From Cyclobacteriaceae bacterium (GTDB taxonomy: Bacteria; Bacteroidota; Bacteroidia; Cytophagales; Cyclobacteriaceae): 64,000 bases of DNA. A model generated the notes under the pieces. The model was not told the origin of the DNA. It searched no databases and saw only the letters and a list, made by a program, of their open reading frames with translations. The stretch spans positions 1 through 64,000 of the forward strand of contig JAOUDZ010000003.1 in assembly GCA_029858965.1 (NCBI GenBank), written 5' to 3'. Shown one piece after another: positions 1-64,000 of this stretch. Position 1 is the stretch's first letter. Each line of letters opens with the position of its first letter. Both the position numbers and the translations under genes were made by a program.

Positions 1-219
1 GATACCACCAAGCCAGGCTGTTCCAGGTATTATTAACAATACGGCAGCAATCAATTCAAGTGTTCCAACAGCAATCCTTCCCCAGGGTTCTATACCCACG
101 GTGGTAAATATGTACACGGATTCCTCAGCGCCGGTAAACTTAAAAAACAACGTCTGAAACAGAACAAAAGCCGCTACCAAGCGCGCGGCCCAATAAAACA
201 CAGGAGAGGCATTTTTCAT
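1..219 (-). CDS. DoxX-like membrane protein (partial)
   Basis: This is the N-terminal 73 codons of a small membrane protein whose 3' part lies beyond the window edge. The reading starts at ATG 219 (MKNASPVFYWAARL) and shows two hydrophobic stretches separated by a short polar loop with FFKFTGAEE, a pattern known from DoxX/DoxX-like proteins, which are four-helix membrane proteins of mostly unclear role. It is divergent from the Rieske oxygenase gene, with 90 bp between the two starts. The family call rests on the helix-loop pattern and the K-F-x-G motif only. Confidence 0.6.
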   Translation of the reverse strand, partial: MKNASPVFYWAARLVAAFVLFQTLFFKFTGAEESVYIFTTVGIEPWGRIAVGTLELIAAVLLIIPGTAWLGGI

Positions 220-309
220 AGCACAACAAAGTTATGCTATTAATTACAAAGTCTACTGTCAGCTAAGCGACAGCTATTTAGTATTTTGCTGTCCTAAAAT
301 GATTTCTGT

Positions 310-1392
310 ATGAAACCTTTCGAAGTAGATCCTGATATCGCCCTGGCAAAAACCATTTCTACAGACTTCTATCTTGAAGCTGCATACTTTGAATTGGCGA
401 AAGAAAAGATTTTCAGCAGAACCTGGCATTTTGTCGGAGACAATGACCAAGTAAAGGATTCAGGATGGATAACCCCTGTCACCTTACTGGAAAAATACCT
501 GGATGAGCCTCTCCTGCTTTCGCGTGATGATGCCGGTGAGCTACATTGTATTTCCAATGTTTGCACGCACCGGGGTAATCTTCTCATTGAAAGACCCTGT
601 AAACTTCATGACATCCGATGCAAGTACCACGGACGTAGGTTTAACCTAGATGGTAAATTCATTTCAATGCCTGAATTCAAGGAAGTAGCAAATTTTCCAA
701 GTGATGAAGATAATCTGGTTAAACTTCCGCTGTTTCAATTTGGCAAATGGCTTTTCACCTCCGTCCGTAAAGCGCACAGCCCCAACGATTTTTTTGGCAG
801 TATGATGGAACGTGTGGGATGGATGCCTTTCGAAGAGTTTTACTACAGACCCGAACTCTCGCACGATTATATAGTCAATGCGCACTGGGCGTTGTACTGT
901 GAAAATTACCTTGAAGGTTTTCATATACCCTATGTTCACGCCGGGCTTAGTAACATGATAGACTATGGACAATACACTACTGAACTTTATCGATATTCTA
1001 ATCTTCAAATTGGGTTAGCAAGAGAAAGCGATGCCGTATTTGAATTTCCAACTTCATCGCCAGACTATGGCAAGAAGGTGGCCGGGTATTACTTCTGGGT
1101 ATTTCCCAACATGATGTTCAATTTCTATCCATGGGGCCTCTCCATCAACATCGTGAGGCCTATCGGGATATCAAAATCAAAAGTATCGTTCTTGTCCTAT
1201 GTATGGGATGAAAGCAAGTTGCGCCAAGGTGCCGGGGCTAATCTTCACCAAGTGGAAATGGAAGATGAGGATGTTGTAGAGCAAGTTCAAAAAGGTATAC
1301 GTTCTAGATTCTATAGACATGGCAGATACTCCGTAAAAATGGAAAAAGGTACGCACCATTTTCATGGCTTATTGGCTGATTTCTTAAAGTGA
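310..1392 (+). CDS. Rieske-type ring-hydroxylating oxygenase alpha subunit
   Basis: A 360-residue Rieske non-heme iron oxygenase. The 2Fe-2S ligands are visible as C85-x-H87 (CTHRG) and C104-x2-H107 (CKYHG). The catalytic domain carries the mononuclear iron motif N199-x2-E202-x2-H205-x4-H210 (ENYLEGFHIPYVH). The length is that of single-component alpha subunits. No ferredoxin, reductase or beta subunit gene is adjacent, so electrons must come from elsewhere. The substrate cannot be inferred: the family covers aromatic dioxygenases, choline/carnitine monooxygenases and demethylases. It ends 85 bp before the convergent menC. Confidence 0.85.
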   Translation: MKPFEVDPDIALAKTISTDFYLEAAYFELAKEKIFSRTWHFVGDNDQVKDSGWITPVTLLEKYLDEPLLLSRDDAGELHCISNVCTHRGNLLIERPCKLHDIRCKYHGRRFNLDGKFISMPEFKEVANFPSDEDNLVKLPLFQFGKWLFTSVRKAHSPNDFFGSMMERVGWMPFEEFYYRPELSHDYIVNAHWALYCENYLEGFHIPYVHAGLSNMIDYGQYTTELYRYSNLQIGLARESDAVFEFPTSSPDYGKKVAGYYFWVFPNMMFNFYPWGLSINIVRPIGISKSKVSFLSYVWDESKLRQGAGANLHQVEMEDEDVVEQVQKGIRSRFYRHGRYSVKMEKGTHHFHGLLADFLK

Positions 1393-1477
1393 ATGAATCA
1401 TTGAAATCCATCATGATTCTGTTTCAGAAAGCTGGCAATTAACAAGACGTCGAAGCAGGTAGATATACAGTATTGCA

Positions 1478-2548
1478 TCATTCTAGATCTGTTATATTCC
1501 ATCTGCGTCCCCGGACTATAAATATTTTACCTTCACCGATTGCCAAAGGTGAATCAATGTTATGGGTATAAATTGTACCTGTACCAAGGCCCTGTGGAGT
1601 AGATAAGCGGTAATTGGCAGCGAATTGACATATGGCATTTAGTCCAATGTTTGATTCCAGCGCCGACGTAATCCACCAATCAATTCCCAAATGCTTTGCA
1701 ACCTCAATCCATTCCGCGCACCCTGAGAGTCCCCCATGCAAGGTTGGCTTAAGAACAACAAATTGCGGTCTTAGCCGGGTGAGTAACTTAACTTTAACAT
1801 CGTGAGTTTCTTTACCAATTAATTCTTCATCGAGCGCGACAGGCACTGGAGAGATACGACAAAGTTCTTCCATTTGAGGAAGATTGGGCGGGATAGGTTG
1901 TTCAATTGAATGAATGTCGAATTTTTCCAGTGCTTGCAGACGTGATATCGCATCTTCTCTGAATGCCCCATTTGCATCAAGCCTAATGGTTAGATATTCT
2001 CCTGAATATCGCTTTCTGATATATGAAAGTACTTCGCACTCTTGGTCAAAGTCCAGCCCCCCCACCTTCAATTTTATACATTTGAACCCCTGCGCTATTT
2101 TCTGGTCTATCTGACGAATCATGAATTCCCGTTCACCCATCCATATGAGTCCGTTAATGGAAATAGGCATACCGGACACAAAATCATTTCTAAAAATTAT
2201 CCGCTTGCCACCATTGAATAAATCCAATATGGCAGTCTCAACACCAAAAGTGATACTTGAGAAGCCGGATGGAATAATCTCATGCAACGATAAATAGGGG
2301 AACGCTCCCACGTTTCTTAGTGATGGGATCTTCCGGATAGTCTCTGCTAAGAAGTCCTCAAAGTCAGGTATGGCGTCAAAGCTCAGGCCAGGCAGCGGTC
2401 CGCATTCACCAATGCCAAAAATCCTGGGATCCTTTTCATCCCATATTTTTATAAACCATGAAGTCTTATCCTGCATTGGTCCGCGTGATGTCCGGGCCCT
2501 AAAATTAAATTTGAATACCTTCTTGGATGAGGAAGCTTGCAATGCCAT
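1478..2548 (-). CDS. menC: o-succinylbenzoate synthase
   Basis: Enolase-superfamily enzyme of menaquinone biosynthesis, dehydrating SHCHC to o-succinylbenzoate. The barrel carries the K159-x-K161 pair (IKLKVGG), metal ligands D191, E216 and D240 (RLDANG, SIEQP, ALDEE) and the second-face lysine K267 (VLKPTLHGG). The stretch TSALESNIGLNAI is typical of Bacteroidota OSBS rather than dipeptide epimerases. The 356-residue length is normal. It stands alone here, without menD/E/F, and is divergent from queA with 58 bp between starts. The alternative is another muconate-lactonizing-subgroup enzyme; the first barrel strands and the TSALESN motif favour MenC. Confidence 0.85.
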   Translation of the reverse strand: MALQASSSKKVFKFNFRARTSRGPMQDKTSWFIKIWDEKDPRIFGIGECGPLPGLSFDAIPDFEDFLAETIRKIPSLRNVGAFPYLSLHEIIPSGFSSITFGVETAILDLFNGGKRIIFRNDFVSGMPISINGLIWMGEREFMIRQIDQKIAQGFKCIKLKVGGLDFDQECEVLSYIRKRYSGEYLTIRLDANGAFREDAISRLQALEKFDIHSIEQPIPPNLPQMEELCRISPVPVALDEELIGKETHDVKVKLLTRLRPQFVVLKPTLHGGLSGCAEWIEVAKHLGIDWWITSALESNIGLNAICQFAANYRLSTPQGLGTGTIYTHNIDSPLAIGEGKIFIVRGRRWNITDLE

Positions 2549-2606
2549 ATAGCTGGATATGCAGCGAAAATAAAGGTTTTAGAATTAACTTTGGATTTTC
2601 CCGGTT

Positions 2607-3806
2607 ATGCAACTAGACGTCGACGATTTTATTTATTCCCTTTCTGCGGAGCAAATAGCCGTTTACCCATTGGATTTGCGTGACCATTCGAAGCTGTTGG
2701 TTTATCATAAGGGGCAAATCGAGCATGAACTCTTCTATTCCGTTGCAGATTATCTACCTGTAGAAAGCTTATTGGTTTTTAACGACACAAAAGTTATTCC
2801 AGCTCGGTTACATTTTCAAAAAGGTACAGGGGCTGTAATTGAAATCTTCTTGTTAAATCCGGTGCTGCCATCATCCATGGTGCTGGAGGCCATGCAGGCT
2901 GAAAACGCGTGTACCTGGAAGTGCACGATAGGAAACCTTAAGCGATGGAAAGAAGGAGACAGCCTTATAAGTAGGTTTCGTGGTGGGACCATAGAAGCTA
3001 CATTGGCAAGCAAAGCGGATGGACTAGTCAAGTTTAAATGGAATACTGCACAAAACTTTGCCACTGTAATAGCCCTTATCGGTGAAACTCCGTTGCCACC
3101 TTATCTGAAACGAGAAGCCGAAGAAGCTGATCGTGAGCGATACCAGACTATTTACTCTCGCTGCGAAGGGGCGGTTGCAGCCCCAACGGCTGGGTTGCAT
3201 TTCACCCCTGCTATATTTGAGTCTCTCCGGAAGAAGAAAATTAAAACCGATTTTGTTACCCTTCACGTTGGCGCGGGAACTTTTCAACCGATAAAAGCCA
3301 GGAATGCCGCAGCGCACATTATGCATACCGAACAGCTGGCCGTAAGCCGAGAGAATGTTGAAAACCTGCTACGGTCGAAGTATGTCACTGCCGTTGGAAC
3401 AACCTCATTGCGTACTATTGAGAGTTTATACTGGTATGGGGTCAAACTTTTGAAAGATCCTAAGGCTTCATTCATCATCAATCAACACGATCCATATCAA
3501 TTCCAAGGGAATTTGCCTTCACGCAAGGCCGCATTAACTGCAATACTAGGGTATATGGACGATCATAGAATAACAAGTATTTCGGGAGAGACTTCTATCT
3601 ATATCTTACCTGGCTATACTTTCAAAAGTTGTGAAGCACTTATTACCAATTTTCATCAGCCAGGTTCTACGCTGATTTTACTAATTGCGGCATTCATAGG
3701 AGATGATTGGAGGGAAGTATACCAGCAAGCACTGGCGAACAAGTATCGCTTTTTAAGCTATGGAGATAGCTCCTTATTAATACCCGGTACAAAAAAACAA
3801 AAATGA
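2607..3806 (+). CDS. queA: S-adenosylmethionine:tRNA ribosyltransferase-isomerase
   Basis: QueA transfers and isomerises the ribosyl group of SAM onto 7-aminomethyl-7-deazaguanine in tRNA, giving epoxyqueuosine. Family marks are the N-terminal LSAEQIAVYPLDLRDHSKLL, the central APTAGLHFTP, LHVGAGTFQPI and the C-terminal NFHQPGSTLILLIAAF. At 399 residues it is slightly longer than the common form of about 350; the extra length lies in the internal region and the loop around DPKASFIINQHDPYQF. No other queuosine genes are adjacent. The start MQLDVDDF is the only sensible ATG. Confidence 0.95.
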   Translation: MQLDVDDFIYSLSAEQIAVYPLDLRDHSKLLVYHKGQIEHELFYSVADYLPVESLLVFNDTKVIPARLHFQKGTGAVIEIFLLNPVLPSSMVLEAMQAENACTWKCTIGNLKRWKEGDSLISRFRGGTIEATLASKADGLVKFKWNTAQNFATVIALIGETPLPPYLKREAEEADRERYQTIYSRCEGAVAAPTAGLHFTPAIFESLRKKKIKTDFVTLHVGAGTFQPIKARNAAAHIMHTEQLAVSRENVENLLRSKYVTAVGTTSLRTIESLYWYGVKLLKDPKASFIINQHDPYQFQGNLPSRKAALTAILGYMDDHRITSISGETSIYILPGYTFKSCEALITNFHQPGSTLILLIAAFIGDDWREVYQQALANKYRFLSYGDSSLLIPGTKKQK

Positions 3807-3844
3807 CGTTAATTTTTCAGCACCACTTTAGTCTTCTTAGGTTT

Positions 3845-3854
3845 TTTGGAGGAT
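3845..3854 (+). repeat. Copy 1 of a 10-nt sequence flanking the TIR-like gene
   Basis: TTTGGAGGAT occurs here and again at 5648-5657, in the two non-coding gaps on either side of the orphan TIR-like gene. The surrounding bases are also loosely similar. A 10-mer shared by two gaps of about 220 bp is mildly unexpected but can arise by chance; the purine core could equally be a ribosome-binding-like sequence. Confidence 0.25.
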
Positions 3855-4037
3855 TATAATCAATTTTAATGGCGATTTGAATGAAAGCGCATTTTACCGA
3901 ATATATCGATTTCAAAACCTCATTATTTGGGAGTTTGTTGGTGCTTATTAATCAGTCATCTGTTAAGATCCATGACCACAACGAGCCTCAAATTCTGTAT
4001 TCAAACAACCTAATAGCAGAGACCTTAATTATTCACC

Positions 4038-5486
4038 ATGGCAATTGAAATTGACGCCCTCATTATTTTTGCCGATCGCGACAATGTTGCCACAAGCAAT
4101 GCTGAAGTGGGATGGGTATTGCAATTCAAGAAATTCCTCGAGGTGATGCTAACGCAGTTGCTGGGTGAAAAACCAAACATCCTGCTCAAAGGCGAGTATG
4201 ATACCATGACCTCACCAAAACTGGACAACGTTGCTGTTCTGATACCAATTCTTTCCAAAGATTTTATACAATCGCAACGCTGCCTGGAGAACCTTGACTC
4301 CTTTCACAAGAAGATTGAATCCTCACCTGACAGTAGTAAGCGGATTCTTAAAGTATACAAAGCTCCACTATCATTGCAAGAGCAGCCTGCTCAGTTGCGT
4401 GAATTGCCCGAATATCGAATGTACCAACTAGATCCTGACTCAGGCGAAATTCGGGAGTATATAGATTACTTTGGGGCAGATGCTGGCCGCCAGTATTGGA
4501 TGGAACTGATCGATATAAGTTATGGTATCAGGGAAGTACTCGCAACAATAAAACATGGCACCGCTACCTTGCCGGTAAAAAATATTTATAATCGAAAAAC
4601 CATCTATTTAGCTGAAACCGGTGACGACCTTACCGTACAACGAAATATAATCAGTCGTGAATTGCAGCGGCTGGGATACGCGGTTTTACCCATCCATCCG
4701 CTTCCAGGAGATCTTACTAATCTTGAGAGGGTTGTCCGTAAATACCTGTCAGTATCCGACGTTTCAATACACCTCATAGGAAGTGCTTTTGGCAAAATTG
4801 CGGATGGGACGGACCGTTCTGTGCTTGAAATTCAAGATAAGCTTGCGGTAGAAAAGAGCGTTGACGCAAAACTAAAACTGGGAAATTTTTCCCGACTTAT
4901 CTGGATATCTCCTAAACTTAGCAACGCCAGCGATCGCCAGAAGAAATTCATTGAGACGCTGAAACGCGACGCCGAAGTTCAGGAAGGTACCGAAATCCTT
5001 CAAACACTTCTGGAAGACTTTAAAAGCATTATTCGCGAAGAACTTGAGGATGCCAGCGAAAAAAAAATATTGGAGGAAACAGGTGGACGCGCGATATATT
5101 TGATGCACGATAGAATCGATCACAATGCTGTAAAACCATTTATAGAACTTATTGAAAAAGCCGGATTCAATATTCTGATGCCTGCATTTGATGGTCAGCT
5201 GCTTGATCTTCGCCACAGGCATGTTGAAAACCTGCGCAATCTCGATGCGGCTATTATTTTCAAAGGAAAAGTAAATGAACAATGGGTCCGCATGAAGGCG
5301 CTTGAATTGTTAAAAGCACCGGGCTTTGGCAGAAAGAAACCGATCATTGCAAAAGCAATTGTTACCGCCACTGGATTAATCGCCGACAAGGAACCTTTCA
5401 AGGACCTTGATTTAAGAGTTATTGACGGTGATCAGCAACAATCGCTCAATGCTCTACGATCTTTTCTGCAAGAATTTGAGTCTTGA
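4038..5486 (+). CDS. Orphan protein with three tandem TIR/DUF4062-like domains
   Basis: A 482-residue soluble protein without signal peptide. Residues 1-170 read as a TIR-like fold: beta strand DALIIFADRDN, strand VAVLIPILSKDF, then SQRCLENLDSF, where TIR proteins carry the C-x2-E catalytic helix; here the acidic residue (E84) is two, not three, after C82. Residues 187-293 (TIYLAETGDDLTVQRN, YAVLPIHPLPGD, VSIHLIGSAFG, SVLEIQ) resemble the DUF4062 domain of STAND-linked conflict proteins. Residues 351-445 form a third related unit (AIYLMHDRID, FNILMPAFDGQ, DAAIIFKGKVNEQW, PGFGRKKP). This architecture usually sits next to STAND ATPase or WD40 genes; none is present here. Enzymatic activity is uncertain. 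Confidence 0.6.
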   Translation: MAIEIDALIIFADRDNVATSNAEVGWVLQFKKFLEVMLTQLLGEKPNILLKGEYDTMTSPKLDNVAVLIPILSKDFIQSQRCLENLDSFHKKIESSPDSSKRILKVYKAPLSLQEQPAQLRELPEYRMYQLDPDSGEIREYIDYFGADAGRQYWMELIDISYGIREVLATIKHGTATLPVKNIYNRKTIYLAETGDDLTVQRNIISRELQRLGYAVLPIHPLPGDLTNLERVVRKYLSVSDVSIHLIGSAFGKIADGTDRSVLEIQDKLAVEKSVDAKLKLGNFSRLIWISPKLSNASDRQKKFIETLKRDAEVQEGTEILQTLLEDFKSIIREELEDASEKKILEETGGRAIYLMHDRIDHNAVKPFIELIEKAGFNILMPAFDGQLLDLRHRHVENLRNLDAAIIFKGKVNEQWVRMKALELLKAPGFGRKKPIIAKAIVTATGLIADKEPFKDLDLRVIDGDQQQSLNALRSFLQEFES

Positions 5487-5647
5487 TACAACCCAATTAT
5501 GGCATTATATGCTCCGTTGCGTTCAGCAGTCACAACCAGGCAATAGGGCAACATAATACGTCTTTAAGACAATTGCTATTGAGGTGTGGCTGATCAATGG
5601 CTTTTTTATCGTCAGAAAATCGCTAAAATTTTATAATTTCTAACCTC

Positions 5648-5657
5648 TTTGGAGGAT
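5648..5657 (+). repeat. Copy 2 of the 10-nt sequence flanking the TIR-like gene
   Basis: Second exact copy of TTTGGAGGAT, 50 bp upstream of terC. I looked in this gap for a yybP-ykoY manganese riboswitch, which often precedes terC, and did not recognise one. Confidence 0.25.
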
Positions 5658-5706
5658 ACTATTACTTATTCTATTTTTAGCAGCTAAATAACCTCTTACC
5701 CATTAC

Positions 5707-6465
5707 ATGGAAATTTTCCTGCACGCTGAGGCATGGCTCGCTTTATTGACCCTAACGTTTTTCGAAGTCGTTCTTGGTATTGATAATATTATCTTCATTT
5801 CCATTGTTTCCAACCGATTACCTATTGAAATACGCGCCAGAACGCGAAATATGGGACTTCTGCTCGCCATGGTTGTACGCATACTCCTGCTGCTGACAAT
5901 CACATGGGTAATGAAGTTTAAGGAAGCACTGTTCACGATACCCGACAACTTCATTTTCCAGGAGGAATTGCCCATTAGTGGTCGAGACCTTATTCTGATC
6001 TTTGGCGGCTTATTCTTGATTGCAAAAAGTACCCGAGAGATAAACCATGAAATGGAAGGTGAAGATGATACGATTGAGGCTGGAGGAGTAGGAAAAACAA
6101 ATGTGGCAGGAATTATTCTTCAAATCATCCTGCTCGACATTATCTTTTCGTTCGACTCCATACTCACGGCTGTAGGCCTGACGCAATATGTCATCATCAT
6201 GATCATTGCCGTTATCCTTTCAATCGGCATCATGATCATTTTTTCCGGGGCAATCAGTAATTTTATTAATAAGCACCCTTCCATGGAGGTGCTTGCATTA
6301 GGCTTTCTAATCCTGATTGGCTTTATGCTCTTTTTGGAAGGATTGCATAAGGAAGTGCCCAAAGGATATATCTATTTCGCCATAGTTTTTTCGATGATTA
6401 TTGAAATGGTAAACATCAGGGTTAGAACCAGGCGCAAAAAAGCTAAGGAAGAATTTCATGAATAA
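5707..6465 (+). CDS. TerC-family integral membrane protein
   Basis: A 252-residue multi-helix membrane protein of the TerC/Alx family, whose members are linked to manganese or calcium export and tellurite resistance. Visible family marks are FEVVLGIDNIIFISI in the first helix pair and LLDIIFSFDSILTAVG in the middle, whose buried acidic residues (GIDN, SFDS) are thought to bind metal. The tail is basic (RVRTRRKKAKEE). Its last 8 bp overlap the next gene, so the two are translated from one message. Confidence 0.9.
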   Translation: MEIFLHAEAWLALLTLTFFEVVLGIDNIIFISIVSNRLPIEIRARTRNMGLLLAMVVRILLLLTITWVMKFKEALFTIPDNFIFQEELPISGRDLILIFGGLFLIAKSTREINHEMEGEDDTIEAGGVGKTNVAGIILQIILLDIIFSFDSILTAVGLTQYVIIMIIAVILSIGIMIIFSGAISNFINKHPSMEVLALGFLILIGFMLFLEGLHKEVPKGYIYFAIVFSMIIEMVNIRVRTRRKKAKEEFHE

Positions 6466-6985
6466 CGATGAACTACTACGTTATCCGGCAGGAAGGTTCA
6501 TTCCCAAGGACGTCTACTCAGTAGAGGATATGCAATATTGTATTAGCCAGCTTGAGAAGCTTCCGCTGGATGTTGAAAAGATCGTCAATGTATTCACGAC
6601 TAAACAACTCGACACTCCGTACCGGGCCGGCGGGTGGACTGCCCGACAGGTCGTACACCACCTTGCCGACAGTCATATGAATGCGTTTATCCGAACAAAG
6701 TGGGCTCTTACAGAGGATACTCCGACTATAAAAGCCTACAACGAAAAGGCATGGGCTGAAACCCCTGAAACAAAACTTGACCCGGCTCTTTCCATTGCCC
6801 TATTGAAGGCGCTCCACGACAAATGGATTTCATTACTCCAAAATCTTGGCCCAAATGACTTTAAGCGAGAATTCTTACATCCTGTAACCAAGAAGCTAAC
6901 CCCGATGGACCGTAATATTGCAATATATGCTTGGCATGGAGAACACCACTGCGCTCACCTTAGGATTGTTGCCAATCTCAAGTAA
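6458..6985 (+). CDS. YfiT/BstA-type DinB-fold metal-dependent thiol transferase
   Basis: A 175-residue DinB-superfamily protein close to Bacillus YfiT/BstA, the putative bacillithiol S-transferase that conjugates electrophiles. It has the family N-terminus RYPAGRFIPKDVY, YRAGGWTARQVVHHLADSHM with the first metal histidine, and the C-terminal WHGEHHCAHL with the two others. It overlaps terC by 8 bp. The presence of this family in Bacteroidota fits bacillithiol as the low-molecular-weight thiol, but no bsh genes are in the window. The precise substrate is not predictable. Confidence 0.8.
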   Translation: MNNDELLRYPAGRFIPKDVYSVEDMQYCISQLEKLPLDVEKIVNVFTTKQLDTPYRAGGWTARQVVHHLADSHMNAFIRTKWALTEDTPTIKAYNEKAWAETPETKLDPALSIALLKALHDKWISLLQNLGPNDFKREFLHPVTKKLTPMDRNIAIYAWHGEHHCAHLRIVANLK

Positions 6986-6996
6986 TTGCGTACACC

Positions 6997-7932
6997 TTGA
7001 TTCTTGACTACCATCGGCCACGTCTTCTTTTCAATGCACACCTTGAAACAATTTTCCCTGCAATGCTGCGGCGCGTGAATAATGTTTCATATCAACGCGA
7101 AAGAATACAAACCACTGATGATGATTTTCTGGACCTGGACTGGCTTCGCCAGGATTCGAAAAAGCTAGTGATTATATCACATGGATTGGAGGGGAATTCA
7201 AGCCGGGCATATATGAAGGGAATGGCCTTTGCTTGCAGCCTCAACAAATTCGATGTGCTCACCTGGAATTTCAGAGGCTGCAGCGAGGAGATGAATCGAC
7301 AACTGCGATTCTACCACAGCGGTGCAACTGAAGACCTTGATCGGATTGTTCAACATGCTATTCAGAAAAAATACACAGAGATTAATCTAGTGGGATTCAG
7401 CCTGGGAGGAAATATTACGCTAAAATACTTGGGGGAAAGAAAAACCTCCCCGCTGGTTAGAAAGGCTGTCGTTTTTTCTGTACCCGTAGATTTACACGCA
7501 AGCTGTCTGAGGATATCCAAACCTTCTAATTTGGTTTACGCCAGACGTTTCTTGAAGAGCTTGAAAGAAAAAGTGATCCAGAAATCATTGTTGATGCCTG
7601 GTCTTGACACACGAAACATCGAAAAGATTCACACACTCGTACAATTTGATGACCGGTACACAGCCCCGTTGCATGGCTTCCATCATGCCCTGGATTATTA
7701 TAAAAAATGCAGTTCCATTCATTTCCTGGATTCAATAAGAATCCCTACACTGCTCATAAGTGCCAAGAACGATCCTTTTCTAAGTGAAGAATGTTATCCT
7801 ATCAAACAATTGCAAAATCATGTCTTCATGAAATTTGAAAGCCCAAAATATGGTGGGCATGTCGGGTTTGCGCAATTCAATAGAAACGGATTGTATTGGT
7901 CCGAGGAGAGAGCACTTTCTTTCTTAACGTAA
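6997..7932 (+). CDS. YheT-family alpha/beta hydrolase
   Basis: A 311-residue alpha/beta hydrolase of the YheT (AB-hydrolase 4) group. It shows oxyanion-region SHGLEGNSSRAY, nucleophile elbow GFSLGGN, and the C-terminal GGHVGF histidine. The DFLDLDW motif before the first strands is typical. No ATG lies near the conserved N-terminus, so the TTG at 6997 (LILDYHRPRLLFNAHLETI, initiator read as Met) is the most likely start, 11 bp after the previous stop. Members act as carboxylesterases in vitro; the physiological substrate is unknown. Confidence 0.8.
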   Translation: MILDYHRPRLLFNAHLETIFPAMLRRVNNVSYQRERIQTTDDDFLDLDWLRQDSKKLVIISHGLEGNSSRAYMKGMAFACSLNKFDVLTWNFRGCSEEMNRQLRFYHSGATEDLDRIVQHAIQKKYTEINLVGFSLGGNITLKYLGERKTSPLVRKAVVFSVPVDLHASCLRISKPSNLVYARRFLKSLKEKVIQKSLLMPGLDTRNIEKIHTLVQFDDRYTAPLHGFHHALDYYKKCSSIHFLDSIRIPTLLISAKNDPFLSEECYPIKQLQNHVFMKFESPKYGGHVGFAQFNRNGLYWSEERALSFLT

Positions 7933-7974
7933 GAAATATTCTCCTTACCTTGGCATCGGGTAAAAGAATTTGCA

Positions 7975-8670
7975 ATGATAGATCGATATAGTATTACAGC
8001 CTCCTCGGTAAAGATTCATGAGCGATTTCATTCCGAGGTACTGGATACATACATTCCAAGATACAATGCTGCCCCGACTCAATTACTTCCGGTAATAACG
8101 CAGGACACCCCGCATGGAGTTTCCACTTTTTATTGGGGCACTTCGCCCGCATGGTCAAAGAACAAAGCGCTAAGCGAAAAAATCATCAACATAAGGGCTG
8201 AAACAATCCTCGAAAAGCCGGCACTAAGAAAAGCCATGATGAAAACTCGATGTCTGGTACCCGCTGACGGTTTTTACGCATGGAAAAAAGTCGGAAAGAA
8301 AACCTCAATCCCCTATCGATTTATTCTTGCTGACCAGGAGCTATTTTCCTTTGCCGGGATATGGGAAGAGTTTGAAGATACAGAAGGTAATGAGCTGCAT
8401 ACTTTTTCAATAATTACAACTCCTGCTAATGCAAGTGTTAATGCTATTCAGGATAGGATGCCAGCGATCTTGACCCCAGCATCGGAGAAAATCTGGATGG
8501 AAAGGGAAAGTAATGAAAAGGATTTAATCCAAGCGTTACTTCCCTACCCTGCAGAGATGAATTACTATCCAGTTTCACCCCGAATACACGATAGTAATGC
8601 CAATGCCCCTTCCCTTATTATTCCTACACCACCGGCTGATCAATTCGGAAATCTAACCCTGTTCGATTGA
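7975..8670 (+). CDS. SRAP/YedK-fold protein lacking the catalytic residues
   Basis: A 231-residue SOS-response-associated peptidase (SRAP, YedK/HMCES) homologue. Fold marks are RYNAAPTQLLPVI, INIRAET with N72, CLVPADGFY, FAGIW and DRMPAIL. The enzymatic residues are all replaced. The essential Cys2 that forms the thiazolidine crosslink to abasic DNA is Ile (MIDRY in place of MCGRY). The glutamate of the FYEW motif is Ala102 (FYAWKK). The histidine of IHDR is Gln159 (AIQDR). I checked the codons ata, gca and cag directly. The frame is intact and length normal, so this is a maintained, probably non-crosslinking paralogue. It sits 42 bp after the YheT gene and ends back-to-back with the next minus-strand gene. 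Confidence 0.85.
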   Translation: MIDRYSITASSVKIHERFHSEVLDTYIPRYNAAPTQLLPVITQDTPHGVSTFYWGTSPAWSKNKALSEKIINIRAETILEKPALRKAMMKTRCLVPADGFYAWKKVGKKTSIPYRFILADQELFSFAGIWEEFEDTEGNELHTFSIITTPANASVNAIQDRMPAILTPASEKIWMERESNEKDLIQALLPYPAEMNYYPVSPRIHDSNANAPSLIIPTPPADQFGNLTLFD

Positions 8671-9630
8671 TTAGAATCCGTCATCCTTCTCCTCATCCTT
8701 TGGTTGGGCGTCTGCCTTTTGTCTCTTTTTGTCTTTACCGGGAGCTGCATCATCTCCTGGCTTAGCCGTTTTATCCTTTTTTTTCATGAAGGAAAAAAGT
8801 CCCTTTTTCTTTTGCGGCTCGGCCTGCTGAATAACGGGAGCCTTCGACTGTTCATTTTCATCTATATAGTCAAATTCGTCTTCGCTTCGTACTGGTAATG
8901 GTAAAGCAGAGGAATCGACGGATTCCTTCTTTTTCCGCTTGAACAGGTTCTTGAAGAATCCTTTCTTTGCCTTCTTGCGCTCTTCTTCCTGATCATATCC
9001 CTGGATCAATTGAGATAGTCTGACGTCGGGTAATACGATACTTCGCCGTAAGTACCACATATAATTATCCTGCTCGACATTATACCTGATATCTGATATG
9101 AGGTATTTCGGCGTCTTCGCTACATACCTGCCGGTTGTTTCATCGTATATGAGACTATCTGGAAAATCATATTTAAGAAGTCTCAGTTCCTTATCTTTGG
9201 AAATAACGTAAACGCTGTCGGCAGTTTCTGCTGTATTGCTTCCCGGAACATCCTCAATGTAGATGCTGTCTATTACAGAACGAGCTGCCAAATCGAGCTC
9301 AGCACCAAGTATAACGCCATCCTCACCCAATAACCCTTCTCCCCCTCCAATCTGCAACGAATCAGGAAGCATGACATTAACCGGTTTCATCTCTACCGTT
9401 TGCATACTCCGCACTTTTTTCCGATACGAAACCGGCTCAGCAATCAAATACCTGGTTTTGCTTGCCGTTAGTACTTTTGGTGTTGAATCTTCCAGGAAGT
9501 AGCTGAATTTCTTCCTCAGCTCATCTTTGTCATAGATAAAAGCACTTTGATATGCAGGACATATCAATCGCTGTGTACAGGCGCAAAGCAATAGGCCAAG
9601 ACATAGAATTACAAAAAATGGTCTTGCCAT
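8671..9630 (-). CDS. Conserved hypothetical lipoprotein with charged C-terminal tail
   Basis: A predicted lipoprotein. From ATG 9630 it begins MARPFFVILCLGLLLCACTQ, a hydrophobic signal with a lipobox-like L-C-A-C; a TTG seven codons upstream is less likely. The middle holds structured segments (YQSAFIYDKDELRKKFSYF, TPKYLISDIRYNVEQDNYMWYLR), while the last 110 residues are very rich in Lys, Glu and Asp with repeated KKKK/KDK runs, probably disordered. No enzyme motif seen. Its stop codon directly abuts that of the convergent SRAP gene. I recognise it only as a type common in Cytophagales. Confidence 0.7.
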   Translation of the reverse strand: MARPFFVILCLGLLLCACTQRLICPAYQSAFIYDKDELRKKFSYFLEDSTPKVLTASKTRYLIAEPVSYRKKVRSMQTVEMKPVNVMLPDSLQIGGGEGLLGEDGVILGAELDLAARSVIDSIYIEDVPGSNTAETADSVYVISKDKELRLLKYDFPDSLIYDETTGRYVAKTPKYLISDIRYNVEQDNYMWYLRRSIVLPDVRLSQLIQGYDQEEERKKAKKGFFKNLFKRKKKESVDSSALPLPVRSEDEFDYIDENEQSKAPVIQQAEPQKKKGLFSFMKKKDKTAKPGDDAAPGKDKKRQKADAQPKDEEKDDGF

Positions 9631-9713
9631 GGATAGGGTAAAATCGATCAAAAATAGGAATTTAACCCGGAATATCTTTAAAAATAGGGATTTACGACCA
9701 AATGAGTATCAAA

Positions 9714-10067
9714 TTACCTTGAATCTAACGCTGATTTTTGACTTTTCGTCAGTCCAGCCACAACAAGATCATAAGAATTATTGATCCATTGGCAGATATA
9801 TCGGTCAGGCACAGATCCGTCCATCAAAACCGTAATCCAATGTTTTTTATTCATGTGATATCCTTCCAGTACTGATGGATACCGCTCTCGAAGTTCAACC
9901 CCGGTTTCAGGGTCTACTTTAAGGTTAATACTCACAAAATCCTGCACATCACCCAACGCAAACATCTTCCCCATCACTTTGAACACCATGGTATTGTCAT
10001 CAAAAGGAAAATCTTCTTTGGCGCCTTTTCTAGACAGACAGAAGTTTCTAAATGATTCAATGTTCAA
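9714..10067 (-). CDS. YjbR/MmcQ-family protein
   Basis: A 117-residue protein of the CyaY-like-fold YjbR/MmcQ family, often labelled DNA-binding. Typical segments are FRNFCLSRKGAKEDFPFDDNTMVFKVMGKMFAL, SINLKVDPE, GYHMNKKHWITV and the final DLVVAGLTKSQK. No ATG is available at the conserved N-terminus; it starts at TTG 10067, one base after the stop of the upstream small membrane-protein gene, so translation is probably coupled. Biochemical role unknown. Confidence 0.8.
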   Translation of the reverse strand: MNIESFRNFCLSRKGAKEDFPFDDNTMVFKVMGKMFALGDVQDFVSINLKVDPETGVELRERYPSVLEGYHMNKKHWITVLMDGSVPDRYICQWINNSYDLVVAGLTKSQKSALDSR

Positions 10068-10068
10068 A

Positions 10069-10302
10069 TTACAGTAGTCTTTTTATTATGATATAGATTA
10101 CGCCAAGCAAAAAAATAATGATCGATATTTTGTTAATACCATGCATCATTTTTATGTTGATATTCGATGGCCTTGAGGGGTCCTTTTTTCGAAAAAAATA
10201 AGCCCCAGCTTCACCCAATGTGAAGAATTCTTTCCAACCATTTCCTTTTTCCAATTTGGGATTCGGATCTGCGGATTTGTTGAAATTTTTTTTCACTCGC
10301 AT
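10069..10302 (-). CDS. Small single-helix membrane protein (DUF6728-like)
   Basis: A 77-residue protein with a polar N-terminus, the segment GWKEFFTLGEAGAYFFRKKDP, then MMHGINKISIIIFLLGVIYIIIKRLL forming one C-terminal transmembrane helix. The TLGE-GAYFFRKKDPSRPSN block is characteristic of a small Bacteroidota family that I recall as DUF6728; I am not certain of the number. Function unknown. It is followed after 1 bp by the TTG-started YjbR gene and lies 38 bp upstream of the ispG 3' end on the same strand, so it is read before yjbR and after ispG. Confidence 0.65.
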   Translation of the reverse strand: MRVKKNFNKSADPNPKLEKGNGWKEFFTLGEAGAYFFRKKDPSRPSNINIKMMHGINKISIIIFLLGVIYIIIKRLL

Positions 10303-10340
10303 TCATTTCTGATTAACTGCCAATAGCATAACCCTCTGAC

Positions 10341-12302
10341 TCATTCATTATTGGCCGCCTCAAGCCAATCGCCATTCTCTCTTATTAGATTGATCAGTTC
10401 ATCTACGGCCAGTGCCGAAGGGACATTTTTGCGAACAACCTCTTTTCCTTTATACAACGTAATTCTTCCCGGGCCTGAACCGACATAACCATAGTCAGCA
10501 TCGGCCATTTCGCCCGGTCCATTCACAATACAACCCATGATGCCAATCTTGATTCCCTTCAGATGACTGGTGCGTGATCTGATTTTTCCAGTTGTTTCCT
10601 GTAAATCAAAAAGCGTCCTGCCGCACGACGGGCAAGAAATGTATTCTGTTTTAGATATTCGGGTCCGCGTCGCCTGTAAAATATTAAATGCCGTTTCATT
10701 GATACTTTTGTCGGAACCACAGTTTTCAGCAGCGATGAATATTCCATCCCCAAGTCCGTCTACAAATAATCCACCAAAGTCAGTCGCCGCATAAAGCTGC
10801 AATTGTTCCAGAGAAAGATTCCTGTATGCCTTCCCGATAATTACTGGAACTTCGCAGCCGGCCTCCAATAATGCCACAAACAGTCTTCTTTGCTCCGGCA
10901 TGCCATGGCTGTTATACGTATCAATAAACAAAACCGCTGTTTTGTCCGCCTTCAGTTTTTCAATCAACGCATTACTGATGTCTTTAAGGCAGGCATAAAC
11001 AAAGTTTAGTTTATCAGAAAGTTCCACACCCTGAACATACTGCTCTGCACGAATGAAAGGATATGTGCGCTCTTGGCTCTTCTGATTAACCCAGGTTTTA
11101 TGATTATAAATCAACCCAAGTGTTCCCGGTATGTCGAAATCGATAGGTTTATCACCCAAAAATATATAATCACAGGCTGTGTCAGTGATGTGCCACTTAT
11201 CCAGTGGAACAGCGTATCTGTACCCAAGCGCATAAAGGGAAGCCGGAGTAGTTTTATCCTTCAACGAAAAATCAGCGATAACGCGAGGCACGTGGTGTGC
11301 CCCACCGATATTCAATACTTGCCTTGTCTTCCGCCTGTTATAGACAAAAGGTGTAATAGGATATTGATCAATTGGCGGGATGAAATCATGGCCGGCTCGG
11401 GTATCATAACGCCTGGCTAGATCGTATGCGACTGGTACCTCGGCTTCTGGCTCTTCCGTAAGTGAAACCCTAATAGTGTCACCCAAACCATCTTCCAACA
11501 AGGTTCCAATGCCTACCGAGGACTTTATTCTTCCATCTTCCCCATCACCTGCTTCAGTAACACCAAGATGCAACGGATAAGGCTTAAAACCTTCTTCATC
11601 CATCTTTTGCACCAACAACCGATAAGCCTGTACCATCACCTGAGGGTTACTGGACTTCATTGACAGAACAATATTGTAGAAGTTTTCATCCTCACAAATT
11701 CGCAGAAACTCAAGTGCAGATTCGACCATTCCGGTAGGACTATCACCATACCTGCTCATGATTCTATCCGACAAGGAACCGTGATTTGTACCAATGCGCA
11801 TGGCCGTACCATACGCCTTGCAGATCTTGACCAGTGGAATGAATTTATGCCGAATACGATCAAGCTCTGCCTGATAAGACGCCTCTGTGTATTCGATTGA
11901 CTCAAATCGCTTCTTGTCAGCATAATTTCCAGGATTGATACGGACCTTTTCTACAATTCGTGCAGCAAGCTCAGCGGCATTTGGGGTGAAGTGGATATCT
12001 GCAATAAGTGGCGTAGTGTAGCCTCTCATTTTTAATTCTCGCTTAATGAGTTCCAGGTTTTTTGCCTCTTTAATGCTAGGGGCAGTGATCCTGATGTATT
12101 CGCATCCAGCCTCTATCATGCGTATCGACTGTTCCACTGAGCCCAGCGTATCCATGGTATCAACAGTTGTCATGGATTGAATTCTAATCGGATGCACTCC
12201 ACCCATTGGAACATCCCCAATCTTTACTTCGATTGTATTCCTACGGCTGTACTGAACGAGGTTGTTGCAGTAGAGTTTCGCGCTGGCCACTTGTGAATTC
12301 AC
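10341..12302 (-). CDS. ispG: 4-hydroxy-3-methylbut-2-en-1-yl diphosphate synthase, three-domain type
   Basis: IspG (GcpE) converts MEcPP to HMBPP in the MEP isoprenoid pathway using a 4Fe-4S cluster. The N-terminal TIM barrel starts NTIEVKIGDVPMGG; the C-terminal reductase domain has CPSCGRTLFDLQ and GCIVNGPGEMADADYGYVG with the cluster cysteines. At 653 residues it carries the large inserted domain between barrel and cluster domain that is found in Bacteroidota, Chlamydiae and plants. Translation appears to start at GTG 12302 (MNSQVASAK), because no ATG precedes the conserved region. Confidence 0.95.
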   Translation of the reverse strand: MNSQVASAKLYCNNLVQYSRRNTIEVKIGDVPMGGVHPIRIQSMTTVDTMDTLGSVEQSIRMIEAGCEYIRITAPSIKEAKNLELIKRELKMRGYTTPLIADIHFTPNAAELAARIVEKVRINPGNYADKKRFESIEYTEASYQAELDRIRHKFIPLVKICKAYGTAMRIGTNHGSLSDRIMSRYGDSPTGMVESALEFLRICEDENFYNIVLSMKSSNPQVMVQAYRLLVQKMDEEGFKPYPLHLGVTEAGDGEDGRIKSSVGIGTLLEDGLGDTIRVSLTEEPEAEVPVAYDLARRYDTRAGHDFIPPIDQYPITPFVYNRRKTRQVLNIGGAHHVPRVIADFSLKDKTTPASLYALGYRYAVPLDKWHITDTACDYIFLGDKPIDFDIPGTLGLIYNHKTWVNQKSQERTYPFIRAEQYVQGVELSDKLNFVYACLKDISNALIEKLKADKTAVLFIDTYNSHGMPEQRRLFVALLEAGCEVPVIIGKAYRNLSLEQLQLYAATDFGGLFVDGLGDGIFIAAENCGSDKSINETAFNILQATRTRISKTEYISCPSCGRTLFDLQETTGKIRSRTSHLKGIKIGIMGCIVNGPGEMADADYGYVGSGPGRITLYKGKEVVRKNVPSALAVDELINLIRENGDWLEAANNE

Positions 12303-12388
12303 TGATTCCTGGTTTATTTCAAATTTAACCTTAAAAAGGTGATATTGTTTATGCCCTACTTTAACAGATAGCCTTACTGCATGGAAAA

Positions 12389-13096
12389 TTACAAATCTCC
12401 AAGCTGAGGCCGAATAATGATTTCTTCAACTACGCTCCTGTCTGATAAGGCATTAGCGCTGTAGATCGTTTCGGCTACATCTTCTGGTCTCATAAATCGT
12501 TCTTCCTCCAAATTGGTTCCATTCCAACTTTCCGTTCGGGTTGCACCAGGCATCACAGCCGTAACACGTATACCAAACGCTTTGACTTCCTCTCGCAAAC
12601 ATTTAGAAAAGCCAAGCAATGCGAATTTTGAAATCGCATAGGAGCCACCATTGGGATAAGCCATAAAACTTGCTACAGAACAAAGGTTAAAAATATGTCC
12701 TTTCCTTTTTTCTTTCATCAGGAAAAGTAACCCTCGCGTGGTATTATACGCACTGTAAAGATTGGCATTAATCATGCGCTCCAGGGTACCCTCGGGTTCG
12801 GTTGAGATTTCGCCTGGCAAAAAGTTGCCAGCATTATTCACCAGCACGTCCACTGGCCTGTTCAACTTCCTGACAAATTCACAAAAAGAGATGACCTGTT
12901 TCTTTTCTGAGAGGTCGGCCTGTTTTATGAAACATTTTACCGTCGGATAAGTCCGCCGCATCGCCTCTTCCAGTTTTTCCAGCGTTTTAACCGTACGTGA
13001 GCACGTTGCTATATCAAATCCTTCAGCAGCAAACTTTTCAATGACCGCCCGTCCAATACCCTGCGTACCACCAGTCACTACGATGAGTTTGTTCAT
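12389..13096 (-). CDS. Short-chain dehydrogenase/reductase
   Basis: A 235-residue classical SDR. It has the cofactor motif TGGTQGIGRA, the NNAG motif (VLVNNAGNF), catalytic Ser in NLCSVASF and Y-x3-K in YAISKFAL. The basic residue after strand 2 (CSR) suggests NADPH preference. C-terminal PGATRTESW and VAETIYSA match 3-oxoacyl-reductase-like members. Substrate unknown. It is divergent from mlaE with about 67 bp between starts. Confidence 0.85.
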   Translation of the reverse strand: MNKLIVVTGGTQGIGRAVIEKFAAEGFDIATCSRTVKTLEKLEEAMRRTYPTVKCFIKQADLSEKKQVISFCEFVRKLNRPVDVLVNNAGNFLPGEISTEPEGTLERMINANLYSAYNTTRGLLFLMKEKRKGHIFNLCSVASFMAYPNGGSYAISKFALLGFSKCLREEVKAFGIRVTAVMPGATRTESWNGTNLEEERFMRPEDVAETIYSANALSDRSVVEEIIIRPQLGDL

Positions 13097-13163
13097 GAAT
13101 GTTAAATGTTAGATTTTTGGGTATCTTTCGCAAGGTAGTAATTGCACTCGTTTATTGCATCAT

Positions 13164-13901
13164 ATGATTAGGGATATAGGGCAGTACTTCATTTTTCTTC
13201 GTCAGGTTTTCATCAACCGTGAAACTTTTATAACATATTATAAGCTCGTGCTGGAGGAATGCGTGAGCATCGGTATCGGATCATTATTTCTGGTAGCACT
13301 GGTATCCACTTTTATGGGCGCGGTAACCACGGTACAAACTGCCTTCAATATGGTTAGTAGTTTTATACCTGACTATGTCATCTCACAGGTGGTACGTGAA
13401 ATGATAGTATTGGAATTAGCCCCAACGATCATCGCAGTAATCTATGCAGGTAAGGTAGGTTCCAGCATGGCAAGTGGTCTTGGCACGATGCGGATAACAG
13501 AACAAATCGATGCGCTGGAAGTCATGGGAATTAATTCAATTTCATACCTGGTATTACCTAAAATTATTGCTTCTCTTATGATGTATCCCATGCTTGTTAT
13601 TATCGCCGGAGTCTGTGGAATACTGGGAGGTTATCTTGCCGGTACGCTCACTGGCATTGTTTCACCAAATGACTTTGTTTATGGGCTTCGATCCAGCTAC
13701 AATGAGTTTACAATTACATTTGCACTGATAAAATCATTTGTCTTTGCTTTTTTGGTTGCGTCTATTTCTTCATACAAAGGCTATAACACCAAAGGAGGTG
13801 CTTTGGAAGTAGGTATTTCGAGTACACAAGCCGTGACAACCAGCGTAATAGCTGTATTGATCGCTGACTATTTATTAGCCCAACTATTGCTCGCACAATG
13901 A
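13164..13901 (+). CDS. mlaE: MlaE-type ABC transporter permease
   Basis: Inner-membrane permease of the MCE/Mla phospholipid transport system. The protein has about five hydrophobic helices and the family core VVREMIVLELAPTIIAVIYAGKVGSSMASGLGTMR-like region around residues 70-110, followed by EQIDALEVMGINSISYLVLPK. I chose ATG 13164 (MIRDIGQYF) over a TTG three codons upstream. It overlaps the ATPase gene by 4 bp. No mlaD gene follows within this window segment; in Bacteroidota the MCE protein is often nearby but can be separate. Confidence 0.9.
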   Translation: MIRDIGQYFIFLRQVFINRETFITYYKLVLEECVSIGIGSLFLVALVSTFMGAVTTVQTAFNMVSSFIPDYVISQVVREMIVLELAPTIIAVIYAGKVGSSMASGLGTMRITEQIDALEVMGINSISYLVLPKIIASLMMYPMLVIIAGVCGILGGYLAGTLTGIVSPNDFVYGLRSSYNEFTITFALIKSFVFAFLVASISSYKGYNTKGGALEVGISSTQAVTTSVIAVLIADYLLAQLLLAQ

Positions 13902-14647
13902 TCAAAATTGAAAACATAACAAAATCTTTTGGGGACAAATTAGTCATCAACCATATTAGCGGCGTCTTCGAAAAGGGTAAGCCAAATTTGATTATCGGTG
14001 CCAGCGGTACAGGAAAAAGCGTACTCCTTAAGTCAATCGTTGGACTTATGAAGCCTGATATCGGTGAGGTTTTTTACGATGGGAGGAATTTCTATGGAAG
14101 TGACCGTGATACAAAAATTGAGATCAGAAGGGAACTCGGGATGCTATTCCAGGGAGGCGCATTGTTTGATTCTAAAAATGTTGAGAAGAATGTTATGTTC
14201 CCGTTAGATGTCCTCACCAAAATGTCTCTCGCTGAAAAACAGGAACGCGTAAACTTTTGTCTTCAACGCGTAGGCCTTGAGAACGTGAATTCTAAAATGC
14301 CTTCTGAAATCAGTGGAGGCATGAAGAAACGCGTAGGTATAGCCCGAGCGATTGTCAACACACCAAACTATTTGTTTTGTGATGAGCCCAATTCAGGTCT
14401 CGATCCTCAGACTTCTATTGTTATCGATGACCTTATCCAGGACATTTCTGAGGATCTGGACATCACAACGATAGTCGTAACCCATGATATGAATTCCGTT
14501 ATGGGAATAGGCGAACGAATTATGTTCATCTATAAAGGTGAAAAATTATGGGAAGGCACCAAAAATGATATTACACATTCTGGTGTAAAAGAGCTGGACG
14601 ACTTTGTATTCGCCAATAAAGTGATGAATAGTTTGAGGGGCACCTAG
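13898..14647 (+). CDS. mlaF: MlaF-type ABC transporter ATP-binding protein
   Basis: A 249-residue ABC ATPase partnered with the overlapping MlaE permease. Walker A is GASGTGKS, the Q-loop is MLFQGGALFDS, signature ISGGMKKRVGIARA, Walker B YLFCDEPNSGLDP and the switch VVTHDMNSV. The GGALFDS after the Q-loop and SGGM signature are typical of MlaF/TTG2A proteins. The pair probably energises lipid movement between inner and outer membranes. Confidence 0.92.
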   Translation: MIKIENITKSFGDKLVINHISGVFEKGKPNLIIGASGTGKSVLLKSIVGLMKPDIGEVFYDGRNFYGSDRDTKIEIRRELGMLFQGGALFDSKNVEKNVMFPLDVLTKMSLAEKQERVNFCLQRVGLENVNSKMPSEISGGMKKRVGIARAIVNTPNYLFCDEPNSGLDPQTSIVIDDLIQDISEDLDITTIVVTHDMNSVMGIGERIMFIYKGEKLWEGTKNDITHSGVKELDDFVFANKVMNSLRGT

Positions 14648-14689
14648 ATTTCTCATAGACAAAGGCACCTTTGCCTACAGGCGAATTAA

Positions 14690-15937
14690 TCACACCTTGG
14701 TAAACACGGCTGATGCATTGTGTCCCCCAAAGCCAAACGTGTTACTCATTGCAACACGTATGTTCCGTTCCTCAGCCTTAGCCAGTATGATATTCAACCC
14801 TGCTGGAAGATTCGGATCAATTTGTTCCGTGTTGATAGTGGGTGGTACAATGCCATTTTCAATCGCTTTTATGCACACAATAGATTCAATAGCGCCTGCA
14901 CCTCCGAGTAGATGACCAGTGGCCGACTTGGTAGCACTTATAGACACCTTGGAAATATGCGGACCAAAAAATTTTGAAACTGCTCTCATCTCACTTTCAT
15001 CACCCACGGGCGTAGAAGTGGCATGGGGGTTAAGGTATTCCACTTCCTCAGGTTTCAAATTTGCGTCTTCCAGAGCCCATTTCATTCCCAATAAGGCCCC
15101 TATTCCTTCAGGATGCGTTGCTGTCAGATGATAAGCATCCGCTGACATACCCCCACCAGCAACCTCAGCATATATATTCGCTCCGCGAGCCTTTGCATGA
15201 CCGTATTCTTCCAGGATCAACGCCCCTGCACCTTCACCCATCACAAACCCATCACGTGTGACGTCAAACGGACGAGAGGCAGTCATTGGACTATCATTCC
15301 GCGTCGATAATGCCTTTAGTGCCCCAAAGCCTCCAATCCCCGCCTGGTTTACGGCTGCTTCAGATCCACCTGTAACAATTATGTCCGCTTTGTTCCACCG
15401 GATATAATTCATGGCGTCAATGATCGCCGTAGTCGATGTCGCACAGGCTGAAACTGTAGTAAAGTTTACCCCCATAAATCCATATTTGATAGAAATCCAT
15501 CCTGAGGCTATATCTACTATTACCTTTGGAATAAAATAAGGATTAAACCGCGGTGTACCATCGCCTTTTGCGAATTCCATAACTTCTTGTTGGAATGTAT
15601 AAAAACCACCGTTCCCGGAACCCCAAATAACACCAACCCTGGTCTTATCAATTTTATCCAATTCGAGACGAGAATCCTTGAGTGCTTCATCAACGGAAAC
15701 CAAGGCATATTGTGTGAAGGGATCTATCTTCCGAACGTCCTGCTTTTCAAAATGGTTAAGGGGATCAAAATTCTTTATCTCGCAAGCAAACTTAGTTTTG
15801 AACTTTGCCGTATCGAATTTGGTGATAGGCGCTGATCCACTTTTACCCTGAACCAAACTATTCCAGAATTCAGGAACAGAATTCCCTAGTGGCGTTAGCG
15901 CTCCCAGGCCTGTGACGACTACTCTTCGTTGTTGCAT
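14690..15937 (-). CDS. fabF: 3-oxoacyl-ACP synthase II
   Basis: KAS II condensing enzyme of fatty acid elongation. Catalytic Cys in VSACATSTTAI, His in LNPHATSTPVGD and His in SATKSATGHLLGGAGA, with the C-terminal NTFGFGGHNA. Length is normal. ATG 15937 (MQQRRVVVTGLGALTPLG) is preferred to a TTG two codons upstream. It is not next to acpP or rnc, the usual Bacteroidota setting, so it may be a second FabF paralogue. A perfect TAnnTTTG element ends 4 bp from the start codon. Confidence 0.92.
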   Translation of the reverse strand: MQQRRVVVTGLGALTPLGNSVPEFWNSLVQGKSGSAPITKFDTAKFKTKFACEIKNFDPLNHFEKQDVRKIDPFTQYALVSVDEALKDSRLELDKIDKTRVGVIWGSGNGGFYTFQQEVMEFAKGDGTPRFNPYFIPKVIVDIASGWISIKYGFMGVNFTTVSACATSTTAIIDAMNYIRWNKADIIVTGGSEAAVNQAGIGGFGALKALSTRNDSPMTASRPFDVTRDGFVMGEGAGALILEEYGHAKARGANIYAEVAGGGMSADAYHLTATHPEGIGALLGMKWALEDANLKPEEVEYLNPHATSTPVGDESEMRAVSKFFGPHISKVSISATKSATGHLLGGAGAIESIVCIKAIENGIVPPTINTEQIDPNLPAGLNIILAKAEERNIRVAMSNTFGFGGHNASAVFTKV

Positions 15938-15940
15938 AAA

Positions 15941-15948
15941 CAAATTTA
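15941..15948 (-). promoter_or_regulatory. Promoter -7 element of fabF (TAAATTTG)
   Basis: On the minus strand the bases read TAAATTTG, a perfect match to the Bacteroidota -7 consensus TAnnTTTG. An ATTG lies 22 bp upstream, a loose -33 match. The element ends 4 bp before the fabF ATG, which would place transcription start at or beside the start codon and give a leaderless or nearly leaderless message. Confidence 0.45.
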
Positions 15949-16156
15949 GATTTGTCCTTAGAAATTCCTACAATGATAGTGACCACTTTCGTAAGGATGG
16001 ATGAAGAAGAACCCGCGAGATTATCATTGCGTCCTCAACCTGACGGAAAAAAAAGCCAATCCTCTCGATCAATTTTCTGAATACACGGTCACTACCTAAA
16101 GGCAAAATAAACCGTTTTTGGAATGCCAAGCACTCATGGATATCTGAAATGGTATA

Positions 16157-17020
16157 CTAATCGAGACCAACTGAATAGCTTCTTGCCTCTTGACGCTGCT
16201 CTCCCAATCCCTCAATTCCCAACTCAATAACATCACCCGGTTTGACAAAAATGGGGGGCTTGAATCCGAGACCAACTCCTGCCGGCGTACCTGTTGATAT
16301 GATATCTCCCGGAAGCAAAGTCATAAATTTACTGATATAACTAACCAGGTAAGGAACTTCAAAAATCATATCATCAGTATTATTATCCTGCATCATTTTG
16401 CCATTTACCTTCAACCACATGTGCAGATTATTGAAATCCAATACTTCATCTTTCGTAACGAGATAAGGACCCATGGGGGCGAATGTATCGCAACTTTTTC
16501 CCTTAACCCACTGGCCGTTCCGTTCGAGCTGAAATGCGCGTTCACTATAATCGTTGTGGAGGCAAAATCCGGCAACATAATCCATGGCATCCTTTTCTTC
16601 GACGTACGATGCCGTTTTTCCAATTACAACTGCAAGTTCAACCTCCCAATCAGTCTTAACACTATCTCGTGGGATGACGAGCGCATCGTTCGGCCCGCAC
16701 AGCGCAGTAGTAGCTTTGAAAAAGATAATAGGCTCTGTTGGCAAGGGCATGTTTGATTCCAATGCGTGCTTTGTATAGTTAAGGCCAATGCAAATAATTT
16801 TTGACGGCCTGGCGAAAGGCGCTCCCAAACGAATCTTTGACGAGACCTTTGGTTGCTTGCCAGCATTGGTCTTAACCCAGATACTCAACCGTTCAATACC
16901 ACCTGATTCGAAGAATTTCTCACCAAAATCCTCTCCAAATGCTGAAACATCAATTATCTCATTGTTGATCAAAACGCCAGGCTTTTCCTTTCCAGGTTCA
17001 CCGAATCTCAAAATCTTCAT
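16157..17020 (-). CDS. Fumarylacetoacetate hydrolase family protein
   Basis: A 287-residue FAH-fold enzyme. The C-terminal catalytic domain starts at KIICIGLNYTKHALE and includes the metal-binding acidic residues in the E-x-E pattern (DWEVELAVVIGK), GFCLHNDYSERAFQ, GKSCDTFAPMGPYLV and STGTPAGVGLG. Members hydrolyse or decarboxylate 2,4-diketo and 3-deoxy sugar acids. The SDR gene just upstream on the same strand fits a small sugar-acid (for example fucose or rhamnose) oxidative route, where an SDR makes the 2-keto or 2,4-diketo acid and this enzyme cleaves it; that pairing is inference. Confidence 0.85.
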   Translation of the reverse strand: MKILRFGEPGKEKPGVLINNEIIDVSAFGEDFGEKFFESGGIERLSIWVKTNAGKQPKVSSKIRLGAPFARPSKIICIGLNYTKHALESNMPLPTEPIIFFKATTALCGPNDALVIPRDSVKTDWEVELAVVIGKTASYVEEKDAMDYVAGFCLHNDYSERAFQLERNGQWVKGKSCDTFAPMGPYLVTKDEVLDFNNLHMWLKVNGKMMQDNNTDDMIFEVPYLVSYISKFMTLLPGDIISTGTPAGVGLGFKPPIFVKPGDVIELGIEGLGEQRQEARSYSVGLD

Positions 17021-17108
17021 AAATCATTTTTTTATGTCAAACATTATAGACTTCTGACAAAATAAGGATAAAGCAAAAATCCATTAATTCAAAATCAATG
17101 TTGCCCTG

Positions 17109-17885
17109 TTAAGAATTAAGCCTCGTAAATCCTCCATCAATAGGATAATCGCAACCTGTAACAAAAGATGCTTCATCAGAACATAAGTACAACGCAAGAG
17201 CAGCAATTTCATTAGGCTTTCCCATTCGCCCGATTGGCTGTGAATTTGACAACTTTTCGAACATCTCCTTCTCCTTTCCCGGATAGTTCTTGGCCAGGAA
17301 CCCATCAACAAAAGCGGTATGAACACGGGCAGGTGATATACAATTGCAGCGGATATTTTCGTTGAGGTAGTCTTTCGCCACCGACAAGGTCATGGAGAGC
17401 ACTGCTCCTTTACTCATAGAATACGCAAAACGATCATTTATCCCGAGGCTTGCCGCCACTGAGGCCAAGTTTAGAATAACCCCACCACCCTGTGACTTCA
17501 TGTATTGGATTACTGCATGCATAACATTGTACACGCCCTTAATATTTACCTGAAAAATCCTATTAAAGTCTTCCTCTGAAGTGTTTTCTAGCTTACCGAT
17601 GTGGGAGATTCCGGCACTGTTTACCAAAATATCGATACGACCTGCATCCTTGGATATTGACGAAACAACCTTGTTTACCCCAGCCTGATCAGAAACATCG
17701 GTTGCAAATGCAGTAGCCTTTCCAGCACTACCCGCTATCAACTTTACCGTTTCGTCGGCGGCTGATTTGTTTAAGTCGAGAACAAATATCTCGGCACCTC
17801 TAGCCGCAAACAATTCTGCGACAGCTTTGCCAATACCACTCCCGCCTCCTGTTATTATCGCGGTTTTACGTTGAAGATCAAACAT
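17109..17885 (-). CDS. SDR family oxidoreductase
   Basis: A 258-residue classical SDR with TGGGSGIGKA, NSAGIS, catalytic Ser in LASVAAS and YSMSKGA. Asp in FVLDLNK after strand 2 indicates NAD preference. The C-terminus CSDEASFVTGCDYPIDGGF is typical of sugar or polyol dehydrogenases of this family. It is 88 bp upstream of the FAH-family gene on the same strand and 6 bp downstream of the HNH gene, so the three may be cotranscribed. Exact substrate not determinable. Confidence 0.85.
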   Translation of the reverse strand: MFDLQRKTAIITGGGSGIGKAVAELFAARGAEIFVLDLNKSAADETVKLIAGSAGKATAFATDVSDQAGVNKVVSSISKDAGRIDILVNSAGISHIGKLENTSEEDFNRIFQVNIKGVYNVMHAVIQYMKSQGGGVILNLASVAASLGINDRFAYSMSKGAVLSMTLSVAKDYLNENIRCNCISPARVHTAFVDGFLAKNYPGKEKEMFEKLSNSQPIGRMGKPNEIAALALYLCSDEASFVTGCDYPIDGGFTRLNS

Positions 17886-17891
17886 GAAATA

Positions 17892-18401
17892 TCAATGATT
17901 ATGATGGCCATTTAAGAAGGTATCCCATTCGCCGACTTGTCCATTCAAATGATCCTTCAGAAAAATTGCGTATGACGGCTTATACGGCTTCTTCCGCAGT
18001 GGCATATCTGCTTCTTCTGGTGTGTAATCACCCTTTTTCGCATTGCATCGTTTGCACGCTGTAACCAGATTCATCCAGGAATCCAGTCCTCCTTTAGCAC
18101 GAGGAACAACATGATCAATTGTCAGGTCGCGCCTTGTGCCGCAGTACTGGCACTCAAAGTTGTCACGCTTAAATATGTTTTGACGGGTAAGATTAACGCC
18201 CTTATATGGGGCGTTGACATAACGGTTCAGACGAATGACAGACGGCATGGGGAAACTTTGTGATACGGAACGCAGCCTGTACCCATTCGCCGGTCTCACC
18301 ATCTCGCTTTTATTCAAAAAAACAAGAATAAACGCGCGCTCCACTGAACAAACCATCAGTGGACTATTGTCCTGGTTAAGCACTAATACTCTGCTGTTCA
18401 T
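17892..18401 (-). CDS. HNH endonuclease-domain protein
   Basis: A 169-residue protein. An N-terminal domain (RVLVLNQDNSPLMVCSVERA) precedes a zinc-ribbon HNH core: CQYCG, LTIDHVVPRAKGG, NLVTACKRCNAKK. Cysteine pairs at both ends bind zinc; the D-H of TIDHVVP is the first catalytic motif. This type, with its final KKPYKPSY, is a conserved stand-alone HNH gene in many phyla with no established role; it is not obviously tied to a restriction system or mobile element here. Confidence 0.85.
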   Translation of the reverse strand: MNSRVLVLNQDNSPLMVCSVERAFILVFLNKSEMVRPANGYRLRSVSQSFPMPSVIRLNRYVNAPYKGVNLTRQNIFKRDNFECQYCGTRRDLTIDHVVPRAKGGLDSWMNLVTACKRCNAKKGDYTPEEADMPLRKKPYKPSYAIFLKDHLNGQVGEWDTFLNGHHNH

Positions 18402-18426
18402 CTGAAAACAAATATATTAATTAACA

Positions 18427-18446
18427 GATGCCTCCGCGTTGGCAGG
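18427..18446. repeat. Short hairpin in the gap upstream of the HNH gene
   Basis: TGCCT and AGGCA flank a 10-base spacer in the 164-bp gap between the HNH start and the NlpC/P60 stop. GC-rich hairpins containing GGCAGGC are often scattered as small repeats in Cytophagales genomes, but only this copy is seen in the non-coding parts of the window. No T-tract follows, so it is not a convincing terminator. Confidence 0.25.
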
Positions 18447-18565
18447 CAGAACCTTCTTTGGCCATTTGCCTAAGTTTGGTTTCATGTTTGTAAGATAAAA
18501 CCAATCCTGATACTAAACAAAGCGGGCAGTGGGAAGATTCACGCGTTGACTTACTGAAGGAGTCC

Positions 18566-19357
18566 TTATTCGGGGAGAAAGCGCCTAATGTGAGAAAATT
18601 GGTGTGTGTATATTTTCGTCTCTAAATTCAAAATGCCTTCCTCATTTAGATGGTCTACTCTGACACGACCGGAAGCGTGAATGATCTTATCGTCTTCCAG
18701 CAAAATGCCCACATGATTAATCCGCTCTTCCCCATTCCTGAAAAAAACCAAATCTCCGGGTCTTATCTCGTCAATGGTTTCAATAAACTTACCCTGGCTA
18801 GCCTGCTGCTCACAATCACGAAATAAATGGTAGCCACAAATTTTGAAAACCATCTGAACAAATCCTGAGCAATCAATCCCAAAAGGGTTTTTACCACCCC
18901 AACTGTAAGGTGCATTCAAATATTTTAAGGATGTGGTTCTTAGAAATTCAAACTCCCTTTTAAGGCCCAGATTTTTTGCCTCTCCATTAAATGCGAACTG
19001 CTCTTCCATTTTGAATAATTCAGAGCTGGAAATTGGGATCATGCTTCCCATTAAAATCACGATCGGACTCTTGTTGTAAAGTAGGCTTGAGGTAACGTCC
19101 GTCGTAATTTTAAACTCCGCTTTGTTGAGATACTTGAAATAGTCAAGTGAAATAGAATGGTGTTGCTTTTTATCGATCCACCCTTCATATTGATCAAAAT
19201 TGATTTTAATCTTATACCATAGATTATTTGTTGAAAAGCTTGTCACCTCATAGTGATCTCCAAAAAGAAGCTGCGTTACTTGTTCAGATTTATCGCTAGC
19301 CGCTCCCCGGACAGGAACTACGCTGAGCCGACACACACCATAATCCAGAATTTCCAT
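18566..19357 (-). CDS. NlpC/P60 family cell-wall peptidase with SH3-like domain
   Basis: A 263-residue C40-family peptidase. The N-terminal part (residues 1-75; GVCRLSVVPVRGAASDKSEQVTQLL, GWIDKKQHHSI) reads as bacterial SH3 repeats. The C-terminal catalytic domain has Cys in GIDCSGFVQMVF, His in NHVGILL and His in KIIHASGRV. Such enzymes cut gamma-D-glutamyl-diaminopimelate links in muropeptides. No signal peptide is visible, so it may be a cytoplasmic peptide-recycling enzyme like YkfC. Confidence 0.88.
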   Translation of the reverse strand: MEILDYGVCRLSVVPVRGAASDKSEQVTQLLFGDHYEVTSFSTNNLWYKIKINFDQYEGWIDKKQHHSISLDYFKYLNKAEFKITTDVTSSLLYNKSPIVILMGSMIPISSSELFKMEEQFAFNGEAKNLGLKREFEFLRTTSLKYLNAPYSWGGKNPFGIDCSGFVQMVFKICGYHLFRDCEQQASQGKFIETIDEIRPGDLVFFRNGEERINHVGILLEDDKIIHASGRVRVDHLNEEGILNLETKIYTHQFSHIRRFLPE

Positions 19358-19390
19358 GAATAGAAGCTACTTTAATATTTTCCTGAATTC

Positions 19391-19852
19391 TTATTTCAAT
19401 TTCAATCGACTCAACTCTCGTTTCGCGTCCCGTTCCTTAATACTATCTCGCTTATCGTGAAGCTTCTTGCCTTTGGCTAACGCGAATTCCAATTTAGCAA
19501 GTCCACGATCATTAATAAACAACCTGGTGGGAACAAGGGTAAGTCCTTTTTCAACCTTTCCCTCCAGTTTCTTAATTTCAGACCGTCTTAAGAGTAATTT
19601 TCTTTCTCGCAAGGCGTCATGATTATAATGGGTTCCTTGTGCATATGGAGAAATGTTAATGCCTTTCACGAATAATTCACCATTGTTGAGATAGCAATAT
19701 CCATCCTGAAGATTAACTTTTCCTTCCCTGATGGACTTAATCTCTGTCCCCATCAACACCATTCCTGCTACATATTTATCGAGCAACTCATATTCAAAAC
19801 CCGCCTGCCGATTTCTTATATTAACAGTATTAGAAAAACGTTGCTGTTTCAT
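19391..19852 (-). CDS. smpB: SsrA-binding protein
   Basis: SmpB partners tmRNA in rescue of stalled ribosomes. The 153-residue protein has NRQAGFEYELLDKYVAGMVLMGTEIKSIREGKVNL-type core, GINISPYAQGTHYNHDALRERKLLL and the basic tail GKKLHDKRDSIKERD, which inserts into the ribosome mRNA channel. The tmRNA gene itself is not in this window. Confidence 0.97.
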   Translation of the reverse strand: MKQQRFSNTVNIRNRQAGFEYELLDKYVAGMVLMGTEIKSIREGKVNLQDGYCYLNNGELFVKGINISPYAQGTHYNHDALRERKLLLRRSEIKKLEGKVEKGLTLVPTRLFINDRGLAKLEFALAKGKKLHDKRDSIKERDAKRELSRLKLK

Positions 19853-19877
19853 AAATTCATGATAATCTGCACTTAGT

Positions 19878-20267
19878 CTATTTTTGTGTAAATACCTTAT
19901 TAATTCTTTCTCGCTTCAAAATTCTTTGGCCGGTTTTACCTGAGGCAATTAAGCGATCTCCAACTGTCGCTTTGTAGGTACAGACTAACTGATTGCTCAA
20001 TAGTTCATGAATCCTTGCAGTAAACACAATCTCCTCACCAACAAAAGCCGGATTTCTATGATCAATAGTCAAGAGTGTTCCTATGCCCTCCTCATCAGCG
20101 TCACACATCTGCAAGATGAATTGCCGGGAGGTCCATTCAATGTCTCTGGCCAAAGCAAAGGTAGCGCACACGGGGTGGATAACCCTATCTTGAAATATAG
20201 CAACATCGTTGGGTTCCACAACCCTTCTGTATTCCAGTACGTCACCAACCCTGAAGACATCCTTCAT
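19878..20267 (-). CDS. FlK-like hot-dog fold thioesterase
   Basis: A 129-residue single-domain hot-dog protein. HPVCATFALARDIEWTSRQF and the central GIGTLLTIDHRNPAFVGEEIVFTARI match the fluoroacetyl-CoA thioesterase (FlK)-like family, in which Thr, Glu and His act in hydrolysis; a histidine is present in TIDHRNP and Glu-rich turns precede it. Members are generic acyl-CoA thioesterases in Bacteroidota. It lies between smpB and tsaD on the same strand. Substrate unknown. Confidence 0.6.
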   Translation of the reverse strand: MKDVFRVGDVLEYRRVVEPNDVAIFQDRVIHPVCATFALARDIEWTSRQFILQMCDADEEGIGTLLTIDHRNPAFVGEEIVFTARIHELLSNQLVCTYKATVGDRLIASGKTGQRILKRERINKVFTQK

Positions 20268-20313
20268 AACTTACATATCTAACTTTCCTCATACAAATGT
20301 TTCTTAAATTAAC

Positions 20314-21318
20314 CTAAAGAGGCATTCTCGCCAACGGCGTAGTCTCCAACCCACAGAATTCTCCTTTCTTATATTTATAATGGGCGGCAATGGCTATCAT
20401 GGCTGCGTTGTCTGTGCAATATTCAATAGCGGGTATATAGACGTTCCAACCCCTCTCAACCCCGAGTTCTTTCAAGCGTTTGCGCAAGCCGGAATTTGCT
20501 GAGACACCGCCTGCGATAGCTATTTGACGAATGCCAGTTTTGTCGCTGGCCTGTGTTAAACGCGTAAGCAACATGTTGACCAGATGCTGCTGAAGGCTGG
20601 CGCATATATCGTTTAGATTTTCCTCAACGAAGGCAGGGTTTTTTTGTTTTTCGTCACGCAAAAAATACAGAAATGCTGTCTTAATACCACTGAATGAAAA
20701 GTCCAGCCCTGGCATAATAGTCTCTGGAAACTTGAAGGCTTGATCGTTTCCCCGTTTGGCATATGCATCAATGAGTGGGCCACCGGGGTAGGGCAGGTCA
20801 AGTATCTTGGCTGCCTTGTCAAAGGCCTCACCAACTGCATCATCCTGGGTTTGTCCAATTACTACCATTTCAAGAAAATCCTTTACCAATACAATCTGTG
20901 TGTGTCCGCCGCTGACAGTCAGGCATAGAAACGGAAACGCCGGCACGGGTTCATCGATAAAGTGTGCCAACACGTGGGCTTGCATATGGTTAATCTCAAT
21001 CATCGGGATACGGAGCCCCAAAGACAACCCTTTTGCGAAAGATACACCCACCAGCAGAGAACCCATTAAACCTGGCCCACGCGTGAACGCCACCGCATTT
21101 AAGTCTGTTAGCCTAATGTTAGCCCCTTGAAGCGCTTCCTTCACGACAGCTACAATATTTTGCTGGTGCGCACGCGAGGCAAGTTCGGGAACCACGCCAC
21201 CGTATTTTTGGTGAACCGCCTGTGTGGCAATAATATTATTAAGTACCTTGCCGTTTACTACTACGGAGGCTGACGTCTCATCGCACGAAGATTCAATGGC
21301 AAGGATAATAGAACGCAT
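20314..21318 (-). CDS. tsaD: tRNA N6-adenosine threonylcarbamoyltransferase
   Basis: TsaD (Gcp/YgjD) transfers threonylcarbamoyl to A37 of ANN-decoding tRNAs. ASKHA ATPase motifs are present: SSCDETSASVV, the metal-binding INHMQAHVLAHF, LTVSGGHTQIVLV, GGPLIDAYA, and the C-terminal IAGGVSANSGLR and CTDNAAMIA. The 334-residue length is standard. It is divergent from tamB with only 10 bp between the two start codons, so promoters for each must lie within the other gene. Confidence 0.97.
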   Translation of the reverse strand: MRSIILAIESSCDETSASVVVNGKVLNNIIATQAVHQKYGGVVPELASRAHQQNIVAVVKEALQGANIRLTDLNAVAFTRGPGLMGSLLVGVSFAKGLSLGLRIPMIEINHMQAHVLAHFIDEPVPAFPFLCLTVSGGHTQIVLVKDFLEMVVIGQTQDDAVGEAFDKAAKILDLPYPGGPLIDAYAKRGNDQAFKFPETIMPGLDFSFSGIKTAFLYFLRDEKQKNPAFVEENLNDICASLQQHLVNMLLTRLTQASDKTGIRQIAIAGGVSANSGLRKRLKELGVERGWNVYIPAIEYCTDNAAMIAIAAHYKYKKGEFCGLETTPLARMPL

Positions 21319-21328
21319 GTGTTAAGTA

Positions 21329-24300
21329 ATGAATTGGCAAGTTATCAAAAATAGATTAGCGAAAATATTGGCGTACACGGTTACGTTCATTTTTTTTATA
21401 TTCATTTCGTTATTTCTAGTGCTGCAAATGCCACCCGTGCAAGAATTTTTTATAGGCAAATTCCTCAAAGCTTTCACGGAAAACACCGGATTCAAATCAT
21501 CAATACAAAGTTTCCGTATGCTTTGGTTCGACCGATTAGAACTTGAAAAAGTTGCCGTTTTTGATCCGGCTGGAAATAAAATGATCAGCGCCAAAAGCAT
21601 TATGATAAACTTTAAACTCACGCAATTATTTTCTGATAACCATGTGAACGTAGATGGCGTTTATCTTGACAGCGCCCATGTTTTTCTAACCAAAATTGAC
21701 GAATCTGATACTGCACGCGACTTAAACATAAATGTATTCATAGCAAATATCAATGCCTACTATGGCGGAAAAGGAGGGGGTGGCAAGCCACCTAAAATAA
21801 ATATTGGGGAAGCAATCATCAACCAGAGTCAGTTTACTTATGTCAACCAAGACAGAGACAGTATCAAAACTGCATTTGACTACAATCATTTTTCACTGGG
21901 AGTGGATGAAGGGCAGTTAAGCAGTTTTGTGATTTTAGGCGATACAATAGAATTCAATGTTCATACGCTAATCGCGCAAGACCTCAAAACGAAATTCAGC
22001 ATCAATCAGCTTTCTACTTTTTTCCGATTGTGCCAGAAGTCGATGGAGTTTATAGACCTTGACCTTCATGCTGGCGAAAGTATTGTTACTGATAGTATTG
22101 TATTGACCTACGGAAGTTTAACCGATCTGAATGATTTGATCGAGAAAGTAAACATACACGCAAGCTTCAAAAACACAACAATATATCCCAAAGATGTTGC
22201 CTACTTCGCTCCCGGGATTGAAAGAATAGGCCAGCCACTAAAGCTCGATGGAGCGTTCAACGGAAAAATCGATAATTTCAAATTCTCGAACATGAAAATT
22301 GGCATTGGAAAATCCCATATTTACGGGTCACTTGATATGGATGGTTTGCCCAATATCAATGAGACATTCATCAATGTCAATTTGAAAAATTCTGTCATTG
22401 ACCCAAATGATCTTTCTTTTCTGTTTAATGAGAGTACCCTAAATCGGATTCTGCCTATGGGAAGGCTTTCGATGGACGGGCAATTTCTGGGATATCCTAC
22501 TGACTTCGTTGCCACGGGAAATTTTTCAGGTAACCTTGGTGCAATAAAATCTGATATCAACTTTAAAATAAATGAAACAGATGTAGACAGATCAATGTAC
22601 AGCGGAAGCCTGTCCCTGAGTGAGTTTAACCTGGGGGCTTACCTGGGCGATACTGTGACCTTTCAGACGGTGAACATGGATGGAACGTTAAAAGGCTCCG
22701 GTCTTACACAAAACACTGCAGACTTCCAGCTGAATGGTGATGTGCATTCAATTGGCCTCAAAGGATACACGTATAAGAATATTGTCACCAACGCACGCTT
22801 TGCTTCAGAACGATTTGACGGTTTGTTGGAAATTAACGATCCCAATTTACAGGCCAAAGTGGAGGGTACTATAGACCTTCGCGAAGCCAAAAATCTCTTA
22901 AATATTAAGGCTTCACTGGACACTGCTTACCTGCACAACTTAAACCTTTCAAAAGAAACTATTTTCCTTCATGCAGATTTCGTGGCCAATACAAAAGGTC
23001 TTTCGCTAGATTCCCTTACGGGAACAGCCGATTTACAAAACTTCCAAATAGTGTACAACGATCAGTCGCTAAAACTCGAATCGATTCATCTGGATGCCCA
23101 ACGCGACAAAGATCTCAGATCAGTTGTTCTTCAAACCTCTTTGGCCGATGCTGAAATAAAAGGTTCTTACTACCTATCCGATCTGTATGATGATATTAGA
23201 ATCTTATCCAAAGAAATCTCACTAAACATCAGAAATAATGAATTGGAGATTGTAGGCTATTACCAAAAGAAAACATATAAACCTAAGTCATATCAAGCCA
23301 GCATCAATATTACTTTGAAAAATGTCGAGCCATTCGTTTCACTCATGGGCATTGACCTTGATCTCTCACCTAACACTGCTATTAATGGAACTTTCACTAG
23401 TGGATACACCACTATATTTCAAGTGTATACTGGCTTCGATTCCCTGCGCTATAAAGGAACACTTTTTCTTAACACAGAGGTTGATTTAACTGCTTCCAAA
23501 ATCGCCGACAGTACAAGCGTGTTAGCCATGGCCTCCGTGGTTTCTGAACGGCAGAATATAGGCCCTCAACTGACAACAAAGAATTTATTAGTAGAAGGAA
23601 TCTGGGACAAAAACAAAATTAATTTTGGACTGGATGCTGATCATGAAGGGCAATCGAACTACATAAGATTAAAAGGTGCTGTAGACTTCATGCAAGACAG
23701 CACCCTGATTTCAATGACACCATCAACCCTCAGACTACTGGAACGTGAATGGCAATTTGTGCCAGACAATTTTCTGTCTATCAAGGGTAAGGACTGGAGA
23801 TTTAATAAGATGGCGCTAACCAACGCTGAGCAATCAATCGGAATAAGTGGCCAACTTTCAGATGATCCATCCAAAATTCTGTCTTTAATTATCCATAAAC
23901 TTGATCTGTCACTTCTGAATGTTCTGACCAATAAGAAGTTTGAAGGTGTTTTGGATGCCAAAGTAGAGATGAGTGATTATTATGGTAACCCTTCATTACA
24001 AAACGATATTAATATTCAGGACTTGACGATTAACGCATTCTTAATTGGTGACGTTACCGGTAAGAATCAATGGGATACAGTACATAATAAATTCGATATA
24101 AACTTCTCTATTGACAGAATGCAAAGCCGCATTGTAAATCTTGCTGGTGTGTACAACCCATCAGTCGAGAAATCACCCATAGACATTGCTGCAAATCTTG
24201 AAAAGGCAAACTTAAAAATCCTCGAGCCCTTTCTGGAAGAGATCTTTAGCCAGATGGAAGGGACCATCTCAGGAAAATTTAAGATAACTGGCGCAATAAA

Positions 24301-25894
24301 CAAACCGTTAATTCGAGGTGAAGGAGAGATGGACGGCGGCCAAATCATGATCAACTATCTCAAAACCAAATACCTTATGACCGGGAGCATAGGGTTAACA
24401 CCAACTACAATTTATTTTAAAGATATCGAACTGACCGATTCCTTTCAGAATAAAGGAAAATTGAATGGAGCGATTACCCATGATGCTTTTTCCAGCATGT
24501 CAATTGCGCTAGATGCATCCTTTAGAAATCTTCAAGTGCTGAATACAAGCGTTAAGGATAATAGCCTATTCTATGGACAAGCCTATGCGACGGGTACGGT
24601 AAATTTCACGGGACCTATATCAAATTTGAAAATCACGTCTTCTGCCCGGACAGAAAAAAATACAAAGGTCTATATCCCTATCAACGGAGCATCATCCACA
24701 GACCAAAAGGATTTTATCAGCTTCACCAATTTTACGGATACCACGTATACAAAGAAATACACCAAAAATGTAAGCAAAAAGATCAATCTGACCGGACTAA
24801 CGTTTGAACTAAACCTTGATGTAACGCCTGACGCATACTGTGAAATCATTTTTGACATAAAAGCCGGAGACATTATTAGAGGGCGCGGAAATGGTGACTT
24901 AAAACTTCAAATTGATACGAAAGGTGAATTCAATATGTTTGGCCCGTTTGAGTTTACAGAAGGTTGGTACAACTTCACATTGTATGATATAATCAATAAG
25001 GAATTTGAGATAAAAAAAGGCAGCAATATCACATGGATAGGCGATCCTTACCAGGGCATTATGAATATCAATGCTTCTTACAATCAGCTGGCATCTTTAC
25101 TTCCCCTCATAAACGATCCTGAATTGCAAAGCACACCCCAACTCAGGCGAAAATATCCTGTACAGGTATTACTCCAATTGGAGGGCCCCATGCTTTCTCC
25201 TCAGTTTAATTTCGACATTACTGCAAAAGATTTACCCAAGAATATCATAGCTGAGACACGTTCGGTAAACCTGGATCTCGAATTTACGGCTTTTAAGAAT
25301 AAGCTGGATGAGCAGGAGCTCAAACGACAGGTATTCAGCCTCATTATTTTAAGGAGATTTTCTCCTCCTGAATCGTTCAATACCAGTGGATCAGTAGTAA
25401 GCAGTTTAAGTGAATTGCTGTCAAACCAGCTCAGCTATTGGATGAGCCAGGTTGATGAAAACCTCGAAATTGATGTTGACATCGCATCCATGGACCAGGA
25501 ATCATTTAATACCTTTCAATTACGGTTTTCCTACACGTTCATGAATGGACGTTTGCGCGTTACCGGAGATGGAACCTTTAACAATACCAGTAACCAACCG
25601 ACGGGATCACAAGGTAGCCCCTCCACCCTTGCTGGCGATTGGACCCTGGATTATAAACTTACGGCAGATGGTAAACTTCGCGTAAAGATGTTTAGCCGAA
25701 CCAACGTAAATCCGATATTGACCTCCGTAACAAACCAAACAGCCATGACGACAGGTGCCAGTTTCATTCATACGCAAAGTTTCAACGAACTCAAGGATCT
25801 ATTTGCCTCATCGCGAAAACAAAAGAAAAATGATCAGGAAAATGAAGAGCTAATAAGCAAGGAGGCTCTCAAGGAGGATGATGGCGGTGAATAA
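21329..25894 (+). CDS. tamB: TamB/AsmA-like intermembrane transport protein (DUF490)
   Basis: A 1521-residue protein with one N-terminal membrane helix (ILAYTVTFIFFIFISLFLVL), then about 1300 residues of beta-rich repeats typical of bridge-like AsmA/TamB proteins, ending in the DUF490 domain: LDVTPDAYCEIIFD, GDIIRGRGNGDLKLQID, GPFEFTEGWYNFT, FEIKKGSNITWIGDPY and the closing beta-barrel-like part TGDGTFNN. TamB proteins span the periplasm, helping lipid movement or outer-membrane protein insertion. The C-terminus after the domain is highly charged (RKQKKNDQENEE). Its end overlaps the next gene by 17 bp. Confidence 0.9.
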   Translation: MNWQVIKNRLAKILAYTVTFIFFIFISLFLVLQMPPVQEFFIGKFLKAFTENTGFKSSIQSFRMLWFDRLELEKVAVFDPAGNKMISAKSIMINFKLTQLFSDNHVNVDGVYLDSAHVFLTKIDESDTARDLNINVFIANINAYYGGKGGGGKPPKINIGEAIINQSQFTYVNQDRDSIKTAFDYNHFSLGVDEGQLSSFVILGDTIEFNVHTLIAQDLKTKFSINQLSTFFRLCQKSMEFIDLDLHAGESIVTDSIVLTYGSLTDLNDLIEKVNIHASFKNTTIYPKDVAYFAPGIERIGQPLKLDGAFNGKIDNFKFSNMKIGIGKSHIYGSLDMDGLPNINETFINVNLKNSVIDPNDLSFLFNESTLNRILPMGRLSMDGQFLGYPTDFVATGNFSGNLGAIKSDINFKINETDVDRSMYSGSLSLSEFNLGAYLGDTVTFQTVNMDGTLKGSGLTQNTADFQLNGDVHSIGLKGYTYKNIVTNARFASERFDGLLEINDPNLQAKVEGTIDLREAKNLLNIKASLDTAYLHNLNLSKETIFLHADFVANTKGLSLDSLTGTADLQNFQIVYNDQSLKLESIHLDAQRDKDLRSVVLQTSLADAEIKGSYYLSDLYDDIRILSKEISLNIRNNELEIVGYYQKKTYKPKSYQASINITLKNVEPFVSLMGIDLDLSPNTAINGTFTSGYTTIFQVYTGFDSLRYKGTLFLNTEVDLTASKIADSTSVLAMASVVSERQNIGPQLTTKNLLVEGIWDKNKINFGLDADHEGQSNYIRLKGAVDFMQDSTLISMTPSTLRLLEREWQFVPDNFLSIKGKDWRFNKMALTNAEQSIGISGQLSDDPSKILSLIIHKLDLSLLNVLTNKKFEGVLDAKVEMSDYYGNPSLQNDINIQDLTINAFLIGDVTGKNQWDTVHNKFDINFSIDRMQSRIVNLAGVYNPSVEKSPIDIAANLEKANLKILEPFLEEIFSQMEGTISGKFKITGAINKPLIRGEGEMDGGQIMINYLKTKYLMTGSIGLTPTTIYFKDIELTDSFQNKGKLNGAITHDAFSSMSIALDASFRNLQVLNTSVKDNSLFYGQAYATGTVNFTGPISNLKITSSARTEKNTKVYIPINGASSTDQKDFISFTNFTDTTYTKKYTKNVSKKINLTGLTFELNLDVTPDAYCEIIFDIKAGDIIRGRGNGDLKLQIDTKGEFNMFGPFEFTEGWYNFTLYDIINKEFEIKKGSNITWIGDPYQGIMNINASYNQLASLLPLINDPELQSTPQLRRKYPVQVLLQLEGPMLSPQFNFDITAKDLPKNIIAETRSVNLDLEFTAFKNKLDEQELKRQVFSLIILRRFSPPESFNTSGSVVSSLSELLSNQLSYWMSQVDENLEIDVDIASMDQESFNTFQLRFSYTFMNGRLRVTGDGTFNNTSNQPTGSQGSPSTLAGDWTLDYKLTADGKLRVKMFSRTNVNPILTSVTNQTAMTTGASFIHTQSFNELKDLFASSRKQKKNDQENEELISKEALKEDDGGE

Positions 25895-26759
25895 ATTGGT
25901 TTTATTTTTTGTTCTGCTTCCATTGTTAACGCAAAGCCAACCGGAGGATTCATCCCTTCAGGTTAACCGAAAGCGATTAAACACTTTCGTTATTGGATCA
26001 GCCGCAGTTTACAGCGTTGCATTGATTGGTCTTAACGAACTGTGGTATAAAGATGCAGGACGACAACCTTTCCAGTTTTTCAATGACAACGCAGAATGGA
26101 AGCAGGTTGATAAGCTGGGTCATTTCTATTCGGCATTTTACTTCAGTTATGGTACATCCAGAGCTTTACAATGGTGTAATGTCAAGCCTAAAAAATCAGA
26201 TCTGATTGGCGCATTGGTCGGTTTTGGTGTAATGCTTCCCATTGAAATAATGGACGGTTTTTCGGAAGCATATGGTGCTTCGGCTGGCGACATCATCGCG
26301 AATGCCGCAGGTGCTGCCTTTTTTCTGGGACAATCCAGGCTTTGGAATGATATACGTGTTTATCCAAAATTTTCTTTTCATCGGACTGACTACGCCCAAC
26401 TCAGACCTTCTGTTTTGGGTAGCGGTTTGCCCAGTGAGATTTTTAAAGACTACAACGGCCAAACTTACTGGCTTTCTTTTGATTTGGACAAGTTTTTTAG
26501 ATTTCCGCGCTGGCTGAACCTTGCCATTGGATACGGTGCCGAAGGGATGGTTTATGCTCGCGATGATCAAAATCTAGAGGCGGGATACCCACTACCCTAT
26601 CGTCAATACTATTTGTCAATAGATTTTGATCTTCGTGCCATCAAATCACACTCCAAGGCGCTGAATACACTAATCTTCCTGGCCAGTATGATCAAATTAC
26701 CCTCCCCAACCATAGAATTCTCATCCAAAGGCACAAAATTCCACGGGTTTTATTTCTGA
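25878..26759 (+). CDS. DUF2279 family outer-envelope protein
   Basis: A 293-residue protein with a cleavable-type N-terminal signal (KLVLFFVLLPLLTQSQ), then GLNELWYKDAGRQPFQFFNDNAEWKQVDKLGHFYSAF, which is the DUF2279 (YfiM-like) hallmark, and a glycine-rich hydrophobic stretch DIIANAAGAAFFLGQS. Function unknown. ATG 25878 or ATG 25881 could start it; an AAGGAGG just upstream fits the second better. It overlaps tamB by 17 bp, suggesting linked expression. Confidence 0.8.
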   Translation: MMAVNKLVLFFVLLPLLTQSQPEDSSLQVNRKRLNTFVIGSAAVYSVALIGLNELWYKDAGRQPFQFFNDNAEWKQVDKLGHFYSAFYFSYGTSRALQWCNVKPKKSDLIGALVGFGVMLPIEIMDGFSEAYGASAGDIIANAAGAAFFLGQSRLWNDIRVYPKFSFHRTDYAQLRPSVLGSGLPSEIFKDYNGQTYWLSFDLDKFFRFPRWLNLAIGYGAEGMVYARDDQNLEAGYPLPYRQYYLSIDFDLRAIKSHSKALNTLIFLASMIKLPSPTIEFSSKGTKFHGFYF

Positions 26760-26780
26760 AGTGCAAAATAACGATGCACT
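26760..26780 (+). terminator. Possible weak terminator after the DUF2279 gene
   Basis: AGTGCA and TGCACT form a perfect 6-bp inverted repeat with a 9-base loop starting directly after the stop codon. The following AATTTCAT is only moderately T-rich. Confidence 0.35.
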
Positions 26781-26836
26781 AATTTCATCGAAGCATCTAT
26801 TTTCATAACTTCCCACTAGCTAACCAAGAACCGCAT

Positions 26837-27235
26837 ATGAATATTATGAACTATGTTGAGCAATACGCTGAGCAAATCGGTGGACAGTATACGGACTACG
26901 ATCATACAAAATCCGTCGTTGTTGTTCCTATTAATGGCAGCCGCTTTCAAACTGTGCTGGCTGTATCGCAAACCAGTGCTGTTTCCAGACGAGACCGCGC
27001 TGTTTTTGTATCTAAGGTTTGCCAGTATTCCACTGCCCTTGATCTTAAGAATTTGATGGAACAGAATGCAAGTTTTGACTACAGCAAATTTGTCCTGGAA
27101 GATGGCTATTTGAAAGTTCAGGCTTCCTGCCTGGCTTCCAATGTCACAGAGGACCAGGTGAAAGAGATGATCCAGGAAGTTGCACAACTGGCGGATCATT
27201 ATGAATTAAAACTTACAGGACAGGATATTCACTAG
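26837..27235 (+). CDS. Small conserved protein of unknown function
   Basis: A 132-residue acidic soluble protein, MNIMNYVEQYAEQIGGQY at the start, with an alternating beta pattern (SVVVVPINGSRFQTVLAVSQT, RAVFVSKVCQYS), FVLEDGYLKVQASCLASNVTEDQVKEMIQEVAQLADHYE. The alpha/beta layout is reminiscent of YbjN or type III secretion chaperone-like folds, but I do not recognise a family. It sits between a DUF2279 gene and rnpB. A start four codons later is also possible. Confidence 0.65.
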   Translation: MNIMNYVEQYAEQIGGQYTDYDHTKSVVVVPINGSRFQTVLAVSQTSAVSRRDRAVFVSKVCQYSTALDLKNLMEQNASFDYSKFVLEDGYLKVQASCLASNVTEDQVKEMIQEVAQLADHYELKLTGQDIH

Positions 27236-27299
27236 CTGTTTTCGGCAAGCTCATCCAGGAGATTGGCCTATGGAATGAGCATTGTACGGTTTTAACCGT

Positions 27300-27307
27300 T
27301 AACTTTG
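27300..27307 (+). promoter_or_regulatory. Promoter -7 element of rnpB (TAACTTTG)
   Basis: TAACTTTG matches the Bacteroidota -7 consensus TAnnTTTG exactly. Transcription would start about 27313, at the expected 5' end of RNase P RNA. A TTG lies 15 bp upstream, too close for a canonical -33 box. Confidence 0.6.
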
Positions 27308-27312
27308 TACCC

Positions 27313-27692
27313 AACAAGCCGCCTTATCGTTCCCCGCTCAGGCGGGGGGAGGAAAGTCCGGGCAACAGAGGGCAGCGTACTTCCTAACAGGAAGGACCCG
27401 AATAATATTGGGTACAGAAAGTGCCACAGAAAACAAACTACCCCGACTCGTTGGGGAAAAGGTGAAAAGGTGAGGTAAGAGCTCACCGGCCTGATGGTGA
27501 CATCAGGTGCTTGGTAAACCTTACGCGTTGAAAAGTCAAATAGGCCCCGATCCTGAGCTGCTCGTTCAATTTCAGCATTCGCTGGAATATCGGGGTGGGT
27601 AGACTGATTGATCTCGTCAGCGATGGCGAGACCAGATAAATGATAAGGGCTCTAACTCGTTGGAGTACAGAACCCGGCTTACAGGCTTGCTA
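27313..27692 (+). ncRNA. rnpB: RNase P RNA, bacterial class A
   Basis: RNase P RNA is the catalytic subunit that trims the 5' leader of pre-tRNAs. The conserved 5' P4 strand GAGGAAAGTCCGGGC (about 27348-27362), the central GTGCCACAGAAA (about 27421) and the 3' strand ACAGAACCCGGCTTA (27667-27681) are all present in the right order and spacing. The ends pair: CAAGCC near 27315 with GGCTTG near 27684-27689 (P1/P2). Ends are estimated from pairing and from the adjacent -7 element, so each may be off by several bases. A terminator hairpin follows. Confidence 0.93.
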
Positions 27693-27698
27693 TTTTAA

Positions 27699-27738
27699 AG
27701 ACCTGCCAGTTCAAAAGGCTGACAGGTTCTTTATTTTT
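27699..27738 (+). terminator. Intrinsic terminator of rnpB
   Basis: ACCTGCCAG pairs with CTGACAGGT (one G-U pair) around a loop of about nine bases, followed by TCTTTATTTTT. Position and T-tract fit a terminator for rnpB. Confidence 0.75.
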
Positions 27739-27757
27739 GGACCTTAATTGTAACACA

Positions 27758-28909
27758 ATGTCGAAAATTCTGATCGTTGAAGACGACAGCAAAATCAGAT
27801 CTGTTCTGAAAGAAATTCTGGAAGAAAAGAACCATGAAGTGGAAGAAGCTGGGGATGGAGTAGAGGGGCTCAAGAAACTCGAGCAAGGTGGTTTCGATCT
27901 TTGTCTCTGCGATATCAAAATGCCAAAGATGGATGGGCTTGAAGTATTGGAAAAAGCCAAACAAGAGGGTATCGCAACCAATTTTATCGTGATCTCAGCC
28001 CATGGAACGATTGATGTTGCTGTAGAAGCTGTAAAAAAAGGAGCATTTGACTTTCTTCAGAAACCCTTCGACCTGGGCCGCTTGGAAATCACCTTAAGAA
28101 ATGCGCTTGATAAATCATCGCTGGTCAAGGAAACGAAAACACTTAAGAAGAAGATTTCAAAGAAGCTTGAAATGATAGGCGAGTCTGAACCCATCTTGCA
28201 GGTTAAAGAGATGATTGAAAAAGTAGCCGCTACGGACGCACGGGTGTTGATTACCGGACCCAATGGATCAGGCAAGGAACTCGTGGCCCGGTGGATACAC
28301 GAGAAAAGCAAGCGTTCAGACGGAGCCCTAATAGAAGTAAATTGTGCTGCTATCCCTTCTGAACTTATAGAAAGCGAACTATTTGGGCATGAGAAAGGAT
28401 CGTTTACGTCTGCTATTAAGCAACGGCTAGGAAAGTTCGAGTTAGCGGAAGGTGGAACGCTTTTTCTGGATGAAATTGGAGATATGAGTTTGTCAGCACA
28501 ATCGAAGGTACTGCGCGCCTTGCAGGAAAATAAAATCACCCGTGTGGGTGGTGACAAAGAGATCAGTGTGCATGTCAGGGTAATTGCCGCGACAAACAAA
28601 GACCTGAAAAAAGAAATCGAAGAGAATAAGTTTCGGGAAGATCTCTACCATCGGCTCAGTGTTATCGTTATTAAAGTGCCGGCACTCAATGAAAGAAGAA
28701 ATGATATCCCTTTGTTAGTGGATAAATTCCTGGAGGACATAGCAGACGAATATGGCGCCCGAAAAAAAAGTATAGGGGTAAAAGCCATGGAGGCCTTGAA
28801 GCAGCATAACTGGACGGGTAATATCCGTGAATTGCGAAACGTGATAGAGAGACTGGTGATCATGGGCGGAGACGAAATCACTACAAAAGACGTTGAAAAA
28901 TACCTTTAA
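27758..28909 (+). CDS. NtrC-like sigma-54 response regulator without Fis domain
   Basis: Residues 1-120 are a receiver domain with the acidic pocket VEDD and phospho-acceptor Asp in CDIKMPKMDG. Residues about 140-370 are the sigma-54-interacting AAA+ ATPase: Walker A GPNGSGKE, Walker B GGTLFLDEIGD, and NWTGNIRELRNVIERL. The sigma-54 contact loop reads GSFTSA in place of the usual GAFTGA. The protein ends at TTKDVEKYL with no C-terminal Fis helix-turn-helix, so DNA binding, if any, is by other means. ATG 27758 is preferred over an in-frame TTG in the rnpB terminator. No histidine kinase is adjacent. rpoN is in this window at 41126. Confidence 0.93.
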   Translation: MSKILIVEDDSKIRSVLKEILEEKNHEVEEAGDGVEGLKKLEQGGFDLCLCDIKMPKMDGLEVLEKAKQEGIATNFIVISAHGTIDVAVEAVKKGAFDFLQKPFDLGRLEITLRNALDKSSLVKETKTLKKKISKKLEMIGESEPILQVKEMIEKVAATDARVLITGPNGSGKELVARWIHEKSKRSDGALIEVNCAAIPSELIESELFGHEKGSFTSAIKQRLGKFELAEGGTLFLDEIGDMSLSAQSKVLRALQENKITRVGGDKEISVHVRVIAATNKDLKKEIEENKFREDLYHRLSVIVIKVPALNERRNDIPLLVDKFLEDIADEYGARKKSIGVKAMEALKQHNWTGNIRELRNVIERLVIMGGDEITTKDVEKYL

Positions 28910-29005
28910 TTTTGCAGGTTTGTTTCTAACTTCACAAGAAGATACTTTTAGAGGAAGCTTATATCGCTTGCTTTGCGGAGTCAGGTTATTACCAAAATCA
29001 TTATC

Positions 29006-30163
29006 ATGAAACGACGAAAATTTGTAAAAGCGATCACTGCAGGATCGGTAGGTACTGCTACGTTAAGTTCTTTGACAACGTCTGCTTTGGCATATGAACA
29101 TAAGAAGACTTCTGAAACGGATCCTGACGCCAACCAAACTGGTAAGAAAGTTCTCATGAAAGTTGGTTGTCAATCCGGTGGTACAACCATAGAAAACCTC
29201 GAATTTAAGGCAAGGCATGGTGTATTCAATATTGATGGTGGGATGCCAAAGATTATTGAAGGCGTCGGCTGGGACATCGAGGATTCACTTCGTAAGCGAG
29301 AAGCCTGCGAAAAGTATGGCATCAGCCTGGATGCCTATCATCTTCCCTTAAGTTCTGCTGGTATCGACAAAGTATTGTATCCGAATATCATGCTCGGTAA
29401 AAGCCCCGAACGGGATCGAGAAATAGAGATCATCCAACAAATGATACAGGTTGCTGCAAAGACTGGGATCAAGGTTTTGAATTATAACACAACCATTCAT
29501 GGCGTACTACGGACATCACGAACGGTGGACCCCACACGCGGCAATGCGTCCTACAGTACATGGAATTATGAAGAAGCTGCTAAGAAAAACGATCCAAAAA
29601 CCATAGCCGGGGATGTTTCTATTGATCAAATGTTTGATCGAATCAAATATCTGATCGACAGGATCGTCCCTGTTGCAACGGAATACAAGGTCAAGTTGGC
29701 TAACCATATCGCAGATCCTCCGACACCCCTTGGCTTTCGTGGGATATCACGCTGGGATAGCCCCGACGTATTTGCCGGAATCCAGCGTTTTGCAAAACTT
29801 TCGGATAGCCCTTATCATGGCTTTAACTTTTGTATTGGCTCAATCGCTGAAGGGCTAAAAGATCCTAAGAACGAAATTCTTCCTATTATCAAGTGGGTGG
29901 GTGAACGAAACCAGATCTTCAACATTCATTTGCGAAATATCAAGGGCGGATGGAATAATTTTCAAGAAGTGTATCCGGATAATGGAGACATGAATTTCTT
30001 CCAGGTAGTAAGGGCATTGCGTGATGTAGGCTTTGACGGTATGGTGATGCCCGATCATGTTCCCTCGCATTCCGCCAGCGGAAGTAATCAGGAGGCATTC
30101 GCTTTTTGCTATGGATATATTAAGGCGATGTTGCAGGCACTTGATTGGGAGGCGAGATCCTGA
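29006..30163 (+). CDS. Tat-exported mannonate-dehydratase-like TIM-barrel protein
   Basis: From ATG 29006 the protein begins MKRRKFVKAITAGSVGTATL, a twin-arginine signal. The mature part is a TIM barrel related to UxuA: LANHIADPPTPLGFRGISRW, FNFCIGSIAEG, FNIHLRNIKGGW, the F-x-E-x5-NGD segment and VMPDHVPSH line up with the metal-binding motifs of mannonate dehydratase (His, Cys, His and PDH). Cytoplasmic UxuA has no signal peptide, so this is an exported relative, probably acting on a sugar acid or sugar in the periplasm. The alternative is a general xylose-isomerase-like epimerase. Confidence 0.75.
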   Translation: MKRRKFVKAITAGSVGTATLSSLTTSALAYEHKKTSETDPDANQTGKKVLMKVGCQSGGTTIENLEFKARHGVFNIDGGMPKIIEGVGWDIEDSLRKREACEKYGISLDAYHLPLSSAGIDKVLYPNIMLGKSPERDREIEIIQQMIQVAAKTGIKVLNYNTTIHGVLRTSRTVDPTRGNASYSTWNYEEAAKKNDPKTIAGDVSIDQMFDRIKYLIDRIVPVATEYKVKLANHIADPPTPLGFRGISRWDSPDVFAGIQRFAKLSDSPYHGFNFCIGSIAEGLKDPKNEILPIIKWVGERNQIFNIHLRNIKGGWNNFQEVYPDNGDMNFFQVVRALRDVGFDGMVMPDHVPSHSASGSNQEAFAFCYGYIKAMLQALDWEARS

Positions 30164-30239
30164 ATTTTTAATGGCGTCTACACTGAGCTAATTTAGCATT
30201 AGGCAAAACCATCAAATCGATCCTCGGTATAACCGTCGT

Positions 30240-30941
30240 TTACCCCGCGCTGAATTCTCCTGCTTCCCAATACAGCACTGAGGTCTGTTTCATTTCCCTG
30301 TCATTCAGGTACGCCTGATACAGAGACGAATATTCCTTACGATTTGAAACTACCTCATCGTACTTACCCAACCCACCGATCAGCAACTCACATGATTCCC
30401 GCACCGCTCCAAAGGCAGTAGCGGTAAAAGTTATGTAGTCGCATGCATTGATTCGCCTGACAAAATTGCGAAACAGCGGTGAACCCTTTCTATTCACCAG
30501 CACGCGAAGTCCAGCTTGCTCAGCAATTGGAAGATCAAGCACATCATCATATATGTAACATATCTCCTGCGGCTTGAGGGCATGTTTCTTCAAAAAATGG
30601 TCAAACGCAAATCCTTTATTCTTGGCCTGCAGAAAAATGTCATCAAAATGCTCGCGGTTAGCAAGTTGCAGCGAGGCCGGATTATTTTCTCCGGTTATAA
30701 TACCCGTTGGAGGAACTTTTTTGTGCTGAAGCCACCAACCAAATCGAAGTAAATTAGTGCCCATCGCATCTGTCTCAGAAAACACGCTGCCCTGATCGCC
30801 GAACTTAGAGCCGTCGTTGAATACGCCATCCCAATCGAACAAGAATGCTTTTGTCTGAAACAACTTTTCCGCAAACAAAGATGGAGAAGCAACAAACTCC
30901 CCCCCCATTTTTGTAAATATCTCTGCTACATCTGCCATCAA
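30240..30941 (-). CDS. KdsC-like HAD phosphatase
   Basis: A 233-residue HAD hydrolase of the KdsC/YrbI type, which removes phosphate from Kdo-8-phosphate. Motif I is DWDGVFNDG, motif II threonine lies in GIITGENN, motif III lysine in AKNKGF and motif IV in IYDDVLDLP. It is longer than E. coli KdsC (188 residues) by a C-terminal extension from about residue 180. It is the last gene of the kdn/kds operon, overlapping the transaldolase gene by 4 bp (ATGA), which makes Kdo-8-P the likely substrate. Confidence 0.8.
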   Translation of the reverse strand: MMADVAEIFTKMGGEFVASPSLFAEKLFQTKAFLFDWDGVFNDGSKFGDQGSVFSETDAMGTNLLRFGWWLQHKKVPPTGIITGENNPASLQLANREHFDDIFLQAKNKGFAFDHFLKKHALKPQEICYIYDDVLDLPIAEQAGLRVLVNRKGSPLFRNFVRRINACDYITFTATAFGAVRESCELLIGGLGKYDEVVSNRKEYSSLYQAYLNDREMKQTSVLYWEAGEFSAG

Positions 30942-31945
30942 GCAAGATCCTGGATATCGAGCATACCAACAGGCTTGTTACCATCCAGGACGAGAATAGT
31001 GTCAATCTTTTTTTGATGAAAAATATCTTTAGCGACATTTAGCAGATCTGTAGCTTGCACAGAAAGAGGTACACTGTAAGTGTAATCAGACATGTTTTTG
31101 TGCAAGGCATCATCGCCTTCGCTTTGAAGCCTTCTGCGAATGTCTCCATCCGTGAAAATGCCTACTACAGCGCCTTTGTCATCTACCAGTGTGATCGCAC
31201 CAAAACCATATTCAGTCATCTTAATGATCGCATCGACAAGGGATGTTTTCACATTGACAACCGGATTAATATTACTTATTGCATCGCCCACCTTCACCGT
31301 CATCAAACGTGTATGTTCAACGAACTGATCAGTGCCTAAAGTGGTCAAATTATTATCAGTTAGTCCTTTCATTACTTTCCAGGGCACTGTAATCGTATGA
31401 ACCCCCAAATTAATTGCGTTCCGCACATGCTCAGGATTTCGAACGGAGGAGAACATTACCTTGGTGTCGTATCCATAATGATCCACTGCCCACACGCATT
31501 GCTCTACCAAATCCAGCGCATCATGGCCTTGATCCTGCAAGCGACCCACCAATGGGCAAACATAGGTAGCGCCAGCCTTCATCGCCATATAGGCTTGCTG
31601 GAGGGTATAAATCAAGTGTACATTCACCAACAGCCCTTTCTCGCGCAAAAGTCTGCAAGCACGCACGCCTTCCAGCGATACTGGTATCTTAAAAACAGTT
31701 TTGCTCGGGTCAAGTCCTAATTCGAGTTGGCGCTGCGCCTCTGCCAACACTTCTTCAGCTGTCTTGCCCAGTGCTTCAATCTGCAGAACCGGAACAATTT
31801 TGCTGAGTTTGACGATCAACGAATCAATATCTGTTACACCACCACGGTGCATGAAGGTTGGCGTAGTCGTAAGCCCATCCAAGAATTTGAGTTTGAAAGC
31901 TTCTTCTATTTCGTTGAGATCGGCTGAATCAAGATATAATTCCAT
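30938..31945 (-). CDS. Transaldolase/fructose-6-phosphate-aldolase-like domain fused to a CBS pair
   Basis: Residues 1-215 are a small class I aldolase of the FSA/MipB/TalC type: MELYLDSADLNEIEEA, DGLTTTPT, Schiff-base lysine K86 in VFKIPVSLEG, AMKAGATYVCPLVGRLQDQG. Residues from about 225 to the end are two CBS motifs, including GAITLVDDKGAVVGIFTDGD and PVGMLDIQDL, which read like the C-terminal CBS pair of the arabinose-5-phosphate isomerase KdsD. KdsD itself is absent. In an operon with KdsA and a KdsC-like enzyme the inferred job is to supply or control D-arabinose-5-phosphate, either by aldol chemistry from C2 plus glyceraldehyde-3-phosphate or by another route. The fusion frame is uninterrupted. 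Confidence 0.85.
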   Translation of the reverse strand: MELYLDSADLNEIEEAFKLKFLDGLTTTPTFMHRGGVTDIDSLIVKLSKIVPVLQIEALGKTAEEVLAEAQRQLELGLDPSKTVFKIPVSLEGVRACRLLREKGLLVNVHLIYTLQQAYMAMKAGATYVCPLVGRLQDQGHDALDLVEQCVWAVDHYGYDTKVMFSSVRNPEHVRNAINLGVHTITVPWKVMKGLTDNNLTTLGTDQFVEHTRLMTVKVGDAISNINPVVNVKTSLVDAIIKMTEYGFGAITLVDDKGAVVGIFTDGDIRRRLQSEGDDALHKNMSDYTYSVPLSVQATDLLNVAKDIFHQKKIDTILVLDGNKPVGMLDIQDLA

Positions 31946-31974
31946 AAGAAAAATTGATTGGTTGATAGTAAATA

Positions 31975-32814
31975 TTAATTCCTGTACTTTACTTCCACAG
32001 CATGAAGGTCAAGAATTGGTTTCATGAATTCTTCAAGGTCATATACGCATAACTGACTGGCGGCATCACATAATGCTTTGTCAGGCTCCGGATGTGTTTC
32101 AACAAAAACACCGTCTACACCTGCAGCAACTCCAGCGCGTGATAATACAGGCAAGAATTCTCTCGCCCCACCCTTTGCATCGGCACTGGGTATTCCATAT
32201 TTCCGAATGCTGTGGGTAATATCAAACACCACAGGATATCCAATGTTATTGAGGTGATAAAAGCTGCGTGGATCTACCACCAGGTCATTGTATCCGAAAG
32301 TGTAACCGCGCTCCGTTAATATTATTCCGGTATTGCCAGCATCTTCAACTTTTTTTGTCGGGTGCTTCATGTTATCGGGAGCCAGAAATTGCCCATGCTT
32401 AATGTTGACTACGCGCCCTGTTTTGGCAGCAGCAACCACCAACGTAGTCTGCATACACAGGTAGGCCGGTATCTGCAATACATCAACTACCTCGGCTGCG
32501 GCCGCAGCCTGATCAGGGTAATGAATATCGGTCAATACAGGAAACCCGAACTGTTCTTTTATTTTTGCGAGCATCTTGATGCCTTTGTCAAGCCCTGGAC
32601 CATCATAGTATTTTGCGGAACTGCGGTTGTCTTTCTGAAAGGATGATTTGTAAATGATTGGCAACTTGAGCCTCTCCCCAACCTCCTTTAACTTCTCCGC
32701 AGTCTTCATCATGATCATCTCTTCTTCGATCACGCATGGACCGGAAATCAGAAATAGCTGACTGCTACCGCACGTGATATTTCCTACTTGTACCGTTTTT
32801 TTGTTCATTATCAA
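31975..32814 (-). CDS. kdsA: 3-deoxy-8-phosphooctulonate synthase, Cys-containing (metal-dependent) type
   Basis: KdsA condenses PEP with D-arabinose-5-phosphate to Kdo-8-phosphate. Marks: FLISGPCVIEEE, YKSSFQKDNRSS, GFPVLTDIHYPDQA, LQIPAYLCMQ, NIKHGQFLAPDNM, LTERGYTFGYNDLVVDPR, VVFDITHS and VFVETHPEPDKALCDA. The cysteine in SGPC together with His and Glu residues places it in the metal-dependent class (Aquifex-like) rather than the Asn-type metal-independent E. coli class. Its start overlaps the dehydrogenase gene by 4 bp. Confidence 0.95.
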   Translation of the reverse strand: MIMNKKTVQVGNITCGSSQLFLISGPCVIEEEMIMMKTAEKLKEVGERLKLPIIYKSSFQKDNRSSAKYYDGPGLDKGIKMLAKIKEQFGFPVLTDIHYPDQAAAAAEVVDVLQIPAYLCMQTTLVVAAAKTGRVVNIKHGQFLAPDNMKHPTKKVEDAGNTGIILTERGYTFGYNDLVVDPRSFYHLNNIGYPVVFDITHSIRKYGIPSADAKGGAREFLPVLSRAGVAAGVDGVFVETHPEPDKALCDAASQLCVYDLEEFMKPILDLHAVEVKYRN

Positions 32815-33890
32815 AATCTTTTGAATAGCTCCTTTATTGTATTAATGGTTATCCTTGTCTTCCAATCGGTGCCAATTGCATGATTCCACATGTGTTCAAG
32901 TTTAATTGCCACTTCTGCCATATCTGTAATAACCTGGTCCGACCAGGAAGCACTCAGTCCTTGGGGCAAAACTACGTTGTGCTTTTTCATCATCCTGTTG
33001 AATTCTGCCACACCCTCAGGATAATAATCCCCCAGGTGTTGAAAAGCCAGGCAATTGGCATAGCAATGCTTTTCACCCAGGATTTTCGAAAGCCCATAGC
33101 TTAGTGCGTGGCAAACACCTACTTCTGAATACGTAAGACTCAAACCTCCCATCAACGATGCGACCATAAGCTTATCATCATTTTCAGCGGTCTGGCCTGC
33201 TTGATCACCGAGGTAAATGTCGCGACACAATTTAAGTGCTTGCTCTCCATATGCCATGCTATAGGCATTATTTAATATTCCATGCATGCTTTCAATGCAG
33301 TGAATGTAGGTATCCATGCCGGTGTAAAACCATTTGTCGTTCGGTACACTCGCGATCAATTCAGGGTCCAATACAACCTGATCAAAAATGGTCCACTCAC
33401 ATTTCAACCCCAGCTTCTTAACAGGCCCCGTCAATACAGCTGTCATGGAACACTCTGCCCCTGTGCCGGAAATAGTAGGCACGCCCACATGATATATACC
33501 CGGTATCTTAATTAGATTTAATCCCTGATACAATTGGGATGAGCCTTCGTTGGTAAACATCAGCGCAGCGGCCTTGGCAATATCCATAATGCTTCCACCG
33601 CCAATACCAATAACGCCGGCAGGCAACCCATTCTCCTTCAGGATTGTATCGCGAAGTTCATCAATTTGATCTGTGGTGGGCTCATGAGGATCCACATCGA
33701 TGAATCTTACCACATCCTCAGCTTGTTTTGGAAGGCGCTTCACTAAATCCTTACCCTTAAAATAATTGTCAATAATAAACACCATGAAATGATCGTTGGC
33801 ATTTCTCCTGGGTTCCAGTATCTGACCAAGCTGATCAAAACTCCCCCTGCCGAATACGGTCTTATCAATCCCCTTAAAATTCTTGTGCAT
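32811..33890 (-). CDS. kdnB: KdnB-like iron-type alcohol dehydrogenase
   Basis: A 359-residue group III metal-dependent alcohol dehydrogenase. NAD site GIGGGSIMDIAKA and PTISGTGAE; metal ligands in GMDTYIHCIES (Asp and His) and VGVCHALSYGLSKILGEKHCYANCLAF (two His). The exact wording of many segments (FYTGMDTYIHC, KHNVVLPQGL, YPEGVAEFNRMMKKHN) matches what I recall of Shewanella KdnB, which oxidises C8 of Kdo before amination. It lies 2 bp downstream of the KdnA-like gene and overlaps kdsA. Without a search, assignment rests on recalled similarity plus operon partners. Confidence 0.8.
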   Translation of the reverse strand: MHKNFKGIDKTVFGRGSFDQLGQILEPRRNANDHFMVFIIDNYFKGKDLVKRLPKQAEDVVRFIDVDPHEPTTDQIDELRDTILKENGLPAGVIGIGGGSIMDIAKAAALMFTNEGSSQLYQGLNLIKIPGIYHVGVPTISGTGAECSMTAVLTGPVKKLGLKCEWTIFDQVVLDPELIASVPNDKWFYTGMDTYIHCIESMHGILNNAYSMAYGEQALKLCRDIYLGDQAGQTAENDDKLMVASLMGGLSLTYSEVGVCHALSYGLSKILGEKHCYANCLAFQHLGDYYPEGVAEFNRMMKKHNVVLPQGLSASWSDQVITDMAEVAIKLEHMWNHAIGTDWKTRITINTIKELFKRF

Positions 33891-33892
33891 TG

Positions 33893-35092
33893 CTAAGCTA
33901 TTTGAACTGCCTTTACGGATTTGGTAATCTTTGCGACTAGAGAATCCAATTCATCCTTAGTCCACGTAACACGGATTCCAAATGAAACGAGTCTTCCAAC
34001 GACTTCCTGAGACTTTGCTAAACTCATTTTTTGATAATCTTGAGGAGCGCCAAGCAGATGAATTGGAAGCTTTGCAGCAGTCTTCAAACCTTTCAGATGG
34101 TCCCACTGATTAATGAAGTGATACATGTTGGTATACCAGTAGTTGAAGCCAGTAACGCCATCGGCATTGAATTGCTTCACTACCTTGCCTGCCATAGCCG
34201 TATCCTCGAAAAACATATTCAAGAAAGTACCTGAGTCACCTGCCGGATCGGGCAGTGCAGCAAATGAAATTCCCGGGAAGGCGGATAAAGCCTTGGTAAG
34301 GTATAGCTTATGCTCATTGTTTTTCTTTACGATCATAGGAACCCTCCTTGTTTGCGCCAAACCAATGGCCGCATTGATCTCACCTATACGATAGTTAAAG
34401 CCCAGGATAGGATGGCTCTCCATGCCCCGGTTTCCGCCGATATGATCGTGACCATGATCCGAATAACTGTCTGCATAGAGGTAGCATTGTTTATCCTGAG
34501 TAACCATCACACCACCTTCGCCGCACGTAGCAATCTTGAAAAAGTCGAAAGAATAACACCCTGTTTTGCCAAACAGGCCTACTGCCTTACCCTGAAAAGA
34601 AGCACCGAAGGCCTGCCCTGCATCTTCTACCAGAATAAGATTATGTTCTTGGACCACTTTCATGATCTCATCCATTCTCGCCATTTGGCCACACATGTGA
34701 ACCAGTAACACTGCCTTGGTTTTTGGGGTAATGGCCTTGCGAATACCCTCTGCACTCAGGCACAGCGTCTCGTCAATTTCTGCAAATACTGGAAGTGCCC
34801 CGCAAAATAAAACGGCCTCATTGGACGCCACGTACGTAAATGGTGGAATTATTACCTCATCGCCTGCACCCACACCGGCCGCTGCCAATGCACAAGCTAC
34901 AGCTGTCGAACCGCTGGAAACTGCATGGGCATACTCCGCTCCGGTAACCTTCCTAACTTCAGCTTCGAAATCTCTTGCCTTCCAAATATTATTTCGTTGA
35001 TTTTCATGATTGTAGCGAAAAAGAATACCCGTCTCGAGTACATCATTTACCTCTTTTCGCTCCTCTGCCCCAAATAGCTCAGTTCCTGGCAT
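33893..35092 (-). CDS. kdnA: KdnA-like PLP-dependent sugar aminotransferase (DegT/DnrJ/EryC1)
   Basis: A 399-residue DegT-family aminotransferase: SSGSTAVACALAAAGVGAGDEVIIPPFTYVAS, LVEDAGQAFGASF, the PLP lysine in CYSFDFFKIATCGEGG, SDHGHDHIGGNRGMESHPILGFNYRIGEINAAIGLAQ. The first residues MPGTELFGAEERKEVNDVLE and the SDHGHDHIG segment match Shewanella KdnA as I remember it, the enzyme that aminates 8-oxo-Kdo to Kdo8N. It is the first gene of the five-gene operon and is preceded by a TATATTTG promoter element. Other DegT substrates are possible, but the KdnB and KdsA neighbours point to Kdo8N. Confidence 0.8.
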   Translation of the reverse strand: MPGTELFGAEERKEVNDVLETGILFRYNHENQRNNIWKARDFEAEVRKVTGAEYAHAVSSGSTAVACALAAAGVGAGDEVIIPPFTYVASNEAVLFCGALPVFAEIDETLCLSAEGIRKAITPKTKAVLLVHMCGQMARMDEIMKVVQEHNLILVEDAGQAFGASFQGKAVGLFGKTGCYSFDFFKIATCGEGGVMVTQDKQCYLYADSYSDHGHDHIGGNRGMESHPILGFNYRIGEINAAIGLAQTRRVPMIVKKNNEHKLYLTKALSAFPGISFAALPDPAGDSGTFLNMFFEDTAMAGKVVKQFNADGVTGFNYWYTNMYHFINQWDHLKGLKTAAKLPIHLLGAPQDYQKMSLAKSQEVVGRLVSFGIRVTWTKDELDSLVAKITKSVKAVQIA

Positions 35093-35490
35093 TTTGTTAA
35101 ATTTTGATACAAATATAGATTTATCTCTTAAATCCTGACTAGCACGGATAGATTCTATTTTGACCCACTATTCTGTTTGCGTCAACACTGATTTATGTAC
35201 ATATATTACCCTGATCAGGTGCTTAGAACGAAGCGTAGACATTCATTCATGGCACCATATTAATGAGAATGTAGGGAAAGTGGCAAAGGTGTTGTTCCTG
35301 CTTTCACTGCCTACTTCTTTCTCCATGTTTGTCAATGCTATTTCCATCAAGTATTTCCATAGTGATCGAATTCTGCAGTTACGTCCATGTCAGGTACATT
35401 TGAGAGATTTGACAAAATGGTCCGCCGGTGTAAAAAAGATGGCTTCGATCTGTATATTTAGTCACATTTAGTAATTCTAAACCGTAAACC
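35093..35490. other. 398-bp divergent intergenic region
   Basis: This gap separates the minus-strand kdn/kds operon from the plus-strand Tat-exported sugar enzyme. Apart from the -7 element for kdnA and a near-match TATATTTA about 40 bp before the plus-strand gene, I see no RNA gene, repeat or coding sequence. A 103-codon frame at 35160-35471 has an uneven, non-protein-like composition and no recognisable family. Confidence 0.5.
35110..35117 (-). promoter_or_regulatory. Promoter -7 element of the kdn/kds operon (TATATTTG)
   Basis: The minus strand reads TATATTTG, a perfect TAnnTTTG element, ending 17 bp before the kdnA ATG. Transcription would begin near 35105, giving a leader of about 13 bases. 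No clear -33 TTTG is seen at 17-22 bp upstream. Confidence 0.5.
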
Positions 35491-36372
35491 ATGGATATCA
35501 CGTCAACAGAGCGTCGGGCTTTTCTTAAGAACCTTGCATTAATGAGTGCATTGGGTTTTCTTCCTACTTCAATGGTTGCCGGCCTGGCAAAGAAAACCGA
35601 CATGAAGCTGGGGTTGGTGACATACCTTTGGGGAAAGGATTGGGATGTACCAACGATTATAAAGAATTGCTCAGCAGCATCCATATTTGGCGTTGAACTC
35701 AGAACGGAACACGCGCACGGTATTGAGCCCGCTTTATCTGATTCCGAGCGATCTGAAGTAAAAAAGAAATTTGCAGATAGTCCCGTGAAGATTGTAGGGC
35801 TGGGCACCAACCAACAGTACGATTTCGCGGAAACAGACAAAGTAAAAGAATCCATAAAAAAGACTGCGGAGTTTATTAAGCTGTCCCATGATATTGGTGG
35901 GAGCGGAGTCAAGGTTAAGCCAAATGCATTCCATATCGGAATACCGCACGAGAAAACAATCGAGCAGATTGGTAGGTCTTTGAACGAGGTTGGCAAGATC
36001 GCCGGAGATTATGGCCAGAAGATCAGACTTGAAGTTCACGGGAATGAAACTCAGGAGCTTCCAAACATTAAGGCTATCATGGATGTCGCAGACAACAAAG
36101 CTGTTGTAGTCTGCTGGAATTGCAATGATGAGGATTTATTGGGCGGCGGACTGGAATACAATTTTAACCTTGTTAAGAAAAGACTTGGAGACACGGTCCA
36201 TGTCCGCGAAATGAATATTGGATCCTATCCCTATCAGGATCTGATGGCGCTTTTTGTAAAGATGAACTACAGTGGATGGATTTTGCTCGAATGCCGCACT
36301 GATCCTGACGATAAAGTTAGTGCCATGATTGAACAGCGCGATGTGTTTCAGAAGATGATTGCAAAGAAATGA
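35491..36372 (+). CDS. Tat-exported sugar phosphate isomerase/epimerase-like TIM barrel
   Basis: A 293-residue protein starting MDITSTERRAFLKNLALM, a twin-arginine signal. The mature region is an AP-endonuclease-2/xylose-isomerase-like barrel: MKLGLVTYLWGKDWDVPTI, GVELRTEHAHGIEP, VKVKPNAF, LEVHGNETQ, VCWNCNDED, VHVREMN and ILLECRTDP supply the usual His, Glu and Asp metal positions. It begins the plus-strand run with the Gfo/Idh/MocA gene 36 bp downstream, a pairing common in oxidative sugar or cyclitol breakdown. Substrate unknown. Confidence 0.78.
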   Translation: MDITSTERRAFLKNLALMSALGFLPTSMVAGLAKKTDMKLGLVTYLWGKDWDVPTIIKNCSAASIFGVELRTEHAHGIEPALSDSERSEVKKKFADSPVKIVGLGTNQQYDFAETDKVKESIKKTAEFIKLSHDIGGSGVKVKPNAFHIGIPHEKTIEQIGRSLNEVGKIAGDYGQKIRLEVHGNETQELPNIKAIMDVADNKAVVVCWNCNDEDLLGGGLEYNFNLVKKRLGDTVHVREMNIGSYPYQDLMALFVKMNYSGWILLECRTDPDDKVSAMIEQRDVFQKMIAKK

Positions 36373-36408
36373 TCAGTATACATTACCAAGAAATAAACTC
36401 CCTGATTA

Positions 36409-37713
36409 ATGAAAAACAAGCATAACATATCCCGAAGAAAGTTTATCAAAAATACGGCGGGGGCGGCGGCGCTATTCACCGTACCAACTATTATCCCTGC
36501 AAGCGCCTTTGGATCAAACGATAAGATACAGGTAGCTGTATTGGGTGTTAATGGCAGGGGAAAGGATCATATCAAAGGCTTTCAGCGGCTGGAAAATGCA
36601 CAGGTTGTGTACTTGTGCGATCCGGATAAGAATGTTCTCGCAGAACGGTCAGCTGACTTTGAAAAGACATATTCAAAGAAAGTTCAGGTTGAGCAGGACA
36701 TGCGGAAGATTTTTGACAACAAAAAGATTGACGCTGTTAGTGTAGCTACACCTAACCATTGGCATACACTGGCAGCAATTTGGGCCATGCAGGCCGGCAA
36801 AGATGTGTATGTCGAGAAGCCTGGATCTCATACTATTTTTGAAGGCAGGATGCTCATTGAAGCTGCAAAAAAATATAAGCGCGTCTTTCAACATGGTGTA
36901 CAACTGCGAAGTTCAGTTGCTATTCAGGAGGCAATTAAGCACCTGCGAGATGGACTGATCGGCAATGTATACATGGCCAGAGGTCTTGTTTTCAAATGGC
37001 GGCCCGATATAGGTGACAAAGGTACGGAGCCTGTGCCTGAAGGACTTGACTACGATCTGTGGACTGGTCCCGCAGAGATGAGACCGTTCTCCCGGAATTA
37101 TGTGCACTATAACTGGCATTGGCATTGGAATTATGGAGATGGCGACGTTGGGAATCAGGGCATCCATGAAACCGATCTGTGTATGTGGGGCCTCGATGTT
37201 GGATTGCCTGAAAAAATCACATCCATCGGCGGAAAGTTTTTGTGGGACGATGCTAAGGAGACGCCTGAAGTATTAACATCCAACTATCATTATCCGTCAC
37301 AGAAGAAAATGATTGAATTCGAGGTACGACCCTGGAATACAAACAAGGAAGATGGAACAGGGATAGGTAATATTTTTTATGGAAGCGAGGGCTACATGGT
37401 CGTGGACGGCTATAATAAATATTCTACCTTCCTCGGCAAGGAGAGAACGCCAGGTCCCACACGCAAAGAAGGTGGTGATCATTACAAGAATTTTGTTGAT
37501 GCCGTCGTGGCAAAGAATCCATCGCTTTGTAATGGGCAGGTGGAAACAGCACACTTGTCTTCCGGGCTTGCCCACCTGGGTAATATTGCCTACCGCGTAG
37601 GCAGGGTACTTACTTTTGATCCCAAGACGGAAAGATTTGTCGGAGACGACGAAGCGGATCAATTGCTAACACGGACTTATCGCGAACCGTTTGTTGTTCC
37701 AAGCCAGGTTTAG
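36409..37713 (+). CDS. Tat-exported Gfo/Idh/MocA oxidoreductase
   Basis: A 434-residue protein with the signal ISRRKFIKNTAGAAALFTV. The Rossmann domain has VAVLGVNGRGKDH and VYLCDPDKN, followed by SVATPNHWHTLAAIWAMQAGKDVYVEKPGSH, where the EKP lysine is catalytic in the family. The C-terminal domain contains GNQGIHETDLCMWGL with the catalytic His position, and GSEGYMVVDGY. Exported members in Bacteroidota carry tightly bound NAD(H) and interconvert keto and hydroxy groups of sugars and glycosides. It follows the TIM-barrel gene, and a strong hairpin terminator lies 52 bp after its stop. Confidence 0.85.
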   Translation: MKNKHNISRRKFIKNTAGAAALFTVPTIIPASAFGSNDKIQVAVLGVNGRGKDHIKGFQRLENAQVVYLCDPDKNVLAERSADFEKTYSKKVQVEQDMRKIFDNKKIDAVSVATPNHWHTLAAIWAMQAGKDVYVEKPGSHTIFEGRMLIEAAKKYKRVFQHGVQLRSSVAIQEAIKHLRDGLIGNVYMARGLVFKWRPDIGDKGTEPVPEGLDYDLWTGPAEMRPFSRNYVHYNWHWHWNYGDGDVGNQGIHETDLCMWGLDVGLPEKITSIGGKFLWDDAKETPEVLTSNYHYPSQKKMIEFEVRPWNTNKEDGTGIGNIFYGSEGYMVVDGYNKYSTFLGKERTPGPTRKEGGDHYKNFVDAVVAKNPSLCNGQVETAHLSSGLAHLGNIAYRVGRVLTFDPKTERFVGDDEADQLLTRTYREPFVVPSQV

Positions 37714-37764
37714 CAAAACAGAATGATGAAGGATTTTGTCAGGTAATCATAAACTGAAAGTGGG

Positions 37765-37795
37765 TCGGCGTCACAGAAACTTGTGGCGCCGATTT
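37765..37795 (+). terminator. Hairpin terminator after the Gfo/Idh/MocA gene
   Basis: TCGGCGTCACA pairs with TGTGGCGCCGA (11 bp, one G-U) around a 6-base loop GAAACT, followed by TTTAGTT. The stem is strong while the T-tract is short. It separates the exported-enzyme pair from the SDR gene. Confidence 0.6.
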
Positions 37796-37871
37796 AGTTC
37801 AAGGCTGTCGGTATCTAGCAAGACATAGTACTCGATTTCCAGCGCAAGTACCAAAGGGTAAGGAATTTAGC

Positions 37872-38666
37872 ATGGCATCGTACGATTATTCCAATAACAT
37901 GAAATACAAAGAAGCCTTTAACCTCTCTGGGAAGGTTGCACTGATCACGGGTGCGAGCAAAGGAATAGGAGAAGCTATCGCCCATTGCTTTGCAGCTTAT
38001 GGTGCCAGGGTTATCATCAATTCACGCAAGCAGGAAGAACTAGACAAGGTTGCCAAGACCATCCGTGAGGCAGGAGGAGAATGCACTGGTATTGCCGCTA
38101 ATGCAGCCGACACTGATTCATGCAAAGACCTTATTAAGAAAGTTGTTTCTGAATTCGGCGGCATTGATATTTTAGTGAACAATGCTGCAACCAATCCGGT
38201 CTACGGTCCAATCTTAGAATCACCTGAATGGGCTTTCGATAAGATTATGGGTGTTAATCTAAAAGCACCGTTGGCTTTGGCCAATCTTGCCCATCCACAC
38301 ATGAAGACACGCGGTGGTGGTGCTGTGATCAACATTAGTTCTATTGCAGGGCTCACGCCGGATCCGGGTTTGGGACTTTATTCCGTTTCAAAGGCTGCCT
38401 TGAATATGCTCACCAAAGTGCAGGCGAAGGAATGGGGAAAAGATGGTATCCGCGTGAATTCCATATGTCCGGGATTAATCAAGACTAAATTTTCTGAAGC
38501 GTTGTGGTCTAACGAAGCAATTCTAAATAGAATGGTCTCAAAATTGCCAATTGCGCGTATGGGTACTGTTGAAGAGATCGCAAGCCTGGTGTTGTATCTG
38601 GCCTCGCCTGCCTCCGGCTATTGTACCGGAGCCGTATTTACAGCCGATGGTGGAACTGTGTTGTAA
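37872..38666 (+). CDS. SDR family oxidoreductase (3-oxoacyl-reductase-like)
   Basis: A 264-residue classical SDR: TGASKGIGEA, ADTDSC, VNNAATNPVYGP, catalytic Ser in NISSIAGL, YSVSKAA, and the C-terminal YCTGAVFTADGG. The arginine in NSRKQEE after strand 2 suggests NADPH. The VNNAATNP variant is that of DHRS4-like or fatty-acid/steroid SDRs frequently found beside acyl-CoA enzymes. ATG 37872 gives an N-terminal extension of about 18 residues before the Rossmann fold; ATG 37899 (MKYKEAF) is an equally good start. Confidence 0.85.
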   Translation: MASYDYSNNMKYKEAFNLSGKVALITGASKGIGEAIAHCFAAYGARVIINSRKQEELDKVAKTIREAGGECTGIAANAADTDSCKDLIKKVVSEFGGIDILVNNAATNPVYGPILESPEWAFDKIMGVNLKAPLALANLAHPHMKTRGGGAVINISSIAGLTPDPGLGLYSVSKAALNMLTKVQAKEWGKDGIRVNSICPGLIKTKFSEALWSNEAILNRMVSKLPIARMGTVEEIASLVLYLASPASGYCTGAVFTADGGTVL

Positions 38667-38672
38667 GTATTC

Positions 38673-38688
38673 CAGGTGGCCTCACCTG
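38673..38688 (+). other. Short hairpin just after the SDR gene
   Basis: CAGGTG-GCCT-CACCTG is a perfect 6-bp stem with a tetraloop, beginning 7 bp past the stop codon. No T-tract follows, so a terminator role is doubtful. The rest of the 189-bp convergent gap to the deacetylase gene shows nothing recognisable. Confidence 0.3.
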
Positions 38689-38855
38689 CTAGAAGGGAAG
38701 CATATCCATTTTCCATAGATTCATTTTTGACATCCTCGAACATGATGGTATCTCTTCCATATTTTTTCATTTGGATTAATTGCACCTGATCAACTTTCAT
38801 ATACGCAACAGATGTGGCAGCTTTTGCGGGTCAGCTTAAAATGGAATACTAATTT

Positions 38856-39596
38856 TTATAATTCCATCCCGCTCCCGGCCATTCTTACGAATGCCTCTGC
38901 GGCCTTCGCTCCCATTTCTCTACCACGGAACTGCTCCATGATGGTATGGCCACATGCATAAATTCCCGGAGGGTCCTGGCTTACATGACAATACAGAGCC
39001 TCCCGCTTAATTTCCTGTACATCGGTAATGTCAACATAATCAGTAGGCCTGAACGCCATGGTTTGTTCACCGGCGCATACTTCAAAAAAATAAAGATCAA
39101 ATTTCACTTTCGCCCGTACCCATGCCTGAATGGTCAGGAAGCTTGCAGCCTGGTGGTCCCTGTGCGAGTCTATAGGCCAATGGGTGAATACTACATCAGG
39201 CATTTCTTTACTGATAAGTCCAGCGATCTTTTCTATCCATTCGCGGTTCACCATAGTATCGCCATCTACTTGTCCAGCAAAAATTGGCTTCACCTTTAAA
39301 ATACTGCACGCCGCTTCTGCCTCGTTCGTTCGCACAGTTCCTGCCTCCGCGTGCGATTTACCTGCAATGCCGGCTTCACCACGTGTCAGGTAAATAACAG
39401 AAACATCGTGCCCTGCCCTGCTTAATCTGGCCAAAGTACCACCACAACCGCTTTCAGGGTCGTCCGGGTGGCCACCTACACAGACCACTTTCATCTTCTT
39501 TGTTTCTGCTGTAAAGCTTACTCCGGAAACCGGAGATACTAGTAGCCCCAAACCTACTGTTGAGCGTTTTACAAATTCCCTCCGGGTTGTGTGCAT
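38856..39596 (-). CDS. Tat-exported PIG-L family deacetylase
   Basis: From ATG 39596 the protein starts MHTTRREFVKRSTVGLGLLV, a twin-arginine signal. The catalytic domain has the LmbE/PIG-L zinc motif GGHPDDPESGCGG (H, D, D) and the third ligand in IDSHRDHQAA. Family members remove acetyl from GlcNAc-containing substrates or cleave related amides. Being exported, it probably acts on glycans or glycosides in the periplasm. An in-frame ATG 15 codons upstream would bury the twin-arginine signal. Confidence 0.85.
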   Translation of the reverse strand: MHTTRREFVKRSTVGLGLLVSPVSGVSFTAETKKMKVVCVGGHPDDPESGCGGTLARLSRAGHDVSVIYLTRGEAGIAGKSHAEAGTVRTNEAEAACSILKVKPIFAGQVDGDTMVNREWIEKIAGLISKEMPDVVFTHWPIDSHRDHQAASFLTIQAWVRAKVKFDLYFFEVCAGEQTMAFRPTDYVDITDVQEIKREALYCHVSQDPPGIYACGHTIMEQFRGREMGAKAAEAFVRMAGSGMEL

Positions 39597-39702
39597 TGGA
39601 TTAGATCTTAGCGGTAAAAAGTTTATACAATTGCTCAACACGTTTCTTCAGTTCTCAGGAGCCTTCTCCAAAGAAAGACTTTTATGGATAAACGCAAATA
39701 TT

Positions 39703-40485
39703 TCAAGTTCCCAAGAACACCGGTTTTCGTTTTTCAATAAATGCCTTAACCCCTTCCTTATGATCATCAGTCTTTCCGGCGATTTCCTGACAGTACGCTT
39801 CATAGTTAAGCATTTCATCCAACGAGGCTGTTGCAGACTTGTTTAGCATGCGCTTGATGAGACCAATGGCTTTAGATGGTGCCGTTGCAAAGTGATCAGT
39901 ATACACTTTCACAGCAGTGTCCAACAAATCGACACGCACGGCCTTATTGATCAACCCCAATTCTACTGCCTCTTTCGCTGTTACTTTACTACCCATACTG
40001 CACAATTCAAATGCCTTTGCCATACCCGCAAGCCTCGGCAGGAAATAAGAGGATCCGGAATCAGGCACCAGACCGATATTGACAAATACTTCAATCATTG
40101 TCGCTTCCTCGGAGGCAACGATAATGTCACTGGCGAGCGCAAGTGAACATCCTGCGCCAGCAGCAACGCCATTTAATTTGCAGATAATAGGCTTGGGTAT
40201 ATTTCGCATGGCACGAATAATAGGATTATAACGGGTATGAAGCGATTCCATAAATGAACGGTCTTGCTGCTCGGATGACGCTTTCAAATCCTGACCGGAA
40301 CAGAACGCCCTGCCTGCCCCAGTCAGGACAACTACCCGAACATTTTCATCTTTCGCTACAACTTTGAGCACATCCTGAAGTTCAAATGTGATTTCGTCAT
40401 TCAGTGCATTGTAGACGTCAGGCCTATTTAAGGTAACCGTGGCTACCGCGCCTTCCAGCATATACAATATGAATTTATATTCCAT
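39703..40485 (-). CDS. Enoyl-CoA hydratase/isomerase, PaaG-like
   Basis: A 260-residue crotonase. ALNDEITFELQ, FCSGQDLKASSEQQDRS, NGVAAGAGCSLALASDIIVASEEATMIEVFVNIGLVPDSGSSYFLPRL are the oxyanion-hole and active-site regions. The Asp in PDSGSS is the catalytic acid of PaaG-type isomerases, where other hydratases have Glu; PaaG isomerises epoxyphenylacetyl-CoA to oxepin-CoA. The other paa genes are not in the window, so a general fatty-acid isomerase is also possible. Confidence 0.85.
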   Translation of the reverse strand: MEYKFILYMLEGAVATVTLNRPDVYNALNDEITFELQDVLKVVAKDENVRVVVLTGAGRAFCSGQDLKASSEQQDRSFMESLHTRYNPIIRAMRNIPKPIICKLNGVAAGAGCSLALASDIIVASEEATMIEVFVNIGLVPDSGSSYFLPRLAGMAKAFELCSMGSKVTAKEAVELGLINKAVRVDLLDTAVKVYTDHFATAPSKAIGLIKRMLNKSATASLDEMLNYEAYCQEIAGKTDDHKEGVKAFIEKRKPVFLGT

Positions 40486-40500
40486 AGCCTTGCGAATTTG

Positions 40501-41124
40501 TCAAAACATGATAACCATTGCAGCGAAGGTGACTGCAAATCCAGTCATTCCTCCCACCATTATTTCCCTTGGTGTATGCGCATGAAGTTGGAGTCTGGCA
40601 CTCATGATAACTCCGGCCAGCACGATAGACAGAATTGTTGGATATAAGAGCGCGCCATCCTCAGAAACTTTGTTCAACGGTAAAAGGATGCCGATGAATC
40701 CCCAGATGGCCATGCTGTGTATGCTGATCTTATAAAACACTGTAAGAACCGTTGCCGTCAGCACCAGTATATCGATGACAATCAGAAACTTGAGCAGGTT
40801 ATCATTCAGTCCCACGCGCGTCCGGGAATAAAACAAATATGTAACGACAATATATAAAATCGCAATGAAGGAAAAAGGAATGACACGCTCCTGTCTTTCT
40901 TCCATCGCCAACGACTTAATGGAACCAAACGTTTTGAAGATCCCGATGTTGAGCGCCGGCAACAAAAAAGTGACACAAAAGATGAGAAAAACAAAATTCC
41001 AATGCCCATCATCTTTCAACGGATCGAGGCCGGCAGGAAGGGCTAGTGAGAATAAGGCAAACAGATAGGTTGCCAACAAAAGGGGGTGAAACAAAATAGA
41101 TACAATTCTGGCCAATACGTTCAC
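40501..41124 (-). CDS. PAP2-like integral membrane protein with degenerate motifs
   Basis: A 207-residue protein with about six transmembrane helices. The stretches KISIHSMAIWG and SARLQLHAHTPREIMVGGMTGF recall the PAP2 phosphatase motifs (S-R-x-H-T-x2-E-x3-G), but the first motif K-x6-R-P and PSGH are not found. It may be a non-catalytic member common in Bacteroidota. Translation appears to start at GTG 41124, one base after the rpoN stop, implying coupling to rpoN. Confidence 0.7.
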   Translation of the reverse strand: MNVLARIVSILFHPLLLATYLFALFSLALPAGLDPLKDDGHWNFVFLIFCVTFLLPALNIGIFKTFGSIKSLAMEERQERVIPFSFIAILYIVVTYLFYSRTRVGLNDNLLKFLIVIDILVLTATVLTVFYKISIHSMAIWGFIGILLPLNKVSEDGALLYPTILSIVLAGVIMSARLQLHAHTPREIMVGGMTGFAVTFAAMVIMF

Positions 41125-41125
41125 G

Positions 41126-42586
41126 TTACATCTCCTTTCTTAATCTGGCCACTGGAATATTCAGTTGCTCACGATATTTCGCAACTGTACGCCTTGCAAT
41201 ATTATATCCCCTCTCATTCAAGATGGTTTCCAGCTTATCATCTGAGAATGGTTTGTCTTTATCTTCGCTATCGATAATATCCTTAATGATCTGTTTCACC
41301 TCGCGGCTGCTTACCTCTTCGCCCGAGTCAGTTGCAATCCCCTCAGAGAAGAAATATTTCAATGGATAAATTCCAAAGTCCGTTTGGATGGCTTTGCTGG
41401 ATGCTACCCTTGAAACGGTTGATATATCCATGTTAATCATATTCGCAATATCTTTTAATATCATTGGCCTAAGCTTGGTCTCATCCCCTTCCAGAAAAAA
41501 ATCATATTGAAAATCGATAATCGCCTTCATGGTCTTCAACAAGGTTTGTTGGCGCTGTTTGATGGCATCAATAAACCATTTTGCAGCATCCAGTTTTTGT
41601 TTCACAAAACTCACTGCATCCTTCAGCTTCTTATCCTTTTTGTTACTCTTATCATATGCCTTAAACATATCTGTATACGAACGGCTAATACGAAGATCAG
41701 GCGCATTGCGACTGTTTAATGTTAGTTCCAGTTTTCCATTGTCATTAGTGAGAATGTAGTCAGGAATGATGTATTGATTCTTAGTTGCATTCTGACCGGA
41801 TCCGCCACCCGGCTTAGGGTTCAGTTTAATAATCAATTCCATGGCATCACGCACAAAATCTTCATCCTCCGTATCGAGTTTCTTTTGTATTTTCTGGTAA
41901 TGCTTTTTGGTAAACTCTTCGTAACACTCAGAAATAATCTTCTTGGCTACAGCTACATCAATATCATGGCCGTTGTCCATGCGATCTAACTGGAGCAATA
42001 GACATTCCTGTAAATTTCTCGCGGCGATACCAGGAGGATCAAATGTTTGAATTCTTTTTAGCACGGCTTCTACTTCTTCTGCCGTTGTTTCTATGCCTTG
42101 AGAAAAAGCCATGTCGTTTACAATAGAATCCAATTCCCTTCGGATATAACCATCACTTTCGATACTGCCTACCAGCTGCTTACCAATGGCATATTGCATC
42201 TCATCCAAACCCAGAAAATCAAGTTGACTCATTAATTGCTCGTGCAGGGAGGACGACATCGGAATCGGCATTTCTCTGCTCTCCTCATCTCCATCTCCAT
42301 CCCCCTGCATTTTGTAGCCACTGTAATCATCGTCCTGCAAGTAATCCTTAATATCAACTTCATCATCGCCCGACGAGGACTCCTTGAAATCCTCGGCCTC
42401 TGCTTCATTATTACTTTCATCAGGCTTCTCCTGATCTTCTCCTTCCTCCAGGGCAGGATTTATTTCCAATTCTTCTTCAATTCTCCCTTCAAGTTCAGCC
42501 GTTGGAACCTGCAGCAACTTGATAAACTGAATCTGCTGAGGAGATAATTTTTGCTGTAATGACTGGTTTAGACCAAGCTTTTGCAT
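41126..42586 (-). CDS. rpoN: RNA polymerase sigma-54 factor
   Basis: Sigma-54 directs transcription of promoters that need AAA+ activators. Region I is QSLQQKLSPQQIQFIKLLQVP, region II is acidic, the core-binding region has FDPPGIAARNLQECLLLQL, and the RpoN box near the C-terminus is ARRTVAKYREQLNIP. ATG 42586 (MQKLGLNQSL) is the start matching region I; an upstream in-frame ATG adds only 11 residues. A TAACTTTG element precedes it. Partners in the window include the Fis-less activator at 27758. Confidence 0.97.
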   Translation of the reverse strand: MQKLGLNQSLQQKLSPQQIQFIKLLQVPTAELEGRIEEELEINPALEEGEDQEKPDESNNEAEAEDFKESSSGDDEVDIKDYLQDDDYSGYKMQGDGDGDEESREMPIPMSSSLHEQLMSQLDFLGLDEMQYAIGKQLVGSIESDGYIRRELDSIVNDMAFSQGIETTAEEVEAVLKRIQTFDPPGIAARNLQECLLLQLDRMDNGHDIDVAVAKKIISECYEEFTKKHYQKIQKKLDTEDEDFVRDAMELIIKLNPKPGGGSGQNATKNQYIIPDYILTNDNGKLELTLNSRNAPDLRISRSYTDMFKAYDKSNKKDKKLKDAVSFVKQKLDAAKWFIDAIKQRQQTLLKTMKAIIDFQYDFFLEGDETKLRPMILKDIANMINMDISTVSRVASSKAIQTDFGIYPLKYFFSEGIATDSGEEVSSREVKQIIKDIIDSEDKDKPFSDDKLETILNERGYNIARRTVAKYREQLNIPVARLRKEM

Positions 42587-42620
42587 GCGTGCACGTTCCT
42601 TTAAGAAATTTAGGAACACT

Positions 42621-42628
42621 CAAAGTTA
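42621..42628 (-). promoter_or_regulatory. Promoter -7 element of rpoN (TAACTTTG)
   Basis: The minus strand reads TAACTTTG, a perfect TAnnTTTG match, ending 35 bp before the rpoN ATG at 42586. No TTTG is evident upstream because the region is a run of T residues. Confidence 0.45.
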
Positions 42629-42817
42629 AAAAAAATAGTCATAGTCACCGGACCTCATTCCATACCTTTTGAGGATACTGAATTTTGCAAGTAGTTTTGT
42701 TCTGTGAACCTTCATTAGTGGAGCCGAAGCTATGAAAATACCCAAGTTTTTTCGTTTTTTGCGATCCTTTATGGCCACCTTCCCAAATTATCGGCCGGTG
42801 TGAAATCGAACAAGATA

Positions 42818-44254
42818 ATGAAGCGTACAAAAATAAAAGAACTCCTGGTATACAAGCCAACAGGTCAGACCGTAGTGGTAAGCGGCTGGGTAAGGACTTT
42901 TCGAAACAATCAGTTTATTGCCATTAACGACGGGTCAACTATGCAAAACATCCAGGCAGTAGTTGAACTGAATTCTCTTGCCGATTCCATTCTAAAAAGA
43001 ATTACGACAGGAACTTGCTTATCCATAGCAGGGGAATTGATACCCTCGTTAGGCAAGGGGCAGGCAGTAGAAGTAAAGGTTAAGAAGCTCGATATCCTGG
43101 GCGATTGTGACCCGGAAAAGTATCCGCTCCAGTTGAAAAACAGGCCAAGCCTGGAGTATTTGCGAGAGATCTCGCATCTGCGGTCTCGCACAAACACCTT
43201 CGGAGCGATTATGCGTATTCGACATGCTATGGCCTACGCGGTGCACAAATTCTTCAACGACCGTGGATTCTTCTATATTCATACCCCAATTGTAACAGGC
43301 TCTGATGCAGAAGGGGCCGGTGCCATGTTTAGGGTAACGACATTAAACCCCACAAAACCTCCGCTGGATGAAGACGGTAACGTGAATTTCAAGGAAGACT
43401 TCTTCGGCCGTGAAACCAACCTCACCGTTTCCGGTCAGCTCGAAGGAGAAACCTATGCTTTAGCACTCGGCGAAATCTATACTTTTGGGCCAACCTTTCG
43501 CGCTGAAAATTCGAATACTACCCGCCACCTTGCAGAATTCTGGATGATTGAACCAGAGATGGCATTCTTCGACATCGACGACAACATGCAATTAGCACAA
43601 GACTTTCTGCAATTTTTAGTCCGTTACGCTTTAGAAAACTGCACCGAAGACCTTGATTTTTTAAATAAACGTGCGCAAGAAGAAGAGCAAGCTAAACCCA
43701 AAGAGCAACGGAATGACCTGGGCCTCTTTGATCGGCTGAAGTTTGTATCAGAAAATGATTTTCAACGTCTTTCCTACACTGAAGCTATTGATATTCTTAA
43801 AAATTCTAATCCGAACAAGAAAAAGAAATTTCAATATGTGATCGATTCATGGGGTGTCGATTTACAGTCCGAACATGAGCGTTTCCTGGTTGAAAAGCAT
43901 TTTAAGAAACCTGTTATTATCTACAATTACCCAGCAGAAATTAAAGCATTTTACATGCGGCAAAACGAAGATGGAAAAACGGTTGCCGCAATGGATGTAC
44001 TCTTCCCGGGCATCGGCGAAATAATCGGTGGTTCGCAGCGAGAAGAACGATACGACAGGATACTTGCACGGGTTCATGAGTTGAACCTTCCGGAAGAAGA
44101 TTTATGGTGGTATCTTGAATTGCGAAAATTTGGCTCAGCACCACACAGTGGATTTGGTTTGGGTTTTGAAAGGCTGATCCAGTTTGTTACCGGCATGACC
44201 AATATACGGGATGTTATACCCTTCCCGCGTTACCCGGGCAACGCAGAATTTTAA
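42818..44254 (+). CDS. asnS: Asparagine--tRNA ligase
   Basis: Class IIb aminoacyl-tRNA synthetase. The N-terminal OB-fold anticodon domain reads [22 protein letters not shown]; motif 2 lies in [26 protein letters not shown], where NTTRHL is diagnostic for AsnRS (rather than AspRS); motif 3 is [15 protein letters not shown] and [13 protein letters not shown] 42818 ([10 protein letters not shown]) is preferred over a GTG six codons upstream. Length is normal. It converges with the universal stress protein gene. Confidence 0.97.
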
Positions 44255-44260
44255 GGTTGA

Positions 44261-45091
44261 TTATCCACGTTGCTTAAACGCCAGCAATGGTACCTTGCTT
44301 TGAAAAGCCATTTTTCGGGTAATGCTACGGTTAAATAATTTTTCATAGAAACTCGTGTCGTGTGTAAACATGGTCAGCAAGTCGGCTTTAATCACGCCAA
44401 CATAATGATCAATAGCCTCGTCTATATTCTTGTTTACGATAACACGGAAGATAACGTTCTTGAACCCACAGCGTTCTACCACACTTTCGATCCTCTTTTC
44501 TACCGCTGATACCTCTTTCAGCGTTGATGCAATGTGAATAAGATGGACAGTTGAATCAAACCTCTCCAGATAAGGAATCAATATCTTCAGTTCATTTTCA
44601 ATGTATTTTAAATCAGTGGCATAAACTACATTCTTGAAATGCTTAAAATCACCGAGCTCTGGTACAGCCAATACAGGCACATGACTAACTTCTATTACTG
44701 ATGCTGTATTACTACCGAGCACGTACTTCTTCAATCCGCTTGCGCCACGTGTCCCCATGACAATCAAACCTGTGCGCAGTTTTTTTGCTTCCCGCTTAAC
44801 GGTATCATTGAATGAGGCGCCTTTCACAATTCTAACCTTTATTGGTTCCGTGGTTTTCACGTGCTTAGAAACCTCTTTCAAAAGCGTTTCCAAATCTTCC
44901 CTTGCAATATCCAGCAATTCCTGCTCCAACGCGTTTAACCGAAGCCGCATGGTTGCCCGAGTGGGCTGTATTATGTTTATGACATGCAATAGGGTAATCG
45001 TTCCATCAAGTTTATTCGCAATTTTAATAGCGTATTGAAGGGCTACCTTTGAAAGATCTGAAAGATCTGTTGGCACGAGGATGTTTACCAT
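44261..45091 (-). CDS. Universal stress protein with two USP domains
   Basis: A 276-residue tandem UspA protein. Domain 1 (1-145) has MVNILVPTDLSDLSKVALQYA and the ATP-binding loop G-x2-G-x9-G-S/T in MGTRGASGLKKYVLGSNT. Domain 2 (150-276) starts FKNVVYATDLKY but its last loop (THDTSFYEKLFNRSIT) lacks the glycines, so it probably does not bind nucleotide. A general stress or energy-state role is usual for the family. Confidence 0.92.
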   Translation of the reverse strand: MVNILVPTDLSDLSKVALQYAIKIANKLDGTITLLHVINIIQPTRATMRLRLNALEQELLDIAREDLETLLKEVSKHVKTTEPIKVRIVKGASFNDTVKREAKKLRTGLIVMGTRGASGLKKYVLGSNTASVIEVSHVPVLAVPELGDFKHFKNVVYATDLKYIENELKILIPYLERFDSTVHLIHIASTLKEVSAVEKRIESVVERCGFKNVIFRVIVNKNIDEAIDHYVGVIKADLLTMFTHDTSFYEKLFNRSITRKMAFQSKVPLLAFKQRG

Positions 45092-45164
45092 GTTTCTATA
45101 ATTGTTTTGAAATATACGGCTAAATTAAGGTTCTTTGTTTGTTCAACAACTGAATTGACAGGAA

Positions 45165-46193
45165 ATGAAGCATACCTTTGCCAGTGACAATTATGCCGGG
45201 GTCCATCCTGAGATTATGGAAGCCCTTCAACTGGCTAACCAAGGCCACATGGGTTCTTATGGCGCCGACGGGTATACTGAAAAGGCAATCAAAAAATTCA
45301 AAGACTATTTTGGCAATGATACTGAAGTCTACTTTGCCTACAATGGTACTGGTGCAAACGTATTAGGTTTAAGTGCGCTTGCACAGTCCTACCATGCCAT
45401 TATTTGCACAGATCTTGCACACATCAATGTAGATGAATCCACTGCCCCTGAAAAATTCACAGGGTGTAAACTTATTTCCATACCCACAAAAGATGGCAAA
45501 CTTTACCCTGCCGAAATCGAAGACAGGATTCAAAGGGTCGATGATCAGCACCATCCCCAGGTGAAAGTTATCTCCATATCTCAATCCACGGAATTTGCCA
45601 CCGTTTATTCCACGTCTGAAATAGAAGCTATTTCCAAAGTAGCCAAGAAGCATAATCTCTTTCTGCACATGGATGGCTCAAGAATCTCAAATGCATCGGT
45701 TAGTCTGCAGGAAGATTTTCGTCGCTTTACAAGAGATGCAGGCGTTGACGTACTTTCATTTGGGGGTACAAAAAACGGGATGATGTTTGGTGAGGCTATC
45801 TTATTCTTTGATCCAAAACTAGCTGCTGATTTCAAATACAGGCGAAAGCAGGGCATGCAATTGCACTCTAAGATGAGATTTATCGGAGCACAGTTTGACG
45901 CGTTGTTAAGTAACGATCTTTGGAAAAAGAATGCAGAACATGCGAATAGGATGGCCAAACTCTTGGAGAAAGAAATTAGAAAGGTTAACAAGGCAGAGAT
46001 CACGCAGTCTGTTGATGCCAATGGAATTTTTGTGAAATTGCCAGCACATATCATTCCTGAATTACAGCAGGAACAATTTTTTTACATCTGGAATGATCGT
46101 ATTTCGGAGGTGCGTTTAATGTGTTCCTTTGATACTACGGAGGACGATGTCAAAAGATTTGGGAGAAAATTAGAGGAACTGCTGCAAGCGTAG
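45165..46193 (+). CDS. ltaE: Low-specificity L-threonine aldolase
   Basis: A 342-residue fold-type I PLP enzyme splitting threonine to glycine and acetaldehyde. SDNYAGVHPEIMEAL, ISQSTEFATVYS, HMDGSRISNASVSL (Asp contacting PLP), and the Schiff-base lysine in LSFGGTKNGMMFGEA are all present. The TEFATVYS segment and the R-x-K-Q-G-M are typical of the Bacteroidota/Gram-positive LtaE branch. Stands between two minus-strand genes as a single-gene unit. Confidence 0.93.
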   Translation: MKHTFASDNYAGVHPEIMEALQLANQGHMGSYGADGYTEKAIKKFKDYFGNDTEVYFAYNGTGANVLGLSALAQSYHAIICTDLAHINVDESTAPEKFTGCKLISIPTKDGKLYPAEIEDRIQRVDDQHHPQVKVISISQSTEFATVYSTSEIEAISKVAKKHNLFLHMDGSRISNASVSLQEDFRRFTRDAGVDVLSFGGTKNGMMFGEAILFFDPKLAADFKYRRKQGMQLHSKMRFIGAQFDALLSNDLWKKNAEHANRMAKLLEKEIRKVNKAEITQSVDANGIFVKLPAHIIPELQQEQFFYIWNDRISEVRLMCSFDTTEDDVKRFGRKLEELLQA

Positions 46194-46204
46194 ATAAACA
46201 CCTG

Positions 46205-46567
46205 CTAGCGTTTAAGAAATTTATACGTACCGCGAAAATTAGACTGATCGTCTTTAAGGGCCAGAAGATAGTATCCCGCATCAAAATCCTTGACCCTGAT
46301 CCGGATTTCATGCTCATCTATGCGTTCCGTATCTGCGTTGATTTCATTACCTATAATATTGTGTATAGATACCTTAACCTTGTCAAAATTTATATGATCC
46401 AGGCGAACATGCACAAACTCAACGGCAGGATTCGGAAATATCTGAACGGTTCTTGAGGGATCGTGGCGTGCAGCCTGCTCCAAATCATAATCCACCTGCA
46501 CCTGAGCCATGACAGACCCGGCTGTAGCCAACGTGCAGAATATTACAACAAAGTAGAGTAAGCGCAT
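46205..46567 (-). CDS. Miniprotein consisting of a signal peptide and a type IX sorting domain
   Basis: A 120-residue protein with signal peptide MRLLYFVVIFCTLATAGSVMAQ, a linker of about 20 residues, and the rest reading as a type IX secretion C-terminal domain: VQIFPNPAVEFVHVRL, VSIHNIIGNEI, DFDAGYYLLAL, GTYKFLKR. The IFPNPA, GYY and final K-x-L motifs are those of type A sorting domains, which normally sit behind a large cargo. Here there is no cargo domain. It might be a decoy, an adaptor or a remnant. Confidence 0.8.
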   Translation of the reverse strand: MRLLYFVVIFCTLATAGSVMAQVQVDYDLEQAARHDPSRTVQIFPNPAVEFVHVRLDHINFDKVKVSIHNIIGNEINADTERIDEHEIRIRVKDFDAGYYLLALKDDQSNFRGTYKFLKR

Positions 46568-46709
46568 GCTATTAGTTTGTTAAAGTGTATACGGCAATTT
46601 TCACACCAAAGTTTTCATAAACGCGTTGTTTATGAAAGTTTATTTGCCCTTTAGATGCAGGGTTCGGCCAAAAGGTTTAAAATACTGTCAAAATATATCT
46701 GAAAATCTC

Positions 46710-48221
46710 CTAGGGCTTACGTAACCTCAGGAAGGCTGAGGGCAGAAAATCTATAATATCAGACGCGATGAGGCTATTTATTCCCATTTCAGGGACAGCC
46801 AAATCCCCGGATAGGCCGTGGACAAATACCCCAAGTTGGGCAGCCTGGAGCGGATCGTAGTGTTGCGCCACTAAGCCGGTAAGAATGCCTGTCAATACAT
46901 CGCCGCTTCCGCCGGTGGCCATACCAGGGTTTCCGGTTGAATTGAAATAAACCCTCCCATCTGGAGCTGCAATAGATGAATATGCACCTTTAAGGACAAT
47001 TATTGACTTGAGCTGCGCAGCCAGCATCTTTTGCTTTTCAAGCCGTTCAAAATCATTCTTCCACCCTCCCACCAACCGCTCAAATTCCTTTGGATGGGGT
47101 GTAAGAATACTCCCTTCGGGTATCAGGTGCAACAGCGCGCTATTCTCAGACAGCATATTCAGCCCGTCAGCATCAATAACCATGGGGCTACGAAAATTTT
47201 CCAGAATATGCACAAATGCAGCTACCGTTTCTGGCCCAGTGCCCAAACCAGGACCTATGCCAATCGCAGTGTAATGGTCGAGGTTGGCTACTGCGGATAG
47301 ATGATGTTCATGCTGGTCTACACTTACCATTGCTTCCGGAACTGAACCCTGAAGAATAGGATATCCACACTGCGGTACGTGCACTGTCAGTAGCCCCAAT
47401 CCGGCGCGAAGTGCTGCCCGTGCAGCAAGGATAGCCGCACCAACCTTTCCGAAACTGCCTGCGATGAGCAGCGCATGACCATAGTTACCCTTGTGATCAA
47501 ACGTTGATCTTTCCCTCAATACTTTCCTAAGATCTTTTTGGATAATATAGAAATAAGAAGCGTCAGCGTCTTTGATAAAGTCCTTATGCAACCCAATGTC
47601 CACTAAGGTCCATTGCCCCACAAACGAATGGCATTCCGGAAGAAAAAAGGCAAGTTTGGGCAGCTGAAAAGATATTGTAAAGTCTGCTTTCACAATCTGA
47701 TCCTGAGAAGGACTATCAGTCATTAATCCCGATGGGATGTCAACTGCTACCCTTTTCGCCTCCGCCTTGTTGATACAATGTATGACCTGTGCGTAAATCC
47801 CTTCTACCGGCCTTGAGAGACCTGAACCAAAGATGGCATCAATCAATATTTCGCAAGCATCAAATACTTTCTCATCTACGTCAACGTCATTGACCAGCGG
47901 AAGGATTTCAATTTTTATATTCCTTGCCCTATCAAAATTAATTTTGAAGTCGGCAGATTCAGGACCAGAGCCTTTCACTACCCACACCTTCACCGGATAT
48001 CCCAATTCTTTCAACATCCGCGCTATGCCCATCCCGTCACCTCCGTTATTTCCAGTGCCGCATACAACACCAACAGTACACAACTCACTAAAATGTTCGG
48101 CAAACCACTTGGTAAATGCCCGGCAGGCACGTTCCATCAGATCGATCGAAGATATAGCACCATGCTTAATCGTGTAAGCATCAAGTGCTTTGATTTGTGC
48201 CGGCGGGAGGATTTTTAGCAT
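46710..48221 (-). CDS. nnr: Bifunctional NAD(P)HX epimerase/dehydratase
   Basis: Repairs hydrated NAD(P)H. The N-terminal epimerase (YjeF_N) shows MERACRAFTKWF, VVCGTGNNGGDGMGIARML and DAIFGSGLSRP; the C-terminal ADP-dependent dehydratase (carbohydrate-kinase fold) has HKGNYGHALLIAGSFGKVGAA, GIGPGLGTG, VIDADGLN, ILTPHPKEFERL and GNPGMATGGSGDVLTGI. About 503 residues from ATG 48221; an in-frame upstream start would overlap nuoD. It lies 16 bp after nuoD and is likely cotranscribed with Complex I genes, linking NADH repair and use. Confidence 0.95.
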   Translation of the reverse strand: MLKILPPAQIKALDAYTIKHGAISSIDLMERACRAFTKWFAEHFSELCTVGVVCGTGNNGGDGMGIARMLKELGYPVKVWVVKGSGPESADFKINFDRARNIKIEILPLVNDVDVDEKVFDACEILIDAIFGSGLSRPVEGIYAQVIHCINKAEAKRVAVDIPSGLMTDSPSQDQIVKADFTISFQLPKLAFFLPECHSFVGQWTLVDIGLHKDFIKDADASYFYIIQKDLRKVLRERSTFDHKGNYGHALLIAGSFGKVGAAILAARAALRAGLGLLTVHVPQCGYPILQGSVPEAMVSVDQHEHHLSAVANLDHYTAIGIGPGLGTGPETVAAFVHILENFRSPMVIDADGLNMLSENSALLHLIPEGSILTPHPKEFERLVGGWKNDFERLEKQKMLAAQLKSIIVLKGAYSSIAAPDGRVYFNSTGNPGMATGGSGDVLTGILTGLVAQHYDPLQAAQLGVFVHGLSGDLAVPEMGINSLIASDIIDFLPSAFLRLRKP

Positions 48222-48237
48222 AAACGAAGATACAAAA

Positions 48238-49458
48238 TCATCGATCCACTTCACCCATTACGACATCAATCGAACCAATAATGGCAATCAAGTCTGCGAT
48301 CAGGATTCCTTTCGCAATCTCCGGGAGCACAGAAAGATTTACGAAACTGCACGATCTGCATTTGCAGCGAAATGGAACATCACTTGTGCCATCAGCCCGG
48401 AAGAAAAATCCCAGTTCACCCTTTGGGATTTCTGCGCGGACGTAAAAATCCTGGGCACTTGGTCTGATTTTCTTGGGAATCAATGCCTGGGGATCAAAGT
48501 CACGCGTGCGAATGTACTCGCCGGTAAGTTTGTCCAAACATTGATCAATGATGCGAAGTGATTGATGAATTTCAAGGACACGAACAGAGGTTCGGTCCCA
48601 ACAATCACCAACGGTTCCCATTTTCCCCTCACCGACAGGTACTTCAAAGTCCAGTTCAGGATATACTGAATAACCATCTACCCGTCGGAGATCAAATCGA
48701 AGTCCTGAACCGCGCAACATCGGCCCCGTAACACCACAATTAATGGCCAACTCCAATGGAAGTACGCCAACGTTAGCAGTGCGCCCGATAAAGATTTTGT
48801 TGTCGATCAAAATTGTCTCGAGTTCCTGCAACTTAGGTTTGATGTAATGAACAAATTCCCGGCATCGATCTTCAAATCCGACCGGAAGATCATAGAACAA
48901 TCCGCCAATCCAAATGTAATTATACAGCAGGCGTGCACCCGACGCCCATTCCAGTAACCGAAGGATATGCTCGCGATCGCGCATAAGCCAAAAAAATGGT
49001 GTGAATGCACCAATATCCATACCGTATGTTCCGATTGCAATAAAATGAGAAGCAATCCTATTAAGCTCAGCCACTAAAACGCGAATATATTCCACGCGTT
49101 TTGGGATTTGATGCTCAATACCCAGCATGCGCTCAACGCCCATGGCATAGGCATGTTCACTATTCATGGAAGAAACATAATCCAGCCGATCCACAAATGG
49201 TATGACTTGATTATAGGGCAAATTTTCTGCGTGTTTCTCAAAACAACGGTGCAGGTACCCTATATGTGGAACTACTTCCTTAACAATTTCACCATCCATT
49301 AATACCTCGAGGCGCAACACGCCGTGGGTAGAAGGATGCTGTGGCCCAAGGTTAATAATCATCTCTTCCGAACGCAAATTCGCCGCATCGAATTTGTTTG
49401 GAACTGAGCGAAACAGATTCCCTGGTTTTGATATATATTGCACCCCGTCGGTAGGCAT
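48238..49458 (-). CDS. nuoD: NADH-quinone oxidoreductase subunit D
   Basis: The 49-kDa-type subunit at the quinone site of Complex [64 protein letters not shown] and the closing GEVDR are typical. This organism has separate nuoC and nuoD rather than a fused nuoCD. Last of the nuoABCD cluster; nuoE-N do not follow in the window. Confidence 0.96.
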
Positions 49459-49461
49459 GAA

Positions 49462-49947
49462 TTAATACTTTACTTTTATATCTCGGTAATACTCCTGATG
49501 CGTATAGTCCTTACGTAAGGGGTGACCTTCCCAATCTGCAGGCATCAAAATTCTTCGCAGGTCAGGGTGATTGATAAATACAACTCCGTACATATCAAAA
49601 ATTTCCCGTTCATGCCAATCCGCTGTCTTCCACACTCCACTTACAGATTCAACTTCAGGGTTATCCCGGGACAGAATTATTCTAATGGTCGAATGATGAT
49701 TAAATGGAATGGAGTACAGGTTGTATACAACCTCCATCGTTCTTGCCTCGGGTCCGTTGTCTATACCCGTAATGCATGAAAGCATGTCAAAATACAATAA
49801 TGGGTTTTGTTGCATTGCTCGTGCAACCGGAATAATATCCTCTCTTGACAGTATTACTCCTTTGGGAGTAGCCCTTTCGTCTACCTTGGGTTCTGCATAG
49901 CTGCAAGAATCCTTAACGATTGACAAAATTTGTTCAAATGACGCCAT
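49462..49947 (-). CDS. nuoC: NADH-quinone oxidoreductase subunit C
   Basis: The 30-kDa-type hydrophilic subunit, 161 residues. [78 protein letters not shown] carries the diagnostic E-R-E-x-x-D-M-x-G and the GHPLRKD terminus. Overlaps nuoB by 14 bp and precedes nuoD by 3 bp. Confidence 0.96.
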
Positions 49948-50467
49948 TGTCCTTCTCTTTCTTCATAATTTTCTCAATTGCACCGGGTGCCATCAGGCTT
50001 TCACCTCTAATTTTCTCCTGGAGTTTCAAGAATCCACCGATCAATGCCTCGGGGCGCGGTGGGCAACCAGGAACATAGACATCAACCGGAATAATACGAT
50101 CCACTCCCTTTACGACGTGATAGCCGTGCTGCCAATAAGGTCCGCCGCAATTCGAACAAGAGCCCATTGAAATAACATAACGAGGCTCCGCCATCTGTTC
50201 ATACAGCCGCTTAATTCGATCGGCCATTTTGAATGTCACTGTACCCGCCACAATCATCACATCAGCCTGGCGAGGACTCGACCGTGGCGCCATGCCAAAG
50301 CGATCCATATCGTATACGGTAGTTCCTGTACTCATAAATTCAATAGCACAACAAGCCAAGCCAAACGTCATGGGAAACATAGAGGATAGTCTTGCCCAGT
50401 TCAGCAGATCATCAAGCCGCGTCACCATCACTCCCCCACTCTCAAACCGTTGATCCAATAACCCCAT
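49934..50467 (-). CDS. nuoB: NADH-quinone oxidoreductase subunit B
   Basis: The PSST subunit holding iron-sulfur cluster N2. Ligand cysteines are in [24 protein letters not shown] and [11 protein letters not shown]. Residues [22 protein letters not shown] form the N-terminal quinone-site helix. Overlaps nuoC by 14 bp and nuoA by one base. Confidence 0.97.
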
Positions 50468-50982
50468 TATCTTAGTTTTGGTTGATAAGATGTCTTATTA
50501 TCATCCTTATATTTTTCACTCACCATATCATACATTTCCTTTGGCACGCTTGACTTATACTCAGTAGGTGTTGGATCTGGTTTCACCCAATCCAGATAGC
50601 CCTTTGCCCAGGCATAGGCCAGACCCAACGCCAAAACGCCAATAAATACTATCATCTCTATGAAGGAATACCAGCCCCAGGCTCCATTCGTTTCCGCTAT
50701 TAATTCCTTATCGGCAAACACGGTTGACCATGGAAAAAGGAAAACGATTTCCACCTCAAACAACAAAAAAATCAGAGCAACAATATAGAAACGGATGTTG
50801 AATTGAACCCATGCATAACTAATGGGCTCCTCACCGCTTTCATAGGTGGATAGTTTTTCTGAATTAGGACGGTTCGGTCTAATTAATTTCGATACCAAAA
50901 GTGTGACAAGAATAAAGACAATTCCTGCGACAATAAACAATAATACCTCTCCGAAGGCTGATAGATATTCGTCCTGATCCAT
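50467..50982 (-). CDS. nuoA: NADH-quinone oxidoreductase subunit A
   Basis: Three-helix membrane subunit (ND3). [12 protein letters not shown] is the diagnostic loop (Y-E-S/C-G), followed by [28 protein letters not shown]. It has a C-terminal extension of about 45 hydrophilic residues beyond the third helix. ATG 50982 is preferred over a TTG three codons upstream. A TATATTTG element ends six bp before the ATG. Confidence 0.95.
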
Positions 50983-50988
50983 GAAGAC

Positions 50989-50996
50989 CAAATATA
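50989..50996 (-). promoter_or_regulatory. Promoter of nuoABCD-nnr (TATATTTG with TGTG 17 bp upstream)
   Basis: The minus strand reads TGTG, 17 bp, then TATATTTG, a good fit to Bacteroidota -33 TTTG and -7 TAnnTTTG. The -7 element ends six bp from the nuoA ATG, so transcription would start at or within a few bases of the start codon. Confidence 0.55.
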
Positions 50997-51032
50997 AGCA
51001 TGCATTCTTATTTCACACCATCATCGTTCACG

Positions 51033-51887
51033 CTAAAGATTGGAAGCATTAAAAGTATCGCCCTGAGATACATCGCCTGTCTCAAAACCTTTCTTAAACC
51101 AACGCATTCTTTGGATGGATGTGCCATGGGTAAAAGAATCGGGTATGACCTGCCCCTGCATCTGCATTTGCAATCGATCATCGCCAATAGCACTGGCAGC
51201 ATTTAGTGCTTCATCAATGTCTCCAGGCTCAAGTATTTGACTCATGCTGTTGGCATGATTAGCCCACACGCCGGCTAAAAAATCCGCCTGCAGTTCCAGG
51301 CGAACAGAAAGCTTATTGTACTCCTGTTCGCTGAGCCTCCCTCGCGAAGCGTGAACTTTGTCAGTTATACCCAACAGGTGTTGTACATGATGCCCCACTT
51401 CGTGCGCAATAACATATGCCTGGGCAAAATCCCCAGGCGCATCAAAACGATCTTTTAAGTCTTCATAGAAACTTAGATCGATGTATACTTTTTCATCTTC
51501 GCTGCAATAAAATGGTCCGGTAGCAGAAGATGCGGAGCCGCAAGCTGACTGTACCGTCCCGCTGAACATAACCAGTGTCGGTTCACGGTAGCCGTCAATC
51601 AGATTGGCCCAGACGTCCTCCGTATCTGCCAGCACCACGCGTACAAACTGGCTTAGATCTTCCTCTTCAGCTGAAGGTTGCCAGTCAACATTTTGTGATG
51701 CAGGAATGGAACCTGATTGCGTCTGAATTTCCTGCAGCAGGCTTAACGGGTTCTTACCCAGGATTAGACTTATCACCAGAATTATTGCAACCGTGCCCAA
51801 ACCTCCCTTAAAGGCCATGCCGCCCGTACTGCGACGGCCTCGTTGATCATCAACGTTTGAACTTTGTCTTCTGCCTCTCCATTGCAT
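51033..51887 (-). CDS. YpfJ-family neutral zinc metallopeptidase
   Basis: A 284-residue membrane-anchored metallopeptidase-like protein. N-terminal MQWRGRRQSSNVDDQRG, one hydrophobic segment (LGTVAIILVISLILG), then GTVQSACGSASSATGPFYCSEDEKVYIDLSF, the zinc motif AYVIAHEVGHHVQHLLG (HExxH), LELQADFLAGVWANH with the third ligand Glu, and FTHGTSIQRMRWFKKGFETG. Matches the YpfJ/KPN_02809 family. Biological substrate unknown. Confidence 0.92.
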   Translation of the reverse strand: MQWRGRRQSSNVDDQRGRRSTGGMAFKGGLGTVAIILVISLILGKNPLSLLQEIQTQSGSIPASQNVDWQPSAEEEDLSQFVRVVLADTEDVWANLIDGYREPTLVMFSGTVQSACGSASSATGPFYCSEDEKVYIDLSFYEDLKDRFDAPGDFAQAYVIAHEVGHHVQHLLGITDKVHASRGRLSEQEYNKLSVRLELQADFLAGVWANHANSMSQILEPGDIDEALNAASAIGDDRLQMQMQGQVIPDSFTHGTSIQRMRWFKKGFETGDVSQGDTFNASNL

Positions 51888-52135
51888 AGTTATGTAATTT
51901 TAAAATACCAAAGGAAAGTACGAAAGTTGGCGTCACGATCCAACCAAAAATTTGACACCAAACGGAAATTATGCAGCATGCTCATACCCGCTGCTGAGTC
52001 AGAAAATCAAATAACCATTGAAAGGGAAGCCCTGGAAAGAAAAGTGTTCATTGGCGAATTCACAAACTCACGTGAAGCTGTTAAACTGCTAAAGTCACCA
52101 CCTGGTGATATAAGTATAAAGCGTTAGATTCCTGA

Positions 52136-53446
52136 TTACTTCTTGGATAGTCCAGGTTCACGGTTTAGGAATTCCTCATACAGTTGTGTCTGCCGGCTTA
52201 CCATAGGCACATTCCAGCCGTCGATGAATACAAGATTAATAGCCGTTCTGGTCTCAAAAGGATCTCCGTCACAAACAAAAAGCGTTGCGTTCTTCCCGAC
52301 CTCAATGGAACCCAATCTGTCTGCAACACCAAAGATTTCTGCAGGAACTATGGTCACCGATCGCAAAGCTTCTTCTTTCCCCAACCCATACGCTGCAGCA
52401 AAAGCAGCATGATAGGGCAGATTTCTTACATTTTCAGCATGCTTCGTACGCAATGCCACTTTTACGCCTGCCTTTTTCAAAAGACCGGGGTTAGAATAGG
52501 CTCGGTCATAACGATCGTATTCCCGGTCAGGGAGTGACAGCACCGGACCAACGATAACAGGAATACCCGCCTTTTTAATTTCTGCCGCAACACGCCAACC
52601 TTCTGACACGCCAGTCAAAATTACCTTCTTCACTTTCCTGGCGCTGATCCACTGCAATGCGGCTTGAATGTCCTTGGCAGCATTCGCCTCGACCATGACG
52701 CTCCTTTCGCCCCGTAATACAGCCATCATCGCCTGCATTTCTGGATAATACTTCACCCCTTTTGATTTCGTTGCCGAATCGAGTAGATGATATTGCACAG
52801 CCATATCCCATACCTCGTTAAGCCTCGCTATGGCTTTATCATATGCCTTTTTGACGTCTTCTTCACTCCTGCGGTCTGCTAATCCTTCGCGTCCGGCTTT
52901 TGGAAAATTCAATACCAAGCCTTCAAAACCACCAAACATTTGATCTGGCGTATAGCCATATAAATTAATAAGCGCCGCAGTGCCCGGTATGAGATCTCCT
53001 TCCGGTGCAGCAAGTACGGTAGTGACACCATTAATACGCGTTACGGGTATCAACACGGAATTAGGATTTATGGCAGTAAGGGCTTTCATCTGGGGAATGA
53101 TATCACCTATTTCATTGAAATCAGTAGTTCTGGAATCAGAACGAACTTCGGTTAAACCAAGACGTGTTCCGCTATCGATCATACCTGGAAAGATCCATTG
53201 ACCGGTGCAGTCGATCTCTTCAGCTTCGGCGGGAATGGAAAGATTCGTACCCACGGCGGTGATTTTACCATTGACAATAACAACGGAGCCATTTTGAATT
53301 ACGCCTCTAGTCACGGTCTGAACTGTGCCATTTTTGAGCACAAAAGTTCCGTACTTGCCTTTCGGGTTTTGCGCTTCCAACGCGAACACAAAAGCGCAAA
53401 GGAGGACAGTGATGATGATGATCGTGGATTGTATTCTCTTTGCCAT
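52136..53446 (-). CDS. Amidohydrolase-fold paralogue lacking metal ligands (1 of 3)
   Basis: An exported protein with the signal MAKRIQSTIIIITVLLCAFVFALEAQ. It keeps the amidohydrolase frame (IVNGKITAVGTNL, WIFPGMIDSGTRLG, GVTTVLAAPEG, ALRSVTIVPAEIFGVADRLGSIEVGKNATLFVCDGDPF), but the H-x-H metal motif is replaced by DSGTRLG, and the later His and Asp ligands are not found. It is thus probably not a hydrolase. ATG 53446 follows a GAGGGA sequence and is better than a TTG at 53461. Third gene of the three-paralogue set. Confidence 0.88.
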   Translation of the reverse strand: MAKRIQSTIIIITVLLCAFVFALEAQNPKGKYGTFVLKNGTVQTVTRGVIQNGSVVIVNGKITAVGTNLSIPAEAEEIDCTGQWIFPGMIDSGTRLGLTEVRSDSRTTDFNEIGDIIPQMKALTAINPNSVLIPVTRINGVTTVLAAPEGDLIPGTAALINLYGYTPDQMFGGFEGLVLNFPKAGREGLADRRSEEDVKKAYDKAIARLNEVWDMAVQYHLLDSATKSKGVKYYPEMQAMMAVLRGERSVMVEANAAKDIQAALQWISARKVKKVILTGVSEGWRVAAEIKKAGIPVIVGPVLSLPDREYDRYDRAYSNPGLLKKAGVKVALRTKHAENVRNLPYHAAFAAAYGLGKEEALRSVTIVPAEIFGVADRLGSIEVGKNATLFVCDGDPFETRTAINLVFIDGWNVPMVSRQTQLYEEFLNREPGLSKK

Positions 53447-53457
53447 GAATATCTCCC

Positions 53458-54831
53458 TCAATTTGTTTCAAAAAAGTCCGCAAAACTCTGCAATGCATCT
53501 TTCATACAATTGTCAACGTTATCATAGCCTGATTCCTTAAAGGACACGTCTAATTCCTGGTTTGGGTCGACGTAAATTCGTACATCGTCAGGATCCTTGT
53601 CCCGATCAAATCGAATTATGCCGTCAACAATGGTGATCATCGGTATGGCGTACGATGAAAGCGGATGCCCGTTAAAGATGGCGATATCCGCTTCTTTGCC
53701 AACCTCTATGGAACCTACCCTGCTTTCGATTCCCAGCTGCTTTGCCGGATTTAAGGTGATTAATGCGAGGGCCTCGTCATCGGACAACGCTCCATACTTT
53801 TCTGCTTTTGCTGCCTCATGGTACAAATGTCGCATCAATTCAGGATCATCAGAATTGATGGAAGTGGTTACACCATTTTTCGTCAGGATAGCAGCATTAT
53901 ATGCAGTAGAGTAATATACTTCGAACTTGTAAGCCCATCGGTCTGCAAAGACTGAAGCCATGGCACCGAAGTTGGCAAGTTCCGGTGCGACTTTGAAACC
54001 TTCATTAACATGTTGAAAAACTAATTTCTTGATGCCAAAGTCCTGGCAAACTTTTAGCAACATATAAATTTCATCCGCACGGTAGCTATGACAATGAATA
54101 ATGATATTTCCATTTAGTATATCTCCCAGGGTCTCAAGCCGCGCGCTGTACTCAGGGGCTTTGCCGCGAAAACCTTTTTGGTTTTTCAATTTATTGTATA
54201 CCCCCCATTCCTCATTGTACTCTTTTCCTTTCGACAACGCTTCCCGGATTACGAACTCTACGCCCATGCGTGTCCGGGGGACAATACTGTTCCAGCTGCC
54301 ATGTATTCGAGTTGGATTTTCCCCAAGAGCAAATTTTATTGTCCGAGGCGCTCCAGCCATCCTCAAGGCTTCAGGATCCTTCACACCATACCGAAGTTTA
54401 ATGGTTTCACATTGCCCACCAATAGCATTCGCAGACCCATGCATCGCATGAATTGTGGTTACACCCCCTCCCAATGCACGATACAGACCGATCTGAAAAG
54501 GATTTAACGCATCGCCGGTAAATACCTCAGCAGTCACCGGGTTGGTTGCCTCATTCAGCGCATCGATACCGATGTGGGAATGTGCATCAATTATCCCGGG
54601 CATCACATACATACCATCGGCCTCAATTACTTTAATTCCGGCTTGTATTGTAAGGTTCTTTCCAATTTGAGTTATTTTACCATCCTTCACCAGGATGTCT
54701 GTGCCCTCCAGAGTTCCGTTGGTAACAGTTAATACTGTACCGCCTCTTATTAAGATGTTGCCCCGTTCTACCTGGCCCAATGCCAGGTGTGAAAGAAGAA
54801 GCAAAAGTAAACCACCAATAATCCGCTTCAT
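53458..54831 (-). CDS. Exported amidohydrolase with intact active site (2 of 3)
   Basis: A 457-residue imidazolonepropionase-like amidohydrolase with signal MKRIIGGLLLLLLSHLALGQ. All metal-site positions are visible: H-x-H in GIIDAHSHIG, His in IIHCHSYRADE, His in VFQHVNEG and Asp in SINSDDPE. Beta-sandwich ends: GTVLTVTNGTLEGTDILVKDGKI and GSIEVGKEADIAIFNGHPLSSY. Family members cleave peptides, imides or lactams; this one is the sole competent catalyst of the three neighbours. Starts 102 bp after the upstream paralogue. Confidence 0.9.
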   Translation of the reverse strand: MKRIIGGLLLLLLSHLALGQVERGNILIRGGTVLTVTNGTLEGTDILVKDGKITQIGKNLTIQAGIKVIEADGMYVMPGIIDAHSHIGIDALNEATNPVTAEVFTGDALNPFQIGLYRALGGGVTTIHAMHGSANAIGGQCETIKLRYGVKDPEALRMAGAPRTIKFALGENPTRIHGSWNSIVPRTRMGVEFVIREALSKGKEYNEEWGVYNKLKNQKGFRGKAPEYSARLETLGDILNGNIIIHCHSYRADEIYMLLKVCQDFGIKKLVFQHVNEGFKVAPELANFGAMASVFADRWAYKFEVYYSTAYNAAILTKNGVTTSINSDDPELMRHLYHEAAKAEKYGALSDDEALALITLNPAKQLGIESRVGSIEVGKEADIAIFNGHPLSSYAIPMITIVDGIIRFDRDKDPDDVRIYVDPNQELDVSFKESGYDNVDNCMKDALQSFADFFETN

Positions 54832-54933
54832 TTTTTATTGCTCTTTCAAGTCTTTTGATTTGCTGGTCTTCATTCAGAATTGCAGACACGCATTATATTA
54901 TCATAAATAGCGTCCTTTCTCATTTCCATGAGT

Positions 54934-56325
54934 CTATTCGGATTTCCTCACCTCCCTGGTCCCATCATCCTGCCTGTGTTCAATTTCATACAGCACACCT
55001 TCAACAAACACGTAACGGACCTTAGCATCCTTATTAAAGTAAGCCTTATCGCTGATCACCAGGTTTGCAATCTTACCATCATCGACAGTACCTAAGCGAT
55101 CTGACAAACCCAGTATTTTCGCAGGGACAACCGTCAGTGCGGCAAGAGCCTGATCATCAGTAAGTCCTGCTTTGATCATTCTACGAATATTGGAAACAAT
55201 ATCAGCCGGTTTCGCGCTTAGCGTGGAGAATCCAAATGGAATACCCGCCGACTGAAAAGAATATGCCTGCCCCTCATAGAGCGCAATAAAATCACTCCGG
55301 CGCTTTTGCAGTGCTGTTTTTTCTATATCCTCAGCTGTTTTGTTGTTTTCTTCTTTCTGCTTTTCACTGCCTGTTTCTAATTTTCTTTCTTCTGGCAAGT
55401 CAAGACTTAAGAACACTTTTGCACCGGAAGACTTGATTTTTGTGATGACGTCCCATCCTTCCTTCACTTCGCCAAGAATCAACGGGAATCCCAATTCAGA
55501 CTGTAATGCCAGTACTCGATGCAAATCCAATACTTTTTCTGCCTTGAATAAAACTGGCATTCGTTTATCTATCACAGGATAAAATGCTGCCAGAATCCTA
55601 TCCTCCGCCGGCCGCACCAAACCGGACCGATTGGATGCGTATATGGATTCATATGATTTTGCCAAGCTTGCCTGCTTATAGAGTTCCCTCCACTTGGCCA
55701 TTACACCGATTACGGTGCTAGGGTAAACACGATCTGCTATTGCCAACTCCGAATACAGGGCATACTGTGGTAACATTACCATGCCGTCTGCCGATTTTCC
55801 GCCTGTGGAAATAATGGCACTGCTGCCCGGTAACATCCCTCCATAAGGCACAACGTGGGCCGTGGTGAATCCCAGGGCACGGAACGATTCAATAGACTTC
55901 TCCCCAATATTCAGGAAATCTCGAACATCATTTTGCGGCATAATCCCCGCCCGATCGGCTGGTGGATTACCAGGGTCTTTTATTCTTTCTTTGGATGGCG
56001 AATCCTTCGCTTTCATTACACCTGCATGGGATAGGCCATCGATAAAACCAGCGTACAGAAACATGCTGTCAGCCTTTACCTCAATTGCATCTTGTGGGAT
56101 CTTTAGATCATTACCAACAGCCACAATCAAACCATTCTTGATTACAACAGTTCCTCTGTCTACTCTCCGCCCAGGGGCTTGAACGATGTTGACATGCGTA
56201 ATTGCATAGGTCCCGGAAACCGGATTTAGCGTTCTTTCGATTTGGGCCGGAAGGGAACCCGGAAAAATCCCCAGCAGCACAAACACAACGGTTTTAAGCA
56301 CGTAGTTTATGCAAGCATTTTTCAT
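54934..56325 (-). CDS. Amidohydrolase-fold paralogue with incomplete metal site (3 of 3)
   Basis: A 463-residue exported protein (signal MKNACINYVLKTVVFVLLGIFP). Frame motifs: TVVIKNGLIVAVGNDLKIP, LYAGFIDGLSHAGV, GFTTAHVVPYGGMLPG, ALAALTVVPAKILGLSDRLGTVDDGKIANLVISD. H-x-H is reduced to a single His (DGLSHAG), and the later metal His/Asp positions are not evident. An insertion rich in Glu and Lys lies near residues 315-345. First gene of the trio; a 30-bp inverted repeat stands just upstream. Confidence 0.88.
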   Translation of the reverse strand: MKNACINYVLKTVVFVLLGIFPGSLPAQIERTLNPVSGTYAITHVNIVQAPGRRVDRGTVVIKNGLIVAVGNDLKIPQDAIEVKADSMFLYAGFIDGLSHAGVMKAKDSPSKERIKDPGNPPADRAGIMPQNDVRDFLNIGEKSIESFRALGFTTAHVVPYGGMLPGSSAIISTGGKSADGMVMLPQYALYSELAIADRVYPSTVIGVMAKWRELYKQASLAKSYESIYASNRSGLVRPAEDRILAAFYPVIDKRMPVLFKAEKVLDLHRVLALQSELGFPLILGEVKEGWDVITKIKSSGAKVFLSLDLPEERKLETGSEKQKEENNKTAEDIEKTALQKRRSDFIALYEGQAYSFQSAGIPFGFSTLSAKPADIVSNIRRMIKAGLTDDQALAALTVVPAKILGLSDRLGTVDDGKIANLVISDKAYFNKDAKVRYVFVEGVLYEIEHRQDDGTREVRKSE

Positions 56326-56334
56326 TCGGAGTTT

Positions 56335-56364
56335 GTTTATCTAATCGAACTTCTCAAGATAAAC
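56335..56364. promoter_or_regulatory. Inverted repeat upstream of the amidohydrolase trio
   Basis: GTTTATCT and AGATAAAC form perfect 8-bp arms with a 14-bp spacer, ending 10 bp upstream of the first amidohydrolase ATG. It could be an operator for a dimeric regulator or an RNA hairpin in the leader that covers the translation start. Confidence 0.45.
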
Positions 56365-56513
56365 AGGTTTCATCAGACTTCAGGACCGAATACACAAGAG
56401 GCTTTAATAAATTATTTTAGGAAGGGAAACCTTCTAAGAGGCGATTCTGTGCAATTGCAGGCTTGCATCGGGAGTACGCTTTGGTTTGTGCTGTGATCAC
56501 CAATACGGGGAGC

Positions 56514-56861
56514 TTAACCAACGCGTTTCGCCTTGTAACCCTCACGTAGTAGCAGCTGCACAATCTTATCCCGGTGATCACCCTGAATGATAACTTCACC
56601 TGATTTCACAGAACCACCGACCCCACATTTAGATTTCAGCAGCTTGCCCAGTTGCTCTAAATCACTCGTAGTACCGACAAAACCTGTCACAAGCGTTACC
56701 TGTTTGCCGGCGCGCATGCTCTTATCCAGCAATACTTTAAGATTTTGTTGATTTGGTGATACGGTTTTAGATTCATCATCTCGCCTGTAGGCGAATTCAA
56801 AATCAGGTTCTGTGGAGTATACAACTCCATCTCGTTTTTTCCAGTCGTTATTTTTCGCCAT
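56514..56861 (-). CDS. SUI1/YciH-type translation initiation factor
   Basis: A 115-residue eIF1-like protein. The C-terminal SUI1 domain reads RAGKQVTLVTGFVG, LEQLGKLLKSKCGVGGSVKSGEVIIQGDHRDKIVQLLLREGYKAKRVG, a complete match to the YciH family. The N-terminal part DGVVYSTEPDFEFAYR is the usual bacterial leader. Its function in bacterial initiation is poorly defined. Starts 4 bp after the J-domain gene. Confidence 0.93.
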   Translation of the reverse strand: MAKNNDWKKRDGVVYSTEPDFEFAYRRDDESKTVSPNQQNLKVLLDKSMRAGKQVTLVTGFVGTTSDLEQLGKLLKSKCGVGGSVKSGEVIIQGDHRDKIVQLLLREGYKAKRVG

Positions 56862-56865
56862 TGCC

Positions 56866-57657
56866 TTACAAAACTAATATTAATACGCCTGTAAATAATA
56901 GGATTACAAAACTTACAACTCCAAAATTAAAACCATATTCACTATTCTTTCGGAAGACTATACCCAAAGAAGAAACAATCAATAACGTAGCCGGAGCGAA
57001 AATGAAATTGCCATAAATCGATTTTCTTATGCGTACCTCTTGTTCCGGAACACTGGCGCTTATAGGCATATCCAGAAAAAAGGACGAATGAATAATTACA
57101 GATTGGCCCGGCTGAAAGTATTCTTTTACCTCATATGGCATATCGATCTCATAACCTCCGTCCGTTTCGACAACCCACCAAACAGTTGACGAGTTTCTTG
57201 AATATGTCCTGCGTATCATTGCCTGCTCTATTTGTTCTGTGCTTATTTGATCGGGCCACACAAAATCTATTAGCAAAAAAACAGCTATCGAGAAACATAA
57301 ATATATAGCCTTTTGGGCTAAAGGAAGATACCTGGCCATAAGCTCACGGACATCTTCTCGCTCACTTTTGCGATATGCCTTTTTTTTGCGTGGCCGGTAA
57401 GCTGGATCGCGATGCCGCGGACCTTCCATCTCCTGTGCTAACTCAATAAATGTATTCTGCAGCCGGTGATCATATCCATGCCTTTTGACAGGATCCCCTA
57501 AAACATCATATGCTTCATTGACTTGTTTAAAGATATTCTCCGCCCCCGGAGCGGGATTTTTGTCAGGATGATAAGTTACGGCAAGCCTTCGGTAAGCGCG
57601 TTTAATCTCTTCAGCAGTAGCTGAATGATCTACACCCAAAATCCGGTAATAATCCAT
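56866..57657 (-). CDS. Membrane-anchored J-domain protein
   Basis: A 263-residue protein. Residues 1-65 are a J domain with the HPD tripeptide ([29 protein letters not shown]), which would stimulate a DnaK ATPase. A basic linker ([15 protein letters not shown]) leads to one helix ([22 protein letters not shown]), a beta-rich loop ([20 protein letters not shown]), and two C-terminal helices. No cysteine-rich or substrate-binding DnaJ domain, so this is a type III J protein. Role specific to its membrane site is unknown. Confidence 0.88.
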
Positions 57658-57663
57658 TTAGGA

Positions 57664-57705
57664 AAAATAAAATGAAAAGCCCAGCATTATGCATACCAGG
57701 CTTTT
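57664..57705 (-). terminator. Probable terminator after the second USP gene
   Basis: On the minus strand AAAAGCC and GGCTTTT form a 7-bp stem with a 17-base loop, followed by CATTTTATTTTT. It lies between the USP stop and the J-domain start, so the two transcripts may be separate. Confidence 0.5.
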
Positions 57706-57727
57706 AAGACTTGCGTTTTACGGAACC

Positions 57728-58585
57728 TTATTTCTTATGCTTAGTTACATACGTCAAAACCGGTCGCCGGGAATGGCTTACTACATCTTCCGCTATACTA
57801 CCAGCAAGGACATGCGCAAAACCAGTACGTCCATGTGTTGACATTGCAATAAGATCTGCATTAATACTATCAGCAAAGTAAATGATCCCCTCTTCCTCGC
57901 TGATATCATTAAATACGTTAATAGTAAAATTCTTTAACTGGAGTTTCTTTGCAAAGTCCTGCATATACTTTTTTACAACCACATCCCGCTGAAAATTACC
58001 CGGCGTGTTTATACGCACGAGATGTATAGTCGAATCATAAGTCTTTTGCGTAGTCCTTACGATCCTGGAAAACACTTCTTCCTGCTTGTCCATAGAGGTT
58101 GCATACACTATATCCTTGAAGTCTGTACTGGCAGGTTTGCTGTGCAAAGTCAAGACAGGGCAATGCGCAGTACGCACAACCTTTTCGGTATTGGAGCCAA
58201 TGATCATCTGGCTGAGGTCTGATCGTCCGGCTGTTCCCATCACAACCAAATCCACCTTCTTTTCTGTGATTATTGCATTCATTCCATGATATGGAGAACC
58301 AACGCGAAGCAAATCGTTCACCCTGACACCTTCCAATATGGGATTTTCCAATAGCTTGGCCATTTGCTTCTTCGCTTTTTCAATAAGCTTCAAGGTAAAA
58401 AGTTTTTCCTCCCAGCCACTATCCGCCGTCACCTGACCTTCTACGTTCAAGGAATTGCCCACGGCTTCTTCAATAACATGGAGTAGCGTAAGTTCAGCAC
58501 CTGCCTTTTTTGCGATACCAGCAGCTACTTCGGTGGCAATCATTGCGGGCTTGGAAAAATCCGTAGGAACAAGTATTTTTTTCAT
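57728..58585 (-). CDS. Universal stress protein with two USP domains
   Basis: A 285-residue tandem UspA protein, paralogous to that at 44261. Domain 1: MKKILVPTDFSKPAMIATEVA and loop MGTAGRSDLSQMIIGSNT. Domain 2: FKDIVYATSMDKQEE and loop MSTHGRTGFAHVLAGSIAEDVV; both have the G-x2-G-x9-G ATP pattern (domain 1 with Asp at the third position of the loop). A perfect palindrome lies about 63 bp upstream of its ATG, suggesting specific control. Confidence 0.93.
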   Translation of the reverse strand: MKKILVPTDFSKPAMIATEVAAGIAKKAGAELTLLHVIEEAVGNSLNVEGQVTADSGWEEKLFTLKLIEKAKKQMAKLLENPILEGVRVNDLLRVGSPYHGMNAIITEKKVDLVVMGTAGRSDLSQMIIGSNTEKVVRTAHCPVLTLHSKPASTDFKDIVYATSMDKQEEVFSRIVRTTQKTYDSTIHLVRINTPGNFQRDVVVKKYMQDFAKKLQLKNFTINVFNDISEEEGIIYFADSINADLIAMSTHGRTGFAHVLAGSIAEDVVSHSRRPVLTYVTKHKK

Positions 58586-58647
58586 AATAAAGAGATTGAT
58601 TTAATAGATGATCACTGTTAGGCGCTCGAATAATATTGACTTTTCAA

Positions 58648-58664
58648 TGTTCTAAATTAGAACA
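58648..58664. promoter_or_regulatory. Perfect 17-bp palindrome, probable operator upstream of USP gene
   Basis: TGTTCTAAATTAGAACA is a perfect inverted repeat: 8-bp arms around a single central A. It is 63 bp upstream of the USP start codon. Size and symmetry suit a dimeric regulator such as a MarR- or winged-helix-type protein; no such gene is adjacent. Confidence 0.55.
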
Positions 58665-58935
58665 AATCTCCAACATTCAAATACTCTTCTGTTCGTTTTC
58701 AGGGCAATTAAATTGACCTTCTTAGCACAAAAGATGTCATTGGTCTTTATATACCGATTGGTGAACGTTCTGCGTACGCGCAGCCGAAAGCCATGCATGT
58801 TGCCTAAATTATGAACTATTCAAACACTCCCTTCTTTCGCAAGGTGGGCATCCTTTCAGGGATAAATATTATGATGAAGTAGAATCGGGGAATTGGCAGC
58901 GTCCAGTTGCCCTGACCCATAAGAATTGCACGTAT

Positions 58936-58974
58936 TCCGCTGAAATATCCTTCCAGCGGACATTTTAAGGAAGG
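58936..58974 (+). other. Two overlapping hairpins in the presumed leader of the CDF exporter gene
   Basis: Stem A pairs TCCGCTG (58936-58942) with CAGCGGA (58954-58960); stem B pairs CCTTCC (58949-58954) with GGAAGG (58969-58974). The stems interleave and cannot fully coexist, as in switching leaders. They end 72 bp before the exporter ATG. No known riboswitch consensus was recognised. Confidence 0.3.
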
Positions 58975-59046
58975 CACATTCATTAAATACGTGATAAATT
59001 ATCCAAAAGACAACCTGTTGCATGGCTTCCAGCCCTACTTTTGTAC

Positions 59047-59958
59047 ATGGTTCATGCCCACGATCATAGTCACCACCATCACACAGTCGATTTTAAGCAT
59101 ATTAATCGGTTGTTCATTATTGGTATAGTCTTGAACTTTGTGTTTGTACTTGTTGAATTTGGTGCAGGATTTCTTTCAAATTCACTTGCATTGCTTTCAG
59201 ATGCAGGCCATAACCTGAGCGATGTAGCGATTTTAGCGCTGGCGTTGGGTGCCCTTAAACTGTTAACCTTCAAGGCCAATGAAAAATATACCTATGGGTA
59301 TCGTAAGGCATCAATCTTAATTTCCCTGCTGAACGCCATAATCCTGTTGATTGCAGTGGGCGGTATTGGATACGAGTCCATATACCGCTTCATATCACCT
59401 CAGCCTGTAAGAAGCGACGTAATCATTTGGGTTGCCTCTATAGGCATAGTAATTAATTCCCTTTCGGCACTGCTGTTCTTTCGCAACAAAGAGGAAGATC
59501 TAAACATAAAAGGTGCCTACCTGCACCTCCTTGTCGATGCATTGGTCTCCGTTGGTGTAGTGGTGTCTGGTGTAATCATTTCCTATACGCAATGGAATTG
59601 GATTGACCCATTGATCAGTTTCATCATAATGGTCATTATAGTGATGAGTATGTGGAATCTATTGCGCGACAGCCTGTCGCTATCCATGGATGCTGTGCCC
59701 AAAAACATTGAAATTGAAGCCGTACGCAAAGTCGCGTTGGAATTCCCTGAAATAAAGGAAATTCACCACATCCACATATGGGCTATAAGTACAGCAGAGA
59801 ATGCGTTAACAGCTCATCTTGTGTTAAAGGAACCGATTTCTTATGACGCAGTTGCAACATTAAGAAATACCTTCAAGCAACAACTCAGACTTCTAGGAAT
59901 TCAACACGCCACCATAGAAACAGAAATCGCAATGTGTAGCGACGATCATTGTGACTAA
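59047..59958 (+). CDS. Cation diffusion facilitator (zinc-type exporter)
   Basis: A 304-residue CDF protein from ATG 59047. It has a His-rich N-terminus (MVHAHDHSHHHHTVDF), six helices, the metal-site motifs SDAGHNLSD in helix 2 and HLLVDALVSVG in helix 5 (H-x3-D), and a cytoplasmic dimerisation domain ending EIHHIHIWAIS and HATIETE. The HxxxD plus DxxxD pattern is typical of zinc or zinc/cobalt/cadmium exporters such as CzcD/ZitB. A TTG two codons upstream is less likely as the start. Confidence 0.93.
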   Translation: MVHAHDHSHHHHTVDFKHINRLFIIGIVLNFVFVLVEFGAGFLSNSLALLSDAGHNLSDVAILALALGALKLLTFKANEKYTYGYRKASILISLLNAIILLIAVGGIGYESIYRFISPQPVRSDVIIWVASIGIVINSLSALLFFRNKEEDLNIKGAYLHLLVDALVSVGVVVSGVIISYTQWNWIDPLISFIIMVIIVMSMWNLLRDSLSLSMDAVPKNIEIEAVRKVALEFPEIKEIHHIHIWAISTAENALTAHLVLKEPISYDAVATLRNTFKQQLRLLGIQHATIETEIAMCSDDHCD

Positions 59959-59973
59959 TCGGCTATGGTCTAA

Positions 59974-60514
59974 TCATTTAAGTTCCGCAAAAAGCGCTTC
60001 CATCACAACATCAATCGTTGCCGACAACTGAGATGCCTTTATCCGGCGCCATACTTTCCACCGCTCCTTTCCAGACCATTTTCTTTGTCCTCCATGCTAC
60101 CAAATGGACTGCCACCGTGCCTTCACGATACCGGCCGTCCTTAATTTCCTCACTTTTCCAGGATTAATTGCGGGTACCTACATACCGCGGCGCGTCTTGA
60201 ATATTCGTCTCACGTGTTTGAATTTGTTCCGCCACCACAATACCTATGTTGACAAGCAATGCCGGGTCGATTGTAGCTTGCTTCAATCCCTTCCCTTGCA
60301 ATTGTCTGCTGACGGATGTTTTTGGAAATTCAAGATTTTCCCTGGAGTTCCGACTTTTCACATCTCCACTAGCTTCCACATCGGAGGAATTAAAGGTTTT
60401 ATAATTTCCAATTTTAAAATCATCTTCTTTTTCAACATTTATCACACGAAAACCACTACAGCCTGCCAAGTCCAGCACCGCTAATATGAAAACGATTGTG
60501 CTACATCCGCTCAT
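59974..60514 (-). pseudogene. DUF4136 lipoprotein pseudogene (nonsense and frameshift)
   Basis: The first 116 codons (MSGCSTIVFILAVLDLAGCSG, then YKTFNSSD, QLQGKGLKQATIDPALLVNIGIVVAEQIQT, APRYVGTRN) read as the lipoprotein signal and first two-thirds of a DUF4136 protein. TAA at 60164-60166 then interrupts the frame where Tyr is expected in RNYxW. Reading on in the same frame gives SWKSEEIKDGRYREGTVAVH and LVAWRTKKMVWKGAVE, the family's closing strands. A one-base shift near 60035-60045 is then needed to reach the expected terminal helix ASQLSATIDVVMEALFAELK, stop at 59974. Two independent lesions make it a decayed gene rather than a sequencing slip, though the latter is possible for one. Confidence 0.8.
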
Positions 60515-60872
60515 GCTTTTGTGGTTTTAAGTGCAGAAAATAGTCAGACAAACTGACTCAATCGTATTCTTTCCTGTAACGTACATAGTAAGAGATCAAT
60601 ATTATTGGCCAGAGACAAATTCAATCAAATAATAGAACTAATCAACGATTACTCATTCTTAAAAAACAGGTAAAACTGCGCTGGAATATTCCACCGTGGG
60701 CGATGTCAATGATAAATATCTCTTTCCGCTTAATCCTGACTCTCTAAACTGAAAACTTATGATGATCTTTATTACCTTTGCCCTGATTTTTCGGAGGTTA
60801 ACCTTTCTGCCTGATATGCATGAGATCAGTTTGATACAAGCCTCTTTTCTTACAACCTTAATTCATTTAATT
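60515..60872. other. 358-bp intergenic region
   Basis: Divergent gap between the DUF4136 pseudogene and the FKBP gene. An in-frame extension of the FKBP frame up to 60759 has hydrophobic but non-conserved composition and is taken as untranslated leader. No RNA gene, repeat or consensus promoter recognised. Confidence 0.45.
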
Positions 60873-61343
60873 ATGCAAATCACAAAAGACAAAGTAGCAG
60901 GCATTCATTACACGCTGCGTGACAACGAGGGGACCATTATTGACACGAGTGATGGCAGGGATCCATTGTATTATTTACACGGCGCTGGTAACCTGATAAT
61001 CGGTATGGAAGAAGGACTAGAGGGGAAAGCCCAGGGCGATAAATTTGAATTGAAAATTGCACCTTCGAAAGGGTATGGAGAAATAGACCCGGCAATGACG
61101 CAAAAGGTTCCACGCAGTGCCTTTGGCGATCAGGAGGTAAAAAAAGGTATGAAATTTTCTACTGACAAAGGGGACGTTGTGACGATAACTGAAATTGGTC
61201 TGGATTCAATTACCGTTGATGCGAATCATCCACTGGCCGGAGTTGAATTAAACTTTGCAGTAGAAATTATAGAAGTGCGAAATGCAACGGATGACGAAAT
61301 AACACATGGGCACGTACACGGCCCGGGTGGGCATCATCATTAG
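60873..61343 (+). CDS. SlyD-like FKBP-type peptidyl-prolyl isomerase
   Basis: A 156-residue protein from ATG 60873 (MQITKDKVAGIHYTLRDNEG). It has the SlyD layout: FKBP part with DTSDGRDPLYYLHGAGNLIIGMEEGLEGKAQGDKF, an inserted flap GYGEIDPAMTQKVPRSAFGDQEVKKGM acting as chaperone domain, and HPLAGVELNFAVEI. The His-rich tail THGHVHGPGGHHH probably binds nickel or zinc. The upstream in-frame extension of 38 residues is not part of the family. A strong terminator follows. Confidence 0.93.
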   Translation: MQITKDKVAGIHYTLRDNEGTIIDTSDGRDPLYYLHGAGNLIIGMEEGLEGKAQGDKFELKIAPSKGYGEIDPAMTQKVPRSAFGDQEVKKGMKFSTDKGDVVTITEIGLDSITVDANHPLAGVELNFAVEIIEVRNATDDEITHGHVHGPGGHHH

Positions 61344-61353
61344 AACAATCCAT

Positions 61354-61382
61354 AAAAAAAGGCTGAAGACAGCCTTTTTTTA
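61354..61382 (+). terminator. Intrinsic terminator after the FKBP gene
   Basis: AAAAAAAGGCT pairs with AGCCTTTTTTT around the loop GAAGAC, a classic A-stem-U-tract terminator 11 bp past the stop. The flanking A and T runs make it usable in both directions. Confidence 0.88.
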
Positions 61383-61402
61383 TTCGATAAATACGAAACT
61401 CA

Positions 61403-61428
61403 ACTTGAAAGAAGTAAGAATTTCAAGT
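61403..61428 (-). terminator. Possible terminator of the PorP/SprF gene
   Basis: ACTTGAAA and TTTCAAGT form perfect 8-bp arms around a 10-base loop, 54 bp past the minus-strand stop. No T-tract follows directly on the minus strand, but the bidirectional hairpin at 61354-61382 lies just beyond. Confidence 0.4.
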
Positions 61429-61481
61429 GAGCCTAATCCATGTTTTATAAACCCCTCGGTCGTAAAAGTAAAAACCAGCAA

Positions 61482-62528
61482 TCAGAAGTCCGGGCAAGGA
61501 ATCATAAGCTTATCCGCGGGGGGCTTGCGTGGATTCCGCATCGGCCATGTGTACACAAGGCTAAACTCGTGAGCGCCACCACTACCGGGACCAAGTTTTG
61601 AAATTGTATAGTCAAAACTATATCCGATGTTTATCGCATCCTTTGCGCCAAGCTGAACAAAACCCAGTAAAAAAACGATTGACTCATTATTTACAAACTT
61701 GTCAAGATTTTTAAATGGAACACCCCGGTACCATGTACCCAACACAATCGGCTCCGCAGTAAAATATAATCCAATATCCATCTGATCAAATTTACCCTGG
61801 TGTCGATACTGTATTGCCGGCGCAATACTTCGTTCAGATTTTCGTGAATACACGCCCGTGCCTACAACGCCAGGTTTTAGGTAAAATTTAAATCCTCCAT
61901 GGATAGAATATTTCCGAGGCAAAGGACTCTGCTCATCAATAATGCTTTGGTTGGGCTGGGTTAAGTGCCAGGCAGAAATACCAAGCCAGGCAGAACGGGT
62001 AAAAAACACACCGCCAAATGACAGATCAACAAACGTCTTGCTAAAGTTCGTCCGAAATGTCTCTGCTGTGGGTTGATCCAAAAACTGCCCAGTAGCAGGA
62101 TCAAACTGATCACCAAAAGTTAGTTTGTCAAAGTTCACATCCCGGTTAAACAGCGCAACTTGAACACCGGGGCGAAATCCAAGGTTTTTATTGATTTTTA
62201 GTTCATAGGCATATTGCAGCCCAATGCTAAGTGATCTCAGGCCTGCCAGTCCCTCACGGTCCCGGGTAAGAATAACACCCACGGCACTTTTCTTATCCTC
62301 GATAAAATAATCAAAATAAGCAGACATCGTAGTGAAGTTCGCGTCAATTGCGGGCCACTGGTTGCGGTAATTTATTCCTGCACGCGCCTGTCCTGTCGAT
62401 CCGGCCATCGCAGGATTGAGATACAAAGGCGCAGCATAAAGTTGCGAAAATTGGGGGTCCTGAGCAGTTACCCTGCTATCAATTAACAGCATTAATACAC
62501 ATAAAAGCAGGAGTATCCTGTACATCAA
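61482..62528 (-). CDS. PorP/SprF-family type IX secretion membrane protein
   Basis: A 348-residue outer-membrane beta-barrel-type protein. Signal MYRILLLLCVLMLLIDSRVTAQ precedes DPQFSQLYAAPLYLNPAMAGST, the PorP/SprF hallmark, and repeated strands (GINYRNQWPAID, SAYFDYFIEDKKSAVGV, AWLGISAWHLTQPNQS, YKLNPG-like turns) ending GGAHEFSLVYTW. These proteins serve secretion or surface attachment of specific partners exported by the type IX system; their genes often sit next to the partner. The divergent large secreted protein at 62805 is the likely partner. Two adjacent ATGs (62528 or 62525) could start it. Confidence 0.92.
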   Translation of the reverse strand: MMYRILLLLCVLMLLIDSRVTAQDPQFSQLYAAPLYLNPAMAGSTGQARAGINYRNQWPAIDANFTTMSAYFDYFIEDKKSAVGVILTRDREGLAGLRSLSIGLQYAYELKINKNLGFRPGVQVALFNRDVNFDKLTFGDQFDPATGQFLDQPTAETFRTNFSKTFVDLSFGGVFFTRSAWLGISAWHLTQPNQSIIDEQSPLPRKYSIHGGFKFYLKPGVVGTGVYSRKSERSIAPAIQYRHQGKFDQMDIGLYFTAEPIVLGTWYRGVPFKNLDKFVNNESIVFLLGFVQLGAKDAINIGYSFDYTISKLGPGSGGAHEFSLVYTWPMRNPRKPPADKLMIPCPDF

Positions 62529-62804
62529 CTTCGTGATTATAGTTTACGCAATCAAGGCAAATTAAAGGTATATCGGAAATTTATGAAATAGTTTATGCGT
62601 TATGATACATTATTCATTAATCGCTGTTTATCCATTTGGTAACACACTTCTGGCCCACACTCAAAAAAAATATGGGAAATGGCCAGCTACCGTAACGATA
62701 ACTATTAACGACAATTTTATGCAAATTGTATACTTTAGATGAACTTGGGCGTTTTACATTTGATCCAGTATAGTTTTGAAAGTAACTTGAGAAGCGTTCT
62801 AGAT
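62529..62804. promoter_or_regulatory. Divergent promoter region between PorP/SprF and the secreted-protein gene
   Basis: A perfect -7 element TACATTTG lies at 62755-62762 on the plus strand, 42 bp before ATG 62805. On the minus strand a near-match TTAATTTG precedes the PorP/SprF start. The rest of this 276-bp gap is AT-rich with no recognised structure. Confidence 0.45.
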
Positions 62805-64000
62805 ATGAAGATGCTGAGTACTAAATTATTACGATCTGTTTTATTCGTTTTGCTACCCTTGGGTGCGATGGCGCAGGGGTATTCTGGATATAACTGGTAT
62901 TTTGGAAACGGACCTCAGGGAATCAGATTCAGCCGCGCTGACAATTCCGCATCCCTGGTTACCAACCAGGCCACGCCGTTTGGAACAGGAGGCAGTGCTG
63001 TTGCCAGTGACCAGGTAAATGGAAATCTACTCTTTTACACCGACGGCAACAATATTTATGATGTGTCAAATGCGGTTATGCCTAATGGAACCGGTCTTGG
63101 AGCCAATACTTCAGGCAATCAACCTGTAGCTATCGCAAAAGTACCAGGCCAAGACAATCAATACTACATCTTTTCGAACAATGCAACTTTCACAACCGGC
63201 GGATCCATATCCTTCCGCATTGTAGACATGACTCTTTTTGGCAACGCCATTTTTCCAACCCCGGCGTTGGGAGACGCTACGACTGCCGGCAATACTGCTG
63301 TTGCAGGACTTACGGGAAGATCTGAATCGATGATAACCATACCCCATGCAAACGGAGATGACTTTTGGCTGATAACACATGCAAATGGTGCAGCCGACTA
63401 CGCCGTAACACAGTTTACACCGGCAGGTCCAACTGCTACCACCGTATTTTCCGGACTTGGACTCATCGAAGTTGCAGCCAATTTTTCCTATCACCCTTCC
63501 TCTGGAAGAATTGCAGTCTCTCCGCAGGAAGATACGCGCGATATTGAAATTCTAAGTTTTGATCCGGCAACCGGGGCTTTGGGTTTTCAACAACGTATAC
63601 TCAACTCTGGTGTGCTGAGCACGATTAATCAATCAATCTATGATACCGAATGGAGCAGCAACGGCCAATTTCTGTACTTATCAAGGCATGGACAAGCTGG
63701 TATACAGGCTGATGTGCTACAATATGACTTCAGTAACCCCCTGACATCATTAGCTTCCGTGCTCCCACAACCTAATAACATCTTCAGAAGTTACGGATTG
63801 CAGATGGCGCCAGACAGCGCGATATACCATCTGTACCAGGCTGCTGCTGGTGGTCCATTTTTATTGGGGAAACTTACAGATACAGATTCTGTTGCGAGCA
63901 GTGTCATCTATACACCGCAAGCCTTTCCTGGGAATCAAAATTTTAACGGGACTCAATTTCCATCATTTGCCCCACGCGACACAGTCGACATTATGGTATC
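62805..64000 (+). CDS. Large secreted protein, likely type IX cargo (partial, runs off the window)
   Basis: An open frame from ATG 62805 to the window end, 398 codons without stop. Signal MKMLSTKLLRSVLFVLLPLGAMAQ, then GYSGYNWYFGNGPQGIRF, SNAVMPNGTGLGANTSGNQPV and beta-propeller-like repeats (FLYLSRHGQAGIQADVLQYDF, LQMAPDSAIYHLYQAAAGGPFLLGKL). N-termini of this kind belong to very large Cytophagales surface proteins with PKD/Ig-like repeats and a type IX sorting domain at the far end, encoded beside PorP/SprF genes. The C-terminus is not visible, so cargo status is inferred from the neighbour. Confidence 0.8.
   Translation, partial: MKMLSTKLLRSVLFVLLPLGAMAQGYSGYNWYFGNGPQGIRFSRADNSASLVTNQATPFGTGGSAVASDQVNGNLLFYTDGNNIYDVSNAVMPNGTGLGANTSGNQPVAIAKVPGQDNQYYIFSNNATFTTGGSISFRIVDMTLFGNAIFPTPALGDATTAGNTAVAGLTGRSESMITIPHANGDDFWLITHANGAADYAVTQFTPAGPTATTVFSGLGLIEVAANFSYHPSSGRIAVSPQEDTRDIEILSFDPATGALGFQQRILNSGVLSTINQSIYDTEWSSNGQFLYLSRHGQAGIQADVLQYDFSNPLTSLASVLPQPNNIFRSYGLQMAPDSAIYHLYQAAAGGPFLLGKLTDTDSVASSVIYTPQAFPGNQNFNGTQFPSFAPRDTVDIMV

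Follow-up and report, generated by a model that had tools for sequence, protein, structure and literature searches.

A transaldolase-CBS fusion protein as the probable replacement for the arabinose-5-phosphate isomerase KdsD in Bacteroidota

Kdo is widespread in the outer membranes of Gram-negative bacteria and is needed in large amounts by each cell, and the formation of arabinose-5-phosphate (A5P) by KdsD or GutQ is the textbook first step of its synthesis. The A5P isomerases KdsD, GutQ and KpsF combine a catalytic SIS half with a pair of CBS domains. The protein described here (TAL-CBS) holds the same place in the pathway according to genome evidence and has a related C-terminal CBS pair, but its catalytic half is a transaldolase barrel. 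With the TalC/MipB/FSA enzymes (3r8r, 1vpx, 1l6w) it shares the fold, the catalytic lysine, Asp and Glu, and the positions of the phosphate-site Arg and Ser; it differs from them in the added CBS pair and in scoring below the curated cut-offs. The synthesis of 8-amino-Kdo involves KdnA (5k8b) and KdnB (5k8c), described in Shewanella; similar genes head the TAL-CBS operon, and in Bacteroidota they accompany TAL-CBS and a KdsA of unusual sequence, though not in all TAL-CBS loci. Finally, FsaA has been employed in synthetic pathways to form A5P by aldol addition, according to PMC9947464, and shares one proposed chemistry with TAL-CBS, the joining of glycolaldehyde and glyceraldehyde-3-phosphate (GAP) to A5P. 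That route is an engineered use, whereas TAL-CBS would have a natural biosynthetic role. No report of a replacement of KdsD by a transaldolase-CBS protein was found in the open-access literature searched.

The TAL-CBS gene and its operon

The DNA analysed (the window) is a stretch of 64,000 nucleotides, in which five genes lie on the minus strand in the order kdnA-like, kdnB-like, kdsA, TAL-CBS and KdsC-like HAD:

33893..35092, minus strand, KdnA-like 8-amino-Kdo transaminase (447 bits to 5k8b)
32811..33890, minus strand, KdnB-like Kdo C8 oxidase, an iron ADH (414 bits to 5k8c)
31975..32814, minus strand, kdsA of a distinct clade of the Kdo-8-phosphate synthase family (TIGR01362, tree, alignment)
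30938..31945, minus strand, TAL-CBS fusion gene, the proposed KdsD replacement (335-residue open reading frame, Pfam domains, AlphaFold model)
31310..31945, minus strand, transaldolase/FSA-type barrel of TAL-CBS, residues 1-212 (Pfam, structure match, alignment)
31688-31690, minus strand, codon of K86
30941..31300, minus strand, KdsD-like CBS pair of TAL-CBS, residues about 216-335 (Pfam, PDB search, profiles, TIGR00393)
30240..30941, minus strand, KdsC-like HAD phosphatase (listed TTG start; its first 4 bases are shared with the 3' end of TAL-CBS)

The genes are closely packed, with 2 bases between the kdnA-like and kdnB-like genes and 29 between kdsA and TAL-CBS. With its listed TTG start kdsA overlaps the kdnB-like gene by 4 bases, and its start codon may lie at 32808 rather than 32814. 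The preliminary description had placed TAL-CBS between kdsA and a kdsC-like gene, and profile searches confirmed this position: the window kdsA scored 333.6 bits with TIGR01362 (cut-off 314), and the best match of the HAD protein was KdsC PRK09484, at 58.7 bits against a cut-off of 208, which makes it a distant KdsC (44.6 bits with the KdsC phosphatase model TIGR01670, cut-off 106.95). Around the operon, 28973-30163, 35491-36372 and 36409-37713 (+) have, by eye, twin-arginine-like signals at the gene starts; 28973-30163 and 35491-36372 belong by their matches to families of TIM-barrel sugar enzymes.

The description of TAL-CBS as a transaldolase fused to CBS domains was likewise borne out. Pfam placed TAL_FSA at residues 3-203 (118.5 bits, cut-off 27) and CBS in two stretches C-terminal to the barrel (53.7 bits, cut-off 24); no other Pfam domain was present, the SIS catalytic domain of KdsD/KpsF being absent. 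On the plus strand of 30938-31945, that frame is interrupted by stops. An AlphaFold model built on an alignment of 56 sequences (pLDDT 88.7, pTM 0.68) contained a barrel resembling the B. subtilis and T. maritima transaldolases (3r8r, 1vpx) over ~210 residues, with a TM score of ~0.9 by target length, and the Schiff-base lysine K86 was found where claimed, within VFKIPVSLEG. Membership of the whole protein in the curated FSA or KdsD families was rejected on the scores: 159 bits with the FSA/TalC equivalog TIGR00875 (cut-off 245.95) and 67.9 bits with TIGR00393 (KdsD/KpsF; cut-off 203.7), the latter match covering profile positions 153-267 only.

We then compared the CBS half with other CBS proteins. 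Among the CBS hits of a PDB sequence search, the CBS pairs of A5P isomerases 4o9k, 3fna and 3k2v led with 46.7, 40.0 and 39.5 bits, followed by the next at 34.0. A profile of the TAL-CBS pairs gave 59.7-78.6 bits with 17 of 17 KdsD CBS pairs and at most 55.5 with 16 other CBS proteins, and an origin from IMPDH, nucleotidyltransferase-like or stand-alone CBS proteins was rejected on these scores. With the reverse profile, made from KdsD, 66 TAL-CBS pairs scored 63.0-96.5 bits and the best other protein, a stand-alone CBS pair, 64.4, slightly above the weakest TAL-CBS pair. The claim of a KdsD-like CBS pair therefore stands clearly by the PDB ranking and the TAL-CBS profile, while the KdsD profile narrowly overlaps other CBS proteins; judged from these comparisons, KdsD is the nearest relative of the CBS half among the CBS proteins compared. 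The structure 4o9k was reportedly solved with CMP-Kdo. Sensing of a nucleotide or a CMP-sugar by the CBS pair of TAL-CBS is plausible.

The association with Kdo genes was surveyed in 101 TAL-CBS loci (after removal of six duplicates). kdsA was present in 82 of the 96 loci with at least 0.9 kb upstream, within 300 bases in 59, and the HAD gene in 78 of 94 with enough flank, within 300 bases in 69. kdsB was found in 26 of the 101 loci, and kdsA, HAD and kdsB were all out of reach in seven, some of which had little flank. TAL-CBS probably occurs in many more genomes, as only the best 80 of the 554 candidate stretches that encode a relative in a GTDB scan were kept. The KdnA-like and KdnB-like genes, which head the operon at 32811-35092, occurred together in 44 of the 80 loci with at least 5 kb upstream, and 8-amino-Kdo may thus be common in Bacteroidota. 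In two loci a nucleotidyltransferase-like reading frame, AbiEii-type by eye, lies between TAL-CBS and HAD (L069:8329-8964 (-) and L065:1720-2343 (+)).

Distribution of TAL-CBS and KdsD

Profile searches for TAL-CBS, KdsD, KdsA and KdsB were performed in 148 Cyclobacteriaceae genomes. TAL-CBS was found in 21 (395-739 bits, against 141 bits for the best match below these), while KdsD, KdsA and KdsB exceeded their cut-offs in 78, 103 and 126. KdsA and KdsB were both over cut-off in 101 genomes, including all 21 with TAL-CBS. Among these 101, TAL-CBS was present in 21 and a KdsD-type gene in 80 (a count that takes in SIS-only genes as well as fragments that are split or lie at contig ends), with one genome carrying both (G075) and one, 83% complete, carrying neither (G008). 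The exclusion within the 103 KdsA genomes gave a Fisher value of 3.5e-17, which overstates independence since the genomes are related; many of the genomes used throughout are metagenome assemblies. As separate observations in this sample, KdsB was over cut-off without KdsA in 25 of the 148 genomes, some of them incomplete (for example G007, G012 and G025), and a SIS-only KdsD with no CBS pair adjoins kdsA in two loci (L079:5181-5828 (-) and L080:8508-9113 (-)).

A further 54 TAL-CBS genomes came from the best 80 stretches of the GTDB scan (50 genomes) and from a phylum sample (4). KdsD over cut-off was absent from 51 of them, completeness being given for 4 of the 54; the three genomes in which both genes occur are G542, G547 (Chryseolinea serpens) and G580. 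In total, intact KdsD was absent from 71 of 75 TAL-CBS genomes, G075 being the fourth exception. KdsA was over cut-off in 47 of 50 TAL-CBS genomes, and the other three (G536, G548, G578) have a cut or split kdsA beside TAL-CBS. One of the 21 family copies of TAL-CBS, in G037, carries an in-frame stop, with the match limited to residues 1-259.

TAL-CBS was rare in the phylum sample, which comprised 395 evenly drawn genomes: 6 had TAL-CBS, 284 a KdsD match (E<=1e-30) and 287 a KdsA match (E<=1e-80). Intact KdsD was found in none of the 6 TAL-CBS genomes, compared with a KdsD match in 276 of the 281 other KdsA genomes (Fisher 6e-10, independence again being overstated through kinship). Compared by eye, ten KdsA genomes lack a KdsD match, five of them with TAL-CBS and five with neither gene (G170, G342, G414, G444, G498); the sixth TAL-CBS genome is the source genome of the window, in which the KdsD match is a decayed gene.

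That genome had been proposed to run a Kdo operon without KdsD, and a search of its contigs with SIS/KdsD profiles indeed found no intact kdsD. The SIS matches were the two halves of a 613-residue reading frame, which from its size we take to be GlmS, a 269-residue frame that reads like MurQ, and the decayed kdsD, which lies on a different contig (C48). This remnant lies between recQ and manC, encodes 302 residues and scores 193 bits (cut-off 203.7). In two genomes of the same genus, G015 and G136, the kdsD between recQ and manC is full-length, and G093 also has a full-length kdsD. The remnant is 55-56% identical to these orthologues, compared with 79-89% among the orthologues themselves, and the flanking manC and recQ share 83-84% and 91-93% identity with their counterparts in G015 and G136. 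The remnant has lost the motifs EACPxNLAPTTSTT and YHPGG, as well as the second CBS domain. Contamination by the window contig was considered and thought unlikely, four 16-kb chunks of it correlating at 0.92-0.95 with C48 in tetranucleotide composition (C48 against another contig, C141, 0.93); the test is soft, with 0.90 for G015, 0.88 for G131 of another genus, 0.85 for an operon piece and 0.71 for short rpoB pieces.

The reciprocal arrangement was seen in G136, which has kdnA-kdnB-kdsA-kdsC without TAL-CBS (its kdsA was assigned from the tree; kdnA, kdnB and HAD were identified by eye from the beginnings of the proteins) together with its full-length kdsD. Chryseolinea serpens (G547) has both the TAL-CBS and the KdsD sets. 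On an RpoB tree of 29 genomes the G136 and Chryseolinea serpens cases are neighbours, and the distribution of TAL-CBS needs 7 changes, 6 of them forced by starred branches; the count is approximate, G542 being a long row and G044 left out with no rpoB match.

Could KdsD merely have been missed, through assembly gaps or through the search model? Many of the genomes are fragmented, and the five KdsA genomes of the phylum sample with neither gene show that a KdsD match can be lacking without TAL-CBS. However, intact KdsD is absent from 71 of 75 TAL-CBS genomes, compared with only 5 of the 281 KdsA genomes of the phylum sample that have no TAL-CBS, it is absent from the well assembled TAL-CBS genomes G433 (3 contigs) and G017 (10 contigs), and in the source genome the decayed kdsD is still in place. 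We give this explanation almost no credence. Taken together, the near-complete exclusion, the decayed kdsD and the reciprocal case of G136 suggest that TAL-CBS most likely takes over the supply of A5P from KdsD. The genomes give good support to a non-homologous replacement, and the claim that the protein replaces KdsD at the A5P step is further favoured by the closeness of its CBS half to KdsD. From gene content and sequence, we consider it probable that TAL-CBS has replaced the SIS-fold KdsD as the A5P source in the Kdo pathway, and that its KdsD-type CBS pair serves as the regulatory half. If so, a replacement of KdsD by an enzyme of another fold would break a textbook rule and fill a pathway gap in annotation. 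It would also present a regulatory CBS pair in a new catalytic context, and provide an aldolase or epimerase that forms A5P naturally.

The barrel active site and its possible chemistry

Alignment of 72 distinct TAL-CBS barrels showed that D6, E57, K86, N108, R135, S167 and R169 are conserved in all, so that each has the catalytic Asp, Glu and Lys that mark barrels of the superfamily of PF00923. Six further positions are fixed in the 72 barrels at residues that differ from those of ordinary transaldolases (10 of 10, from the same family of genomes), the differences being N28T, L31F, T110H, F113Y, S130C and F132L. The donor-site Asn28, Ser130 and Phe132 of ordinary transaldolases are thus absent. 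For most residues, position 130 excepted, the roles given here are those usual for transaldolases. Position 130 aligns with A129 of FSA and S176 of TalB, where mutations alter donor preference, as stated in PMC3962226.

The retention of the catalytic residues and the replacement of the donor-pocket residues make TAL-CBS look like an active Schiff-base enzyme with a different donor. If TAL-CBS were an ordinary transaldolase or fructose-6-phosphate aldolase that has come under CBS control and has no part in supplying A5P, this would account for the fold match to 3r8r and 1vpx and for the 159 bits with TIGR00875. That score, however, is well below the cut-off, the source genome has a separate transaldolase-family gene (on C141) with the ordinary residues at the compared positions, the donor pocket is altered in 72 of 72 homologues, and the exclusion with KdsD would be left unexplained. 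We regard such an enzyme as highly improbable.

Under the preferred reading, that of an A5P source, K86 would react with C1 of either an aldose phosphate or glycolaldehyde to form a Schiff base and give a two-carbon enamine, whose bond to GAP would yield A5P. The enamine could derive from ribose-5-phosphate, by C2 epimerisation or by retro-aldol cleavage and re-addition, or from free glycolaldehyde supplied with GAP; we hold these substrates to be about equally likely. H110, fixed where transaldolases have Thr, is a candidate for an extra acid/base. The CBS pair would probably exert feedback control by the end product, for example CMP-Kdo or CMP-8-amino-Kdo, and KdsA, HAD and, where present, KdnB and KdnA would then make Kdo or 8-amino-Kdo.

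The preliminary description had proposed strictly an aldolase for glycolaldehyde and GAP, a special case of the preferred reading. C130, at the donor-preference position (129 in FSA, 176 in TalB), and T28 would fit a donor that lacks the C1 hydroxymethyl of dihydroxyacetone. On the other hand, no glycolaldehyde source was seen in the TAL-CBS operon, and free glycolaldehyde would be an uncertain feedstock for the high cellular demand for Kdo. According to PMC9947464, E. coli FSA joins glycolaldehyde and GAP to A5P, yet the glycolaldehyde affinity of E. coli FsaA is judged not sufficient in vivo; the same paper holds that an alternative aldolase of very high affinity for A5P formation could help pathway engineers. 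We therefore regard a strict glycolaldehyde aldolase as possible, though with some doubt. The same source states that TalB F178Y makes ribose-5-phosphate as well. A transaldolase active site thus reaches both pentoses, so ribose-5-phosphate could, by analogy, also be the starting point of TAL-CBS, through the same kind of Schiff-base chemistry.

A bolder reading, which we offer tentatively, is that TAL-CBS is a new kind of Schiff-base enzyme that turns ribose-5-phosphate into A5P at C2 under CMP-sugar feedback through its CBS pair, and that TAL-CBS and its own KdsA clade make up a second Kdo cassette, which has spread horizontally and, on several occasions within Bacteroidota, ousted the route through KdsD. 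To our knowledge, no Schiff-base enzyme that converts ribose-5-phosphate to A5P on a transaldolase barrel has been described.

The partner KdsA clade

The KdsA proteins encoded beside TAL-CBS (loci L058-L078 and L092-L171, plus the window gene at 31975-32814 (-)) formed a single long-branched clade with 100/100 support, and the window KdsA shares 38-51% identity with the 11 ordinary KdsA included in that tree. The alignment left out 16 loci without a full-length gene and 3 of 14 ordinary loci. Four changes (A61D, R120M, K139H and Q205R in E. coli numbering) were present in 81 of 81 distinct clade proteins, the 11 ordinary copies having A, R, K (one R) and Q at these positions. K60, N62, R63, S64, D95 and H202 were kept in all 81, including K, N and R of the K-x-N-R motif of Kdo-8-phosphate synthase; ordinary copies have T at 64. 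Some of the fixed changes are probably at the acceptor site. R120 of KdsA contacts the A5P phosphate from the neighbouring subunit. The loss of Arg at 120 may be compensated by the gain of Arg at 205, or the two changes may be a sign of another acceptor.

The altered KdsA could leave room for an acceptor other than A5P. TAL-CBS might then make a different aldose phosphate (a pentose- or hexose-phosphate), which the clade KdsA would condense with PEP to a Kdo analogue, KdsD having been lost since Kdo is no longer made. The long branch and the four invariant changes speak for this, as do G547 and G542, which have a full set of each kind and retain two KdsA along with KdsD and TAL-CBS; in G075, which also has both TAL-CBS and KdsD, one KdsA was over cut-off. 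Against it, the clade KdsA of G136 is the only KdsA over cut-off there and is paired with KdsD, without TAL-CBS. Conversely, G579 has two KdsA, one at an ordinary score, and no KdsD over cut-off; the same holds for G037, although the TAL-CBS copy there is the one with the in-frame stop. These cases argue that the clade KdsA accepts A5P, since in G136 it occurs with KdsD alone and in G579 an ordinary-scoring KdsA stands beside it without KdsD. The six kept residues and the frequent KdnA-like and KdnB-like genes also weigh against another acceptor, which we consider unlikely compared with A5P supply by TAL-CBS.

One TAL-CBS operon (L154) lies on a contig recorded as the proteobacterium Azovibrio restrictus, which is probably a misplaced Bacteroidota contig.
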